Made by a program: the position numbers and the translations under genes
Part shown: one piece after another, positions 1-64,000 of the stretch
Position numbering within the stretch: position 1 is the first letter of the stretch
How the letters are laid out: the number at the start of each line of letters is the position of its first letter
Notes under the pieces: generated by a model
Database searches by the model: none
The model's input: only the letters and a program-made list of their open reading frames with translations
What the model was told of the DNA's origin: nothing
Assembly (NCBI GenBank): GCA_026393075.1
Contig: JAPLAW010000015.1
Location: 62,001-126,000 of the forward strand
Direction: 5' to 3'
DNA length: 64,000 bases
From: Actinomycetota bacterium
Lineage (GTDB): Bacteria > Actinomycetota > Actinomycetes > Nanopelagicales > Nanopelagicaceae

Positions 1-1
1 T

Positions 2-715
2 TTCCGTCAGTTCTATTTGGGTAATTACAAAGACTTGCTGACTTCAACGGACTATCCGTTTGTAAAGTGGATGAAAAACACGCTAATTCTTGCTGGCTCT
101 ACTGCCGTTATCAGCGTATTTATTAGTGCGCTTGCGGCGTTTGCTTTCTCTCGCCTACGTTTTAAGGGACGTCGCCCAGGTTTACTTGCGCTGATTCTGA
201 TTCAGATGTTCCCATCTATTCTGGGTTTGACTGCAGTCTTCGGAATCTTAAGCAAGTTGACTGATTATGTTCCAGCAATTGGTTTGGGCACCAAAGCTGG
301 TTTGATTCTGGTTTACCTAGGTGGCTCACTCGGCGGTGGAACTTACTTAATGTATGGCTTCTTTAATACCATTCCTAAGGAACTTGATGAAGCTGCCAAG
401 ATCGATGGTGCTACACATACCCAGATCTACTTCCAAATTATTCTGCGTTTAGTTGCACCAGTGCTTGCGGTTATGGCCCTGCTTTCTTTCATTGGAACAT
501 TTGGCGATTACGTTCTAGCGTCAATTGTTTTCAATACCAATGATCAATACACGGTCGCAGTTGGACTTCAATCATTGCTTGCTGATCCATGGACAAAGCA
601 ATGGGCGATGTTTGCAGCGGGTGCTGTGATGTCATCACTACCGATCGTAATCATCTTCGTGTCACTACAGAAGTACATCACCAACGGTCTAACTGGTGGC
701 GCAGTAAAGGGTTAA
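2..715 (+). CDS. ABC transporter permease, MalG-like (5' partial; continues upstream of window)
   Basis: Frame is open upstream of the listed TTG (FRQFYLGNYKDLL...); multi-TM protein with the EAA-type motif 'ELDEAAKIDGATHTQIYFQIILRLVAPVLAV'. Confidence 0.9.
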   Translation, partial: FRQFYLGNYKDLLTSTDYPFVKWMKNTLILAGSTAVISVFISALAAFAFSRLRFKGRRPGLLALILIQMFPSILGLTAVFGILSKLTDYVPAIGLGTKAGLILVYLGGSLGGGTYLMYGFFNTIPKELDEAAKIDGATHTQIYFQIILRLVAPVLAVMALLSFIGTFGDYVLASIVFNTNDQYTVAVGLQSLLADPWTKQWAMFAAGAVMSSLPIVIIFVSLQKYITNGLTGGAVKG

Positions 716-2373
716 GCCTGTAACCAGACTGTTGTTTCACCCGGTACTTGGCTACCAACTAGTGGCTGACTGCTTAGTAAAACTTTTCCTTTCGGAAGTT
801 TAACTGGTGATTTTCCAAAGTTAGTAAATGATTGCCAACCATTTGGCCGAGCAAAGTGCAGCACGCTACGATTCCTATTGAAGATAAAATTAATTTCTTC
901 ATGACATTGCAAGCCTCTACGCATAGCAATTGCTGTGCGGTAAAGATTTAGTACTGAATTAGTGTCTGCCTCATTAGCTTCAACTGAATATTTTCCAAAG
1001 TCAGCTGGCATTGGCAAATGTGAACCACCAGGGCCAAAACCAAATGAGGATCCTGTAGTAGTCCAAGGCAACGGAATACGGCAGCCATCGCGACTACGAG
1101 CTTTGCCTGGGTTTCTAAACCATTGTGGATCTTGCATCGCCTCGCGAGGAGTATCGGCTACTTCGAATAGACCGATTTCTTCGCCTTGATAAAGATAGGT
1201 AGAGCCAGGAAGAGCCAGTATCAACATGGTTGAAGCACGAGCACGATCAATGCCTTGCTTGGCATCAAGCGGGGCTGATTTTCCTTCTGAGATGTACCAC
1301 TTAACTAAATCTGTTTTGTCCGGTAATCCATAACGAGTTGGGTGACGCACGACGTCATGATTAGAAAGTACCCAAGTATTTGATGAACCAGATTTCTCGG
1401 CACGTTTCATGCTGTTGCTGATTAAGTGCTTAAAGCGCTTGGTATTCCAATCGGCATGCAATAAATCAAAGTTAAATGCTTGGCCAAGTGTTTCTTCACT
1501 TGCATATGCGCCAAGCCGGTGGGCTGGTGCGCTTGCTTCTGCCACTGCAACACGGGGTGGGTCGTATTCGTTAAAGACTTTGCGCCATTCGCGGTAGATC
1601 TCGTGCACTTCATCGCGGTCAAAGAGCGGATCGCTTCCATCGGGTTTAGTTGGATCAATATCCATCGTGTTGCGAGCAGGTAAGCCATCAGAGAAATCTT
1701 TTGTTAGCGCATGAGCCACGTCAATGCGGAAACCATCAACACCACGATCTGACCAGAAGCGCAACGTTTTAATAAAGTCGTCGCGAACTTCTTGGTTATC
1801 CCAATTGAAATCTGGTTGTTCAGGTGCAAATAAGTGCAGATACCACTGACCTGGTGTGCCATCTGGTTCAGTAACGCGAGTCCAACCAGTTGGACCGAAG
1901 TGGCTAACGAGTTCTGACGGGCGGATATCGCCATTTTCGCCGATGCCATCATGAAATATGTAGCGCTCACGTTCCGCCGAACCACGGCCAGCTTTTAGCG
2001 CCGCCTGGAACCACTCGTGCTGATCAGATGAATGGTTAGGCACAATATCTACGAAGACGCGAATTTCAACTTTATGTAGCTCTTCAATTAACTTATCGAA
2101 TTCTTCCAAAGTGCCAATTCGTGGATCAACATTGCGGTAATCAGCTACGTCATAACCGCCGTCGGCTAATTCAGAGGGATAAAACGGACTCAACCAAACT
2201 GCATCAATACTTAATGATTTTAGGTATGTAACCCGATCAATCATGCCGGCTAGATCACCAATGCCATCGCCATTTAAGTCAGCGAAGCTGCGTGGGTAGA
2301 TCTGATAGACGACGGCTTGGCGCCACCATTTTTTATCGCCAGCGATGAATTTGTAATCAGACATAATCTGCAA
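712..2373 (-). CDS. GH13 alpha-glucosidase / oligo-1,6-glucosidase family
   Basis: WWRQAVVYQIYPRSFADLNGDGIGDLAG, DGFRIDVAH, and VLSNHDVVRH motifs; next to a sugar ABC permease. Confidence 0.93.
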   Translation of the reverse strand: MQIMSDYKFIAGDKKWWRQAVVYQIYPRSFADLNGDGIGDLAGMIDRVTYLKSLSIDAVWLSPFYPSELADGGYDVADYRNVDPRIGTLEEFDKLIEELHKVEIRVFVDIVPNHSSDQHEWFQAALKAGRGSAERERYIFHDGIGENGDIRPSELVSHFGPTGWTRVTEPDGTPGQWYLHLFAPEQPDFNWDNQEVRDDFIKTLRFWSDRGVDGFRIDVAHALTKDFSDGLPARNTMDIDPTKPDGSDPLFDRDEVHEIYREWRKVFNEYDPPRVAVAEASAPAHRLGAYASEETLGQAFNFDLLHADWNTKRFKHLISNSMKRAEKSGSSNTWVLSNHDVVRHPTRYGLPDKTDLVKWYISEGKSAPLDAKQGIDRARASTMLILALPGSTYLYQGEEIGLFEVADTPREAMQDPQWFRNPGKARSRDGCRIPLPWTTTGSSFGFGPGGSHLPMPADFGKYSVEANEADTNSVLNLYRTAIAMRRGLQCHEEINFIFNRNRSVLHFARPNGWQSFTNFGKSPVKLPKGKVLLSSQPLVGSQVPGETTVWLQA

Positions 2374-2394
2374 AGGCTAACAGAATGAGTGAAA

Positions 2395-2955
2395 TTATTT
2401 GGCGTTTACCATGCGTTGCAGTTTTGGTAACAAAACAGTTATCCATTCTCTGTAACCACTTTCATTTATATGTAATTTCAAGATTGGCTCATCGGCCATT
2501 ACAAATTGGTCAGCGAGGGATGCCCCATCTGATGCTACGAAATGTGACCATAAATCAATAAACTCGATATTGCTAGGTTTATTTAATTTGATGTAATTAT
2601 TTGCCTCGATTACCCGATTGCGTAGATCAACACCTGAATCTTCGATGCCTCGAGGCAAGATTGTATGAAGCAGGATTTTGGCTTCTGGCAACTGCTTCTT
2701 GAACTCATCAACAATTGCTAACACGCGTGCACCAACATCGACGCCCTCACGATTTAACAACGTATTTCCAAAATCATTAGTGCCAATTAAAACTGAAACT
2801 ACATCGGGCTTAAATTCAGTAATTTTTGGAATCATTGCAAGTTGGGCATCGGTTGAGTCACCTGAAACTGCGAAGTTTTCAACTTCAGCAAAGTCAATTT
2901 CTGCAGCCCAGTTGCCAGAAGCGGTAATGCTGTCGCCAGCAAATGCGATCTTCAA
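2395..2955 (-). CDS. SGNH/GDSL hydrolase family protein (start trimmed from the track ORF to a TTG at 2955)
   Basis: KIAFAGDSITASG, VLIGTNDFGN, and LKLHINESGYREW; the listed N-terminal extension overlaps citrate synthase and looks non-native. Confidence 0.75.
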   Translation of the reverse strand: MKIAFAGDSITASGNWAAEIDFAEVENFAVSGDSTDAQLAMIPKITEFKPDVVSVLIGTNDFGNTLLNREGVDVGARVLAIVDEFKKQLPEAKILLHTILPRGIEDSGVDLRNRVIEANNYIKLNKPSNIEFIDLWSHFVASDGASLADQFVMADEPILKLHINESGYREWITVLLPKLQRMVNAK

Positions 2956-2963
2956 CTGATTAC

Positions 2964-4079
2964 TTAGTTGTGCAGCATGCCGACGGTGGGATCCCAGCCC
3001 GCGACATCTTCTGGACGACGTGGTGCTTTGCCAACGTAGCGAGCTGATGGACGAATCAAGCGACCAGTGCGCTTCTGCTCGAGAATATGAGCAGACCAAC
3101 CTGCAGTGCGAGCAGCGGTAAACATTGAAGTAAATAGCGGTGCTGGAACTTCGGCGAAGTCGAGAATGATTGCTGCCCAGAACTCAACGTTAGTTTCTAG
3201 AACGCGATCTGGTTGACGCTCACGTAGTTCCTTAAGAGCTGCTTGCTCAAGTGCTTCAGCAACTGCGTAACGAGGTGCGTTAAGTTCTTTTGCAGTACGA
3301 CGCAATGTGCGAGCGCGTGGATCTTCGGCGCGATAAACGCGGTGGCCGAATCCCATTAAGCGCTCTTTGCGATCAAGCAATCCTTTTACGTAAGTTTCAG
3401 CATTACCTGCTTTTTCCACATCTTCAATCATTGTAAGTACGCGTGCTGGGGCACCACCATGAAGTGGGCCTGACATCGCACCGATCGCACCAGAAATTGC
3501 TGCTGCAACATCGGCGCCGGTTGATGCAATAACGCGAGAAGTAAATGTTGAAGCATTCATTCCGTGTTCTGCAGCTGATACAAAATAAGCATCGATTGCA
3601 CGAACATGAAGCGGGTCAGGCTCTCCGCGCCAACGAATCATCATTCGCTCAACAACGGTATGTGCCTTATCAATTTCAGATTCAGGAACTGCTGGAGCAA
3701 CAATTCCACGTGCTGCCTGTGCTAAGTAAGAAAGCACCATCACTGATGTGCGCGCTAAGTTGCTGCGAGCTTCTTCATCAGAAATATCTAGAAGTGGCTT
3801 AAATCCCCAAGCTGGTGCCAACATTGCAATTGCAGATTGCACATCTACGCGCACATCACCTGAGTGAACTGGAAGTGGGAATGTCTCGGCATTTGGTAGA
3901 CCAGGGTTGAATAAATCATCAACTAAGAGGCCCCAAACATTTCCGAAAGTTACGCGACCAACAAGGTCATCAATATCAACGCCGCGGTAGCGAAGCGCGC
4001 TACCTTCTTTATCGGGTTCAGCAATCTCTGATTCGAATGCGATTACACCTTCAAGACCTGGCTTGAAATCATCAGACAT
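2964..4079 (-). CDS. citA: citrate synthase (citrate synthase 2 type)
   Basis: GLEGVIAFESEIAEPDKEGSALRYRGVDI, GPLHGGAPARVL, and MGFGHRVYRAEDPRA. Confidence 0.93.
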   Translation of the reverse strand: MSDDFKPGLEGVIAFESEIAEPDKEGSALRYRGVDIDDLVGRVTFGNVWGLLVDDLFNPGLPNAETFPLPVHSGDVRVDVQSAIAMLAPAWGFKPLLDISDEEARSNLARTSVMVLSYLAQAARGIVAPAVPESEIDKAHTVVERMMIRWRGEPDPLHVRAIDAYFVSAAEHGMNASTFTSRVIASTGADVAAAISGAIGAMSGPLHGGAPARVLTMIEDVEKAGNAETYVKGLLDRKERLMGFGHRVYRAEDPRARTLRRTAKELNAPRYAVAEALEQAALKELRERQPDRVLETNVEFWAAIILDFAEVPAPLFTSMFTAARTAGWSAHILEQKRTGRLIRPSARYVGKAPRRPEDVAGWDPTVGMLHN

Positions 4080-4210
4080 GTTGAACTCCTTCTAGGTTTG
4101 ACTCGCTTTGCGAACCACTCTTATGGGGTAATTCTGCCCCTTAGGCGGGGGTGCTTTCTACCAAGTGGGCTAAAGATGCTTACTAGCCGAAAGTGACGTT
4201 AGATACAGCC

Positions 4211-4873
4211 ATGGACAATTCATTAACCCGAGCCGAAATCTCAGCCATGCGCCGCTCATATGGAGAGGCTGGATTAGAGACTTTACCGGCCGACCCATTC
4301 GCAGCATTCATGACCTGGCTGACTGAAGCTCGTGCCAATCCAGTAATTGTCGAAGCGAATGCGATGGTCCTTTCAACTCTCGGCGGTGATGGCGATATTT
4401 CTACGCGCACCGTTTTATTAAAAGATATTTCCGAAGGTGGCTTTACTTTCTTTACCAATTATTCATCACGTAAAAGCCATGCCATGGAAATTAATCCGCA
4501 AGTTACGTTGCTCTTTCCTTGGTATGCAATGGAACGGCAAATCTCAATTAGTGGAACTGCCGAAAAGATTTCGCAATCTGAATCAGCCGAATATTTTGCA
4601 AGCCGACCTTGGAATAGCCAGATTGGAGCATGGGCTAGCCATCAATCAGCACCGCTAGCTTCACGCGAAGAATTGGAACAACGTTGGAAAGGTGCTGCGG
4701 AAAAATGGCCCGAAGGAACAGAGGTTCCGCTGCCACCATATTGGGGTGGCTATCGCGTCATGCCCAAGAACATTGAATTTTGGCAAGGCCGATATTCAAG
4801 ATTGCACGATCGATTGCGTTATGAGTTCGATGCCACAACTAATAATTGGGTGTTAAACCGCTACTACCCTTAG
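4211..4873 (+). CDS. pdxH: pyridoxamine 5'-phosphate oxidase
   Basis: MDNSLTRAEISAMRRSYGEAGL, TRTVLLKDISEGGFTFFTNYSSRK, and C-terminal RLHDRLRYEF...W.LNRYYP; track start at 4193 is an upstream GTG. Confidence 0.93.
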   Translation: MDNSLTRAEISAMRRSYGEAGLETLPADPFAAFMTWLTEARANPVIVEANAMVLSTLGGDGDISTRTVLLKDISEGGFTFFTNYSSRKSHAMEINPQVTLLFPWYAMERQISISGTAEKISQSESAEYFASRPWNSQIGAWASHQSAPLASREELEQRWKGAAEKWPEGTEVPLPPYWGGYRVMPKNIEFWQGRYSRLHDRLRYEFDATTNNWVLNRYYP

Positions 4874-5998
<1,125 letters not shown>

Positions 5999-5999
5999 T

Positions 6000-7154
6000 A
6001 TGGCTTTTCACCGTGATCGGGTTTTTTGGACAATCTCGGCACAAATCGCACTAGTTAATTTCTATCTTGGTGGTTTCGGCCCGGCTCAACCACTTCTTCG
6101 TGAAGATCAAGGCACATCCTTAACAGTTGCTGGGTTACATGGCACTGCAATGGGAGTTGCCTCAATTATTGCTGGTGCGCTTAATTCACGCGTTGTACAT
6201 AGATTTGGTCGTAGTCGTGCTGCATGGTTAGGACTTGGTTTATTCGCACTCGGCATCGTGATGTTTGTTTATTGCCCACCTGTTCAATTGACTTTATTGG
6301 CAACACTGTTAGGTGGCATTGGTACCTCATTTGTAATTAACAATATGGTTACCGGAATTTCACATCACTACAAAGAAGACGCCGCAATTGCACTTCCACA
6401 ATCAAATTCAATTGGTTCGGTTGGCTATGTAACCGGAACTCTATTTGTTGGAACTTTGGCTGGCACTTCAATAAGTTGGCGTTATGGCTTATTGCTAGCG
6501 GCCCCACTTTCTTTAATTCTCTATATTTTCGGCCGCGAAAAAGGCGCTGAAGAACATGTGCCAGATCTTGATGGCCCACAACGCGGCAAACTATCGCCAC
6601 AATTTTGGTGGGCCTGGATCGGTTTCGTTGCCTGTATCTCTAGTGAATTCGCAACTACCTTCTGGGCGGCAGCTCTGTTACGTGAACGAGTTGGCTCAAC
6701 GGCAGCGATCAGCACAGTCTGCATTGTGGCCCTTGGAACCGGAATGGGTATTGGTCGCTGGTTCGGTGGCCCGGTTCTAAAGCGCTTCAAACTTGATCAT
6801 CAACTTCAAATAATTATCGGTGCCCAATTCATCGGTTTTGCAATCTTCTGGTTCTCACACATCTTGATACTTTCTTTATTCTCACTACTGATTATGGGCC
6901 TTGGTATCTCGATGCAATTCGCTTTGGCCTCGATTCGACTAATTGGGCTTAGTGATAATCGCCCAGATTTAGCGATTGGCAAAAGTTCGTTAGCTGCTGG
7001 CTTAGCTATAGGTGGCGCACCATTTGCACTTGGCGTGCTGGGCGATAGCCTAGGAATTAGTCGTGCTTACATCATGGTGCCAGTGCTAATCGCAATTGCC
7101 ATGGCAATCATCGTCAAAGTTCCTTCACACAATGATACGAATGTGATTAAGTAA
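6000..7154 (+). CDS. MFS transporter
   Basis: About 12 hydrophobic segments; starts directly after the serC stop. Confidence 0.8.
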   Translation: MAFHRDRVFWTISAQIALVNFYLGGFGPAQPLLREDQGTSLTVAGLHGTAMGVASIIAGALNSRVVHRFGRSRAAWLGLGLFALGIVMFVYCPPVQLTLLATLLGGIGTSFVINNMVTGISHHYKEDAAIALPQSNSIGSVGYVTGTLFVGTLAGTSISWRYGLLLAAPLSLILYIFGREKGAEEHVPDLDGPQRGKLSPQFWWAWIGFVACISSEFATTFWAAALLRERVGSTAAISTVCIVALGTGMGIGRWFGGPVLKRFKLDHQLQIIIGAQFIGFAIFWFSHILILSLFSLLIMGLGISMQFALASIRLIGLSDNRPDLAIGKSSLAAGLAIGGAPFALGVLGDSLGISRAYIMVPVLIAIAMAIIVKVPSHNDTNVIK

Positions 7155-7234
7155 TGAGCTACAAGACCCGTCGAATAGTTACTTTAGTAATTCTCTTTGG
7201 AATATTGGGAATGGTACTTCTAAGCGGTCTTTAA
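7154..7234 (+). CDS. Putative 26-aa single-TM membrane protein MSYKTRRIVTLVILFGILGMVLLSGL (not in ORF track)
   Basis: ATG overlaps the MFS stop (TAATG); basic N-terminus followed by one hydrophobic helix. Confidence 0.5.
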   Translation: MSYKTRRIVTLVILFGILGMVLLSGL

Positions 7235-8354
7235 TACCGCAGCAATTGAAATATCAGCCGGCACTTCCAAACGATCCTTAAACTTTAACCAAATTACAGT
7301 TGGCGCTGTGATTGTAATTACGGCACATAAGGTAATTGTGTGACGAATTCCAAATGATTCAGAGAAAAGTCCAAGCATCGGTGTTACGAGTGGTGCTCCC
7401 CCAAGGAAAACAAATTGATAAATTCCCATCACCCGGCCACGTACTGCACTATCAGAATTAGTTTGTACAGTTGAGTTTGCCGCGATCATGGTTGTTAGAG
7501 CTGCTGCACCAGCAACAGGCAACATAAGCATGTATGCATGGAAGGTTGGCATGAATGCAATTATAAAAATTGCACAACCAAAAGTAATCGCGCTAAAAGT
7601 TACAAATTTGGTAGATCGATACTTCTCAATCCGTGGTGAAAAAAGCGCGGCACTGAGTGAGCCAATTGCAATAAATGTACCCATCAGACCAAATGTAGTT
7701 ACACCTTTATCAAAAACTTTTGTTGCCATCAAAGCATTAAATAATTGAAAATTTAGCCCAAAAGTTGTAACAAAAAAGATTACTGACATAACTACAAATA
7801 GGTCAGGACGAGCCATCACATACTTAAGGCCTTCACGAATTGTGGTCGGACCAGGCGTACGCGGTTCGCGGAAAAGTTCGGCTTCGCGGATATTAGCCAT
7901 CACAATAATTACGACTATGTAGGCAGAGGCATTAATGAGGAACGATGGACCAGTTCCAAAAGCAGCAATTAGCAAGCCTGATAGCGCTGGGCCAACCAAT
8001 CTTCCAAAATTGAAATTTGCCGAGTTCAAGCTAACCGCATTTGGCATATCGGTCATGCCCACCATCTCAGATACAAAACTTTGCCGAACTGGTTTATCAG
8101 TTGCATCCTCGCTTATTAAAGCGATCAGCTAAAGCTCCACCAGGCAAACTAACAAACCAGACCGGTGCAAACTGCAGAGCAGTAACTAAGCCTAAATAGA
8201 AACCACTATGCGTTAACTCAAGAACTAACCAATCTTGCGCAATGCGCTGCACCCAGCCACCAATATTTGAAGCTAAGTTTGCTGGGTAGAGAATTCGAAA
8301 ATTGCGGTGTCGGAAAGCGCGCCAGTTGCCATCGCTCTTGACCGAAAAACGCAT
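7220..8354 (-). pseudogene. DHA3/EntS-like MFS transporter, disrupted by internal deletion and frameshift
   Basis: N-terminal part (8354-8097) ends ...GGALADRFNKRGCN*; the downstream frame reads ...EDATDKPVRQSFVSEMVGMTDMPNAVSLNSANFN...; the TM2-TM3 segment normally between them is absent. Confidence 0.75.
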
Positions 8355-8366
8355 TACTCTGCTCTC

Positions 8367-8570
8367 ATGTCAGATCAAAATTTAGATCGAAAAGTTCGAA
8401 CAGTGGTAATTCTAGTGACTATTGGAACTATTGCGTGGCTTATTGCGGGCATAGTTGCGCTCGTAATCGGAACAGAGACCAAAATTATTTGGACATGTGT
8501 TTTTGGTGCAGCACTTGGCGCAACTGGTGTGCGTTATTCAATTCTTCGCGCAAAGCGCAGCGGAATTTAA
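8367..8570 (+). CDS. DUF2530-like small membrane protein
   Basis: MSDQNLDRKVRTVVILVTIGTIAWLIAGIVALVIG...GVRYSILRAKRSGI; ATG at 8367 preferred over the track start at 8307. Confidence 0.7.
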   Translation: MSDQNLDRKVRTVVILVTIGTIAWLIAGIVALVIGTETKIIWTCVFGAALGATGVRYSILRAKRSGI

Positions 8571-8950
8571 GCTTCTAGTTGCGCAGCAATTCCGCGTAGA
8601 ACGCGACCTAGACGTTCTGCTTCAGCAGCAGTTGGGCGGCGGCCATGACGCAAACCATTTCCAACTTTGTCTAACATCTTGATCGAATCTTCAATGATCG
8701 CTGCTAAATCATCAGGATTAATGCGACTGTTTTCAGCTAATGAAGGTGGCGCATCAATTATTACCACAGAGAGCGCTTGTGGGCCACGACGACTATCGGC
8801 AACGCCAAACTCAAGTTTGGTTCCTGGCTTAACAGTTGTTACTCCAGCTGGAAGTGATGAGGCAGCAAGATAAACATCTTCACCTTCATCAGATGCGATA
8901 AAACCGAAACCTTTTTCCAGGCTGAACCATTTAACGCGGCCTGATGGCAT
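8567..8950 (-). CDS. Cold-shock-domain protein with C-terminal extension
   Basis: MPSGRVKWFSLEKGFGFIASDEGEDVYLAASSL. Confidence 0.9.
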   Translation of the reverse strand: MPSGRVKWFSLEKGFGFIASDEGEDVYLAASSLPAGVTTVKPGTKLEFGVADSRRGPQALSVVIIDAPPSLAENSRINPDDLAAIIEDSIKMLDKVGNGLRHGRRPTAAEAERLGRVLRGIAAQLEA

Positions 8951-9072
8951 TTGGGGTCTCCTTCAACATTTATAAATTTGAGTTTTTTAACTCTAGTAAT
9001 CGTTTAGCCGCGGTTGCGGACAGGGGTCTAGTTTATCGCACTTAAGTTGGGGCGTGAAGTGTGATTATGCGC

Positions 9073-9735
9073 TTAGAAAGTCGCTTCGGAGTGAGCGCCA
9101 CAGCCGTGCGCAGCCGAAACTACGCGACCATCTTCAGGTGAAATCGCATTGGCGCATGCGCCGAATGCACTACGCATTGATCCGGCGATTGGGATAAAGA
9201 AACCACATGAATTACAAGGCTTAGGCGCCATCTGCGCCATCGGTGAGTTTGGGCCACGTTCACCATCATGCCAACGCTTAGCTGCTTGATCGCGGCCTTC
9301 AATTGATAGAACACGAGTGCGACCTAAACCTAATTCAAATGCTAAACCTGCGTCTAATTCATAGTCGCCCGGCAATGCTGCCTCACCAGTTGTTAAACGA
9401 GTGTCATCTAAGGAAGAGGGAACAATGTCACCAACGCCAACATCACCTGGCTGCAAACGATCACGATATGGAATCCATTTTGGTGGCACAAGTGCATCGG
9501 GGCCAGGTAGAACAACTACATCGCAAAGAGTTGCAGTTGATTTAATATCAACTTTAGAAACTGTGACGGCCCAACGCCATCCACGATAGCCTGTTAAATT
9601 TGCTTCGAATAAATAAGTTGCGATGCGATCTTCATCATCAAAATCAACAGTGACAAAGTCGCCAACTAACTTGGCATCGCCGGCATCTTCAATCGCGGCG
9701 GCGTGTGCTAAATCGCGGGCATCCCATTTACTCAT
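9073..9735 (-). CDS. DUF3027 family protein
   Basis: RGWRWAVTVS...VVLPGPDALVPPKWIPYRDRLQPGDVGVGD; C-terminal cysteine/histidine-containing tail. Confidence 0.8.
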   Translation of the reverse strand: MSKWDARDLAHAAAIEDAGDAKLVGDFVTVDFDDEDRIATYLFEANLTGYRGWRWAVTVSKVDIKSTATLCDVVVLPGPDALVPPKWIPYRDRLQPGDVGVGDIVPSSLDDTRLTTGEAALPGDYELDAGLAFELGLGRTRVLSIEGRDQAAKRWHDGERGPNSPMAQMAPKPCNSCGFFIPIAGSMRSAFGACANAISPEDGRVVSAAHGCGAHSEATF

Positions 9736-9748
9736 GGGCTAAGAGTAA

Positions 9749-9792
9749 AGCAGAACGCCACCCGCAAGGTAATCGAGGGTGGCGCGACTGCT
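9749..9792 (-). terminator. Intrinsic-terminator-like hairpin downstream of groL
   Basis: Perfect 8-bp arms CGCCACCC (9756-9763) and GGGTGGCG (9777-9784), with an outer AGCAG/CTGCT stem; followed on the minus strand by a weak T-tract. Confidence 0.6.
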
Positions 9793-9814
9793 TATTCAGG
9801 CTTAATTAATTACT

Positions 9815-11458
<1,644 letters not shown>

Positions 11459-11481
11459 TCATTTCTTTTAATCGGGGCGTT

Positions 11482-11508
11482 TTATCACTCACGCCCCTCG
11501 AGTGCTAA
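11482..11508. promoter_or_regulatory. CIRCE operator (HrcA target) upstream of groL
   Basis: TTATCACTC-ACGCCCCTC-GAGTGCTAA against consensus TTAGCACTC-N9-GAGTGCTAA: one mismatch, exact 9-nt spacing. Confidence 0.88.
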
Positions 11509-11600
11509 CGCCAAATCTACGCAGATTATTTCGCCCGCGCAAAACGAGGCCAGGCACAGAATTGGGTTGGATTGAGCGCTTTAGAAGGCTTTGAGCGGGT

Positions 11601-11864
11601 TTAGCGGGCCGAACGAGCCTGTGTGCGGGCCTCACGAAGGCGGCGCAGGCGTTTAACCAGCATCGGTGAGGCAGCTAGGGCATCTTCACGGTCGATCAAA
11701 TCGTTGAGCAGGCGGTAATACTTAGGCGCATCCATATCGAAGAGTTCCTTAATTGAGGACTCTTTGGCACCGGCATAACGCCACCAATTGCGTTCGAATT
11801 CAAGGATCGCCATTTCAAGATCGGTCAGATTTACCGAGACCGAGAGCTGTTCTTGTGCGGACAT
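11601..11864 (-). CDS. DUF3263 family protein
   Basis: LTDLEMAILEFERNWWRYAGAKESSIKELFDMDAPKYYRLLNDLIDREDALAASPMLVKRLRRLR; likely start MSAQEQ. Confidence 0.8.
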   Translation of the reverse strand: MSAQEQLSVSVNLTDLEMAILEFERNWWRYAGAKESSIKELFDMDAPKYYRLLNDLIDREDALAASPMLVKRLRRLREARTQARSAR

Positions 11865-11915
11865 GAAAGCAATCTTACTTAACACATGTGTAAAAGTGTG
11901 GGAACTTCAAGTGAT

Positions 11916-13262
11916 TTATAACCGCTGCAAAATCAGATCAATATCGCTGAATTTTGTCCACGGGTTGACTATGGCAAATCGCAATATCGGCTGACCATCA
12001 TGAGATGACGGTGGAATAAAACCAACTTGATCAGTTAATAACTCATCACTCCACTTTTGATAATCCGATGCAGCCCAACCAGTGCGAGTGAATGCCACAA
12101 TTGAAAGTTCTGGTTCGCTAAGTAATTTCAAATTTGGATGTTCGCTAACTTTTTGTGCCGCATATTTTGCAACTTCAAGTGATTGTTCCATAGCTTCGGA
12201 ATACGCATCAGTTCCGTGTGCTGCAAGTGAAAACCAAAAAGGTAATCCTCGGGTGCGACGGGTTAAATGAATCGCATAATCCGATGGATTCCAATTTCCA
12301 TCATGCAAAGTGTCTAGGTAGGAAGCATGTTGAGTATGTACTTCACGTGCTAAATCAGGTGACCGATAAATTAATGCGCATGCATCAAAGGGTGCAAATA
12401 ACCATTTATGTGGATCAACAATTAGTGAGTCAGCATTTTCAACGCCATTAAACTTTGAGCGAACTGATAGAGCACATAAAGCAGCTAATCCATAAGCACC
12501 ATCAACATGGAACCAAATCTCGCGAGCTTTTGCAGCAGCACCGATTCCAGCTAAATCATCAATTATTCCTAGATTTGTGGTTCCTGCTGTGGCAACAACG
12601 GCAAATACTCGACGGCCACTTTGTCGGTGCAGCGCATCAATTTCTTTAGCAACCGTTTCACCTTGTAACTTGCCATTGTTATCAACGGCAATCTTTAAAA
12701 CATCTACATCCATAACTTGAGCTGCAGAGGCAATAGATGAATGCGCTTGATCGCTACAAGCGATTACCCAGCGCGTGGTATCTGAGAAATTTTTACGAGC
12801 TTGTGCGCGAGCAACCACTAGCGCAGACAGATTGCCCATCGTGCCGCCCTGCACAAAAACACCGCCAGAACTTTGCGGCAAGCCGGCTAAATCAGCGATC
12901 CAACGCAGTGCTTGATTCTCTGCAAAAACCGCACCAGCACCTTCTTGCCATGAGCCGCCATATAGGGCACTTGCTCCGACTACTAGATCAAAGAGGTTTG
13001 CATATTCACTTGGCGCCGATGGGATGAAAGCTAAATTGCGTGGGTGATCCGTTGAAATACATGCTTTTGCTAATACTGAAGTAAAAACATCGAGTGCTTC
13101 TTTGCCACCTAGACCTTTTGCTGTGATTGTGTTTCCAACTTGAGCAAATAGTTCTGCTTCAGATAACGGACCATCTAGAGGTGGATCACTCTTTAGCCGC
13201 TCGAGGCTATAGGCCAACACTTCATTGGCTAGCGCTTCGACTTCAGGAGTGAACTCATGCAT
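11916..13262 (-). CDS. Group II PLP-dependent amino acid decarboxylase family
   Basis: GVFVQGGTMGNLSAL, WFHVDGAYG, and DSLIVDPHKWLFAPFDACAL. Confidence 0.88.
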   Translation of the reverse strand: MHEFTPEVEALANEVLAYSLERLKSDPPLDGPLSEAELFAQVGNTITAKGLGGKEALDVFTSVLAKACISTDHPRNLAFIPSAPSEYANLFDLVVGASALYGGSWQEGAGAVFAENQALRWIADLAGLPQSSGGVFVQGGTMGNLSALVVARAQARKNFSDTTRWVIACSDQAHSSIASAAQVMDVDVLKIAVDNNGKLQGETVAKEIDALHRQSGRRVFAVVATAGTTNLGIIDDLAGIGAAAKAREIWFHVDGAYGLAALCALSVRSKFNGVENADSLIVDPHKWLFAPFDACALIYRSPDLAREVHTQHASYLDTLHDGNWNPSDYAIHLTRRTRGLPFWFSLAAHGTDAYSEAMEQSLEVAKYAAQKVSEHPNLKLLSEPELSIVAFTRTGWAASDYQKWSDELLTDQVGFIPPSSHDGQPILRFAIVNPWTKFSDIDLILQRL

Positions 13263-13294
13263 GCCGAGAGTCTGCCACTAATTAGGAAATTTAG

Positions 13295-14776
13295 TTAACG
13301 AATTTTGCGCTGAGTCTTTTTAACTATGTTGCGCAACATGGTTGGAAATACAAAGGTGTGAAATGGAAGTACTGAATACCAATACAACTGGCCACCTAAA
13401 CCATTTGGCGTAAAGGTCGCCTCTTGTTCGATGTGAGTTTTGCCGTCTACTTCACTCACTCGAAATTCGAGCCACGCTTTGCCAGGTAAGACCATTTCGG
13501 CATAGAGGCGCAAAACAGATTCGCGTTCAATTTTCTCAACCCGCCAGAAATCTAAACTGTCTCCAACTCGTAAATGATCTGGGTCTCGCCTACCTCGACG
13601 TAGCCCAACACCGCCAAACATACGATCGAGTAAACCGCGAGCAAACCAGAGAAAATCCGAGCCATACCAACCATGCTGGCCGCCAATGCCTTCAATAGTT
13701 TTCCAAATCTGCGCCAATGGAATATCGGTTGTAGTTTCGCGGAAATCTTTCAAAGTCATTTCACCCGCCCAGTCGGGATCTCCTTGGGCTTTCTGCCATG
13801 GCGCAGTTGGATAAGAGGCATCAGACCATCTGCTCTCCACTTGGCCATCACTGGTTTTTGAAAGCGCGTAAGTAACTGCGCTCTCAACATTGAGTAATCC
13901 TTCAGGTGGTGGCGGAATCAAATCATTAATGCTTTTCTTTGGATCTGCCACAACTTCGTTGATCAAGGAACCAACGAGTGGTCGAGCTAGCGCAGTCGGA
14001 ACTGGTGTTACTAGCCCAATCCACAAACTTGATAGCTCTGGCGTTAACACTGGGACTTTAATAATCCAGCGGCGCGGCAAGCCAGAAAGTTTGGCAAACT
14101 TTTGCATCATGTCAGCGTATGAAAGTATTTCGGGCCCACCGATATCAAAAACTTGGTTTACTGGAACTTCTAGAGCTGCCGCCCCACGTAAGTAATAAAG
14201 CACATCTCTAATTGCAATTGGGTGAGTTAGATTTGAAACCCACTTCGGCGTAGTCATGACTGGCAGTCGGTGAGTTAAGTGACGTAACATTTCAAAGGAT
14301 GCCGAACCAGAACCAATGATGATTCCGGCGCGTAGTTCTAATACTGGGACAGTGCCAGAAGCAAGTTCCGCACCAGTTTGAACCCGAGAAGCTAAATGCT
14401 GGCTAGATTTCTTATCATTTGCTATTCCACCCAGATAAACAATCTGTGAAATTCCCGCAGCTTCCGCCGCTCTAGCGAAACCACGAGCCATAACTGCTTC
14501 GATATCATCAAAATTCTTACCCAAGTTAATCGAGTGCAATAAATAGAACGCAGTATGAACTCCAGTTAGCGCAGCAATTAAATCAGACTCAGAATTGGCA
14601 TTTCCTTCCACAATCTCCACATGGTTAAACCAAGGTTGACCTTTAATTTTCTCTTTATCGCGGACAAAGACCCGTACCTCTAAATCTTCGTTCAATAAAC
14701 TTCGCACCAAACGACCGCCCACATAGCCAGAAGCCCCTGTTACTAGGTACTTGCGGTCTTTGGTCAGCAGCTCCAT
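13295..14776 (-). CDS. NAD(P)-dependent epimerase/SDR with C-terminal DUF2867-like domain
   Basis: YLVTGASGYVGGRLVRSLL; C-terminal DFWRVEKIERESVLRLYAEMVLPGKAWLEF; start placed at MELLTKDRK. Confidence 0.83.
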   Translation of the reverse strand: MELLTKDRKYLVTGASGYVGGRLVRSLLNEDLEVRVFVRDKEKIKGQPWFNHVEIVEGNANSESDLIAALTGVHTAFYLLHSINLGKNFDDIEAVMARGFARAAEAAGISQIVYLGGIANDKKSSQHLASRVQTGAELASGTVPVLELRAGIIIGSGSASFEMLRHLTHRLPVMTTPKWVSNLTHPIAIRDVLYYLRGAAALEVPVNQVFDIGGPEILSYADMMQKFAKLSGLPRRWIIKVPVLTPELSSLWIGLVTPVPTALARPLVGSLINEVVADPKKSINDLIPPPPEGLLNVESAVTYALSKTSDGQVESRWSDASYPTAPWQKAQGDPDWAGEMTLKDFRETTTDIPLAQIWKTIEGIGGQHGWYGSDFLWFARGLLDRMFGGVGLRRGRRDPDHLRVGDSLDFWRVEKIERESVLRLYAEMVLPGKAWLEFRVSEVDGKTHIEQEATFTPNGLGGQLYWYSVLPFHTFVFPTMLRNIVKKTQRKIR

Positions 14777-14836
14777 GTGATAAACCATAGACTTAACCCA
14801 TAACTTTTGCAGTTTTGAATTTGGGAAGGAGATCAC

Positions 14837-16060
14837 ATGGCTAAGCCTCGAGTAGTTATTTTGGGTGCGGGCTTCGGTGGTTTAACAGCTGCCCGCGAAT
14901 TAGCTGGCAAAGCAGATGTGACCCTGGTCGATCGCCATAATTTCCAAACTTTTCTGCCTTTGCTCTACCAGGTAGCAACTGCTGGGTTAGCGGCTGACCA
15001 TGTGGCTTATCCAGTCCGAAGCGCACTTCGCAAAAGTGACATTAAATTTCGCATGGGCTCACCTATAGAAATCGATCACAAGAACCAAGCGGTTAAGTTA
15101 GATAGCAGCGAAATTCTTCATTTTGATCACTTAATTTTTGCCTTAGGTTCAGCAACTGCAGATTTCAATATTCCAGGCGTAACTGAGCACGCACTGGGCA
15201 TGAAGAGCGTTGCCGATGCGATCAACATTCGAGCCGAAATTATGCGCCGATTTGAAGATCTCTGTCGCTTTGAAGATGACACTGTTCTTTCTCTAACAGT
15301 GGTCGGTGGCGGACCAACTGGTATTGAGATGGCTGGTGCGTTAGCCGAACTTATTTCTGGGCCGCTTAAGAATGACCACAAACATGCGGCAACACACATG
15401 AAGATTAATTTGATTGAAGCTGGTCCACGTTTGTTGCCTACATTTTCAGCCATGTTATCTGATCGCACTAAAAGAGATTTAGAAAAGATGGGCGTTCAGG
15501 TTTTCTTAAACACTGCCGTAGCAAAAGTCGCACCACGCCAAATCTCAATCAAAGATGGCGCTGATATCCCATCTGAAGTAACTATTTGGGCTGCCGGCGT
15601 GCGCGGTGAGCCGACTGCAGAAGCGCTGAAACTTCCAATTGTTAAATCAAGAATTGATACCACGCCTACGCTGCAGGTTAACCATTATCCAAATATTTGG
15701 GCCATTGGTGACATTGCAGGATTGACCGATGCAAAAGGCAATTTGCTTCCTATGGTGGCACCGGTTGCACTTCAACAAGGTGCTTGGGCTGCAAAACAGA
15801 TTTTAAATCTGAGCAATGGGCGCCCTGCGCAAGATTTTAAATACCGCGATAAAGGTTCTATGGCCACTATCGGCCGTCATAAGGCGGTTGTTGAAGTTAA
15901 AAATCTTAAACTAACCGGAGTTCCTGCTTGGTTTATCTGGATTTTCCTCCATCTCTTCTATCTCTTAGGTGGTCGCAATAAAGTTGGCACAATTGCAGAC
16001 TGGACCTGGAACTATTTAACTTTTGATCGCGGAAATCGCCACATCATGGATATCGCGTAA
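14837..16060 (+). CDS. Type II NADH dehydrogenase (FAD-dependent NAD(P) oxidoreductase)
   Basis: VVILGAGFGGLTAARELAG, NFQTFLPLLYQVATAGL, TVVGGGPTGIEMAGALAEL, and IWAIGDIAGL. Confidence 0.9.
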   Translation: MAKPRVVILGAGFGGLTAARELAGKADVTLVDRHNFQTFLPLLYQVATAGLAADHVAYPVRSALRKSDIKFRMGSPIEIDHKNQAVKLDSSEILHFDHLIFALGSATADFNIPGVTEHALGMKSVADAINIRAEIMRRFEDLCRFEDDTVLSLTVVGGGPTGIEMAGALAELISGPLKNDHKHAATHMKINLIEAGPRLLPTFSAMLSDRTKRDLEKMGVQVFLNTAVAKVAPRQISIKDGADIPSEVTIWAAGVRGEPTAEALKLPIVKSRIDTTPTLQVNHYPNIWAIGDIAGLTDAKGNLLPMVAPVALQQGAWAAKQILNLSNGRPAQDFKYRDKGSMATIGRHKAVVEVKNLKLTGVPAWFIWIFLHLFYLLGGRNKVGTIADWTWNYLTFDRGNRHIMDIA

Positions 16061-16073
16061 TCGATAACTGCAG

Positions 16074-16847
16074 ATGAAATATTTAAACGTCTCTGGCTAC
16101 CCACTATGGAGTTTTGAGTGGACCAATAATGGCCAAGCCGTACTTCTATTACATGGCGGACTAAGCAATACCGATTCATTCGCTGATGTAATGGTTGCGC
16201 CTCTACAGGATTCATTTTATTTATATGCATACGACCGTGCTGGCCATGGCCGCAGCGCAGACCAACCAGGCAGTTTCCACTTCGATTTTCAACGTGATGA
16301 AGCAATTGCATTTATTGCAGAGGTAATTAAGGAACCAGTTCATTTAGTTGGTTATAGCGATGGTGCAAATATTGCGCTTATGGTTGCTATCACGCGGCCC
16401 GATCTAGTTAAGTCGATTGTTTCAATTGCGGCTAACTTCAGCGCTGATGGGATTGTTGAGCTGCCGGTATTTGATCCCGCTGGAATCAGCGATGAAGAGC
16501 GCACTGAATATGCTTTGATGTCACCTGATGCGCCAGAAACGCTTGCAATAAAGAATGCCAAAATGCACGAGATTTGGAAAGTCGAACCAAATATAGATAT
16601 AGCAGAGATCGCGCAGATCAGTGTGCCAACGCTAGTAATGGCTGGCGATGATGATGTCGTAAAACATTCACATTCGATTGAACTTTATGAGGCCCTTCCG
16701 CTTGGTCAATTAGCCATTGTTCCCGGAACTTCACATGGTTTAGTGAAAGAAAAACCCGAATTTGTTACTGCACTTATTAAAAGTTTCTTAAGTGACCAGT
16801 CTTACCCGATGACTCGACAACCAATTCGCCGCACTAATCCGGCTTAA
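16074..16847 (+). CDS. Alpha/beta hydrolase
   Basis: VLLLHGGLSNTDSF, YDRAGHGRSADQP, GYSDGANIAL, and VPGTSHGLV. Confidence 0.88.
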   Translation: MKYLNVSGYPLWSFEWTNNGQAVLLLHGGLSNTDSFADVMVAPLQDSFYLYAYDRAGHGRSADQPGSFHFDFQRDEAIAFIAEVIKEPVHLVGYSDGANIALMVAITRPDLVKSIVSIAANFSADGIVELPVFDPAGISDEERTEYALMSPDAPETLAIKNAKMHEIWKVEPNIDIAEIAQISVPTLVMAGDDDVVKHSHSIELYEALPLGQLAIVPGTSHGLVKEKPEFVTALIKSFLSDQSYPMTRQPIRRTNPA

Positions 16848-17368
16848 CTCTCGATTGGTTCAATCTTGCCGGTTGTTACATTGTAAATTCCACCACTAAC
16901 AATCACATTCTTAGGAATTAGCGGGAATGCGCGGATACGCGCGAGATCCTGACTTAGCGCAGCACGTTGATCAACCACGGTATTGAATTCGAGTGAGCGA
17001 GTATCTACGCCATGTTTTTCTTCGATCATGGCATGAATAACTTCTTCATCCTCTTGGGCCATTCGACAATCAGTGTGGGGCATAACCAAAATACGATCAA
17101 CGCCAAGTAAATAGGTCGCTAAAACTAAAGTACGAAGTACGTCTTGGGTAACGCGAGCCCCAGCATTACGCAAAATTTTGGCATCGCCAGATTTCATACC
17201 AACTACTGAGAGCGGATTAATCCGTGAATCCATGCAGGTAACGATCGCTAAACCACGCGCTGCTCGGCCAGTTAGTTCGCTATATTTAAAACTTTTTGCA
17301 TAATCTTCATTGGCACGCCAAAGGTCATCAAAGCCAGGTTGAAACTCTGGGTTAATTGGTTCGCTCAT
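16844..17368 (-). CDS. Beta-carbonic anhydrase
   Basis: VTCMDSRINPLSVVGMKSGDAKILRNAGARVT...MPHTDCRM. Confidence 0.88.
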   Translation of the reverse strand: MSEPINPEFQPGFDDLWRANEDYAKSFKYSELTGRAARGLAIVTCMDSRINPLSVVGMKSGDAKILRNAGARVTQDVLRTLVLATYLLGVDRILVMPHTDCRMAQEDEEVIHAMIEEKHGVDTRSLEFNTVVDQRAALSQDLARIRAFPLIPKNVIVSGGIYNVTTGKIEPIES

Positions 17369-17413
17369 GATTTAGAGTCTAACAAATAGACACCTGAGCC
17401 GGACTTAAAAAAA

Positions 17414-17488
17414 TGGAGCCCCCCGTCAGGATTGAACTGACGACCTACGCATTACAAGTGCGTTGCTCTACCACTGAGCTAGGGAGGC
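17414..17488 (-). tRNA. tRNA-Thr (anticodon TGT), 3' CCA encoded
   Basis: Minus strand GCCTCCC...acgcaCTTGTAAtgcgt...GTCAGttcaatcCTGAC-GGGGGGC-T-CCA; complete cloverleaf. Confidence 0.96.
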
Positions 17489-17588
17489 CTTTACTTACAT
17501 TGCTGCAAGGGACGTAATTATGGCAGGAGATTGAGAAATTCAGAAATCGTTAACGTTACGCCCAGCAATACCCCTGTAGATTGCGCCT

Positions 17589-18506
17589 ATGCGACTCGGT
17601 GTTCTAGATCTTGGATCGAACACTATTCACCTGCAGGTAGTAGATGCCCATCCGGGCGCACGGCCAAGCCCGACTACAAATCAAAAGGTCGAGCTGCGCT
17701 TAACTGATTACCTTAATAAATCTAATGAGATCACTGAGGATGGAATTGCGCTACTACGCCAAGCGATTTCCGATGCAGTAGATCATGCCCGCGAATTTAA
17801 AACTGATGAGATATTAGCTTTTGCAACATCAGCTATTCGAGATGCGCGTAATGGTGCGCAAATATTGGCTAGCTTAAATGAGGAATTTGGCATTGAGATA
17901 AATATTCTTTCTGGCGATGAAGAAGCAAATATGACTTTCCTGGCTGCTCGTCGTTGGTATGGCTGGTCAAGTGGTCGACTACTAGTAATTGATATCGGCG
18001 GCGGCTCACTAGAAATCGGTTTAGGTGATGACGAAAATCCTGAAGCGACTATTTCGTTACCACTGGGCGCTGCTCGGCTTACTCGAGAATTTTTAGATAA
18101 TGATCCTTACACAAATAAAGAGATTAAGAATTTAGAATCTAGAGTACGTGAGTTAGTAGTTTCAGAACTTCCCGAAGAAATTGTTGAGCATGCCGCTGAT
18201 CAATTTGTGGCAACAAGTAAAACGTTTCGTACCCTTGCCCGGTTAGGTGCTCATTGGTTTAAAGGTGATCCAAATGTTCTAGAGCTAAGCGCCTTAATGA
18301 TGATGATTCCTAAATTAAGTGAGATGACAGATAAGTCTCGCGCAGATCTTCCAGGCGTATCGGCAAGTCGCGCCAAACAAATTACTGCCGGTGCAATTGT
18401 TGCGCGAACCGTAATGGAAAGATTACATATTACTCAGATTCAAATTTGCCCTTGGGCACTACGCGAAGGCATTGTTTTACGCTGGTTAGACTGGATGGAA
18501 CGATAA
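17589..18506 (+). CDS. Ppx/GppA family exopolyphosphatase
   Basis: MRLGVLDLGSNTIHLQVVDA and LLVIDIGGGSLEIGLG. Confidence 0.92.
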   Translation: MRLGVLDLGSNTIHLQVVDAHPGARPSPTTNQKVELRLTDYLNKSNEITEDGIALLRQAISDAVDHAREFKTDEILAFATSAIRDARNGAQILASLNEEFGIEINILSGDEEANMTFLAARRWYGWSSGRLLVIDIGGGSLEIGLGDDENPEATISLPLGAARLTREFLDNDPYTNKEIKNLESRVRELVVSELPEEIVEHAADQFVATSKTFRTLARLGAHWFKGDPNVLELSALMMMIPKLSEMTDKSRADLPGVSASRAKQITAGAIVARTVMERLHITQIQICPWALREGIVLRWLDWMER

Positions 18507-18510
18507 ACAA

Positions 18511-19404
18511 TTAAACCGCTGGTGCTTCAATCCAGTCAACCGCAACAACTTCGTCATCGCGATGATGCAAAATAAATGCTTCACCCGGTAATAAATCTAC
18601 TTCGATTTTCTTAAAATTCTTTTTGCCAATCAACTTCTTGACTAATTTAGGCAGAATTGGATTATGGCTGCAAACCACTACATTCAAATCAGGCTTTAGC
18701 AAGCTCCAAACGTAATCAAGTGGTGCATCTTTATCTTTTTCATAACGGTATTCTGATAAATCCTCTGAATAAATCGGGTTCATCTTCAAAGATCTGGCCA
18801 TTGGTTCAATGGTTTCGATACAACGTTGCGCATCGGAGGTATGAATTTCGGTGATGCCGTAATTTTGGTAGATCGAGAGCATACGTTTTGCTTGACGTTG
18901 ACCCTTATTATCTAGTGGGCGATCGCCATCATCGCCTTCCCACTCTTCTCGTCTCAACGCTTTAGCATGTCGAAGCAAAACAATCGGGGTGGTATTTATG
19001 CCGAAACTTTCAAAAAACTTAATTATTTCGCGATCATCATCAACGCTAACTTTTTTCTTAGCATCAGAGACTGAAAGCCAGATAACTTGATCAACTTCGT
19101 GAGTATCACTCGGGCCAGTTGATTTACCAGTTGCTCGAGCAGACCAATAGCGAACTTCTTTTGGAGTTCCCTCAGCTAAATATTTAGCGGTACCAATCTC
19201 AGGACCTAAAACCGGTTCGAATCCAGTTTCTTCCATGGCTTCACGAGCAGCACAAGCCAGGTGGATTTCACCTGGTTCTACTTTTCCTTTAGGCAGAGAC
19301 CAATCGTCATATTTTGGGCGGTGGACTAAAGCTATTTCAGTAGTTTTCTTAGTTACTCGCCAAAGAACGACGCCAGCACCTTGAATAACTTCGGTTTCGG
19401 CCAC
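18511..19404 (-). CDS. NUDIX hydrolase fused to a histidine phosphatase (MutT1-like)
   Basis: Nudix box GKVEPGEIHLACAAREAMEETGFEP; C-terminal VLLRHAKALRREEWEGDDGDRPLDNKGQRQA; GTG at 19404 immediately follows the ppk stop. Confidence 0.88.
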   Translation of the reverse strand: MAETEVIQGAGVVLWRVTKKTTEIALVHRPKYDDWSLPKGKVEPGEIHLACAAREAMEETGFEPVLGPEIGTAKYLAEGTPKEVRYWSARATGKSTGPSDTHEVDQVIWLSVSDAKKKVSVDDDREIIKFFESFGINTTPIVLLRHAKALRREEWEGDDGDRPLDNKGQRQAKRMLSIYQNYGITEIHTSDAQRCIETIEPMARSLKMNPIYSEDLSEYRYEKDKDAPLDYVWSLLKPDLNVVVCSHNPILPKLVKKLIGKKNFKKIEVDLLPGEAFILHHRDDEVVAVDWIEAPAV

Positions 19405-19406
19405 GG

Positions 19407-21464
19407 CTACCCGTTCAAATACTTTTGCATTAGGAGCTCCTGGATATCTTGGGCGCTCTTGTGACGCTTCCATTCCGTGCCTGACTGGTGCCAACTACTG
19501 GTATCTGGTGATAATGAAATTTCAAAAATCTCACGCAAAACCTCTTTGTGTTGGACTTTTTCAATTCGGAGCAAACTTTCGACGCGACGATCTAGATTTC
19601 GGTGCATCAAGTCAGAGCTACCGATCCAGTATTCATCATCATTGTTATTAACAAAGTGATAAATCCGAGAATGCTCAAGGAATCGACCTAAAATTGATCG
19701 GACCGTTATGTTTTCAGAGAGACCCTTGATGCCTGGTCTAATTGAGGAAATACCACGAATAATCAAATCAACCTTAACGCCAGCGTTTGATGCCCGATAA
19801 AGCGCTTCAACGAATTCTTCATCCAGCAGCGAATTCAATTTAAACTGGATTCCGGCAGGCAAGCCAGCTTTGAAGTTCGTGATCTCGTTTTCTATTTTTT
19901 TAAGTAGCCCAGTACGTAAACTGCGAGGCGCAACAAGTAGACGCGTGTAAGTTGAAGCTGGCGCCATGCCAGATAGCTGGTTAAACAATTTACTTAAATC
20001 TTCAGTTAGCGTTTGATCGGCGCTGATGATTCCTAAATCCTCATAAAAGCGCGCAGTTTTAGGATTGTAATTTCCGGTACCAACATGGCAGTAACGACGC
20101 AAGCCATTAGGTTCATCGCGAATAACTAAAGATAATTTGGCGTGGGTTTTCAAATTCATTAAACCGTAAACCACATGCACGCCAGCTGCTTCTAATTTTC
20201 GTGCCCAACGCACATTTGCTTGCTCGTCAAAGCGGGCTCGAATTTCAATTACTGCTAAAACTTGCTTACCTGCTTCGGCGGCCTCAATTAGCGCTTCGAT
20301 AATTGGCGAATCACCTGATGTTCGATAAAGAGTCTGCTTAATAGCTAGTACTTGTGGGTCTTCTGCCGCATTTTGTAAGAATTGAACTACTGAACTAGTG
20401 AAAGATTCATACGGGTGGTGCAGCAAAATCTCGCCTTGGCGAATAGCCGCAAAAAACAACTCTGGATCACCAAAATCAACTTCGCTCAGTGATGCTGCGG
20501 TACGAGACTTAAACCGATCAAATTTTAACTCTGGAATATCTAGGTCGGCTATGCGGTTTAGATCAGTTAAATCTAATGGTGTAGCCAGTGAAAAAACACA
20601 TTCTCGGTTTATCGAAAGCTCTTCACATAGTCGATCAAGTAGAGCTTGATCAATACCTTCTTCGATTTCTAGCCTAACCGGTGGACCAAATCTGCGGCGA
20701 GCCAATTCTTGTTCGAGCGAGGTTAAGAGATCTTCAGATTCTTCTTCTTCGAGTTCTAAATCTTCGTTTCGAGTGACTCGGAATGTGTAATGATCCTCAA
20801 TGAGCATTCCTGGGAAAAGCTCTTGTAGATGAATTGCGATGACATCTTCAAGCGGAATAAAACGTTTTGAGCCAGTTGAAGAAGTTGCGATAAATCTAGA
20901 GAGAATCGGTGGCACTTTAACTCTGGCAAATGACTGTTCGTTAGTAGCGGGGTTTTTTAAAATTACTGCCAAGTTAAGCGAGAGGCCAGAGATATACGGA
21001 AAGGGGTGCGAGGGATCAACTGCCAGTGGAGTTAAGACTGGATAGATGCGTTCGCGGAAAAGTTTTGAGACATAGTTGCGTTCATCTTCAAGTAACTCAT
21101 TCCAGTGGATTAAATCAATTTTGTGTGACTGCAACTCTGGCAGAACTTCGTTTTTAAATAGATTTGCCTGCCGGCTAGCTAAAATTCTTGCTTTATCTGT
21201 GACGGCAGTTAAAAGCTGCTGTGGGGTATAACCAGCCGTATTAGTAGAGGTGATCTGGTTTTCAATCTTTCCTAATACTGAAGCAACGCGCACCATAAAA
21301 AACTCATCTAAGTTATTTGAAAAAATCGCCAAATAACGAAGTCGCTCAAGTAGCGGAACATCTTTATCTTCGGCAAGTTCAAGAACTCGCTCATTAAAAG
21401 AAAGCCAACTGATCTCACGATCAATTAACTCATCTGGTTTAGGCACGCGAGGATTTTCTCTCAT
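19407..21464 (-). CDS. ppk1: Polyphosphate kinase 1
   Basis: LIDREISWLSFNERVLELAEDKDVPLLERLRYLAIFSNNLDEFFMVRVA and LLHHPYESFTSSVVQFL. Confidence 0.96.
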   Translation of the reverse strand: MRENPRVPKPDELIDREISWLSFNERVLELAEDKDVPLLERLRYLAIFSNNLDEFFMVRVASVLGKIENQITSTNTAGYTPQQLLTAVTDKARILASRQANLFKNEVLPELQSHKIDLIHWNELLEDERNYVSKLFRERIYPVLTPLAVDPSHPFPYISGLSLNLAVILKNPATNEQSFARVKVPPILSRFIATSSTGSKRFIPLEDVIAIHLQELFPGMLIEDHYTFRVTRNEDLELEEEESEDLLTSLEQELARRRFGPPVRLEIEEGIDQALLDRLCEELSINRECVFSLATPLDLTDLNRIADLDIPELKFDRFKSRTAASLSEVDFGDPELFFAAIRQGEILLHHPYESFTSSVVQFLQNAAEDPQVLAIKQTLYRTSGDSPIIEALIEAAEAGKQVLAVIEIRARFDEQANVRWARKLEAAGVHVVYGLMNLKTHAKLSLVIRDEPNGLRRYCHVGTGNYNPKTARFYEDLGIISADQTLTEDLSKLFNQLSGMAPASTYTRLLVAPRSLRTGLLKKIENEITNFKAGLPAGIQFKLNSLLDEEFVEALYRASNAGVKVDLIIRGISSIRPGIKGLSENITVRSILGRFLEHSRIYHFVNNNDDEYWIGSSDLMHRNLDRRVESLLRIEKVQHKEVLREIFEISLSPDTSSWHQSGTEWKRHKSAQDIQELLMQKYLNG

Positions 21465-21502
21465 TTGGGTGAACGGGAAGCGTCGATTAGATGGACTGGC
21501 GC

Positions 21503-22282
21503 TTAACTAAGCGGCCAAGTAGTCGGAGTTGGGTACTTAGCGCTGCGCCCATCGCCTGATGATTTGCCGCGAATACGTCGCCAAATCCACGGTAAGGCAA
21601 AGCTAAAAAACCAAGCAACGCTGGTTGCTTTTTTGATTAACCAAGGAGTTGGTTTGGTAGTTGGCAATGGCAATCGCCAATTCGGATCAAACGGCATACC
21701 AAGTACTTCAAGTACACCCTGCGCAACACGATCATGACCAAGTGAATTTAAGTGCAGTCGATCAAATGCGAGTAGGCGTCGATCGGATAAAAACTGTTTC
21801 TCGTTTGCATCAACAATTATTGCGCCAACTTCAGTTGCAATGGTACGAATATTTTTATTGAAGGTACTAAACCGATCCGCCCACATATCGGCAGTCTTGC
21901 CAGTATTTCCAGTTCGCTCTAGAACTGTAAATAACATTAACGTTGCCCCAGTTGCCGATAACTTTCTAACCGCATCATTATAAATTGGGAAAACATTTTC
22001 CGGGCGATAGCCAGGTCTTAGAACATCGTTTGCGCCGGCATGGAAAGAAACCAAAGTTTCTTTGCCCGTGATTAGCGGAATTGCTTGCGGAACTTGATCA
22101 GCAGCTACCTGGGTTACTAGTTTGCCGCGAATTGCTAAATTTACATAAGTAAAATTAGGTGACTGAGTTGCTAAGACATCAGCTACGCGATCAGCCCAGC
22201 CTCGAAAATTTCCGTCAATAATCTCATCAGTCATACCTTCGGTGAAAGAATCACCAAGTGCGATAAATCTTTGATAAGTCAT
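21503..22282 (-). CDS. SGNH/GDSL hydrolase family protein
   Basis: RFIALGDSFTEGM, VSFHAGANDVLRPG, and FDRLHLNSLGHDRVA. Confidence 0.88.
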   Translation of the reverse strand: MTYQRFIALGDSFTEGMTDEIIDGNFRGWADRVADVLATQSPNFTYVNLAIRGKLVTQVAADQVPQAIPLITGKETLVSFHAGANDVLRPGYRPENVFPIYNDAVRKLSATGATLMLFTVLERTGNTGKTADMWADRFSTFNKNIRTIATEVGAIIVDANEKQFLSDRRLLAFDRLHLNSLGHDRVAQGVLEVLGMPFDPNWRLPLPTTKPTPWLIKKATSVAWFFSFALPWIWRRIRGKSSGDGRSAKYPTPTTWPLS

Positions 22283-22284
22283 TT

Positions 22285-23271
22285 TTAATTCTTTCGACGT
22301 TGCTCGTCTATCCAGAAGAGCGCGATCGAGGTTGCCACACTTGCATTTAGGGATTCAGTTGCTGAATTCATTGGAATAGAAACAACTAAATCACATTTTT
22401 CGCGAACTAGTCTAGAAAGGCCTTTGCCTTCGCTACCAACAACGATCATTAACGACTCAGTTGCAACTTTCATACCGCTTAGTGATTCATCGCTTTCGCC
22501 ATCTAAGCCAATGACAAAACAGCCTAATTTCTTAGCTTCTTCGATGGTGCGAGCCAAGTTAGTTACTTGGGCAACTGGCATACGAGCAGCAGCACCAGCT
22601 GATGCTTTCCAGGCTGAAGCAGTCATTGCAGCTGCACGACGCTCAGTCATGACAACACCATTTACGCCGAAAGCACCTGCGCTACGAATGATTGCACCTA
22701 AGTTGCGCGGATCAGTAACACCATCGAGTGCCACAATCAACATTGGATTCTTTGCGCGTTGAGTTATTTCTTCGAAACTTGAGTACTGATAAGGCTTAAT
22801 TGCGAGAATAATTCCTTGGCTATTTGGTGAGATGCCTTCAACTTCAGCGCGGTGAACTTCGCGAATCGGAAGTTGCAAGTGCAGCGCTAATTGCAGAGAC
22901 TCTGCGACTCGATCATCGATATCAATTCCGCGAGCTACTAGTACTTCAGTTGCTGGAACAGATGCGCGAAGTGCCTCGAGCACTGCGTTACGACCTGCAA
23001 CAATTTCGCCTTTTGGTTTATCAATTCGAGAATTGCGCCCAGCTGAACTACGCGGTGTTGTGCCAGTACGTGGAGTTGTACCTGCGCGTGGATTGGCTTT
23101 TGCTTTCTCAGCTGCTTTCTTGCGCTTCGCAGCTGCGTGATAAGGACGGTCTTCAGCTTTTGGAGTTGGACCTTTACCTGATAAGCGCTTTTTATTCTTG
23201 CCACCGGTTCCGGTTGTTGGACCTTTTTTAGATCCACGTATTGCGCCTTTGCGCTCTGAATTACCGGCCAT
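22285..23271 (-). CDS. rlmB: 23S rRNA 2'-O-methyltransferase, RlmB/TrmH family, with basic N-terminal extension
   Basis: EIVAGRNAVLEALRA, LDGVTDPRNLGAIIRSAGAFGVNGV, and VVGSEGKGLSRLVREKCD. Confidence 0.93.
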   Translation of the reverse strand: MAGNSERKGAIRGSKKGPTTGTGGKNKKRLSGKGPTPKAEDRPYHAAAKRKKAAEKAKANPRAGTTPRTGTTPRSSAGRNSRIDKPKGEIVAGRNAVLEALRASVPATEVLVARGIDIDDRVAESLQLALHLQLPIREVHRAEVEGISPNSQGIILAIKPYQYSSFEEITQRAKNPMLIVALDGVTDPRNLGAIIRSAGAFGVNGVVMTERRAAAMTASAWKASAGAAARMPVAQVTNLARTIEEAKKLGCFVIGLDGESDESLSGMKVATESLMIVVGSEGKGLSRLVREKCDLVVSIPMNSATESLNASVATSIALFWIDEQRRKN

Positions 23272-24681
23272 TTAATTACTACCTTCTGAACGTGAGATCG
23301 ACCAACGTGGTCCTTGAGCTGTGTCTTCAATTGAGATACCAAGTGCGATTAAGCCATCTCGGATTTGATCGGATGCAGCGAAATCTTTACGGTCTCTTGC
23401 TGCAGTGCGTTGGGCTAGAACTAAATTAACAACGCCATCAAGCGCGCAAGTTAAAGAATCACTTTGAGCGCCGTTGGCAAATGTTGGATCAAAGGGATCG
23501 CAACCAAGTACTTCAAGAGCGCCTCGAATAAAGCTAGCTGCACTTGCAATACCTGCATTGTTATTTTCGGTTATTGCGCTATTTCCTAAGCGTAATTGTT
23601 CCGAAATTCCAGCCAGCGCCTGCGGAACAGCCAAGTCTTCATTCATCGCAGCTACAAAGTCGGCAGATAGCGCTGGTTCTGGCTGGCTACCTAAGATCTC
23701 GGATGCGCGCAGAAGAAAGTTTTCAATTCGGCGGAAACCAACTGCTGACTCTTCTAACGCAGCTGGTGAGAACTCGAGCATTGAGCGGTAATGAGCGCTG
23801 CCTAAATACCAACGTAACTCTATGCCACGAACGCTCTTTAGTAATTCAGTAACTTGCAATGAATTACCCAGTGACTTAGACATTTTTTCACCAGAGGCAG
23901 TTACCCAGGCATTATGTAACCAACGTTTAGCAAAGCCATAACCGGCTGCTTCAGATTGCGCTATTTCATTTTCGTGATGTGGAAAAATTAAATCTAAACC
24001 GCCGCCGTGAATATCAAACTCGGCACCCAAATAAGTGTGTGCCATTGCTGAACATTCAATATGCCAACCTGGGCGACCATTCCCCCATGGCGTAGGCCAA
24101 AATGGATCGCCAGCTTTGGCGGCTTTCCAAAGTGCGAAGTCACGAACATCGCGCTTGTAAGTTTCGTCAGCATCTTGCGCTGGTAATAAGTCATCGATGT
24201 TTTGATTAGAAAGAGTTAAATAAGAATCTAATTTACGAACTTCTAAGTAGACATCGCCATTGCCTGGCGCATATGCATGGCCGCGCTCGATTAAAGAAGC
24301 AATTAGATCAATCATTTGGGTTATGTGACCAGTCGCGCGCGGCTCATAAGTTGGGGGCAGAACATTTAGCGCTGTATATGCATCAGTGAAAGCGCGCTCA
24401 TACTTGAGGGCAACTGCCCACCAAGGTGATTGTTCGTGAACTGCCTTGTGCAAAATCTTGTCATCAATATCTGTAACGTTACGGATAAAAGTAGTATCAA
24501 AACCTGACTTAACTAACCAACGTCGCAAAATATCAAAGTTAACGCCGCTACGAATATGGCCGATGTGTGGAGGCGCCTGAACAGTGGCACCACAAAGGTA
24601 AATACTCGCTTTACCCGGCTGCAGTGGAATGAATTCTGAGACGGTTCGCGACAATGTGTCATATAGCTTTAGCGAACTCAT
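23272..24681 (-). CDS. cysS: Cysteine--tRNA ligase
   Basis: IYLCGATVQAPPHIGHIRSGVNFDILRRWL and EKMSKSLGNSL. Confidence 0.97.
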   Translation of the reverse strand: MSSLKLYDTLSRTVSEFIPLQPGKASIYLCGATVQAPPHIGHIRSGVNFDILRRWLVKSGFDTTFIRNVTDIDDKILHKAVHEQSPWWAVALKYERAFTDAYTALNVLPPTYEPRATGHITQMIDLIASLIERGHAYAPGNGDVYLEVRKLDSYLTLSNQNIDDLLPAQDADETYKRDVRDFALWKAAKAGDPFWPTPWGNGRPGWHIECSAMAHTYLGAEFDIHGGGLDLIFPHHENEIAQSEAAGYGFAKRWLHNAWVTASGEKMSKSLGNSLQVTELLKSVRGIELRWYLGSAHYRSMLEFSPAALEESAVGFRRIENFLLRASEILGSQPEPALSADFVAAMNEDLAVPQALAGISEQLRLGNSAITENNNAGIASAASFIRGALEVLGCDPFDPTFANGAQSDSLTCALDGVVNLVLAQRTAARDRKDFAASDQIRDGLIALGISIEDTAQGPRWSISRSEGSN

Positions 24682-24690
24682 TAGCGAAGT

Positions 24691-25836
24691 CTATCGGTCG
24701 TTAGTAGAAACCTTAAAAACGAGCGCTGAGGCAATGGCTGCAATGCCTTTGCCTTCACCAGTTAAGCCGAGACCATCAGTAGTTGTGGCCAATAGCGATA
24801 CAGGCGCACCATTTAGTGCAGCAGAAAGCGCAGTAATTGCTTCTTTCCGGCGTCCCGCCAACTTCGGGCGATTACCTATTACTTGTACTGAAACATTTGA
24901 AATTGCAAAACCAGCGCTAGTGATAATTGAAAGCGTCTCTGCTAATAACTTAGCACCACTTGCGCCAGCATATTCCGGGCGATCAACACCAAAGTTTGAA
25001 CCTAAATCACCTAGACCAGTTGCGGCAAAAAGTGAATCACAAATTGCATGTGCGGCAACATCACCATCGGAATGTCCAGCAACACCAATTTCGCCTGGCC
25101 AATTAATACAACCTAACCAAAGTTCGCGCCCTACTTCGAAGGCATGTGAATCAACACCGACACCAGTTAAGAATTCTTTATTTGCACCGAGGAAGTTGTA
25201 AGCAGTTGCTAAATCTGCAGGAGTGGTGATTTTTATTGCGCATTCTTCGCCAGCAATTACCAAAACTTTAAATCCAGCACTTTCAACTAAAGCAGCATCG
25301 TCGGTACCTTCACCGTTTGAAGCATGTGCTTTTTTGAGCGCAGAAAGTTCAAACCCTTGTGGGGTTTGGATATTACTTAAGTCTGCGCGATTAGGAGTTA
25401 TGGTTACATAACCATTTGCATCAACACTCTTGACCGTATCTACTTGAGGTACGCCAGGTATTACCGCTACTTCGCCATTTTTTAGCGCCGACAAAACACG
25501 GCTAGTTAAATCTGTTGTTGCTAAAGCGCGTGCAGCATCATGAATCAATACATATTGGGTATCACTAGAGACTGCAGCTAAGCCAGCTCGTACCGATTCT
25601 GAGCGAGTTTGTCCGCCAACCACAACAGTTACGGCATCACCTAGCAGGCTTTGAAATTGGCTTAAGTGAGAGGCCGGAGCTGTAACGATTACTTGATCTA
25701 CCGCTGGCGAAATTGCCGCAACAGCATGTTCAATTAACGTGCGATTACCCAATTGAATTAAAGCTTTAGGAATATCAGCACCGAAGCGAACTCCAGATCC
25801 GGCAGCAGCAATAATTGCTGCAACATGGCCAGACAT
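24691..25836 (-). CDS. ispDF: Bifunctional IspD-IspF (MEP pathway) fusion
   Basis: Isp[22 protein letters not shown] and [10 protein letters not shown]; Isp[42 protein letters not shown], and [19 protein letters not shown]. Confidence 0.95.
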
Positions 25837-25863
25837 AAGGCTCCGATCGAGTGCGAGCTTAAA

Positions 25864-26346
25864 TTAAGAAGCTAAGACCTCATCGAGGATTACTGATGCT
25901 TTTTCTTCATCGGTGCGCTCAGCGAGAGCCAGTTCAGAAACAAGAATCTGCTTTGCCTTTGAAAGCATGCGCTTTTCACCAGCAGAAAGACCACGATCTA
26001 GATCACGACGATAAAGATCGCGCACAACTTCGGCAACCTTAATTACATCGCCAGAAGCTAACTTCTCAAGATTTGCCTTGTAACGACGAGACCAGTTTGT
26101 TGGCTCTTCGGTATATGGCTGGCGTAGAACACTGAAAACACGGTCAAGACCGGCACTATCTACAACGTCACGAACGCCCACGAGATCAACATTTTCTGCT
26201 GGGACTCTTACGGTCAAATCGCCTTGGGCCACTTTTAGAACTAAGTAGGTTTTTTCTTCGCCCTTAATCACTCGAGTTTCAATTGCCTCGATTAGCGCTG
26301 CGCCGTGATGAGGGTAAACAACAGTTTCGCCTACTTTAAATGACAT
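25864..26346 (-). CDS. carD: CarD family transcriptional regulator
   Basis: [21 protein letters not shown] and [17 protein letters not shown]. Confidence 0.95.
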
Positions 26347-26493
26347 GGGGTGCCCTTCGTTAGGGGGAAATCATACCAGCAACTAGTGAGGGTAGTCACC
26401 TTGGGTATTTCGCCTGTATTTAACTGGCTTTAGCAGCTATTTCTCGTGAGAGAATAAGCACGCTTTGTTAAGCAATTATTTCTTGGGAGAAAA

Positions 26494-26979
26494 ATGCAAT
26501 TACGTAAAGTTGCGATCGGTTTAATAGTTATTGCATCTCTCTCTACTTTAACTGCCTGTGGTGCAGGTGAAAATGCCGCAGCTCGCAACATCACTAAAGT
26601 TACTGATGGCGCCGAAACTACAGTTATGACCGATACCAGTGCGCTGAAGCTACGTGGTTTCTTGTTAGTTGCTCAACCAGATGGCAGCGCTGTTTTAGTT
26701 GGCACCATTATTAACTCAAACTCAACACCTGATTCATTACTTGGGATCTCCGTCAATAACGTTCTAGCCACGGTCACCAGTGCAACTAATGTAATTTCTG
26801 AAAATATCCCAATGATTTTCGAAGGTGACTCAGCAAATGCCAAAGCAGTAATACCTGGCCTAGGTGTAAAAGCTGGCAATACGGTTGAACTTTCTTTCTT
26901 TTTCAATACTGCTGGCGTAGTTACCGTAAAAGCGATTGTGCGCGACCAGCGCGATACTTACGCCGGCGTAACTGCTTAA
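26494..26979 (+). CDS. Lipoprotein in LpqE-like position (divergent from carD)
   Basis: Signal peptide with lipobox (STLTAC|GAG); divergent next to carD, as I recall for mycobacterial lpqE. Confidence 0.75.
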   Translation: MQLRKVAIGLIVIASLSTLTACGAGENAAARNITKVTDGAETTVMTDTSALKLRGFLLVAQPDGSAVLVGTIINSNSTPDSLLGISVNNVLATVTSATNVISENIPMIFEGDSANAKAVIPGLGVKAGNTVELSFFFNTAGVVTVKAIVRDQRDTYAGVTA

Positions 26980-27662
26980 GCTTCTAGTTTGTAACCAAGC
27001 CCGCGCACGGTCTGAATAAAGACTGGATTTGCTGGATCTGCTTCAATTTTTGCACGCAAGCGCTTTATATGAACATCAAGCGTTTTGGTATCGCCCACGT
27101 AATCGCTTCCCCAGACTCGGTCAATTAACTGCATGCGTGTTAAAACTCGGCCCGAATTGCGCATCAAGAACTCAAGCAGCTCGAACTCTTTTAGCGGCAA
27201 TGCGATAGAAATGTTATTTACGCTTACTTGATGTCGATCTACATCCATTCGCACTGGACCGGCAACGAGTGAACCGTTATCTTCGGTGATTTCACCTAGA
27301 TCGCTATGACGACGCAATACCGCTCTTATGCGGGCAATTAGCTCTCGTGAAGAGTACGGCTTAGTCACGTAATCATCGGCGCCGAGTTCAAGCCCAACCA
27401 CTTTATCTATTTCGGCATCTTTGGCAGTCAACATAATGATTGGTACTGCAGAACGCGTGCGCAATTGCTTACAAACTTCAGTTCCAGATAAGCCGGGTAA
27501 CATCAAGTCAAGCAAAACTAAGTCAGCGCCATGCTTATCAAATAGTTCAACAGCTGCTGTGCCAGTGTCAGCAACAACAACATCGAAGCCTTCTTTGCCT
27601 AATAAGTAGGCCAACGCCTCGGAAAAAGATTCTTCATCCTCGACCACTAATATTCGGGTCAT
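26976..27662 (-). CDS. regX3: OmpR-family response regulator, RegX3/PhoP-like
   Basis: ILVVEDEESFSEAL, LVLLDLMLPGLSGTEVC, and YVGDTKTLDVHIKRLRAKIE; paired with an HK and near phoU. Confidence 0.88.
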   Translation of the reverse strand: MTRILVVEDEESFSEALAYLLGKEGFDVVVADTGTAAVELFDKHGADLVLLDLMLPGLSGTEVCKQLRTRSAVPIIMLTAKDAEIDKVVGLELGADDYVTKPYSSRELIARIRAVLRRHSDLGEITEDNGSLVAGPVRMDVDRHQVSVNNISIALPLKEFELLEFLMRNSGRVLTRMQLIDRVWGSDYVGDTKTLDVHIKRLRAKIEADPANPVFIQTVRGLGYKLEA

Positions 27663-28747
27663 TATTTTTCCTCCTGGTTGGTTGAGAGGTAACTTTCAGC
27701 TTCAGTAAATTCTGGCAATCTGATCGTGAAAGTACTTCCGGCACCTTCACTACTCCAGACCGAAATATCTCCACCGTGGTTGGTCGCAACATGCTTTACG
27801 ATTGAAAGTCCTAATCCGGTTCCGCCAGTTGCTCGCGAACGCGCAGGATCTACTCGATAGAAACGTTCAAAGATTCGTTCGATCTCTTTCTCCGGTATTC
27901 CGATACCTTGATCGGTTACCGAAATTTCAACTAACTTATCTTTGCCGGTTAATACGATAGCTACTTGAGTTGAGTCTGGACTGTAGTTGATGGCATTTTC
28001 AATTAAATTACTAATCGCCATTTCGAGCTGACTACGATCGCCTAAAACCAAATGATCTGTGGTCGGAATAAACACTAAAGATATCTTTCGTTTTTCAGCC
28101 GCGAGTCGAGATTCGTCGATCGCTTGATTGATTAAATCAATCATTGAATAAGGCTGCGCATTTTTAAGCGGGTCGCCATCTTGCAGGCGAGATAAGTTAA
28201 TGATTTCTTGGACCAAATCAGTTAGCCGCTTAGCTTCGATTTGCATTCGGCCGGCGAATTTTTCAACGGCTTCTTTATCGTCGCTAGCTTCAAGCACGGC
28301 TTCACTTAAGATAGAGAGCGCGCCGATTGGTGTTTTTAGTTCATGCGAGATGTTTGCTACAAAATCACGGCGGATTGCATCGAGCCGCCGGAATTCACTA
28401 TCATCAAAAATTAGCGCAACTATTAGTCCATCGGTACCGATTGGTGACACGCGGACCAATAGATCATGGGTTCCTTGACCGATAGGGCCGCGTGGTAATT
28501 CAACGGTTGCCTCTTGATAAACATTTGAGCGGCGTACTGCGCGAACTAAATTAAGAAGTGGCGTCGAAACTAGGCGACCATCGCGAATCATTGATAGCGC
28601 GCCTGTGCCAGCTGAAGAAGAAAGAACTTGCTCACCTGGGGCGAGAATTAAATACTCAGCATCGAGAATTTCTAAGAGTTCAAGCAGCGAATCAGGAATT
28701 TCCCAGCCGCTTTCGACTGCTACTTCCTTATCTCGGCGCCAGAACAT
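27662..28747 (-). CDS. senX3: Sensor histidine kinase, SenX3/PhoR-like
   Basis: FVANISHELKTPIGALSIL, IENAINYSP, and GTGLGLSIVKHVATNHGG. Confidence 0.88.
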   Translation of the reverse strand: MFWRRDKEVAVESGWEIPDSLLELLEILDAEYLILAPGEQVLSSSAGTGALSMIRDGRLVSTPLLNLVRAVRRSNVYQEATVELPRGPIGQGTHDLLVRVSPIGTDGLIVALIFDDSEFRRLDAIRRDFVANISHELKTPIGALSILSEAVLEASDDKEAVEKFAGRMQIEAKRLTDLVQEIINLSRLQDGDPLKNAQPYSMIDLINQAIDESRLAAEKRKISLVFIPTTDHLVLGDRSQLEMAISNLIENAINYSPDSTQVAIVLTGKDKLVEISVTDQGIGIPEKEIERIFERFYRVDPARSRATGGTGLGLSIVKHVATNHGGDISVWSSEGAGSTFTIRLPEFTEAESYLSTNQEEK

Positions 28748-28882
28748 AGCCCTATCGTAGAGAACAGTTCAGTTTCGGTACTACCTAATCAGCCATTTAC
28801 ACCCCTTTCACCCAGATATTTACCTCAGATTTGCGACCCGTTCACTTAATAACCCGTATCCGATGTGCTGAAGGTCTAAGTT

Positions 28883-29545
28883 ATGCCCATGCGCGATTCC
28901 TTCCACGATGACTTAGACGGCATTGGTACTTCCCTTGTCGAAATGGGCCATCTAGTAAGCAAGGCAATGGAACGCGCCACAACGGCTTTGTTAACGGCTG
29001 ACCTTAAGGTGGCCGAAGAAATTATTTCCGAAGACGATGCCATTGATGAGATGCAGCATGACATCGAGGCAAGAGCAATAAATTTAATGGCTCGCCAACA
29101 ACCAGTTGCTGGCGACCTGCGCACATTGGTTACATCGCTTCGCATGAGCGCCGACTTAGAACGTATGGGCGACCTAGCGCATCACGTGGCTAAGTTAACT
29201 CGCATGCGCTACCCAGCAGCGGCAGTTCCACCTGAACTAGTTCTAACTCTGCAAGAAATGGGCAATGTGACAGCTCGTATCACTCAAAAAGCAATTGGCG
29301 TCATTGAGTCTCGTAATCTTGAAGCTGCGCTACAACTTGAAAAAGATGATGACGAGATGGATATTCTGCACCGTCGTTTATTTGAAATCTTACTAGATGA
29401 TTCTTGGCCATATGGAATTGAAACAGCAATCGATATGACTTTGCTGGGCCGCTATTACGAGCGTTGCTCAGACCATGCTGTATCAATTGCCCGCCGTGTC
29501 TATTACTTAGTCACCGGCGAGTACGCAAATTCTGCAAATAATTAA
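28883..29545 (+). CDS. phoU: Phosphate signalling protein PhoU
   Basis: FHDDLDGIGTSLVEMGHLVSKAMERATTAL and RYYERCSDHAVSIARRVYYLVTGE. Confidence 0.93.
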   Translation: MPMRDSFHDDLDGIGTSLVEMGHLVSKAMERATTALLTADLKVAEEIISEDDAIDEMQHDIEARAINLMARQQPVAGDLRTLVTSLRMSADLERMGDLAHHVAKLTRMRYPAAAVPPELVLTLQEMGNVTARITQKAIGVIESRNLEAALQLEKDDDEMDILHRRLFEILLDDSWPYGIETAIDMTLLGRYYERCSDHAVSIARRVYYLVTGEYANSANN

Positions 29546-30295
29546 TTACTTCTTGCCCTGATTTGCAACTGCTTCAATTGCCGCAGCTGCAGCAGTTGGA
29601 TCTAAATATTCGCCGCCGCGTTTAATTGGTTTTAGGTCTGCAGCCAATTTATAAAGTAGCGGAATTCCGGTTGGAATATTTAATTCTGCGATATCTGATT
29701 CGGAAATTCCATCCAGGTGTTTAACAAGTGCGCGTAGTGAATTTCCGTGCGCAGTGACTAGAACTCGCTTGCCGGCTTTTAAATCTGGCACGATATTGCC
29801 GGTCCAGTAAGGCATCATGCGGGTGACCACATCTTTTAAACACTCAGTTGCGGGCATATCTGCGCCCAAATCAGCGTAGCGAGCATCGCCGGTTTGGCTG
29901 TAAGGATCATTTGCATCAATTGGTGGTGGTGGCACGTCGTAAGAACGACGCCAAAGTTTGAATTGCTCTTCGCCATAAGTAGCTAGCGTTTCTTTCTTAT
30001 CTTTACCTTGCAGGGCACCGTAATGACGCTCGTTTAAGCGCCAAGAGCGATTAACCGGAATCCAATGGCGATCGCAAGCATCGAGTGCAAGTTGTGAAGT
30101 ATGGATTGCGCGGCGAAGTAGCGAAGTGTGAACTACATCTGGCAACAGGCCATTTTCAGCGAGCAACTTTCCACCGCGAGCAGCTTCTGCTTCACCAGCT
30201 GCAGATAAACGAACATCTACCCAGCCAGTAAAGAGATTTTTAGCATTCCATTCACTTTCGCCATGGCGCAATAGGATTAATTCAAAGTTGCTCAT
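29546..30295 (-). CDS. gpmA: 2,3-bisphosphoglycerate-dependent phosphoglycerate mutase
   Basis: [26 protein letters not shown] and [19 protein letters not shown]. Confidence 0.96.
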
Positions 30296-30313
30296 ACCGC
30301 AATCCTAGATGAA

Positions 30314-30796
30314 TTAAATCAAATGTGAAAATGCTTCGAGATTTGCCAGCGATTCGCCGCGCGAGACCCGCCAAGCCCATTCCCGACGAATTGCGCTGGA
30401 AAAGCCAATCTCTAGTAATGGATTAAATGAAGAATCTGCAACTTGTAATACGCTGCCAATTATTCGATCTATCTCTTGATTTGTGACTGCAGTTAACGGC
30501 AAGCGGCCAACTAAATAGATATCTCGTAATTCATTTATCGCAAAAGCGATTCCATAGAGTCCAGCATTCTTCTGTAAACACCAAGCGTGCACTTGATCTT
30601 CATTTTCATCAGGCTTACGAATGACAAACGCATTGATGCTCAATGAATGGTCGCCAATGATTAATGCACAATGCGTTTGCTGCTTCTTTTCACCAGGTAG
30701 CGTGATTAAAAAAGTATTTAAATTATTCTGCTCAAAAGCTAAATCATGTGATTCCAGAAATTCTAAAATAACTTCAGTTGGATTAAGCGAGCTCAT
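30314..30796 (-). CDS. YbjN-domain protein
   Basis: 160-aa fold-like pattern; lies between gpmA and mshA as in other Actinobacteria. Confidence 0.75.
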   Translation of the reverse strand: MSSLNPTEVILEFLESHDLAFEQNNLNTFLITLPGEKKQQTHCALIIGDHSLSINAFVIRKPDENEDQVHAWCLQKNAGLYGIAFAINELRDIYLVGRLPLTAVTNQEIDRIIGSVLQVADSSFNPLLEIGFSSAIRREWAWRVSRGESLANLEAFSHLI

Positions 30797-30799
30797 GTT

Positions 30800-32059
30800 T
30801 TATGCTCCGGCGATTTGTTCGCGTGCAATTTGCGATAAAACCCGGTCATAAATGTCTAAAGTGCCGCGCGCTGTTGCATCCCAGCCGAAGTGTGAAGCGT
30901 GTTCAACTGCGCCCATTGATAGCAAAACTCGGCGCTGTGGTTCATTTAGTAAGCGCGCCAGAATCGATGACCAAGCGCGCGGATCATGGCCATCAACTAA
31001 AACGCCAGAAATACCATCGGCAACGGCTGTTCGAAGTCCGCCAACAGCTGTTGCAACCACAGGAGTGCCGCAAGCTTGCGCTTCAAGTGCTACTAAACCA
31101 AAGGACTCGCTATAACTTGGCACACAAACTAAATCCGCACTGCGATACCAATCGGGCAAGTTAGTGCGCGGAACAGGTTCGGCGAACTTTATGACATCAG
31201 AAATAGCCAACCAGCCCACTAATTCTTTAAGGCGTTCTACTTCCGAAGTATTTGAACCTGACGAGCCACCAACAATATTTACAATTAAGCCGCTACGTAA
31301 AAGTGGCGAGTGAGTTAGCATTTCTGAGATTGCTCTAATTAGAAGTTCTGGTCCTTTATGCGGCTGAATACGACCCACGAATGTAATTACATTGGCGTTC
31401 GCCGGAACGCTTAAGCGCACGCGAGCAGCTTTCTTGCCATCACCTGTAATAAATTTATAAAGATCAACGCCTGGCGAAACTACTCGCACATTATCTGGGC
31501 AGGCTTCATAAAGAGAAACCAGGCTGGCAGCTTCAGCATCAGTATTAGCAATCAGTGCTTGTGCAGCCGCAACAACTTGGGTTTCACCTTGTACCCGAAT
31601 CATTGGTTCTGGAGTTTCGCCTTCAGCCAGATTTAAATTCTTAACTCGCGCCATCGTGTGCATTGTGTGAACAAACGGAATACTTAACGCTTTGCTAGCC
31701 TGCATCGCGACTTTGCCAGAGATCCAATAATGTGAATGAATCAAATCGTATTTGGTTTCACCTGAAAGCTTTTTCTTAAATTCTTCAGCAATATCTGGAA
31801 TCAACTTTGGTAATACTTCTTTGGTTACACCAGTTACCGGGCCAACATTTAATTGAATTACTCGAACTCCTGGTGACACTTCGACAATATCTGCCACATC
31901 AGGATTTGTCCGACGAGTGAAAATATCAATTTGAACACCCATTGCCGCCATACGTTCAGCGCTCTCGGCTACATAAATATTCATGCCACCAGCGTCGCCA
32001 ATTCCTGGTTGATCCAGGGGCGAGGTATGCACCATCAAGGTGGCAATACGTGCGTTCAT
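30800..32059 (-). CDS. mshA: Glycosyltransferase family 4, MshA-like (D-inositol-3-phosphate glycosyltransferase)
   Basis: HTSPLDQPGIGDAGGMNIYVAESA, IHSHYWISGKVA, FVGRIQPHKGPELLIRA, and SYSESFGLVALEAQACGTPVVA. Confidence 0.88.
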   Translation of the reverse strand: MNARIATLMVHTSPLDQPGIGDAGGMNIYVAESAERMAAMGVQIDIFTRRTNPDVADIVEVSPGVRVIQLNVGPVTGVTKEVLPKLIPDIAEEFKKKLSGETKYDLIHSHYWISGKVAMQASKALSIPFVHTMHTMARVKNLNLAEGETPEPMIRVQGETQVVAAAQALIANTDAEAASLVSLYEACPDNVRVVSPGVDLYKFITGDGKKAARVRLSVPANANVITFVGRIQPHKGPELLIRAISEMLTHSPLLRSGLIVNIVGGSSGSNTSEVERLKELVGWLAISDVIKFAEPVPRTNLPDWYRSADLVCVPSYSESFGLVALEAQACGTPVVATAVGGLRTAVADGISGVLVDGHDPRAWSSILARLLNEPQRRVLLSMGAVEHASHFGWDATARGTLDIYDRVLSQIAREQIAGA

Positions 32060-32078
32060 GGCTAAAGGGTAACGCTGA

Positions 32079-32996
32079 TTAAAACGTAGCGCTAAGTGAG
32101 CCGATTATGGTTCCACCGCCAAGCACATCAACAACTTCATTCTCGATTGTGATGCCCAATTTTACGAGAACGGCTTTCATCATTGGCCCATTTGCGCGAT
32201 TGCTGCCATCAGAAATTTTCCAAGCGATTGCGCTGCCATCAGCCAAAGATGCCAACATCACGCTTTCGGCACCACCTTTTACCAAGAGTCCAGGAACTGC
32301 CCGCATCATGCGAGTATCGAAAGCACCTTCGGCCAAAATCATTTCGGGGTGCATTAAGCAAGCGCCAATAATTTTTGTGAATACGGGGTCACTAGCTATT
32401 CGCATTTTTCTCGCACCTACTGCAATAGATCGAGTACTCATTGAAAATAGTGGGGCACCACAACCATCGACACTTGTGCGATTAATTAGTTGACCAGTTA
32501 ATTCTTGAATCTCATTTGCAATTGCAATTTGTAATGGATGATTAGCGTTGCGATAAGTTTTAGTGTCCCAACCGTTAACAACACAGGTGGCCAACATTCC
32601 GGCATGTTTACCGCTGCAATTTGCAGCTAATGCAGTTGCTGGCTTAGTGCCCCAGGAAATGCGTGCTTTGCGATCAATCGGGCGATCTGGCGTATTTTGT
32701 AAATCGGATTCTGACAAACCAACACTTTTTAATATTTCCAGCGCGACTTCTTGATGGCGCTCGCTTCCGCCATGGCTAGCGCAAACTAGCGCTAGTTGCT
32801 CATCATTTAGCTCTAACCCATGTCGCACCATTGCCGCTGCTTGTAAAGATTTAATTGCCGAGCGTGGATACATCTCGGCATCAACGTCACCAAGGGTTAA
32901 TAAATCAGATCCATCGGGGCCAAGTATTATTAAATATCCGCTATGAGTTGATTCAACTAATCCGCTACGCACTAACTGCGCTAGAACAACGCTCAT
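32079..32996 (-). CDS. Asparaginase (type II thermolabile-like family)
   Basis: LVRSGLVESTHSGYLIILG, YPRSAIKSLQAAAM, CSGKHAGMLATC, and DGCGAPLFSMS. Confidence 0.88.
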   Translation of the reverse strand: MSVVLAQLVRSGLVESTHSGYLIILGPDGSDLLTLGDVDAEMYPRSAIKSLQAAAMVRHGLELNDEQLALVCASHGGSERHQEVALEILKSVGLSESDLQNTPDRPIDRKARISWGTKPATALAANCSGKHAGMLATCVVNGWDTKTYRNANHPLQIAIANEIQELTGQLINRTSVDGCGAPLFSMSTRSIAVGARKMRIASDPVFTKIIGACLMHPEMILAEGAFDTRMMRAVPGLLVKGGAESVMLASLADGSAIAWKISDGSNRANGPMMKAVLVKLGITIENEVVDVLGGGTIIGSLSATF

Positions 32997-32998
32997 TC

Positions 32999-33499
32999 TT
33001 AATCGTTAGAGCGCGGGCTAGTTGACCAAATATGTGCTTGAATTGTTTGTCCTTCGGCAGCCATGTCATATGCGTAGAAAAGTTCACCTTCAACTAATCC
33101 GTAAAGTCGCACACCGGCAGTAACTATTTTGGCAGATGGCGCGGAATAACCTTGATCCATCGCTAACTGAATCTTTGGACCATCGTAATGCCCAAGCCAA
33201 CCTTCAGTTATTCCCGTGTTATGTGAAATTACAACTTCGAGCACATTATTTGGCTTAATCCGCCAGAAACCTGCCTCGCTTGCGCCAGGTCGAATAATTT
33301 CGCCATCATCATCGACGATCCAAGAACGTGAAAAATAATTTAGAAATGGACGACCATCATGATTAAAAACAGTTTCAGATATGAATTGGAAAGGTTTAAT
33401 CGTTGGATATTCGCCATGACCTTTGCCACGCCAAGTTCCAACTAGCCAAGCCAGTGGATTTAAATCAGGGTGAAGGCCTTCGGGAATCGTAAATACCAT
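32999..33499 (-). CDS. FABP-like/nitrobindin-type heme-binding beta-barrel protein (DUF1794)
   Basis: LHPDLNPLAWLVGTWRGKGHGEYPTIKPFQFISETVF. Confidence 0.88.
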   Translation of the reverse strand: MVFTIPEGLHPDLNPLAWLVGTWRGKGHGEYPTIKPFQFISETVFNHDGRPFLNYFSRSWIVDDDGEIIRPGASEAGFWRIKPNNVLEVVISHNTGITEGWLGHYDGPKIQLAMDQGYSAPSAKIVTAGVRLYGLVEGELFYAYDMAAEGQTIQAHIWSTSPRSND

Positions 33500-33636
33500 T
33501 ATCTGCCAGTTCGCTTTCTGCTATCTCGGTAGCGAGCGCTTTCGGGATCTCTGCGACTAGTAAATGCAAAGAACAATAATCCGGCGCCAATAACTAATGA
33601 AATCAGGCCAAGGAGAATTGAGGTTAAGAGCTCCAT
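33499..33636 (-). CDS. Putative 45-aa single-TM protein MELLTSILLGLISLVIGAGLLFFAFTSRRDPESARYRDSRKRTGR (not in ORF track)
   Basis: ATG...TAA manually translated; stop overlaps the next gene's ATG (TAATG); one TM helix followed by a basic tail. Confidence 0.6.
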   Translation of the reverse strand: MELLTSILLGLISLVIGAGLLFFAFTSRRDPESARYRDSRKRTGR

Positions 33637-33657
33637 ACCTGTAAGTCTATCGGTTAC

Positions 33658-33732
33658 TTACATCTTTCTTACGGCCCACATGATCGCGAGCCCTGCTATC
33701 AAGGTAATTAATAACTGACCTAGCAATTCCAT
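33658..33732 (-). CDS. Putative 24-aa single-TM protein MELLGQLLITLIAGLAIMWAVRKM (not in ORF track)
   Basis: ATG three nt after the ygfZ stop; SD-like AGGTAA upstream; single hydrophobic helix. Confidence 0.5.
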   Translation of the reverse strand: MELLGQLLITLIAGLAIMWAVRKM

Positions 33733-33735
33733 TTA

Positions 33736-34644
33736 CTAATTACCTGCAGCTATCGCTTCTTGTGCAGCCGGAATCCCACCAACTGAGAGCGTCGCGTCTA
33801 GTGGGGTGTTGCGCTTAACGACAGCGAGTGCAATCGGACCTAACTCATGATGTCTTGCAACAGTGCCTAAATAACCAACGACTACCCCATCATTTTCCAC
33901 TGGGGTGCCAACTTTAGGAAAGTTAACTTCGGTACCATCAAGGTGCAACATAACTAAACGACGTGGTGGATTTCCTAGATTATTTATTTTTGCCACAGTT
34001 TCTTGGCCGCGGTAACAACCCTTATTTAGGTGTACCGCGCTGTTTAAAAGTCCAAGTTCGTTTGGAATAGATTTGTGATCAGTTTCAAAACCGATTCGGG
34101 GCAATCCAGCAGCGACTCGCATTGCATCAAGTGCCCAAGTACCCACTTGAGTTGCAACCGAATTAAAAGTTTCGATCATATTCGCTAATTCGGCGCGTGG
34201 CACAAGTGCATATGGCCCAGCTATTTCATCCATCTTGCCTGGGGCGCGCAATACTGCAAATTCAGCCGTCGCATCGTGGATTTCTACTTGGGCGCGAAAT
34301 TTCATTTTTTCTAAATGTGAAATCAATTCAGCACTTCGACCCGGATTAACTACCAGCCAAGTGGTGTCACCATCATCAACTAAAAAGAATTGATGCTCGA
34401 TGTGGCCTTTCGGATCTAAAATCAAAGCGTGCTGCCATTGACCAGCTAATAAATTTTCATGATCCTGGGTAGTTAAAAGATGTAGCCAAGTTAAACGTTC
34501 TGGCCCAGATAGTGCGACAACTTCATAGTGTGATAAATCTGCCCAAGCAGTGCCAGCTTCGAGTGCTCGTTGTTCTTTTACTGGATCCCCGAAATGCCAT
34601 ACAGCACCTTTATCGGGACCGTCCTCAACGAGTACGGCGCTCAT
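33736..34644 (-). CDS. ygfZ: Folate-binding YgfZ/GcvT-like protein
   Basis: LNKGCYRGQETVAKINNLGNPPRRLVMLHLDG. Confidence 0.92.
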   Translation of the reverse strand: MSAVLVEDGPDKGAVWHFGDPVKEQRALEAGTAWADLSHYEVVALSGPERLTWLHLLTTQDHENLLAGQWQHALILDPKGHIEHQFFLVDDGDTTWLVVNPGRSAELISHLEKMKFRAQVEIHDATAEFAVLRAPGKMDEIAGPYALVPRAELANMIETFNSVATQVGTWALDAMRVAAGLPRIGFETDHKSIPNELGLLNSAVHLNKGCYRGQETVAKINNLGNPPRRLVMLHLDGTEVNFPKVGTPVENDGVVVGYLGTVARHHELGPIALAVVKRNTPLDATLSVGGIPAAQEAIAAGN

Positions 34645-35063
34645 TACTTACTTTCGGCGGCAAAACATGCAGAACATGTGCCATAAACGGCAAAGTGCGT
34701 GACATCTGTTTTAAAACCATAATCATCGGCCAGCTCATTTACAAAGTTAGCCGCAACATCAATTGGTGCATCGCCAACTGAACCACAAACTCCGCAAACT
34801 AAATGTAGGTGAGTTAGCTCTTCGGCTGCGTGATAGGTAGCGCCGCCATGGCCCAAGTGAGTGTGCTGAACTAAGCCCACATTTTCCAGGGTTTCTAAGT
34901 TGCGATAGACCGTTGAAAGATTAATTCCAGGATGTGTTTGGCGTACTTTTTCAGCTACTTCTTCTGGTGTGGCATGACCAAGTTCGCGGACGGCAGCTAA
35001 AACTAATTCACGTTGCGGAGTTAAGCGCAAACCTTTATCGCGTAATTCATGTTGCTCAGCCAT
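34644..35063 (-). CDS. Fur-family metalloregulator (Zur/FurB-like)
   Basis: RLTPQRELVLAAVRELGHATPEEVA, STVYRNLETLENVGLV, HLHLVCGVCG, and YGTCSACFA. Confidence 0.9.
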   Translation of the reverse strand: MAEQHELRDKGLRLTPQRELVLAAVRELGHATPEEVAEKVRQTHPGINLSTVYRNLETLENVGLVQHTHLGHGGATYHAAEELTHLHLVCGVCGSVGDAPIDVAANFVNELADDYGFKTDVTHFAVYGTCSACFAAESK

Positions 35064-35076
35064 GAATGAATTCTAC

Positions 35077-35400
35077 TTAAATTTCTACAACTAAATCGAC
35101 TGGAGTGCCTTTGGCAGCAATGACTTTACGTTCTACGCGCGCTCCTGAGGCCAGGATTACTAAGGTCCAGGCGCCAGGAGCGGCGAAGAATCGAAATTGC
35201 CCGTCTGCGTTAGTTGGAACTTCTGCGGTGAACTCACCAGTTGAATCCAATAATCGAACATATGCGTTACCAACGGGAGCTCCATTTGGAACTCCATCAC
35301 CTTCCCCGTCCCTGAGAATGACACCTTGAATTAAGGTTTGCGTTGATAAATCAATGCCAGAAATATCTGGACCACCTGGAGTTGCGCCGCAAGTTCTCAT
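35077..35400 (-). CDS. DUF1416 family protein
   Basis: IQGVILRDGEGDGVPNGAPVGNAYVRLLDSTGEFTAEVPTNADGQFRFFAAPGAWTL; follows a sulfurtransferase gene. Confidence 0.85.
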   Translation of the reverse strand: MRTCGATPGGPDISGIDLSTQTLIQGVILRDGEGDGVPNGAPVGNAYVRLLDSTGEFTAEVPTNADGQFRFFAAPGAWTLVILASGARVERKVIAAKGTPVDLVVEI

Positions 35401-36233
35401 TAGGCGCCTATCGCAACCGGAACGCCAACTAATGAACCGTATTCAGTCCATGAACCGTCGTAGTTCTTTACATTTGAAAGACCCAATAATTCGTGAAGTA
35501 CGAACCATGAAAATGCGGAACGCTCACCAATACGGCAATACGCGATGGTGTCTTTTGCTAAATCGACACCAGCGCCTACGTAAAGTTCCTTTAGTTCGGC
35601 ATCTGATTTAAAAGTGCCATCTTCATTGGCAGCTTTTGACCACGGAATATTCTTTGCAGTTGGAATATGTCCTTTAATCTGACCGCTCTCTTGAAGCAAA
35701 TGTGCAGGTGCTGCTAGCTCACCACTGAATTCTGCCGGCGAGCGAACATCTACGATATTTAACTTACCGATTGCTGAAATAACTTCATCGCGATACGCAC
35801 GAATTGAGTTATCACGCTCCTTGGCTACATAACTAGTAGCTGTGCGGGTTGGCACAGTTGTAACAAACGGACGAGCATCTAGCTCCCAGCGCTTGCGACC
35901 ACCGTCTAACAATCGGACATCGGCGTGGCCGTAAATTTTAAAGTACCAGAAAGCATAGGTGGCAAACCAGTTGTTATTACCACCATAGAGAACGACAGTG
36001 GTGTCCGGTGCAATTCCACTCTTAGAAAGTAGAGCTTCGAACTTTTCTTTCGAAATCAAGTCGCGAATTAAGCCATCTTGTAGATCATCACGCCAGTGAA
36101 AAGTGATTGCTCCTTCAATATGGCCTTGCTCATAAAGCGCAGTATCTTCATCTACTTCGACTAGAACGACTGTTGGATTATTCAGGTTTTGAGCTACCCA
36201 ATCAGCACTTACAAGTGAGGTTTCGCGTGACAT
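35400..36233 (-). CDS. sseA: Thiosulfate sulfurtransferase (rhodanese family)
   Basis: TVVLVEVDEDTALYEQGHIEGAITFHWRDDLQD and TIAYCRIGERSAFSWFVLHELLG. Confidence 0.92.
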   Translation of the reverse strand: MSRETSLVSADWVAQNLNNPTVVLVEVDEDTALYEQGHIEGAITFHWRDDLQDGLIRDLISKEKFEALLSKSGIAPDTTVVLYGGNNNWFATYAFWYFKIYGHADVRLLDGGRKRWELDARPFVTTVPTRTATSYVAKERDNSIRAYRDEVISAIGKLNIVDVRSPAEFSGELAAPAHLLQESGQIKGHIPTAKNIPWSKAANEDGTFKSDAELKELYVGAGVDLAKDTIAYCRIGERSAFSWFVLHELLGLSNVKNYDGSWTEYGSLVGVPVAIGA

Positions 36234-36292
36234 AAATATATTTCCTATTCTTTTAACTTGATTAACGGTGGGTTTTAAGTGAGGTTTTGAAA

Positions 36293-36730
36293 TTAGCGAC
36301 GTGCGCGAAGCAGCAATAAATAAACTTCGCAGCCTAAGCAGTAATTAAAGGCTGTATTTAAGAAAGCTGCTGCAAGCGCAAAGCCGGTTGCGATAGTGAA
36401 AACGATTGTGACTCCTGATAACAGTCCAGCAACTGCAGTTGCTGTGAATAAGAATCCAACTGCTTGAGCAAATTTAGGTGGTCGCACATCTTCAGGTACA
36501 AATTCACCCTTTAAACGTGGCTTGATCAAGCTCTTGAATAAAAATGCATAAGGCGTGAATTGTGGGCCTTTAGTCGCACCAATTAGAAATACTGCTAATT
36601 GAAAAGCGGTCAGCGGCAGTGATTGGGTTGCTAGCGCAGTAGCTAAAACAAAAACTGTAATCGCTGCTGAAAAACGGGGACCACGTGCATCAATTACTAC
36701 TGAGGTCTCTTTTTTATCTAAAGTTGTCAT
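36293..36730 (-). CDS. DUF4395 membrane protein
   Basis: FSAAITVFVLATALATQS and FCLGCEVYLLL-type ending (NYCLGCEVYLLLLRARR). Confidence 0.85.
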   Translation of the reverse strand: MTTLDKKETSVVIDARGPRFSAAITVFVLATALATQSLPLTAFQLAVFLIGATKGPQFTPYAFLFKSLIKPRLKGEFVPEDVRPPKFAQAVGFLFTATAVAGLLSGVTIVFTIATGFALAAAFLNTAFNYCLGCEVYLLLLRARR

Positions 36731-36757
36731 TTGTTTCCTACTTCTTTTTATTGTGGG

Positions 36758-36791
36758 TTACTAAAACTGGAATAATTTAAGTTTTAGTTAC
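36758..36791 (-). promoter_or_regulatory. Stem-loop overlapping the leader-ORF stop codon (candidate attenuator/translational switch)
   Basis: gttactaaaact (36758-36769) and agttttagttac (36780-36791): 11 of 12 complementary positions, 10-nt loop. Confidence 0.5.
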
Positions 36792-36867
36792 TACACAGCG
36801 AGACAGCTAAACGTCCGTAATCAAGTACGCGACGCTTGGTAAAGAAGCTATCTAAGGCGAAAGACAT
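36784..36867 (-). CDS. Putative cysteine-responsive leader peptide MSFALDSFFTKRRVLDYGRLAVSLCSN (not in ORF track)
   Basis: TKRRxxDYxRLAxSLC resembles actinobacterial leader-peptide uORFs; upstream of DUF4395/sulfurtransferase; -10-like TATTCT 6 nt before ATG suggests leaderless translation. Confidence 0.6.
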   Translation of the reverse strand: MSFALDSFFTKRRVLDYGRLAVSLCSN

Positions 36868-36923
36868 GTCGTAAGAATAAAGTGGGTGGGCAAGAAAGCC
36901 TAATTGCGAGTTACTTGCAGGTG

Positions 36924-37352
36924 TCACTTAATCGCTGCGAGCGTGGCTAAAACTTGGTCACGCTTAGGTGCACCAACGGCTCGCCCTACTTCAACACCTG
37001 AACTGTTCAGAATTAGCGTGGTTGGGGTAGAGCGAATATCCAACTTGCGTACTAATTCCAGATTTGTTTCAGCATCTATTTCAACATGACGCACATCGCT
37101 TAAGTCGGCGACTACGTTTTCGAGCAAGGTGCGAGTTGCGCGACAAGGGGTACAAAAGGCTGACGAAAATTGCACCAAGGTCGCCCTTGATCCGAGATCC
37201 CCACCGATTATCGATGCTGTTAAAGCTTTGCCAGAGATGGCTTTGGCTTGAATCTTGCCCCGCGACTTTTGATACCAGAGGCCGTAAGCAGTAGCAGCCC
37301 CTAGCACGATAAGAATTGGTAGGAAAGATTTCACGAGAGTAGTCTGTGCCAC
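36924..37352 (-). CDS. Membrane-anchored thioredoxin-like protein
   Basis: N-terminal TM; LVQFSSAFCTPCRATRTLLENV and STPTTLILNSSG. Confidence 0.9.
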   Translation of the reverse strand: MAQTTLVKSFLPILIVLGAATAYGLWYQKSRGKIQAKAISGKALTASIIGGDLGSRATLVQFSSAFCTPCRATRTLLENVVADLSDVRHVEIDAETNLELVRKLDIRSTPTTLILNSSGVEVGRAVGAPKRDQVLATLAAIK

Positions 37353-37390
37353 TTAACACCTAGAACGCAACTGGGAGCGGGTGAGCGCAA

Positions 37391-38104
37391 ATGGCAAGAG
37401 TGTTGCTACTTACAAACACTCTAAGCGCGAGCGCCGAAGTTCTGCCATCGCTAGCTTTGTTGCAGCATCAGGTAAAAATTGTTCCGGCTGAAGCAAGTGT
37501 TTTGATTGATGTTCCCGAAGCAGACATTTTATTACTAGATGCACGTCGCGATATTCCAGCTGCTAAAAATTTAGCGAAGTTGCTTCATACCACTGGTTCA
37601 GGCGCACCAGTTGTTGTTATAACAACTGAAGGTGGCTTGTCAGCTCTTAGTGCCGAATGGGGCATTGACGATGTAATTCTCGATACTGCTGGTCCTGCTG
37701 AAGTTGATGCACGAATTAGAATTGCAATTGGTGAATACGCAGCACAACTTGCCGAAAGTGATCCAGGTTCTGGTGAGATTAGAACTGGTGAGGTTTCAAT
37801 TGATGAAAATAGTTATACCGCTCGCATTAAAGGTCGCGCGCTAGATTTAACATTTAAAGAATTTGAGCTTCTGAAGTTTTTAGCCCAACATCCAGGCCGC
37901 GTATTTACTCGCGCCCAGCTGTTACAAGAAATCTGGGGTTACGATTATTTTGGTGGTACTCGCACAGTTGATGTGCACATTAGGCGTTTACGTTCGAAAC
38001 TTGGCCCAGAGCACGAAGCAATTATCGGTACCGTGCGAAATGTGGGCTATCGCTTTACCGTAACGAGTGCCATGAAAGATGCTCAAGTCACTGAACGGAT
38101 TTAG
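37391..38104 (+). CDS. glnR: GlnR-like OmpR-family response regulator
   Basis: Winged helix [51 protein letters not shown]; divergent receiver; followed by an MshD-like gene. Confidence 0.75.
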
Positions 38105-38106
38105 TT

Positions 38107-38577
38107 GTGCGTACTATTCTGAAATTGCACCGATCACTTATTGCTGACTTTTCAGAACCAATTACTACTGCTGAGATATCTACCTTCGATCCGGCTGATT
38201 CCGATGAATGGTTAGCGTTAAATAACCAGATCTTTATCACGCACCCAGACCAAGGCGATTGGGTAATGCAGGATTTAACTAATCGCATGAAAGAAAGCTG
38301 GTTTGATGCTGATGGCTTCTTTCTGGCCCGCGAGAAAGACGAAATAATTGGTTTTTGCTGGACAAAAATCCATCATGACCGGGTAAATGAAGGTGCGATT
38401 GGGGAAATTTATGTAATTGGCGTAAACCCAAGCACCCACAGCTCTGGGTTGGGCAAAGCTTTAATGCTTACCGCGCTGCGATATTTCCAAAGCAAAGACA
38501 TCAAAGAATCAATGCTCTACGTAGATGCCGATAACCATGCTGCGCTTATTCTTTATAAGAAATTAGGCTTCAACTAA
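38107..38577 (+). CDS. GNAT acetyltransferase matching the C-terminal half of MshD
   Basis: FDPADSDEWLALNNQIFITHPDQGDWVMQDLTNRMKESWFDADGFFLA and GEIYVIGVNPSTHSSGLGKAL; GTG start; only 156 aa. Confidence 0.78.
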   Translation: MRTILKLHRSLIADFSEPITTAEISTFDPADSDEWLALNNQIFITHPDQGDWVMQDLTNRMKESWFDADGFFLAREKDEIIGFCWTKIHHDRVNEGAIGEIYVIGVNPSTHSSGLGKALMLTALRYFQSKDIKESMLYVDADNHAALILYKKLGFN

Positions 38578-39915
38578 CTCAGCGCACATCTCTCTAAATG
38601 CTGCGGTATGCGAATCAACATCGGCGCTCGTAGTATCAGGACACATTAAAGCCATGTTATGAAATGGCGTGATCAAGAAGCCATCATTTAACATCCGCAA
38701 ATGTAGATACTGCTCTAATTCGAAATCACCAGAATTATTTGCATCAGCACCAGTTACTGGCGCAACTTTGCCAAATATATATTCACCTCGCGCACCTAAA
38801 CGATTACAGCTCCAGGGCAAGTCAAATTCGGTAATTGCAGCATCTACGCCATCAGACCAACGAGTGCCGAGATCTATCATGCGATCAAAGTATTCTTGGG
38901 TTAGGACTTTTGTAAGAGTTGCGCGCATTGCTGCCAGTGAAAGTGCATTTCCGGCCAATGTTCCACCGATTCCGCCAGTATCAATAATTTCTAGCTCAAC
39001 CATTTTTTTGATTGAATCTGCAATCGCTTGAGTCATTCCGAAAGTTCCGGTCGGAATACCACCACCAATTGCTTTACCAATGGTTAGAAAGTCTGGCTTT
39101 AATCCGCGGTCGGCAGTCATTCCGCCAGGACCAACTGAAATTGTGTGAGTTTCGTCGATAATTAAAATAGTGCCGTATTTTTTTGCGAGTTCTTGTACTG
39201 CTTCTAAGTAACCAGCTTGTGGCAAAACTATTCCGACATTTGTCATCGCTGGTTCCATCAAAATTGCTGCAACATCGCCATTTGCTAATGCTTTTTCCAT
39301 GCCGGCAATATCGTTGAACTCGACAACGCGAGTGGTTTGATCAAGTGCCACAGGTGCGCCAATATTTCCTTCGCGGGCTACGGTGTTTCCACTCGCATCT
39401 AAGGTGGCAAAAGTTTCATCGACAGAGCCGTGATAGCAGCGATCGATAACCACAATCTTTGAACGGCCAGTAAGCAAGCGGGAGTAGCGGATTACATGGC
39501 GATTAGCGTCGGTGGCTGAAACCGTAAATTGCCAAAGCGGCAGGCCAAATCGGTTAGCTAACTCAGCTGAAACTATTGCCGCATCAGCCGTTGGCAACAT
39601 CGCAGTAATTCCTTTACCAGCTTGCTCGCGAATCGCGGCAACTGTCGCATCAGGTGAATGGCCAGTCATGGAACCGGTATCGCCTAAACAAAAATCAATA
39701 TATGAATTGCCGTCGACATCGGTAAAACGCGCACCTTTTGCTTGCTCAATAAAGACAGGGTAAGCACCGGGCCATTTAGCCATCCAAGACATCGGAACTC
39801 CACCGGGCATTGACTTTTTTGCCTTTTCAAAGAGCTCGCCACTTTTTGGGTGCAACTTTAGAAAGCGTTCTTTTTCGCGCGCAGTTAATGTTGCCAGACG
39901 CTCACGGTTGATCAT
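38563..39915 (-). CDS. Class III (HemL-like) PLP aminotransferase
   Basis: MPGGVPMSWMAKWPGAYPVFIEQAKGARFTDVDGNSYIDFCLGDTGSMTGH, LIIDETHT, and PDFLTIGKAIGGGIPTGTFG. Confidence 0.88.
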   Translation of the reverse strand: MINRERLATLTAREKERFLKLHPKSGELFEKAKKSMPGGVPMSWMAKWPGAYPVFIEQAKGARFTDVDGNSYIDFCLGDTGSMTGHSPDATVAAIREQAGKGITAMLPTADAAIVSAELANRFGLPLWQFTVSATDANRHVIRYSRLLTGRSKIVVIDRCYHGSVDETFATLDASGNTVAREGNIGAPVALDQTTRVVEFNDIAGMEKALANGDVAAILMEPAMTNVGIVLPQAGYLEAVQELAKKYGTILIIDETHTISVGPGGMTADRGLKPDFLTIGKAIGGGIPTGTFGMTQAIADSIKKMVELEIIDTGGIGGTLAGNALSLAAMRATLTKVLTQEYFDRMIDLGTRWSDGVDAAITEFDLPWSCNRLGARGEYIFGKVAPVTGADANNSGDFELEQYLHLRMLNDGFLITPFHNMALMCPDTTSADVDSHTAAFREMCAELVEA

Positions 39916-39933
39916 TTATATTCCTATTCTTTT

Positions 39934-40713
39934 TTATTCTTCGGTGAAAACAAATAACGCTTCAATGTAATGTTCGCCAGTAATTCCTAAATTAGCCGCA
40001 TCCGGTGGCGCAGTCTGTGGTTCGATGCAAACACCTTCGGCATCTTCGCTATAAACAACCCACCATGGTGCATCGCACTCGATATCGATACGTGCAACAT
40101 CTTCCCAAATAATTGCAGGGGTTCCAATAATTCCGGTGAAAGCATCGTCCCAAGGTTCTGGTGACGGTTTAATTAATTCGCCAGTTGGTAACCCATCTGA
40201 ACCACGTTGCAGCATTTGATTTGCCGAAAAATCAATTACTGCACTGCCGCCACGATCTAAGTCGCGAGCAAACCAAGGATGTAAACCTAACCAAGCTGGT
40301 AGATCACAATCGCCTGGTTCATATTCAAGTGACCAACGAATTGCATCATCTAATACTTCAATTGTTTGTTCTAAAGTTGCGCCGCCATAAGGTGCGGGTA
40401 AATGTAATAACGAACGCCCTGGCCCGATTTCTTGCCAAGATGAAGTAAAGCCATAACCATGCAGCGCATTCGGTGGATCAAAGATTTGCGGCAATTGGTG
40501 CTCTTGACCATTAGCACCGGTAATTAAGCCATCGCGTACGCGGCCAGCCCATGGCCCCATGCCATACCAGCCGTAATTTACGGGGGTGCCACGAAAGGGA
40601 AGCGTGAACTGCATATCTCGCCAAATCAGCGAGGCAATACGTGCGCCTTGATCTAAATCAATGTTTATCTGAAATTCTGCATCATCAATGAATTGCATTT
40701 TAGTTCCGCTCAA
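39934..40713 (-). CDS. Aldose 1-epimerase family protein
   Basis: GARIASLIWRDMQFTLPFRG, YGWYGMGPWAGRVRDG, ALHGYGF, and CIEPQTAPPDAAN. Confidence 0.87.
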   Translation of the reverse strand: MSGTKMQFIDDAEFQINIDLDQGARIASLIWRDMQFTLPFRGTPVNYGWYGMGPWAGRVRDGLITGANGQEHQLPQIFDPPNALHGYGFTSSWQEIGPGRSLLHLPAPYGGATLEQTIEVLDDAIRWSLEYEPGDCDLPAWLGLHPWFARDLDRGGSAVIDFSANQMLQRGSDGLPTGELIKPSPEPWDDAFTGIIGTPAIIWEDVARIDIECDAPWWVVYSEDAEGVCIEPQTAPPDAANLGITGEHYIEALFVFTEE

Positions 40714-41617
40714 GTGCTTCGGTTAGTTCGAATGCGCGAGGTGGTTGAGCTCCAGCACGTGAACAGGTAATCGCGGCTGCGACTGCAGCACGATGTAAAA
40801 CTTCACGCAATTTCGAACCAGTTAAGTTCAAAATGCCAATTTGCATAACTGCTTCGACAATTATTGCGCCCACGGTGTCGCCAGCGCCAACAGTATCTAC
40901 AACTACAACTTTTATGCCTGGAACCTCAACAACGCCATCAGCCGTGACGCCAACCAAGCCGTCTTTGCCTCGTGTTATCACGACCAACTGCACACCTTTT
41001 TCAATGCAGATTTTGGCGATTCCGATGGGATCTTCATTTGGATAAAGTGCCGCAATATCGTCTTCACTAAATTTAACAACGCTGCTGATCTTGATCCATT
41101 TTTCAACTTCATCACGATATTTAATTAAGTCAGGCATCACACTTGGTCTGATATTTGGATCAAAGACAATTGGCGCAAATTCACTTACTTGAACCGCCCA
41201 GTCATATAGAACAGAGGCACCTGGCTCGATAATCGTAACCAGCGTACCGATTTGTAAAACTTCTGGCTTATATTTTTCTGGATCAGGTAACCAAGTGTTA
41301 TCAAAAGCAAAAGTCGCAGTGTTGTTAATTAAAAATTCATAGCTCGCAGAACCATCGTTACTTAAGGAAACAGTTGCGGTACAAGTTGGTAAATCACTTG
41401 TTAGCGCTAAATCCAAACTAACACCATCACGGATTAATTCTGCCCGTGCTGATTTTCCGTAAGCATCGGTTGAAATACCATCAATGAATTGAACTTCATG
41501 GCCCAAGCGAGAAAGCGCTTTGGCAGTATTCGCTGGCCCGCCCCCAACAATTGCAATTCGCTCAGGGCTGCCAGGCAACAGGTCAATTAAGACCTCACCA
41601 CAAACCCAAATGCTCAC
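40700..41617 (-). CDS. PfkB-family carbohydrate kinase (fructokinase-like)
   Basis: GEVLIDLLPG, GGGPANTAKALSRLG, and VVDTVGAGDTVGAIIV. Confidence 0.9.
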   Translation of the reverse strand: MSIWVCGEVLIDLLPGSPERIAIVGGGPANTAKALSRLGHEVQFIDGISTDAYGKSARAELIRDGVSLDLALTSDLPTCTATVSLSNDGSASYEFLINNTATFAFDNTWLPDPEKYKPEVLQIGTLVTIIEPGASVLYDWAVQVSEFAPIVFDPNIRPSVMPDLIKYRDEVEKWIKISSVVKFSEDDIAALYPNEDPIGIAKICIEKGVQLVVITRGKDGLVGVTADGVVEVPGIKVVVVDTVGAGDTVGAIIVEAVMQIGILNLTGSKLREVLHRAAVAAAITCSRAGAQPPRAFELTEALERN

Positions 41618-42105
41618 TGCTGTTCACCTATTCGCGCTAGAAACTCGGCAATAATCTCAACGCCAAGCAAATGATCTTGGACTTGAGGCAAACCACTAAT
41701 TAGTAATACTCCTGCTAATCCTAATCCGTTCACATTAAGTGGCAATCCGCCGCCGTGAATTGCATGCAACTCTTCAGATAAATCGTTCTTTAAATACCAA
41801 TCAAAACCATTCTCTTCAGAAAATACTCGCTCGCGCATTGTTGAATTACCAGTTACCTGAACTACTCGAGCTTTACGAGCGATCCAATTATCATTTTCTG
41901 GTTTCGTACCTGGAAGAGCCACATGAAATACCGGCCATTTTCCTAATTGCACTTCGATCGTGATAGCTAAACCGCGATCACGTCCTAATTGATGAGCAAT
42001 CTCGCCAATTTCAATTGCTTCACTTTGCGATAGAGATGGCAGCAATAACGTGTCGGCTTCTAATTGCAGACCCGCGCTTGTAAATCCACCTGTGGTATCG
42101 ACCAT
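41614..42105 (-). CDS. UPF0303 / HbpS-GlcG-like heme-degrading-domain family protein
   Basis: RARVVQ...NSTMRERVFSEENGFDWYLKNDLSEELHAIHGGGLPLNVNGLGLAGVLLISGLPQVQDHLL. Confidence 0.78.
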   Translation of the reverse strand: MVDTTGGFTSAGLQLEADTLLLPSLSQSEAIEIGEIAHQLGRDRGLAITIEVQLGKWPVFHVALPGTKPENDNWIARKARVVQVTGNSTMRERVFSEENGFDWYLKNDLSEELHAIHGGGLPLNVNGLGLAGVLLISGLPQVQDHLLGVEIIAEFLARIGEQQ

Positions 42106-42112
42106 GACCTAA

Positions 42113-42859
42113 TTATGCGGTGGCTGGTCCAATGCTCCAAGCGACCTTCTCATGGCGATCAATGATCCAGGCTGAATAATCCGATAATTCTGGAGTTGTG
42201 AACCAAACTGCGCCATCTCGACCAGCAACCATTAGCGCAGTTGCTAGCGCATCAGCAATTGCACCATTGGGACCAATTACGGTTGCTGATTTTGCACCAA
42301 TTGCGATCATGCCAGTGTGCGGATCATTGATATGTGCTCCACGCTCATAAGTACCGCTAGTGGCAATTGCGCCATCGCTAATTTCAAAAGTTTGTAATAT
42401 TTCTAACCGATTATCTGGATTTACCACCCCGATTGACCATGGCTGATCCGGTGTGAATCCACCGCGAAGTGCTAAATCACCGGCGGCGTTAACTTGAACA
42501 TGATTTGCGCCAGCTGCTAATAAAATTTCAGCACAGTTATCAGCTGCCCAGCCTTTTACGAGTCCAGATGGATCAAAGCCACCAGCGACAGCCCACGGAT
42601 CAAATGCTCCTTGAGTCAATTCTTTTACGAACGTGCATAAGTTCCAGACTTCAAAAACTTCTGGTGAGCATTGCTCAATATCTATTTCGTTACGGCGTAA
42701 CTGGGAGATTATCGAGTTCTCTTGGTAGGTCGAGAAAACTTCATCAACGTGCTGAACATATTGATTTACTTTAGTTATAGCAGATTCAATATCAACACTA
42801 CTTGTGACGTCAAGATATAGAACTGTCCCCCAAACTTCGATCTCATGTTGGGTTCGCAT
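42113..42859 (-). CDS. apbE: FAD:protein FMN transferase (ApbE family)
   Basis: VDEVFSTYQENSIISQLRR, GGFDPSGLVKGWAAD, and GAIATSGTYERG...HINDPHTG. Confidence 0.9.
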   Translation of the reverse strand: MRTQHEIEVWGTVLYLDVTSSVDIESAITKVNQYVQHVDEVFSTYQENSIISQLRRNEIDIEQCSPEVFEVWNLCTFVKELTQGAFDPWAVAGGFDPSGLVKGWAADNCAEILLAAGANHVQVNAAGDLALRGGFTPDQPWSIGVVNPDNRLEILQTFEISDGAIATSGTYERGAHINDPHTGMIAIGAKSATVIGPNGAIADALATALMVAGRDGAVWFTTPELSDYSAWIIDRHEKVAWSIGPATA

Positions 42860-42865
42860 TTGATA

Positions 42866-43555
42866 TTAGAGGCCAGCTTTAGCCATTGCACCTTGCAGTG
42901 ATTTACGCCAGCCATACGTTGTATAACTAGCACCTGATGCACCTTGAATACTTGTTGACTGTGCGGCCAATGTTTGTTGTTTTAAAAGCGGAAGTGCGTA
43001 ATTGGTATAACGATCATTGCGTCCAGAAGGCGCTTGTAGCGCACGTACATCTGTGATTTTTCCATTTGAAACTGTTATTTCAACTTGCACATTTCCATAG
43101 TTAACATTTACAACCGGACCCGTAAAAGTTCCGCTTGCGGTTTTAACCGTCGGGGTAGGCGTCGCAGTTTTAGTTGGAGTTGGCGTAGGCGTTTGTGTAT
43201 GAGTTGGAGCTGGCGTAGGTGCTGACGTTTGCGTCTGAGTTGGCGTAGGCGTAGAACTTTGTGTGGGTGTAGCAGTAACAGTTGGAGCTGCTGGTGTTGA
43301 ATTTGTAGCTTTTGCTGTTGCTGATTTGGTTGGCTTAGAAGTTTTAGTTGCACTCTGAGTCGGAGCAGCAGATGTGGTTGTAGTTGCAGCGCTTGGGGTT
43401 GAGACTGGGGCTTGTGTTGTGTTACTTGGAGCTGGCAGCGTGCCTAAATCTAAACCAAGGCCAGTTGAAGTTGCACCAAGTTGAGGTGGTGTTATTGAGA
43501 GCACTGCTCCTAAACCACCGACTGTGCCGGCAGTAATTAGTAGAAAGCGTTTCAT
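42866..43555 (-). CDS. FMN-binding-domain protein with Thr/Pro-rich linker and ApbE-type flavinylation motif
   Basis: VEITVSNGKITDVRALQAPSGRNDRYTNYALPLLKQQTLAAQSTSIQGASGASYTTYGWRKSLQGAMAKAGL. Confidence 0.87.
   Translation of the reverse strand: MKRFLLITAGTVGGLGAVLSITPPQLGATSTGLGLDLGTLPAPSNTTQAPVSTPSAATTTTSAAPTQSATKTSKPTKSATAKATNSTPAAPTVTATPTQSSTPTPTQTQTSAPTPAPTHTQTPTPTPTKTATPTPTVKTASGTFTGPVVNVNYGNVQVEITVSNGKITDVRALQAPSGRNDRYTNYALPLLKQQTLAAQSTSIQGASGASYTTYGWRKSLQGAMAKAGL
43144..43400. repeat. Degenerate GTWGG(H)GTAGGCGT-type low-complexity repeat encoding the TPTPTPTQTQT linker
   Basis: Repeated gttggagttggcgtaggcgt-like units. Confidence 0.7.
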
Positions 43556-43569
43556 ATCATTACCTCTTT

Positions 43570-44919
43570 TTATTCGGAGTGGAAAGCAAATGCTTCATCA
43601 TGGAAACGATTCTTTGGCACACCTAAATCTTTAGCTGCCTCGCGAACTGCTTCAACGAGTGGCGCAGGGCCACAAATATAAATATCTGAATCGGCAAACC
43701 TCGGAACAAGTTCTTTCAAAGATTTAGCATCCATCGGGTGAATCTTGCGAGAGCCAACCAGATAGTGAACTCGAATTGATCCTTCAGATTTCGACGCCAA
43801 ATAATCCATTTCTTCGCGTAAAATCAAATCATCTGCTTGCGAGGCACGGAAAATTACATCTAGCTGAACGCCAGCGCGGAACTCTTCCATCAAAGCTCGG
43901 ATTGGCGTGATACCTACACCACCACCAACTAGAACCACATGCTTGCGTGAAGCACGGCCAGCTGTAAAAGCTCCGTATGGGCCTTCCATGAATACTCTAG
44001 TACCGGGCTTCAGGTCAGCCATTGATCGTGAATGATCACCTAAATCTTTAACAGTTATACGTAAGTAATGTGCAGTTGGAGAAGCGGAAAGTGAATAGGG
44101 ATGTGAGGCGAGAGCATGCCCTTTTGCGATGAACCGCCAACCAAAGAATTGCCCACCTTGTGCACCTAACTTATCAAGATCGCGTCCGTGCATAATCACT
44201 GAAACCATATTTGGGCCTTCGACTACAATTTTTTCAACTTTTAAGCCATGTCGAAATGAGCGGTAAGTTGGAAGCGCGATGCGCCAATAAACAATGCAGA
44301 ACACCATTGCACTGTAGAGAAAAATCCAAAATGCCTTATTTAGCGGATGCGAAATAAACATCGGACCATTCAATATCTGATGCATAAATGAAAGCGCAAT
44401 TGCCAAGTAGGTGGAAACGTGAATAGTCCACCAAGCTTCGTAACTTAACTTGGCACGAGCTTTCTTATACGAAGTTATGCCAGCAGTTATCATGAAAATA
44501 AATCCAGCCAGTGCAGCCCACATCCAGTTAAAGGTAGTTAATATATTTATGAATTCACCAATTATTTTTTCCTGAAATTGTCCAGCGTAGCCAATGGTAA
44601 TTAAAAGAACATGGAACCCAATTAGATAAAGAGACCAAGGGCCAAGTTTGCGATGCCAAGTAATAAGACGATCGTGTCCAACTCCGCGTTCAACCCAAGG
44701 AATGCGAGATACCAACAAAATTCCAAGAAGCGCGAAGTAAGTTCCGATAAGTGCAACAAAGCGAGAGATTGTTTGAATGATCGAATAAAGGGAAGAAATA
44801 TCCGAACTTCGTAGCGCAGTTAGTTCTATCGCAACTGTTAAGCCAAGGCCCAATCCAGAGAGCACGGCCGCCCAGTCGGTACCGGCTGCGCTGAACTTGC
44901 GTTCTGATATTCGACTCAT
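43570..44919 (-). CDS. Ferric-reductase-like transmembrane oxidoreductase with FAD/NAD-binding domain
   Basis: Multi-TM with heme His; HALASHPYSLSASP, VFMEGPYGAFT, and VVLVGGGVGITPIRALMEE. Confidence 0.9.
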   Translation of the reverse strand: MSRISERKFSAAGTDWAAVLSGLGLGLTVAIELTALRSSDISSLYSIIQTISRFVALIGTYFALLGILLVSRIPWVERGVGHDRLITWHRKLGPWSLYLIGFHVLLITIGYAGQFQEKIIGEFINILTTFNWMWAALAGFIFMITAGITSYKKARAKLSYEAWWTIHVSTYLAIALSFMHQILNGPMFISHPLNKAFWIFLYSAMVFCIVYWRIALPTYRSFRHGLKVEKIVVEGPNMVSVIMHGRDLDKLGAQGGQFFGWRFIAKGHALASHPYSLSASPTAHYLRITVKDLGDHSRSMADLKPGTRVFMEGPYGAFTAGRASRKHVVLVGGGVGITPIRALMEEFRAGVQLDVIFRASQADDLILREEMDYLASKSEGSIRVHYLVGSRKIHPMDAKSLKELVPRFADSDIYICGPAPLVEAVREAAKDLGVPKNRFHDEAFAFHSE

Positions 44920-44980
44920 AGGTGTACTTAACTGCCTTTTCCTGAGAATTATCTGGATAGTAGGTGAGTGCTAGACCTGA

Positions 44981-46462
44981 CTATTTCGCACAGAAAAGCT
45001 CTAACTTAGGCGTGATGCCAGTTAATAAGTAGCGATCTACTGCCGAATCGACACATGTTGAGCCACGACCATGGCCGGTATGGCCATCACCATCGAGAGT
45101 AATCAATATCGAACCTGTGAAGATTTTTGTTAGCGATTGCGCCCACTTATAAGGAGTCGCTGGGTCTCTGGTGGTTCCCACAATCAGAATTGGTTCGGTA
45201 TTTAACTTCTTGATTTCGATTTGTTCCACACTGCCTAAGTTTGGCAAGTAGCGACAAGCTAACCCGGAATAAGCCAGATAGGGACCAAATATTGGTGCTT
45301 GTTCTGCAAACTCAGTCACGCCTTTTTTAAACACTGATACAGTTTCTAATTCATTGTGATCGAGACAATCGATTACTTGTAGCGCATCATTTTCGTTGCT
45401 TAAGTAACGTCCATTTTTTTGGCGACCAGAATATTGATCTGCCAAAGTCAAGAAACTCTCTCCACTTCCTAGTGTTGCTTCCTTAAAAGCATCGCGTAAT
45501 ACCGGCCAGCCTGATGCGCTGTCATATAAAGCTGAAGCAATTCCAAGTAATACTAAACTTTCTGTCACTTCACGCTCAGATTTACTTTTTAGTGGCGTGA
45601 TAGCAGCCTTGGTGAGTAAATCAATTACTTGATTCCGAGCTGTTGGTAAATCACCAGTTAAGGCACAAGAACTTCGTTTTAAACAATTGCTAATAAATGC
45701 ATTAAGTGCTGATTCAAAACCGACTGCTTGGCCAAGCATTGCTTCGCGATTGCGGGCATTTGGATCAACTGCACCATCTAAAACAAATCGGCCAACATTT
45801 TCCGGAAATAGTTCAGCATATAAAGTCCCGAGGTATGTGCCATAAGACTTTCCTAAGAAATTCAACTTCTGATCACCGAGAACCGAGCGCAAAATATCTA
45901 GATCGCGAGCGCTATTTAGGGTGCTGTAATTAGTTAAATGTTTGGTCTTTTCAGCACACTTGGCAAAATAATCTCGCGCATCACTTATAAATAGCGCAAA
46001 CTCAGTTTCATCATCAGGTTTCGAATCAGCTGCAAAGCTGGCATCAGTTTCAGTATCATTTAGGCATTTAATGGCAGCGCTATCCCCGACTCCACGTGGA
46101 TCAAAACCGACGATATCGAAACGTTCCAGAATTTCTGGGCTAACTATGTACTCAGCGTTATAGGCGTAATCGACCCCTGATGAGCCTGGCCCGCCTGGGT
46201 TTACGACCAACGAGCCAATTCGATGATCTTGATCTAGCGCTTGGTAGCGCAATAAAGCCAGTGAAAAAGCGCCGACTGATAAATCTGCGTAGTCAATTGG
46301 GACTAGCAAATTTGAGCATTGGTAATTTCCATAGCAATCTCGCCATTTAAGTTCTTGGGTTTCATATTGGGGAAGCGCGGAAAGTGGCTCGGGTTCAGTT
46401 GCCGAGCAACTTGTTAAAAGCAAAAGTGAAGCGAGTGCTACTGCAATCTTTTTTAGAATCAT
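44981..46462 (-). CDS. Lipoprotein alpha/beta hydrolase (tripeptidyl aminopeptidase family)
   Basis: MILKKIAVALASLLLLTSC lipobox, VVNPGGPGSSGVDYA, FDPRGVGDS, and GKSYGTYLGTLYAELFP; ATGA overlap with the holB stop supports the 46462 start. Confidence 0.9.
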   Translation of the reverse strand: MILKKIAVALASLLLLTSCSATEPEPLSALPQYETQELKWRDCYGNYQCSNLLVPIDYADLSVGAFSLALLRYQALDQDHRIGSLVVNPGGPGSSGVDYAYNAEYIVSPEILERFDIVGFDPRGVGDSAAIKCLNDTETDASFAADSKPDDETEFALFISDARDYFAKCAEKTKHLTNYSTLNSARDLDILRSVLGDQKLNFLGKSYGTYLGTLYAELFPENVGRFVLDGAVDPNARNREAMLGQAVGFESALNAFISNCLKRSSCALTGDLPTARNQVIDLLTKAAITPLKSKSEREVTESLVLLGIASALYDSASGWPVLRDAFKEATLGSGESFLTLADQYSGRQKNGRYLSNENDALQVIDCLDHNELETVSVFKKGVTEFAEQAPIFGPYLAYSGLACRYLPNLGSVEQIEIKKLNTEPILIVGTTRDPATPYKWAQSLTKIFTGSILITLDGDGHTGHGRGSTCVDSAVDRYLLTGITPKLELFCAK

Positions 46463-47613
46463 GCTTGAGCTAATTGGCACATAAGCGCCTCTAGCGTGAG
46501 CAGAGGCGCCGCGTTATGACTCAAATTGGTACGAGCCGACATAATCGCATCTATTTTTGAAACAGTTTTAGCTGCCGGAATTCTTTCCGCCATCTTAGAA
46601 ATGTCTGAAGCAAATTCTTGGTTAATTAACGCACCCTGAGTACCGGATTGAACAAACATCACATCACGATACAAAGTTGCAATATCTACCAGAGCGCCAT
46701 CAATTGAATCACGAATCATTCGAGTGGTTCTTGATTTCTGCTCTTTCTCTAAATCTTTAATTGCTTTTGAACCACCGGTAGCCATTCCTCGTCCGGTTGC
46801 TCCTTTACCCCAGGCCTCTGCTAATTCAGCACTCTCTTTTTCATCACGGGCGCTAGCTGCTACTTCGGCTTCTTCGGTGGCTAGATTTAAAAGAGTTTCG
46901 GCAGCTTTAAATGCCGAAGCTACATCGTTAATCTGCATTGGCAACTTTATGATGGTATTTCTGCGATTACGAATGCTTTCATCGCTAGCCAAATACCTGG
47001 CACGACCAATATGTCCTTGCGAAGCGCGAGCGGCATAATCAGCCATCGCAGGTGAAATGCCTTCGCGGCTAACTAAAACATCTGCTACATCTTTAGCACT
47101 AGGCGTTACTAACTGCAGGTGGCGGCACCTCGAACGAATAGTCGGCAAAACATCATGCAAAGTTGGTGCGCATAACAACCAAACCGTGCGATTTCCGGGC
47201 TCTTCAATAGCTTTAAGTAGCGCGTTTGCTGCTGATTCAGTCAGGCGGTCAGCATCTTCCATAACAACTACTCGCCATCCGCCCATTGCTGGCGCCCAAG
47301 CCACGCGAGTTAGTAGTTCACGAATCTCATCAATCTTGATTGATAAACCTTCGGTGCGAATAATTTCCACATCTGCATGCGTGCCAGCTTTAGCTGCGCG
47401 GCAATCAGCACAGGTGCCACAACCGTCATTGCTACAAATTAGCGCTGAAGCAAAAGCAACTGCGGCAGATGAACGGCCACTTCCGGGCGGGCCAGTAAAC
47501 AACCAAGCATGGGTCATCTCTTGGGATTCCTCACCACTTCGAGCAGCAGCCACGGCACCTTCGAGAATTCTTACCAAATGATTTTGACCAACTAAATGAT
47601 CGTAAACCGACAT
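46459..47613 (-). CDS. holB: DNA polymerase III subunit delta'
   Basis: VYDHLVGQNHLVRILEGAV, WLFTGPPGSGRSSAAVAFA, and LLKAIEEPGNRTVWLLCAPT. Confidence 0.94.
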   Translation of the reverse strand: MSVYDHLVGQNHLVRILEGAVAAARSGEESQEMTHAWLFTGPPGSGRSSAAVAFASALICSNDGCGTCADCRAAKAGTHADVEIIRTEGLSIKIDEIRELLTRVAWAPAMGGWRVVVMEDADRLTESAANALLKAIEEPGNRTVWLLCAPTLHDVLPTIRSRCRHLQLVTPSAKDVADVLVSREGISPAMADYAARASQGHIGRARYLASDESIRNRRNTIIKLPMQINDVASAFKAAETLLNLATEEAEVAASARDEKESAELAEAWGKGATGRGMATGGSKAIKDLEKEQKSRTTRMIRDSIDGALVDIATLYRDVMFVQSGTQGALINQEFASDISKMAERIPAAKTVSKIDAIMSARTNLSHNAAPLLTLEALMCQLAQA

Positions 47614-47615
47614 CG

Positions 47616-49724
47616 CTACTTCTTCTTTACTGTTTTACGGGCAGTATTTCGAGCCGTTGTGGCAGCGCGGCGGATCGGTTTCATGAGACGGTTTCCTTGC
47701 GCATCGCGAATGTTGCGACGTAGTCCAGCAATTTCACCAACTCGAGCAATGATTTCACTATGAATCTCTTCAATAGTCTGGCGACCATCGACAACTAAAT
47801 AACGTTCAGGATCAAGAAGTGTTAACTGCAAATACTCTTGACGAATTCTTTCATGGAAATCAATTGGCTCGATTTCCAAACGATCTTTGCTCTTTAACCG
47901 GCTAAGTCCAATTTCAGCAGGCTGATCAATCAAAATTGTTAAAGTCGGAAACAGCGACTCAGTTGCCCAACGCGAGATACGCGCAACTTCACCTGAAACC
48001 AAGATTCGACCAGCACCTTGATAGGCAATTGAAGAATCAAAGTAGCGATCGGTAATTACTACCTCGCCACGATCAAGCGCAGGACGAATCTTTGAAAACA
48101 CATGATGAGCGCGATCTGCGGCATATAACAGCGCTTCGGCACGTGGGGAAATATCACCAGTTGAATGATCAAGCAGAATTCGGCGTAAATCTTTACCCAT
48201 TTCGGTGCCGCCAGGTTCGCGACTTAAAACTACTTCTTCGCCTTCTTCTTCCAGCCACTTCTTTAGTAATTTACTTTGGGTTGATTTGCCACTGCCTTCG
48301 CCACCTTCAAAGGCAATAAATACACCCTTGGTTTGAGCTCCAGTAATAGAGCCAAGTTCACCTTTAATTGCATTTGCAATATCGCTCCAGATGGAAACAT
48401 TGGGACGATCTTTCATTTGATGATACGAAACTGCGCCAATTAAAATTGCAAATAAGCCAGCAAATAATAAAGTTATTGCTGCACCGTTATAAGCAACTTC
48501 GGTATTGCGAACTTTAATTCGGTATTCACCAATATATGCGGCAATGATTGGTGAAATTGCTAGAACCGCAACCAGAGTTACCCGAATAATTGATTGCATG
48601 AAAGCGAATGTGCGACCACGAACATCATCGTGAACTTCAAGTCCTAGCATCGTAAATCCAGTAACCCAGCAAACGCCAGAGAAGGCACCCAAAATAATCA
48701 CTATGAATACAGCTAAAGTGAAGTTAGGAATTGCGGCAAGTAAAACTAGGAAAGATCCAGCAACAGTTAACGAGGCGCCAAATAGTCGGCGGCGGGAGAA
48801 TTGGGCAAATATTTTCGGACCAAATGCGATTCCAATGGCTAAGCCAGTAAATACTGAACCGAAGAGCACGCCGTAGCCAGCATCTCCGCCACCTAAGTCA
48901 CCTACAAAGGTGCGCGCTAAGCCAATGACAGCACCCGCTGCAATGAAAGCACCGACCATTCCAACAATGAGGCCACGAATAATCTTTGAGCTGCTGACAG
49001 CTTTATAGCCTTCGATTAGAGATTTACCAACACTGGAATCAGCTTTCTTGCCTGCTTCGTGGCGTTTTGGAATCTCGTGCAGATGGAAAATTGTCCATGC
49101 GCTAAATGCAAAACTTAAAGCGTTTATATAAAGTGCAATATCAATTGAAGTGCCTTTAAAACTAGGGAAAGCTGACGCAATAGCGCTACTTAATAGTGCC
49201 AAGATTGCAAAAAGCCCGGCTGCAATTGGCGCAGTTCCGTAGGCTGCAAAAAGTGACACTTGGTTTGCGCTTTCTAGTTTCTCTTTCGGAACTAAATTCG
49301 GAACGCTGGCATCTTTAGCTGGTGACCAGAAAAGCGAAACGCACTCCACCAAAATAGTTGCGGTATAAAGCCAGAAGTAATTATTAACAATGGGAATTGA
49401 AATGTAGAGTGCGAAGCGAATTACATCCGCCACGACCATAAGCATTCGACGATCAATTCGGTCAGCGATCACGCCAGCAATTGGTCCTAGAAAAACTGCG
49501 GGTAATAGGCGAGCGATGAAGACACCAGCAATTGCAAAGTTAGCTTTGGCATAACTTCCGCCTGATAATTGTTGAGCAAGCGCAGTTGTCGCTAGTAAGC
49601 CGAGCCAATCTCCGAGTGAACCAAAAGCCATTGCTTGCCATAGTCGGCGAAAGGCAGGGATTGCTAAAACACTTCGAGTCTCATCAGGTGCCGGCGCCGC
49701 CGGTCTTGGAAGAGAGTTGCTCAC
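47616..49724 (-). CDS. tmk: MFS transporter-thymidylate kinase fusion
   Basis: N-terminal MFS (about 440 aa); C-terminal GVFIAFEGGEGSGKSTQSKLLKKWLEEEGEEVVLSREPGGTEMGKDLRRILLD and TDRYFDSSIAYQG. Confidence 0.93.
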   Translation of the reverse strand: MSNSLPRPAAPAPDETRSVLAIPAFRRLWQAMAFGSLGDWLGLLATTALAQQLSGGSYAKANFAIAGVFIARLLPAVFLGPIAGVIADRIDRRMLMVVADVIRFALYISIPIVNNYFWLYTATILVECVSLFWSPAKDASVPNLVPKEKLESANQVSLFAAYGTAPIAAGLFAILALLSSAIASAFPSFKGTSIDIALYINALSFAFSAWTIFHLHEIPKRHEAGKKADSSVGKSLIEGYKAVSSSKIIRGLIVGMVGAFIAAGAVIGLARTFVGDLGGGDAGYGVLFGSVFTGLAIGIAFGPKIFAQFSRRRLFGASLTVAGSFLVLLAAIPNFTLAVFIVIILGAFSGVCWVTGFTMLGLEVHDDVRGRTFAFMQSIIRVTLVAVLAISPIIAAYIGEYRIKVRNTEVAYNGAAITLLFAGLFAILIGAVSYHQMKDRPNVSIWSDIANAIKGELGSITGAQTKGVFIAFEGGEGSGKSTQSKLLKKWLEEEGEEVVLSREPGGTEMGKDLRRILLDHSTGDISPRAEALLYAADRAHHVFSKIRPALDRGEVVITDRYFDSSIAYQGAGRILVSGEVARISRWATESLFPTLTILIDQPAEIGLSRLKSKDRLEIEPIDFHERIRQEYLQLTLLDPERYLVVDGRQTIEEIHSEIIARVGEIAGLRRNIRDAQGNRLMKPIRRAATTARNTARKTVKKK

Positions 49725-52474
49725 GGCTCAATCGTAGTGGGCTTGGTTTTCGCTTTCCCAGTGGCTGCCTTTTTAGCAACTCGCTTGGTCGCAGCTTTCT
49801 TAACGGTTTTTTTCGTCAGAGTTGGGGCTGTTTTGGCTGCTTTTTTACGACTCTTCTTAGGTCGTGCGGCTCCACCATTCTCAGCTTCCCAGGCTCGGCG
49901 GCCGGCTAATAATTCAAGTCCGCGTTCGATAGTCATCGCTTCGACTGTGTCACCACGGCGCAAAGTCGCATTAGTTTCACCATCGGTTACATACATTCCA
50001 AAACGACCATCTTTAATAATTAAAGGTTTCTCGGTTGTTGGATCAATACCCAATTCCTTTAGAGGTGGTTTAGCAACTCCACGACGACGTTCCTTTGGTT
50101 TGGAATAAATCTCAAGCGCTTCATCTAAGGTAATTGAAAATAACTGATCTTCCGAAGTAAGGGTGCGCGAATCAGCACCTGCCTTTAAGTAAGCACCGTA
50201 GCGACCATTTTGCACAGTAATGTCATCGCCAGCTGCATTTGTTCCTAGTGTGCGCGGCAAAGATAAAAGTTGTAGCGCATCTTCGTAAGTAATGGTGTCG
50301 AGTGTCATAGTCGAAAGAAGTGAAGCAGTTTTTGGTTTTGGATCATCAGCTTTCTTACGCTTCTTCTTGGCGCCTTCTACAACGGGTTCTACTGGAAAAA
50401 CTTCCGTTACGTATGGCCCAAAGCGACCGCTCTTAGCAATTATCGGCAAATTAGTTGCTGGATCAATTCCTAAATCACGTTCACCTGACGGTGCTGCTAG
50501 TAGTTCGATGGCTTTTGCCAAAGTTAATTCATCTGGTGCTAATGATTCTGGAACGTTAGCTAACTTGCGAGTTTCGCCTTCGCCCTCTTGCAGGTAAGCG
50601 CCATAACGACCAACGCGAATTTCAATCTCAGGTGAAAGACGCATCGTATTAACTTCGCGTGCATCAATAGCGCCTAAGTCAGCTGATAGTTCATTTAAAC
50701 CAGGTTCGCCATCGTGGCCGTAGAAGAAATCACGTAACCAATCAACGCGCTTTGCTTGACCGCTTGCGATTTTATCGAGATCTTCTTCCATGCTGGCGGT
50801 GAATTCGTAATCAACTAATTTTGTGAAGTGTGTTTCGAGCAAGCCAGTTACTGAAAAAGCTAAGAAAGTAGGCACTAAAGCTCGTCCGCGCTTTGAAACA
50901 TAACCGCGGTCTTGAATCGTTGCAATAATTGAAGCAAATGTTGAAGGACGACCAATACCTAGTTCTTCTAGCTTTTTAACCAGCGTTGGTTCGGTATAAC
51001 GAGCAGGTGGCTTTGTCTCGTGCCCCTCGCAACTGTATTCCTCAACTTTTACGCTCTGCCCAACGTTCATGGCTGGCAAGCGCTTATCTTCAGATTCTTC
51101 GCCCTCTTTTTCATCAGCTAAATCATCGTAAGCAGCTAAGAAACCAGGAAAAGTTATTACCGAACCATTGGCGCGGAATATGGTTTCGCGACTATCGCTA
51201 GTTTTCGCATCGAAGTCAACGCGCATCTGCATCTTCTTGGCATCGGCCATCTGTGATGCGACTGTGCGTTTCCAAATTAAGTCATAAAGTGCAAATTCGT
51301 CGCGCGAAAGTTCTGGGGCTAATTCACCCGGAGTTTTGAAACTTTCACCAGCTGGGCGAATTGCTTCGTGCGCTTCTTGGGCATTTTTAGTTTTACCAAC
51401 ATATACGCGTGGCGCGTCAGCAACATGATCAGCACCATAAAGTGCTTTGGCTGATTCACGTGCTGCATTGATTGCTTGTGCTGAAAGATTTACCGAATCG
51501 GTACGCATATAAGTGATGTAGCCATTTTCATACAAACGTTGTGCGATACGCATTGTGATCTGCGCTCCCCAACCTAACCGACTACCGGCATCTTGTTGCA
51601 TAGTTGAAGTTGTAAATGGTGGCTTAGGTCGTTCAGTACGAGGAGATTCCTCCATCGATTTAACTACCAGTGGCGCTGCTTTGAGAGCTGCAACTAAAGA
51701 TCTAGCAGCGCTTTCATCAAGTAACAAAATATTAGCTAGCGACTTTTCCTTTACTGCGCCATCGGCACCAAAGTCAGCAGTTGTTGCAACGCGCTTGCCA
51801 TCAACGCTAAGCAGGCGTGCGTTAAAGCCTAATTCACATTTGGCAGTTAGATCCCACCAAGCCGAAGAAATAAAGGCCATACGTTCGCGTTCTTTTTCTA
51901 CGATTAACCGAGTAGCCACAGATTGCACTCGGCCGGCAGAAATACGGGGCATAACTTTTTTCCAGAGAACTGGAGATAAGCGATAGCCAAATAGTCGATC
52001 TAGAACTCGACGGGTTTCCTGCGCATCGATTAAGTCGTAATCAAGGTCGCGGGTATTTTCGACTGCACTTTGAATAGCCTCTTTAGTAATTTCATTGAAA
52101 ACCATGCGCTTAATCGGAATCTTTGGCTCAAGCACTTCAACTAAGTGCCAGGCAATAGCTTCACCTTCGCGGTCTTCATCGGTTGCCAGAATTAGCTCTT
52201 CAGCATCTTTCATCAACGCCTTAAGTTCAGCAACTTTCGCTTTTTTATCTGGGTTTATTACATAAAGTGGCGCGAAATCTTCTTCAATATTTACGCCTTC
52301 TTTAGCCCAGGCAATCTTTTTATACTCTTTAGGAATATCGGCTGCGCGCTGAGGTAGATCGCGAATATGACCGACGCTAGCCTCGACGATGTAATCATCG
52401 CCAAGGTAGCCGCCAATTTTGCGTGCTTTAGCTGGTGATTCAACAATCACTAGCTTCTTCAATACACGCGCCAT
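49721..52474 (-). CDS. topA: DNA topoisomerase I with basic C-terminal tail
   Basis: KKLVIVESPAKARKIGGYLG, LATDEDREGEAIAWHL, and YITYMRTDSVNLS. Confidence 0.97.
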   Translation of the reverse strand: MARVLKKLVIVESPAKARKIGGYLGDDYIVEASVGHIRDLPQRAADIPKEYKKIAWAKEGVNIEEDFAPLYVINPDKKAKVAELKALMKDAEELILATDEDREGEAIAWHLVEVLEPKIPIKRMVFNEITKEAIQSAVENTRDLDYDLIDAQETRRVLDRLFGYRLSPVLWKKVMPRISAGRVQSVATRLIVEKERERMAFISSAWWDLTAKCELGFNARLLSVDGKRVATTADFGADGAVKEKSLANILLLDESAARSLVAALKAAPLVVKSMEESPRTERPKPPFTTSTMQQDAGSRLGWGAQITMRIAQRLYENGYITYMRTDSVNLSAQAINAARESAKALYGADHVADAPRVYVGKTKNAQEAHEAIRPAGESFKTPGELAPELSRDEFALYDLIWKRTVASQMADAKKMQMRVDFDAKTSDSRETIFRANGSVITFPGFLAAYDDLADEKEGEESEDKRLPAMNVGQSVKVEEYSCEGHETKPPARYTEPTLVKKLEELGIGRPSTFASIIATIQDRGYVSKRGRALVPTFLAFSVTGLLETHFTKLVDYEFTASMEEDLDKIASGQAKRVDWLRDFFYGHDGEPGLNELSADLGAIDAREVNTMRLSPEIEIRVGRYGAYLQEGEGETRKLANVPESLAPDELTLAKAIELLAAPSGERDLGIDPATNLPIIAKSGRFGPYVTEVFPVEPVVEGAKKKRKKADDPKPKTASLLSTMTLDTITYEDALQLLSLPRTLGTNAAGDDITVQNGRYGAYLKAGADSRTLTSEDQLFSITLDEALEIYSKPKERRRGVAKPPLKELGIDPTTEKPLIIKDGRFGMYVTDGETNATLRRGDTVEAMTIERGLELLAGRRAWEAENGGAARPKKSRKKAAKTAPTLTKKTVKKAATKRVAKKAATGKAKTKPTTIEP

Positions 52475-52524
52475 TAATTTCCTAAGTTAGCTCTGGGGAA
52501 AAGCTGAAGTTAGCCGAATTGGTA

Positions 52525-54807
52525 TTAGTAAGTAATCGAAGTCGATTGACGACGATTACGAACAAGAGCCGCAACAATTACAAGCGCTGCGACAATACCA
52601 ATCAAAGTGCTGGTGCTTTCGCGACCGCCAAGTGCCATTCCAACAATTGCTGGTGTAATTAATAGACCAACCAAGTTCATAACTTTGATCAGTGGGTTAA
52701 TTGCAGGACCAGCAGTGTCTTTGAATGGATCGCCAACGGTGTCACCAACGATGGTTGCGGTGTGTGCATCTGAGCCCTTGCCGCCGTAATTTCCATCTTC
52801 AACCATCTTCTTAGCGTTATCCCAAGCTCCACCTGAGTTAGATAAGAAAACCGCCATCAAGGTTCCGGTGCCAATTGCGCCAGCTAAGTAAGCACCAAGT
52901 GCTCCGACGCCAAGACCGAAACCAACTGCGATTGGTGCCATAACAGCTAGTAGTCCAGGTGTTGCAAGTTCACGTAGCGAATCGCGAGTACAAATATCAA
53001 CTACGCGACCGTATTCAGGCTTTTCAGTACCCTTCATAATTCCTGGATGTAGTTTGAATTGGTTACGAACTTCCATAACTACTGCACCAGCTGCGCGAGA
53101 TACTGCATTAACTGCTAGACCTGAGAACAGGAATACCACTGCGGCACCAATAATTAGACCCACCAAGTTACGAGGGTCTGCCACATCGAGAATGCCTTGG
53201 AATTGCAGATTTGTAACTAGATCTACGGTTGTAGAACCAGCCTCAACTACTGCCAACTTAATTGCATCAGTAAAGGCACCGAATAGCGCAGTTGCTGCAA
53301 GTACTGCTGTTGCGATCGCGATTCCCTTAGTGATTGCCTTAGTCGTATTTCCAACTGCATCAAGTGAAGTAAGAATTTGTGCGCCTTCGCCCTTAACATC
53401 GCCAGACATTTCAGCAATGCCTTGCGCGTTATCTGAAATTGGGCCGAAGGTATCCATTGCCACAATTACGCCAACAGTGGTTAGCAAACCAGTTCCGGCA
53501 AGTGAAATCGCAAGAAGTGAAAGCACAATTGAACCGCCGCCTAACATGAAGGCGCCGAATACTGCAGCTGCGATTAGCAATGCACTGTAAACAGCTGATT
53601 CAAAACCAATCGAAATACCAGCCAAAATAACGGTTGCAGCACCTGTTTGTGATGAAGCAGCAACGTCATTAACTGGACGCTTTCCAACTTCAGTGAAGTA
53701 GCCAGTTAGTAATTGAATTGCAGCAGCTAAACCAATACCGATTAGAACTGCACCAATTGCCAAAATACGAGGGTTGGTATCGCCGAACTCGCTAATTTTC
53801 TCAGGAGTTAAACCAAGTAACTTGCTGAAGCTATCTGGCAAATAAGTAAATGTTGCAAGCGCTGTAAGTACTGCGCTGATGATTGCCGATAAGAAGAATG
53901 AGCGGTTAATTGCAGTCATTGCGTTCTTATCTGTTGAGCGTAAACGAGTAAGGAAGATTCCGATTACCGCAGTTACGATACCAATTGCTGGAACGATCAA
54001 TGGATAAACCAAACCAGCGTTACCGAATCCAGCTTTTCCAAGAATTAGTGCGGCAACAAGTGTTACGGCATATGACTCGAATAAGTCAGCTGCCATACCA
54101 GCACAGTCACCAACATTGTCGCCTACGTTATCTGCAATAGTTGCAGGGTTACGTGGGTCATCTTCTGGAATACCTTTTTCAACTTTACCTACTAGGTCAG
54201 CGCCAACATCGGCTGCCTTTGTGAAGATACCGCCGCCAACGCGCATAAACATCGCGAGCATTGCAGCACCAAAACCAAAACCTTCTAGAACTGCTGGGGC
54301 TTGTTCGCGGTAGATAATCACAACAAGTGATGCGCCGACCAAACCAAGACCAACTGTTGTCATACCAACAACGCCACCGGTGCGGAAAGCAATCTGCACT
54401 GCGCGTTCGGCATCCTTCTGACGGGCAGCTTCAGCAACGCGCACGTTTGCACGAACTGCTAGCCACATACCGTTGTATCCAACTAGCGCACTAAATGCAG
54501 CGCCAAGTAAGAAGAAGATTGAGCGACCGATACGAATATCAGCATCTCCTGGGAGTACAAAAAGTAGAACGAACACAATCGCTACGAAGTAGGAAAGGGT
54601 GCGGAACTGGCGAGCTAAATAAGCTGCGGCTCCTTCTTGAACTGCACCCGCGATTTCCTTCATCTTCTCGGTGCCTTCACCCTGCGCCAAAACTTGAGCA
54701 CGAAGCGCATATGCGATTCCAAGTGCAACAAGTGAGATGGCTAGAACTACATAAACATAGGTGAGGTTATTTCCGGTTACTTGCACGAGTGAGGCATTTG
54801 CCCGCAT
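52525..54807 (-). CDS. hppA: Membrane-bound proton-translocating pyrophosphatase
   Basis: DVGADLVGKVEKGIPEDDPRNPATIADNVGDNVGDCAGMAADLFESY and SNSGGAWDNAKKMVEDGNYGGKGSDAHTATIVGDTVGDPFKDTAGPAINPLIK. Confidence 0.97.
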   Translation of the reverse strand: MRANASLVQVTGNNLTYVYVVLAISLVALGIAYALRAQVLAQGEGTEKMKEIAGAVQEGAAAYLARQFRTLSYFVAIVFVLLFVLPGDADIRIGRSIFFLLGAAFSALVGYNGMWLAVRANVRVAEAARQKDAERAVQIAFRTGGVVGMTTVGLGLVGASLVVIIYREQAPAVLEGFGFGAAMLAMFMRVGGGIFTKAADVGADLVGKVEKGIPEDDPRNPATIADNVGDNVGDCAGMAADLFESYAVTLVAALILGKAGFGNAGLVYPLIVPAIGIVTAVIGIFLTRLRSTDKNAMTAINRSFFLSAIISAVLTALATFTYLPDSFSKLLGLTPEKISEFGDTNPRILAIGAVLIGIGLAAAIQLLTGYFTEVGKRPVNDVAASSQTGAATVILAGISIGFESAVYSALLIAAAVFGAFMLGGGSIVLSLLAISLAGTGLLTTVGVIVAMDTFGPISDNAQGIAEMSGDVKGEGAQILTSLDAVGNTTKAITKGIAIATAVLAATALFGAFTDAIKLAVVEAGSTTVDLVTNLQFQGILDVADPRNLVGLIIGAAVVFLFSGLAVNAVSRAAGAVVMEVRNQFKLHPGIMKGTEKPEYGRVVDICTRDSLRELATPGLLAVMAPIAVGFGLGVGALGAYLAGAIGTGTLMAVFLSNSGGAWDNAKKMVEDGNYGGKGSDAHTATIVGDTVGDPFKDTAGPAINPLIKVMNLVGLLITPAIVGMALGGRESTSTLIGIVAALVIVAALVRNRRQSTSITY

Positions 54808-54969
54808 CTTGTCTCCTCCGTTGGAGAGTCAGGGGGCGCTGTTTGCCCACAAAGTTGCCTGAGTTTACGCATAACCCCCTATTGATTGGCAAATACACCT
54901 ATCTATTAGCGTGAGATTTACTCAACTAGGCGAAACTATTGGAACAAGGGCTATGAGCGACTAGGGTCT

Positions 54970-55623
54970 TTGCCTATGGATATTGGAACTCTCTTTGACC
55001 CAAATTCGATCGTGGCCGATCTGGGCTTAATCGGAATCTTGGCCATCCTGTTCGCCGAGACTGGCCTATTAGTTGGACTCGCTTTCCCTGGTGACTCGCT
55101 TCTTTTCATTGCTGGGTTGGCCGCTTCAGGTTCAGCCGCCGCGCTTCTGGGCGGAGTTCAACTATCTCCGCTCGCTCTATTTATTGGCGCACCGCTTGCC
55201 GCAATCATCGGCTCACAACTTGGGCACTTTATTGGCGCAAAGTACGGTCGAAAATTATTTGATCGCAAAGATGGCCGCTTCTTTACGCAGGCGAGAGTCG
55301 CTTCAACTGAAAAATGGTTAGCTAAATACGGGGTCGGTAAAGCAATTATTTTGGCCCGCTTTATTCCTTTTATCCGCACTTTAATTAACCCAATGTGCGG
55401 TGTGGTCGGCATCCCGGCTCGAAAGTTTTTTCTTTGGAATGTTATTGGTGCGATTATCTGGACCGATGGTGTGATTGCACTTGGTTATGTGTTAGGAAAT
55501 AAATTAGAAGGTTCAGTAGATAAATATCTACTTCCAATAATCGGCTTAATTGTTCTTGCTAGCTTGGCGCCTATCGCGCTTGAAATTATTCGCGAAATTC
55601 GTACCAAGCGCCACTTGAGTTAA
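54970..55623 (+). CDS. DedA family membrane protein
   Basis: FAETGLLVGLAFPGDSLLF, GKAIILARFIPFIRTLINPMCGVVGIP, and FFLWNVIGAIIWTDGVI. Confidence 0.92.
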   Translation: MPMDIGTLFDPNSIVADLGLIGILAILFAETGLLVGLAFPGDSLLFIAGLAASGSAAALLGGVQLSPLALFIGAPLAAIIGSQLGHFIGAKYGRKLFDRKDGRFFTQARVASTEKWLAKYGVGKAIILARFIPFIRTLINPMCGVVGIPARKFFLWNVIGAIIWTDGVIALGYVLGNKLEGSVDKYLLPIIGLIVLASLAPIALEIIREIRTKRHLS

Positions 55624-55641
55624 TTTAAAGACCAAAGTTAA

Positions 55642-56175
55642 TTACAAACCAAGGTCTGCTAACTGGTAAGCAGCGCGGTATTCAAAACCGGCTTCATCAA
55701 TCTTTGGTTTTGCGCCACGTTCAACAATAACGGCAACGCCAACCACAATTGCGCCAGCTTCTTGAAGCGCTTCAACTGCGGTTAATACTGAACCACCAGT
55801 AGTTGAAGTATCTTCAACTGCTAACACACGACGACCTTTTACATCTGGTCCTTCAATACGACGTTGCAGACCGTGCGCTTTTTCTGCCTTGCGAACTACA
55901 AAGGAATCAAGTTTGCGTCCTTGTTGCGCCGCAACATGCATCATCGCAGTTGCTACTGGGTCAGCGCCAAGAGTTAAGCCGCCAACTGCTTCGTAATCCA
56001 AATCTTTAGTTAGTTCAAGCATCACTGCGCCCACTAGTGGGGCAGCAACCGCGTCGAGAGTCACACGGCGCAGATCAACGTAGTAATCGGCTTCCTTGCC
56101 CGAAGACAAAATAACTTTGCCGTGTACTACCGCTTTGTTAAGGATCTCTTCTCGGAGAATTTCGTGTGAGTTCAT
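55642..56175 (-). CDS. pyrE: Orotate phosphoribosyltransferase
   Basis: VILSSGKEADYYVDLRRVTLD and VLAVEDTSTTGGSVLTAVEALQEAGA. Confidence 0.94.
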   Translation of the reverse strand: MNSHEILREEILNKAVVHGKVILSSGKEADYYVDLRRVTLDAVAAPLVGAVMLELTKDLDYEAVGGLTLGADPVATAMMHVAAQQGRKLDSFVVRKAEKAHGLQRRIEGPDVKGRRVLAVEDTSTTGGSVLTAVEALQEAGAIVVGVAVIVERGAKPKIDEAGFEYRAAYQLADLGL

Positions 56176-56220
56176 GTCCGTACCTTACCTAACTGATTCA
56201 AATCACCTACATTTACCGTC

Positions 56221-57519
56221 ATGGAAACCGACCGGTTAGAGATAGCACGGCTCTACCACCGCTTTGGTTTTGGCCCTCGGCCTGGTGAATTTAAAGCTGC
56301 GTTAGCTAATGGTTTAAGCGCTACAAAAACCTCACTCTTGAGCGTGCCCACTGATGATTTAGCTGCGGCGCAAATTGCTGAACCGAATATTACAAATTTA
56401 GGACCTCGTCCTGGTCAAAATACAAGTGCGCTAATTGAATTCAACATTGCACTTCGCCAGCAATCTAGAGATTTACCAACTTGGTGGCTAGATCGCATGG
56501 TTCTTTCTGATCATGCATTAACTGAACGCATGACTTGGTTCTGGCATGGCCACTGGGCAACTTCGATCAGCAAAATTAATTTTGCGTATCCAATGTATCT
56601 ACAAAATCAAACCCTGCGCAAACATGCTCTTGGTAATTTTAAAGATATGTCATTTGCAATGTTAAATGATGGCGCTCTGCAAGACTGGCTCGACGGTGGC
56701 GCCAATACCGTTAAAGCACCAAATGAAAATTTAGCTCGCGAATTGATGGAATTATTTCTACTCGGCGTAAACCGATATACCGAAAATGATGTTCGTGAAT
56801 TAGCTAGATCTTTAACCGGATATCAAGTCGAACCATGGTCGGGCAAAGTAGTTTTTAACTCTAAACGTTTCGATGCCAACTCAAAGACAATCTTAGGTTC
56901 GAGTGCCAATTTTGATGGACCCAAAGCCACAGCGCTGTTACTTTCCCAGACTGATTGTGCAAAATTTATTTCCGAACGCATTTGGTTCAGATTTATTTCT
57001 AGTACGAACGGGCTACCTGCAGATAATGCTTTAGAAAGCGCATTTGTTGGTCGCGATATTAAATCAATTTTATTAGCCGCTACCGATAGCAAGATTCTTG
57101 GTGATGTGAATAATTCTGTTGTTAAGGCACCAGTTGAATGGTTTGCAAGTGTTGCCCGCTATTTGAAATTAACTCCATCAGCGCTGAAAACCCAAGCCCA
57201 ACTTCTTAGCTATTTGGATAAGTTGGCTCAGGTTCCCTTTAACCCACCAAACGTAGGTGGCTGGCCGACGGATGAATCTTGGTTGAGTTCAGCCAGTGCC
57301 CAATACCGACTTCAATTTGCTGGCTGGCTCATAAAACAGGCTGATTTAAGTGCTTTAACTGCAATTGCCCCTAATAAGCGAGTTGTTTGGTTGCAAGATG
57401 AACTTGGCGTTTTAGCTTTCAGTAATCGAACTCGAATTGCACTAGATGGCGAGAAGAATAATCCAGTCCAATTACTGCAGTTAGCAATCTGTAGTCCGGA
57501 ATACGTAGTGAGCGCTTAA
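56221..57519 (+). CDS. DUF1800 family protein
   Basis: ARLYHRFGFGPRPGE, RMTWFWHGHWATS, NENLARELMELFLLGVNRYTENDVRELARSLTGY, and NPPNVGGWPTDESWL. Confidence 0.93.
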   Translation: METDRLEIARLYHRFGFGPRPGEFKAALANGLSATKTSLLSVPTDDLAAAQIAEPNITNLGPRPGQNTSALIEFNIALRQQSRDLPTWWLDRMVLSDHALTERMTWFWHGHWATSISKINFAYPMYLQNQTLRKHALGNFKDMSFAMLNDGALQDWLDGGANTVKAPNENLARELMELFLLGVNRYTENDVRELARSLTGYQVEPWSGKVVFNSKRFDANSKTILGSSANFDGPKATALLLSQTDCAKFISERIWFRFISSTNGLPADNALESAFVGRDIKSILLAATDSKILGDVNNSVVKAPVEWFASVARYLKLTPSALKTQAQLLSYLDKLAQVPFNPPNVGGWPTDESWLSSASAQYRLQFAGWLIKQADLSALTAIAPNKRVVWLQDELGVLAFSNRTRIALDGEKNNPVQLLQLAICSPEYVVSA

Positions 57520-57528
57520 GGAGACCTG

Positions 57529-58755
57529 ATGGATACTTTAACTCGTCGGAAATTTCTTCAACTATCCGGTGCTGCGACCGTTGGTGCAGTAGCGCCAATG
57601 TTGACGCTTGACGAAATTGCAGCTGCAGCCGCTACTCGACCTCTTCCGCTGGGAACACCAATTTTAATTATGGTCACTCTTTACGGCGGTAATGATGGGC
57701 TTAATACAATTGTGCCTTATACCGATCCAATTTATTACTCATCTCGACCAGATATTTCTTATGCACCAGAAAAAGTTTTGAAATTAGATGATCAGTTGGG
57801 CTTAAACCCGGCCATGACTGGAATTAAATCCATGTGGGATCAGAAGAAAGTTGCAATTGTTCGTGGGGTTGGTTATCCAAGACCTGATCATTCCCACTTT
57901 ACGTCCATGGCAATTTGGCAAAGTGGTGCGCCAGTTTCCAGATTAAACAGTGGTTGGTTAGGACGTTGGGTTGAATCACAAGAATTAGATCCGATGTTGG
58001 CTATTAGTTTAGGTTCAGTATTGCCACCTTTGTTAGTTGGCGAAAAAAGATCTGGTTCAGTACTTCCACTTGGCGGTCTAGTTATACCGACTGGGGCTTT
58101 TGGAAAAGATTGCCAAAAATTGAGTCAGGTTGTTTCAACAGATAATAAATTAATGGCGGCAGCTGCCACCTCGATGCGTGATTTATTTACCGTTTCCAGC
58201 ACTGTGACCCCAATTTTAAAGATGCCCGCACCGGTCGCCGATGATTTACCTACTGCAAACGGTGGAAACGCTGGTGGCGATTCGAACCTATCGCAACAGC
58301 TAGATGTAGTCGCCAAACTCATTGCTGCAGGCTCTCCAACGAGGGTTTGGTCGGTTTCACTTGGCGGTTTTGATACCCATGCAAATGAAGCTAATGCGCA
58401 AGCAGCCCTTCTTGGAACTGTTTCAGCCGCGTTGACCAGATTTGCAAGTCAGATGAAAAATACAACGCGTGGTAAAGATATTGTCACCATGGTTTATTCC
58501 GAGTTCGGTCGTCGCGTAAAAGGAAATGCTTCGCAAGGTACTGATCACGGAACAGCTGGCCCAGTATTTTTAATTGGCGATCGCGTAAAAGGCGGTTTCT
58601 ATGGAGACCAACCATCACTATCAAAACTAATAGGTGGTGACTTGGCAGTGACTTCAGATTTCCGAGATATTTATGCCGCCGTATTAGAAGATCTTTTGAA
58701 AACCCCAGCTGAAAAAGTTCTAGCCGGCTGGAAGAGCAAGGGTCAGTACTTCTAA
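57529..58755 (+). CDS. DUF1501 family protein with Tat-type signal
   Basis: MDTLTRRKFLQLSGAATVGAVAPML, LYGGNDGLNTIVPY, and LGGFDTHANE...YSEFGRRVKGNASQGTDHGTAGPVFLIG. Confidence 0.93.
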   Translation: MDTLTRRKFLQLSGAATVGAVAPMLTLDEIAAAAATRPLPLGTPILIMVTLYGGNDGLNTIVPYTDPIYYSSRPDISYAPEKVLKLDDQLGLNPAMTGIKSMWDQKKVAIVRGVGYPRPDHSHFTSMAIWQSGAPVSRLNSGWLGRWVESQELDPMLAISLGSVLPPLLVGEKRSGSVLPLGGLVIPTGAFGKDCQKLSQVVSTDNKLMAAAATSMRDLFTVSSTVTPILKMPAPVADDLPTANGGNAGGDSNLSQQLDVVAKLIAAGSPTRVWSVSLGGFDTHANEANAQAALLGTVSAALTRFASQMKNTTRGKDIVTMVYSEFGRRVKGNASQGTDHGTAGPVFLIGDRVKGGFYGDQPSLSKLIGGDLAVTSDFRDIYAAVLEDLLKTPAEKVLAGWKSKGQYF

Positions 58756-59145
58756 CTACTTCTCTTCTTCATAGAGAATCACTGGTTGTTTCTTGCGAAC
58801 TGCTATCCCCTTGGGTGGATTAGCTTCGATAAGCGCATCAACTTCAATTCGCAACTTAGCAACTTCGAGCGCCATGTTAGCCATTGCAGATTCGAGTTCA
58901 ATAATTCGCTTAATACCCGCATGATTAATTCCTTCGCCTACTAGACGTTGCACCATGCGGAGGGATGCGATGTCTCGTAGTGAGTATCTGCGGTTTCGGC
59001 CGCTAGTGCGATCTGGTGAAACCAAACCCATGCGATCATATTGGCGCAGTGTTTGCGGATGCATGCCAGATAGTTCGGCAGCGACTGAAATTACGTAAAC
59101 GCCGGCATCATCATCTGGCAGATTTTTGTCATTATCAATGTTCAT
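58756..59145 (-). CDS. hspR: MerR-family heat-shock repressor HspR
   Basis: GVYVISVAAELSGMHPQTLRQYDRMGLVSPDRTSGRNRRYSLRDIASLRMVQRLVGEGIN; overlaps the dnaJ stop. Confidence 0.95.
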   Translation of the reverse strand: MNIDNDKNLPDDDAGVYVISVAAELSGMHPQTLRQYDRMGLVSPDRTSGRNRRYSLRDIASLRMVQRLVGEGINHAGIKRIIELESAMANMALEVAKLRIEVDALIEANPPKGIAVRKKQPVILYEEEK

Positions 59146-60062
59146 GAATTTGCCTTGCTATTAAATTCGGCTCGAACATCTTCGCCTTCGGTTGCAGTTG
59201 CAAAATTCTTCAAAGCATCTTCAGCCTTTTGATCAAGACGCTTTGGCACCTGCACTTCAACCGTAACCAATAAATCTCCAGTTGCGCCGGCTTTAGTAAC
59301 TCCGCGGCCTTTTACGCGCAAAACACGGCCATTTGAGGTACCTGGTGCTAAGCGCACAGTTACATCATCACCAGTAAGAGTAGGCACCTTGATATCTGCG
59401 CCAAGAGCAGCTTCTGGAAAAGTAACTGGCAAAGTAATTGTTAAGTTCTCGCCTTTACGCGCAAAAACTGAATGTGGCTTAACGTGTAACAAAATAAATA
59501 AATCTCCGGGGCCTGCTTCACCTGGGGCACCTTTGCCCTTAACGCGAATTTTTGCTCCATCATTAACGCCAACCGGAACTCGCGCCGTTATGTTTTGAGC
59601 TGGTCCACCATCGGTAGAAAGTCGCAGATCTAACGTAGTTCCGAAAATAGATTCTTTAAAAGTAATTGTGGCTTCGGTTTGTAGATCCTGGCCCTTGCGC
59701 GGACCACGACGGCCGCCACTAAATAGATTTGCGAAAATGTCTTGTGGATTTCCGCCACCAAAAATGTCTCCGAAATCGCCACCTTGGTAATTACCGCCAC
59801 CCATAGGTGCGCGCATGCCACCTTTTTCATAAAGTGACCGAGCTTCGTCGTATTCGGCACGCTTTTTATCATCACCCAGAATGTCGTAAGCCTCTGAAAC
59901 AGCCTTGAACTGTTCTTCGAGTTTTACATCGCCTTTGTTTTTATCTGGGTGTAGCTCACGAGCGAGCGAGCGATACTTCTTTTTAATCTCATCTGCAGGT
60001 GCGTTCTTTGATACGCCCAGGATTTTATAGAAATCCTTCTCGTATAAATCACGCGCTGCCAT
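59142..60062 (-). CDS. dnaJ: DnaJ/CbpA-type chaperone lacking a zinc-finger domain
   Basis: KDFYKILGVSKNAPADEIKKKYRSLARELHPDKN; C-terminal substrate-binding domains; no cysteine in the translation. Confidence 0.94.
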   Translation of the reverse strand: MAARDLYEKDFYKILGVSKNAPADEIKKKYRSLARELHPDKNKGDVKLEEQFKAVSEAYDILGDDKKRAEYDEARSLYEKGGMRAPMGGGNYQGGDFGDIFGGGNPQDIFANLFSGGRRGPRKGQDLQTEATITFKESIFGTTLDLRLSTDGGPAQNITARVPVGVNDGAKIRVKGKGAPGEAGPGDLFILLHVKPHSVFARKGENLTITLPVTFPEAALGADIKVPTLTGDDVTVRLAPGTSNGRVLRVKGRGVTKAGATGDLLVTVEVQVPKRLDQKAEDALKNFATATEGEDVRAEFNSKANS

Positions 60063-60065
60063 TAT

Positions 60066-60557
60066 TTATTCTCCCGCTGGATCTGTTACTGCGACGCTGG
60101 CTGGACGCAAAATACGATCTTTGAATTTATACCCAGACTGCAAAATTTTGCTAGCCGTAGGCACTAAGACATCTGCTGAAGTTTCATGCATAAGTGCATC
60201 ATGAATCTGTGGGTCAAATTCAGTTCCAGCTTCACCGAACTTTTCTAGCCCAATTCGTGAAGTTATTGAAGCCAATTGATCAGCAATTGCCTTAAATCCA
60301 CCGGTTAACTCTTCATGCTCAGCTGCTTTATCAAGCCCGTCTAATAGGGGTAATAGCTCATTAAGCACTGAAGCAATTGCGATTTCGGAAGCAACTGCGC
60401 GATCTCGCTCGACTCGCTTACGGTAATTGGCATATTCAGCTTGCAGGCGTTGTAAGTCAGCAGTCATCACAGTAAGCGGGTCAATTTCTTGACCCGCCTC
60501 TGGATGTTCAAAACCAACTTCTTCTTGTAACGGAGGCATTTCGCTCTCTGTTGTCAT
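60066..60557 (-). CDS. grpE: Nucleotide exchange factor GrpE
   Basis: LQAEYANYRKRVERDRAVASEIAIASVLNELLPLLDGLDKA. Confidence 0.95.
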   Translation of the reverse strand: MTTESEMPPLQEEVGFEHPEAGQEIDPLTVMTADLQRLQAEYANYRKRVERDRAVASEIAIASVLNELLPLLDGLDKAAEHEELTGGFKAIADQLASITSRIGLEKFGEAGTEFDPQIHDALMHETSADVLVPTASKILQSGYKFKDRILRPASVAVTDPAGE

Positions 60558-60595
60558 TTAGTTACACCAATTCCAATGCTCGACACTTTTGTGTC

Positions 60596-62413
60596 TCACT
60601 CAACAATCTCAGCATCTTCAACGCCATCTTCATTCGGTGTTGAATCACCTTGTGTTGCAGCTGTTGCTGCATAAAGGGCGGCGCCTAGTGATTGGCTGAC
60701 GGTTGCAACTTTTTCAGTTGCCGCCTTAATTGCCGCGAGATCATTGCCTTCGAGAGCGGTCTTAAGAGCGGCAAGTTCAGTTTCGGTTTCAGCTTTCTTC
60801 TCGGCAGCTTCGCCTTCGGTGAACTTATCTTCGTTATCTTTTAAGAACTTCTCGGTCTGGTAAAGAAGTGAATCTCCGTTGTTACGGATCTCTGCTTCTT
60901 CTTTGCGCTTACGATCTTCTTCGGCGTGTGATTCCGCATCCTTCATCATGCGATCAATCTCTTCTTTAGAAAGAGATGAGCCACCAGTGATCGTCATCTT
61001 CTGCTCTTTACCGGTACCAAGATCTTTAGCTGAAACGTGCACGATGCCGTTAGCATCAATGTCGAAAGCAACTTCAATCTGTGGGACTCCGCGTGGTGCA
61101 GGTGGTAGGCCAGTTAGTTCAAACATGCCGAGCTTCTTGTTGTAAGCCGCCATCTCGCGCTCACCTTGGAATACCTGAATCTGTACCGCTGGTTGATTGT
61201 CATCAGCTGTTGTAAAGATTTCGCTGCGCTTAGTTGGGATAGTTGTATTGCGCTCGATTAACTTAGTCATAACGCCACCCTTAGTTTCGATACCAAGAGA
61301 TAGTGGTGTCACATCGAGAAGCAGAACATCCTTAACTTCACCTTTTAAAACACCGGCTTGAAGCGCAGCTCCTACAGCTACAACTTCATCAGGGTTTACG
61401 CCCTTATTTGGCTCTTTCCCGCCGGTAAGTTCGCGAACTAAATCAACAACTGCTGGCATACGAGTTGAACCACCAACTAGAACTACGTGATCGATATTAG
61501 CAATTGGAATTCCAGCATCTTTTAGAACGGCTTGGAATGGCTTCTTGCAACGATCAAGTAGATCTGCAGTTAGTGATTGGAATTGCGCGCGAGAAATAGT
61601 TTCATCTAAGAACAATGGATTCTTCTCGGCGTCAACTGTTATGTATGGCAAGTTGATAGACGCTTGCTGCGATGATGATAGTTCGATCTTTGCTTTTTCA
61701 GCAGCTTCACGAACGCGTTGCATCGCCATTTTATCTTTTGCTAAATCAATTCCTGATTGAGCCGCAAATGTTTTAACCAGGTGTTGCACAAGTGCGTCAT
61801 CCCAGTCATCGCCACCGAGATTGTTATCGCCATTAGTTGCTTTCACTTCAACAACGCCATCACCGATTTCAAGTAGTGAAACGTCGAAAGTTCCGCCACC
61901 TAAGTCGAAAACTAGAATTGTTTGTTCTTGATCACCTTTATCAAGACCGTATGCAAGTGCTGCAGAAGTTGGCTCGTTAATAATGCGAAGAACATTTAAA
62001 CCAGCAATTTCGCCAGCTTCTTTAGTTGCTTGACGTTGTGCATCGTTGAAGTAAGCCGGCACGGTAATAACCGCATCAGTTACAGTTTCGCCAAGATATG
62101 CCTCGGCATCACGTTTTAGCTTCTGCAATACACGTGCTGAAATTTCTTGTGCGGTGTATTTCTTGCCATCAATATCAATTGTCCAATTAGTACCCATATG
62201 ACGCTTTACTGAACGAATTGTGCGATCAACATTTGTTACTGATTGACGCTTCGCAACTTCACCGACTAGTACTTCGCCATTCTTAGCAAAAGCCACAATC
62301 GATGGAGTAGTGCGTGCACCTTCGGCATTAGCGATAACCGCTGGCTCGCCGCCCTCGAGAACGGAAACACAGCTGTTAGTGGTTCCAAGGTCGATTCCTA
62401 CTGCTCTGGCCAT
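60596..62413 (-). CDS. dnaK: Chaperone DnaK
   Basis: [24 protein letters not shown] and [21 protein letters not shown]. Confidence 0.98.
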
Positions 62414-62452
62414 TTTTATTGCTCCTATTTCTTCTTATCTATTCCCGCTTGT

Positions 62453-62474
62453 TTGGAGCCTTTCGCGGCTCCAA
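62453..62474 (-). promoter_or_regulatory. Perfect 8-bp stem-loop in the dnaK 5' UTR
   Basis: TTGGAGCC-tttcgc-GGCTCCAA, about 40 nt upstream of the dnaK ATG. Confidence 0.55.
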
Positions 62475-62515
62475 GTCTGTTAATTGGGCTCCGCTTATCA
62501 GCGGGGCATGAGTCG

Positions 62516-62521
62516 ATTATA
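62516..62521 (-). promoter_or_regulatory. -10 element (TATAAT) of the dnaK promoter
   Basis: Minus strand ...ACTCAAGtatttgtgTATAATcgactc; next to the HAIR site. Confidence 0.65.
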
Positions 62522-62529
62522 CACAAATA

Positions 62530-62550
62530 CTTGAGTCGAGGCGACTCAGG
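62530..62550. promoter_or_regulatory. HAIR operator (HspR target) upstream of dnaK
   Basis: CTTGAGT-CGAGGCG-ACTCAGG against consensus CTTGAGT-N7-ACTCAAG: one mismatch; the operon encodes HspR. Confidence 0.9.
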
Positions 62551-62619
62551 TTTTCATAGGGCGTAACCCACAGCCCGAGAGACTTATTCCCGCGCAATTT
62601 TCCCTTTACCCTGAGCCAC

Positions 62620-64000
62620 ATGACCCTAACGCTCGCCTTAATGATCGGTGCCTATGGCATCACGGTTGTTGCTTTAACCCTGCTGACAATTCGGGTTCGC
62701 CAACTAATAGGTATTTATAAAAAAGGTGCAGCTGACCCAACCCGTAGCGGTAATCGTGGTGCGCGACTTAAGAACACACTGAAAGAAACTCTTGGCCACA
62801 CCAAGATGCTTAATTTCACCGCAACTGGAATTGCGCACTGGTTTGTCATGATTGGTTTTGGAGCGCTTTTCGGAACGTTGGTTCAGGCTTATTTCTTAAT
62901 CATTAATCCACGTTGGGAACTTCCGGTAATTGGTCACCTGTGGCCATATGAATATTTTGTTGAGCTAATTACTTGGTTGACCGGAATAAGCATCGTGACG
63001 CTAATTGGTATCCGCCAAGTCACACGCTTCTTTCATAAAAGTCGCACCTCTCGTTTCTTAGGTTCAGGGAATTGGAAGGCTTATTACGTCGAAGCAACAA
63101 TTCTGGCAATCGTTTTCTGTGTGATTGCATTACGTGGTCTTGAAGGTGCACTCTCTGAAGAAACAGCTCGCAATAAGCACTACATCACCACTTGGTGGAT
63201 TGCAGCGATGTTCAAGGAATTATCACTTGGGCAAATTATAACTTCGATTCAAGTAATCGCCGCAATTAAGATTTTTGTATCAATGCTGTGGTTTGTAGTT
63301 ATCGCAACAAACTTTACGATGGGTATTGCATGGCACCGATTCTTGGCTCCATTTAATATTTTCTACAAGCGAAACGCAGATGGTAAGAATTCACTTGGCC
63401 CGTTGCCTGAAATGTTGTCACACGGTAAGCCAGTTAACTTTGAAGATCCAGCTGAAGATGATGTCTTTGGACTCGGCAATCGTGGCGACATTTCTTGGAA
63501 AGGTCTGCTCGACATGACTTCATGTACCGAGTGCGGACGTTGCCAGTCGCAATGCCCTGCTTGGCACACTGATAAACCGCTATCGCCGAAGCTTTTGATT
63601 ATGGCTATGCGCGATCACGCCATGTCTAAAGTGGTTGAAAATGAAGTATTAGTTGGTGAAAACGCGCCGATTTCTCTTGATGTTCTTTGGTCTTGTACTA
63701 CCTGTGGTGCTTGTGTAAATGAATGTCCAGTAGATATTGAACACGTTGATCACATTGTAAATATGCGTCGCTTCCAAGTTTTAGTTGAATCTGAATTTCC
63801 AACTGAACTTGGCGGAACTTTCCGTAATCTAGAAAAAGCTGGTAACCCATGGGGTGCTAATCGCAATGATCGCGAAGCGTGGATTGCTGAATGTGATTTC
63901 CCAATTAAAGTTGTTGAAGGTGTCTTGCCTGATGATGTGGAATATTTATTCTGGGTTGGTTGTGCTGGTGCTTACGAAGAGCGCGCTAAGAAAACAACGA
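62620..64000 (+). CDS. Heterodisulfide-reductase-related Fe-S oxidoreductase with N-terminal membrane domain (3' partial)
   Basis: MTLTLALMIGAYGITVVALTLLTIRV...; ferredoxin motifs CTECGRCQSQCPAWHTDKPLSPK and CTTCGACVNECPVDIEH; runs off the window. Confidence 0.85.
   Translation, partial: MTLTLALMIGAYGITVVALTLLTIRVRQLIGIYKKGAADPTRSGNRGARLKNTLKETLGHTKMLNFTATGIAHWFVMIGFGALFGTLVQAYFLIINPRWELPVIGHLWPYEYFVELITWLTGISIVTLIGIRQVTRFFHKSRTSRFLGSGNWKAYYVEATILAIVFCVIALRGLEGALSEETARNKHYITTWWIAAMFKELSLGQIITSIQVIAAIKIFVSMLWFVVIATNFTMGIAWHRFLAPFNIFYKRNADGKNSLGPLPEMLSHGKPVNFEDPAEDDVFGLGNRGDISWKGLLDMTSCTECGRCQSQCPAWHTDKPLSPKLLIMAMRDHAMSKVVENEVLVGENAPISLDVLWSCTTCGACVNECPVDIEHVDHIVNMRRFQVLVESEFPTELGGTFRNLEKAGNPWGANRNDREAWIAECDFPIKVVEGVLPDDVEYLFWVGCAGAYEERAKKTT

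Follow-up and report, generated by a model that had tools for sequence, protein, structure and literature searches.

Whether a reading frame of 27 codons with a single cysteine codon can report the supply of cysteine to the operon behind it is the question raised by this locus. It lies in a 64,000-nt stretch of DNA from a freshwater actinobacterium, here called the window, for which the initial annotation had proposed an uncatalogued leader peptide of the pattern RRxxDxxRxxxxxC, with a -10-like box placed for a leaderless transcript and a hairpin over its stop codon, as a regulator of sulfurtransferase genes.

A short ORF at the head of a DUF4395 operon

The minus-strand ORF at 36867-36784 is present, is absent from the annotation and recurs in dozens of relatives; the TATTCT six bases before its ATG and the DUF4395 start at 36730 likewise stand as proposed. 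The locus comprises the following features.

36924..37352, minus strand: thioredoxin-like gene, upstream of the leader and a conserved neighbour
36904..36919, minus strand: palindrome TGCAAGTAACTCGCAA, a Nur-box-like (FUR-type) putative operator
36874..36879, minus strand: -10-like TATTCT, ending six bases before the leader ATG
36784..36867, minus strand: leader peptide ORF of 27 codons, ATG at 36867, product MSFALDSFFTKRRVLDYGRLAVSLCSN and stop, conserved in relatives
36793..36795, minus strand: single Cys codon, TGT, codon 14 from the first Arg of RR
36735..36740, minus strand: Shine-Dalgarno-like TAGGAA of DUF4395
36293..36730, minus strand: DUF4395 protein (PF14340, E 5e-40), first gene 3' of the leader
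35400..36233, minus strand: rhodanese-type sulfurtransferase, optional operon member
35077..35400, minus strand: DUF1416 protein, optional operon member
34644..35063, minus strand: FUR-family regulator, nearest solved structure 3EYY (S. coelicolor Nur)

The only Cys codon of the window leader is the third from its end (LCSN-stop), and the stop codon, TAA at 36786-36784, is separated from the DUF4395 start by a spacer of 53 nt. The -10-like box is placed such that a transcript would begin at the start codon of the ORF, and we infer a leaderless-type leader; TAnnnT is found at the same phase in all 56 related leaders and at 11 of 11 loci that have no leader. The ORF could also be read from a GTG as 47 codons (36784-36927), but this longer version was rejected, as its added part covers the conserved operator and the -10 box.

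Conservation of the leader and its relation to mycobacterial Cys leaders

A search of 136 genomes of the same genus gives ≈60 strong matches to the leader profile, and all fetched matches precede DUF4395 except two weak ones, L098 and L099, the former preceding a secreted rhodanese. We find the leader before DUF4395 at 63 distinct loci, every one with a TAnnnT-phased start; among named genomes, Candidatus Planktophila and other Nanopelagicaceae come nearest, and conservation of the peptide extends across the genus and beyond. Conservation of RRxxDxxR...C across orthologous loci, the check suggested at the outset, holds at the codon level, with a core dN/dS of 0.145 (49 core sequences); judged from these sequences, the leader ORF is under selection. 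In the core the R, R, D, R and Cys residues undergo nil or almost nil amino-acid change, and the Arg codons vary synonymously.

The Cys stands at position 14 from the first Arg of RR in 82 of 82 distinct peptides. This set spans several operons and families, and was collected by searches that favour the RRxxDxxRxxxxxC spacing and could miss leaders with other spacings. Around this fixed stretch lengths vary, with 4-21 residues before RR and 0-6 after the Cys, and the Cys position is the same in all 92 distinct DNA cores found with a pattern that leaves the Cys out. The single-Cys form proposed for the window is common in the group, as 42 of the 82 peptides have one Cys.

These features bear on whether the peptide is sensed, and not the codon only. 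In nascent-chain-assisted arrest, RRxxDxxR in the exit tunnel would make one Cys codon enough to stall the ribosome, consistent with residues that are invariant while their codons drift, with an exact RR-to-Cys distance between flanks of variable length, and with a motif common to leaders of different operons that have different RNA stems. Set against this are the bias of the searches towards that very spacing and the possibility that the Arg codons serve RNA structure. We regard such arrest as possible but short of an even chance, and it would refine cysteine attenuation, not replace it; the proposal in its general form, in which RRxxDxxR placed exactly 14 residues from a single Cys would make the slow decoding of that one codon a stall with a regulatory effect in several sulfur operons and actinobacterial families, is offered tentatively as a somewhat doubtful one. 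The 14-residue spacing provides a direct test of codon-only versus codon-plus-peptide sensing.

The best NCBIfam match of the window leader is NF042933 (Ms5788A family Cys-rich leader peptide), with 16.5 bits (E 0.005) against a curated cut-off of 45 bits. The Cys-rich C-terminal end of that family is missing in the window leader, whose one Cys occupies the homologous position 14. The genomic position of the family is found here as well, with a thioredoxin-like gene upstream and DUF4395, rhodanese and DUF1416 downstream. Members above the cut-off in other genomes show the same locus and motif, e.g., VSARLEPMLTKRRAVDLCRIAGCCCCCSC, which has TAnnnT; three of them are poly-Cys, of which L123 and L124 sit between a thioredoxin-like gene and DUF4395-rhodanese, the gene order of the window, and the other members above the cut-off are followed by rhodanese and DUF1416.

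The published mycobacterial Cys leader sits before cysA2/Msmeg_5788 (PMC4633059), and the M. smegmatis Cys leaders are reported to control downstream translation by attenuation (PMC9031893; PMC13236596). The RRxxDxxRxxxxxC pattern fits the window leader, which occupies the same locus as this known Cys attenuator, in agreement with the initial annotation. By motif and gene order the window leader is a positional counterpart of Ms5788A, a single-Cys variant and not an assigned family member, and it most likely senses cysteine in the manner known from mycobacteria, in a form unusual for its single Cys. It shares with the Ms5788A family the locus order, the RRxxDxxR core and the leaderless-type promoter spacing; it differs in having one Cys and no Cys run, an A+T-rich conserved stem, an optional sulfurtransferase and a Nur-like gene that ends the operon.

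Two other sets of known leaders invite comparison. The polycysteine leaderless short ORFs of M. smegmatis (Canestrari et al. 2020), as citing papers describe them, are likewise short leaderless-type Cys ORFs before sulfur genes, with translation attenuation as their reported mode (PMC9031893, PMC13236596), and the TAnnnT phase of the window leader would fit, as in that description, a start at the first codon of the ORF; here, in contrast to those accounts, there are no contiguous Cys codons and the effect is a putative one. The candidate cys leaders of Mycobacterium, P. acnes and B. longum (PMC1262725) are also short ORFs that lie before sulfur genes and have their Cys codon(s) close to the stop, but were described without a conserved hairpin and with the mode of regulation left open, whereas the loci studied here share a conserved stem between the Cys-codon region and the ribosome-binding site; the conserved structure lacking in that earlier work is supplied by the present genomes. 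Literature searches for leader peptides in Nanopelagicales returned nothing relevant. A leader acting as proposed would carry cysteine sensing by the ribosome beyond mycobacteria, into freshwater actinobacteria that are abundant and streamlined, and it suggests that such leaders can do without a run of Cys codons.

RNA structure between leader and DUF4395

Two nested elements are predicted in the RNA between the Cys codon and DUF4395.

36757..36791, minus strand: stop-overlapping hairpin, 5' arm GTAACTAAAACT (36791-36780), 3' arm AGTTTTAGTAAC (36768-36757)
36753..36796, minus strand: lower stem, GUG 36796-36794 (Cys-codon region) pairing with CAC 36755-36753 on the ribosome-binding-site side

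The hairpin was initially described as carrying the stop codon in its 5' arm with 11 of 12 positions paired, which is what we find, and with a loop of 10 nt, which is corrected here to 11; it contains a perfect 9-bp core (36788-36780/36768-36760). The window RNA from leader to DUF4395 folds better than its dinucleotide shuffles (z -2.8), and the mean z across related loci is -2.3. Among the 58 of the 63 leader-DUF4395 loci that entered the fold tests, 37 have an unbroken helix of 8 bp or longer over the leader stop, compared to 3.9 expected from shuffles, and the stem is formed by sequences that differ between clades, e.g., ACTAAAACT/AGTTTTAGT, GTAATTGTT/AACAATTAC and TTAGTTT/AAACTAA. In these models the stop hairpin is more than chance, and we take it to cap a longer stem that extends in the direction of the DUF4395 ribosome-binding site; the Cys-codon region is predicted at the 58 loci to pair at the Shine-Dalgarno sequence or immediately 5' of it. 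The two halves of the lower stem pair better within than between species at 45 of 58 loci (p 2e-7, uncorrected for ancestry); the equivalent swap test of the upper stem is biased, its arms having been picked from the fold, and the lower-stem result alone serves as evidence.

A sequence-only alignment of the loci yields no consensus stem at the stop, because MAFFT left the 3' arms unaligned. Consensus folding on that alignment gives a sole hairpin, inside the RR...R coding stretch; in the window, 36808-36837, coding for KRRVLDYGRL, can fold in this way, as can the corresponding stretch in related genomes, and codons alone could produce such a hairpin.

We propose that the leader would operate as follows. 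A leaderless mRNA would begin at or beside the ATG at 36867, and a ribosome would read the 27-codon peptide. With cysteinyl-tRNA plentiful, it would finish and leave, and the leader end and spacer would fold into the stem that spans the Cys-codon region and the stop codon towards the DUF4395 ribosome-binding site, such that DUF4395 and the downstream genes would be translated little. With cysteinyl-tRNA scarce, the ribosome would pause at the Cys codon and cover the 5' side of the stem, and the ribosome-binding site would stay open. Cysteine-dependent translation attenuation of this kind is, in our judgement, the probable mode of action.

When a ribosome stalled at Cys is placed over the 5' side, the modelled cost of opening the -20 to +14 footprint falls by a mean of 4.6 kcal/mol over the 58 loci versus 0.86 for shuffles (p 6e-9, uncorrected for ancestry), and the gain beats the locus's own shuffles at 48 of 58. 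The choice of measure matters, in that this wide 30S footprint gives a positive result and the narrow Shine-Dalgarno-to-ATG measure does not: by the latter, sequestration over all loci is not above shuffles and is lower overall, and in the window the opening cost lies below that of its shuffles, that is, the site is more open. For the window sequence the modelled opening gain is -0.2 kcal/mol, and a stalling effect is not predicted. Its sisters have a longer lower stem, GUUGUG/CACAAC, compared to GCUGUG/CACAAU in the window, with a C-A mismatch and a G-U pair, and attenuation in this genome would have to work through that weakened stem. The stem is stronger in relatives such as L078 and L007. 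On these models the RNA mechanism is supported for the group and unproven for the window copy.

Attenuation could in principle also act on transcription. A hairpin over a leader stop is a common geometry for attenuators, and the conserved one here could be read as an intrinsic terminator, but none was found between the leader and the first gene, and the stem is rich in A+T, with ACCCAC behind it in place of a U run; we consider this very unlikely. A Rho-dependent form, with the spacer left ribosome-free after leader translation as the Rho entry region, was put forward, and only weakly predicted, for the hairpin-less cys leaders of mycobacteria (PMC1262725). Here the spacer measures only 53 nt and is partly structured and, unlike the mycobacterial case, a conserved stem is present, and we judge Rho entry improbable. 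The region contains no Rfam element; the sole hit, on the opposite strand and below threshold, is a chance match.

Operon content, the Nur-like regulator and leaders of other sulfur operons

The proposal that the leader controls sulfurtransferase genes holds only in part: the leader lies upstream of an operon that contains a sulfurtransferase, but the sulfurtransferase as such is not the target. Close sisters (L152-L154, L174) have the order leader-DUF4395-FUR, with neither rhodanese nor DUF1416 between, so the sulfurtransferase is not a constant target. The usual targets of the leader are DUF4395 and the Nur-like FUR gene, with the sulfurtransferase and DUF1416 optional. The rhodanese-DUF1416 pair between DUF4395 and the Nur-like gene is present or absent among L152-L154, L158-L161, L174 and others. 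Public MAGs titled Bifidobacterium breve (loci L152, L154, L165, L181, L186) carry Nanopelagicaceae-type loci, with DUF4395 up to 88% identical to that of the window, and their titles look wrong.

On a tree of DUF4395 plus FUR, the presence of the leader must have changed at least 7 times and that of the rhodanese at least 10 times; the leader is dispensable in some lineages, since it was lost there. At the 11 leader-less loci the leaderless position belongs to DUF4395, whose own ATG is TAnnnT-phased. These loci (L011, L015, L018-L023, L025, L027, L030) look as if the leader had been excised from ATG to ATG, with several independent losses on the tree.

The palindrome upstream of the leader is close to TGCGAATAATTCGCA, with its centre 44-45 bp upstream of the start codon, at 66 of 67 loci, including the 11 without a leader. 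The published Nur box is tTGCaa-N5-ttGCAA (PMC3919588), and the window-type palindrome fits it. The FUR protein of the operon is by far closest to 3EYY, the structure of S. coelicolor Nur (E 5e-45 versus 1e-15 for the next best), and thus both marks of Nur membership, a nearest solved structure that is Nur and a Nur-box-like operator at the promoter, are found. By sequence, protein and palindrome both resemble the S. coelicolor Nur system, which differs in that the putative target here is a thiol/sulfur-type operon. The Nur-like gene ends an operon whose promoter carries this rigidly placed palindrome, an arrangement that may reflect autoregulation.

This regulator at its palindrome might in fact be what controls the operon, the ORF serving for translational coupling or being a relic, in either case with no sensing of cysteine. 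Two observations are in keeping with such a reading: the operator varies less than the leader and persists where the leader is lost, and the lower stem is weakened in the window. The reading leaves unexplained an invariant Cys at fixed spacing and the same leader before other sulfur operons, and we think it unlikely to be correct. Under cysteine attenuation, a Cys leader before a Nur-like gene that has its own type of operator at the promoter would make a FUR-family circuit depend in part on cysteine status.

A search for a second leader in the window's own genome found none, and its CysO-CysM-type operon has no leader. That locus (L232, contig C56) has genes for a Mec-type protease, a ThiS/CysO-like protein and a CysM-like protein in a row, without a Cys leader, and the genome probably makes its cysteine by way of these genes. 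Elsewhere in the family, related RRxxDxxR...C peptides stand before two further sulfur operons, one of a secreted rhodanese with a YeeE/YedE-like transporter (e.g., MFTKRRVIDFCRVNTSAC) and one of cysK-cysE (MLEINDWYFTRRRVIDFGRACTCACSD); the names of the genes behind these leaders were read from their sequences. The former class comprises L046, L102, L105, L106, L111, L114 and L119, some of which have no TAnnnT at this phase and a purine-rich stretch before the ATG, and may not be leaderless. The cysK-cysE class comprises L041 and L056, and in L056 the stop-overlapping stem, ACTAAAACT...AGTTTTAGT, is identical to that of the window.
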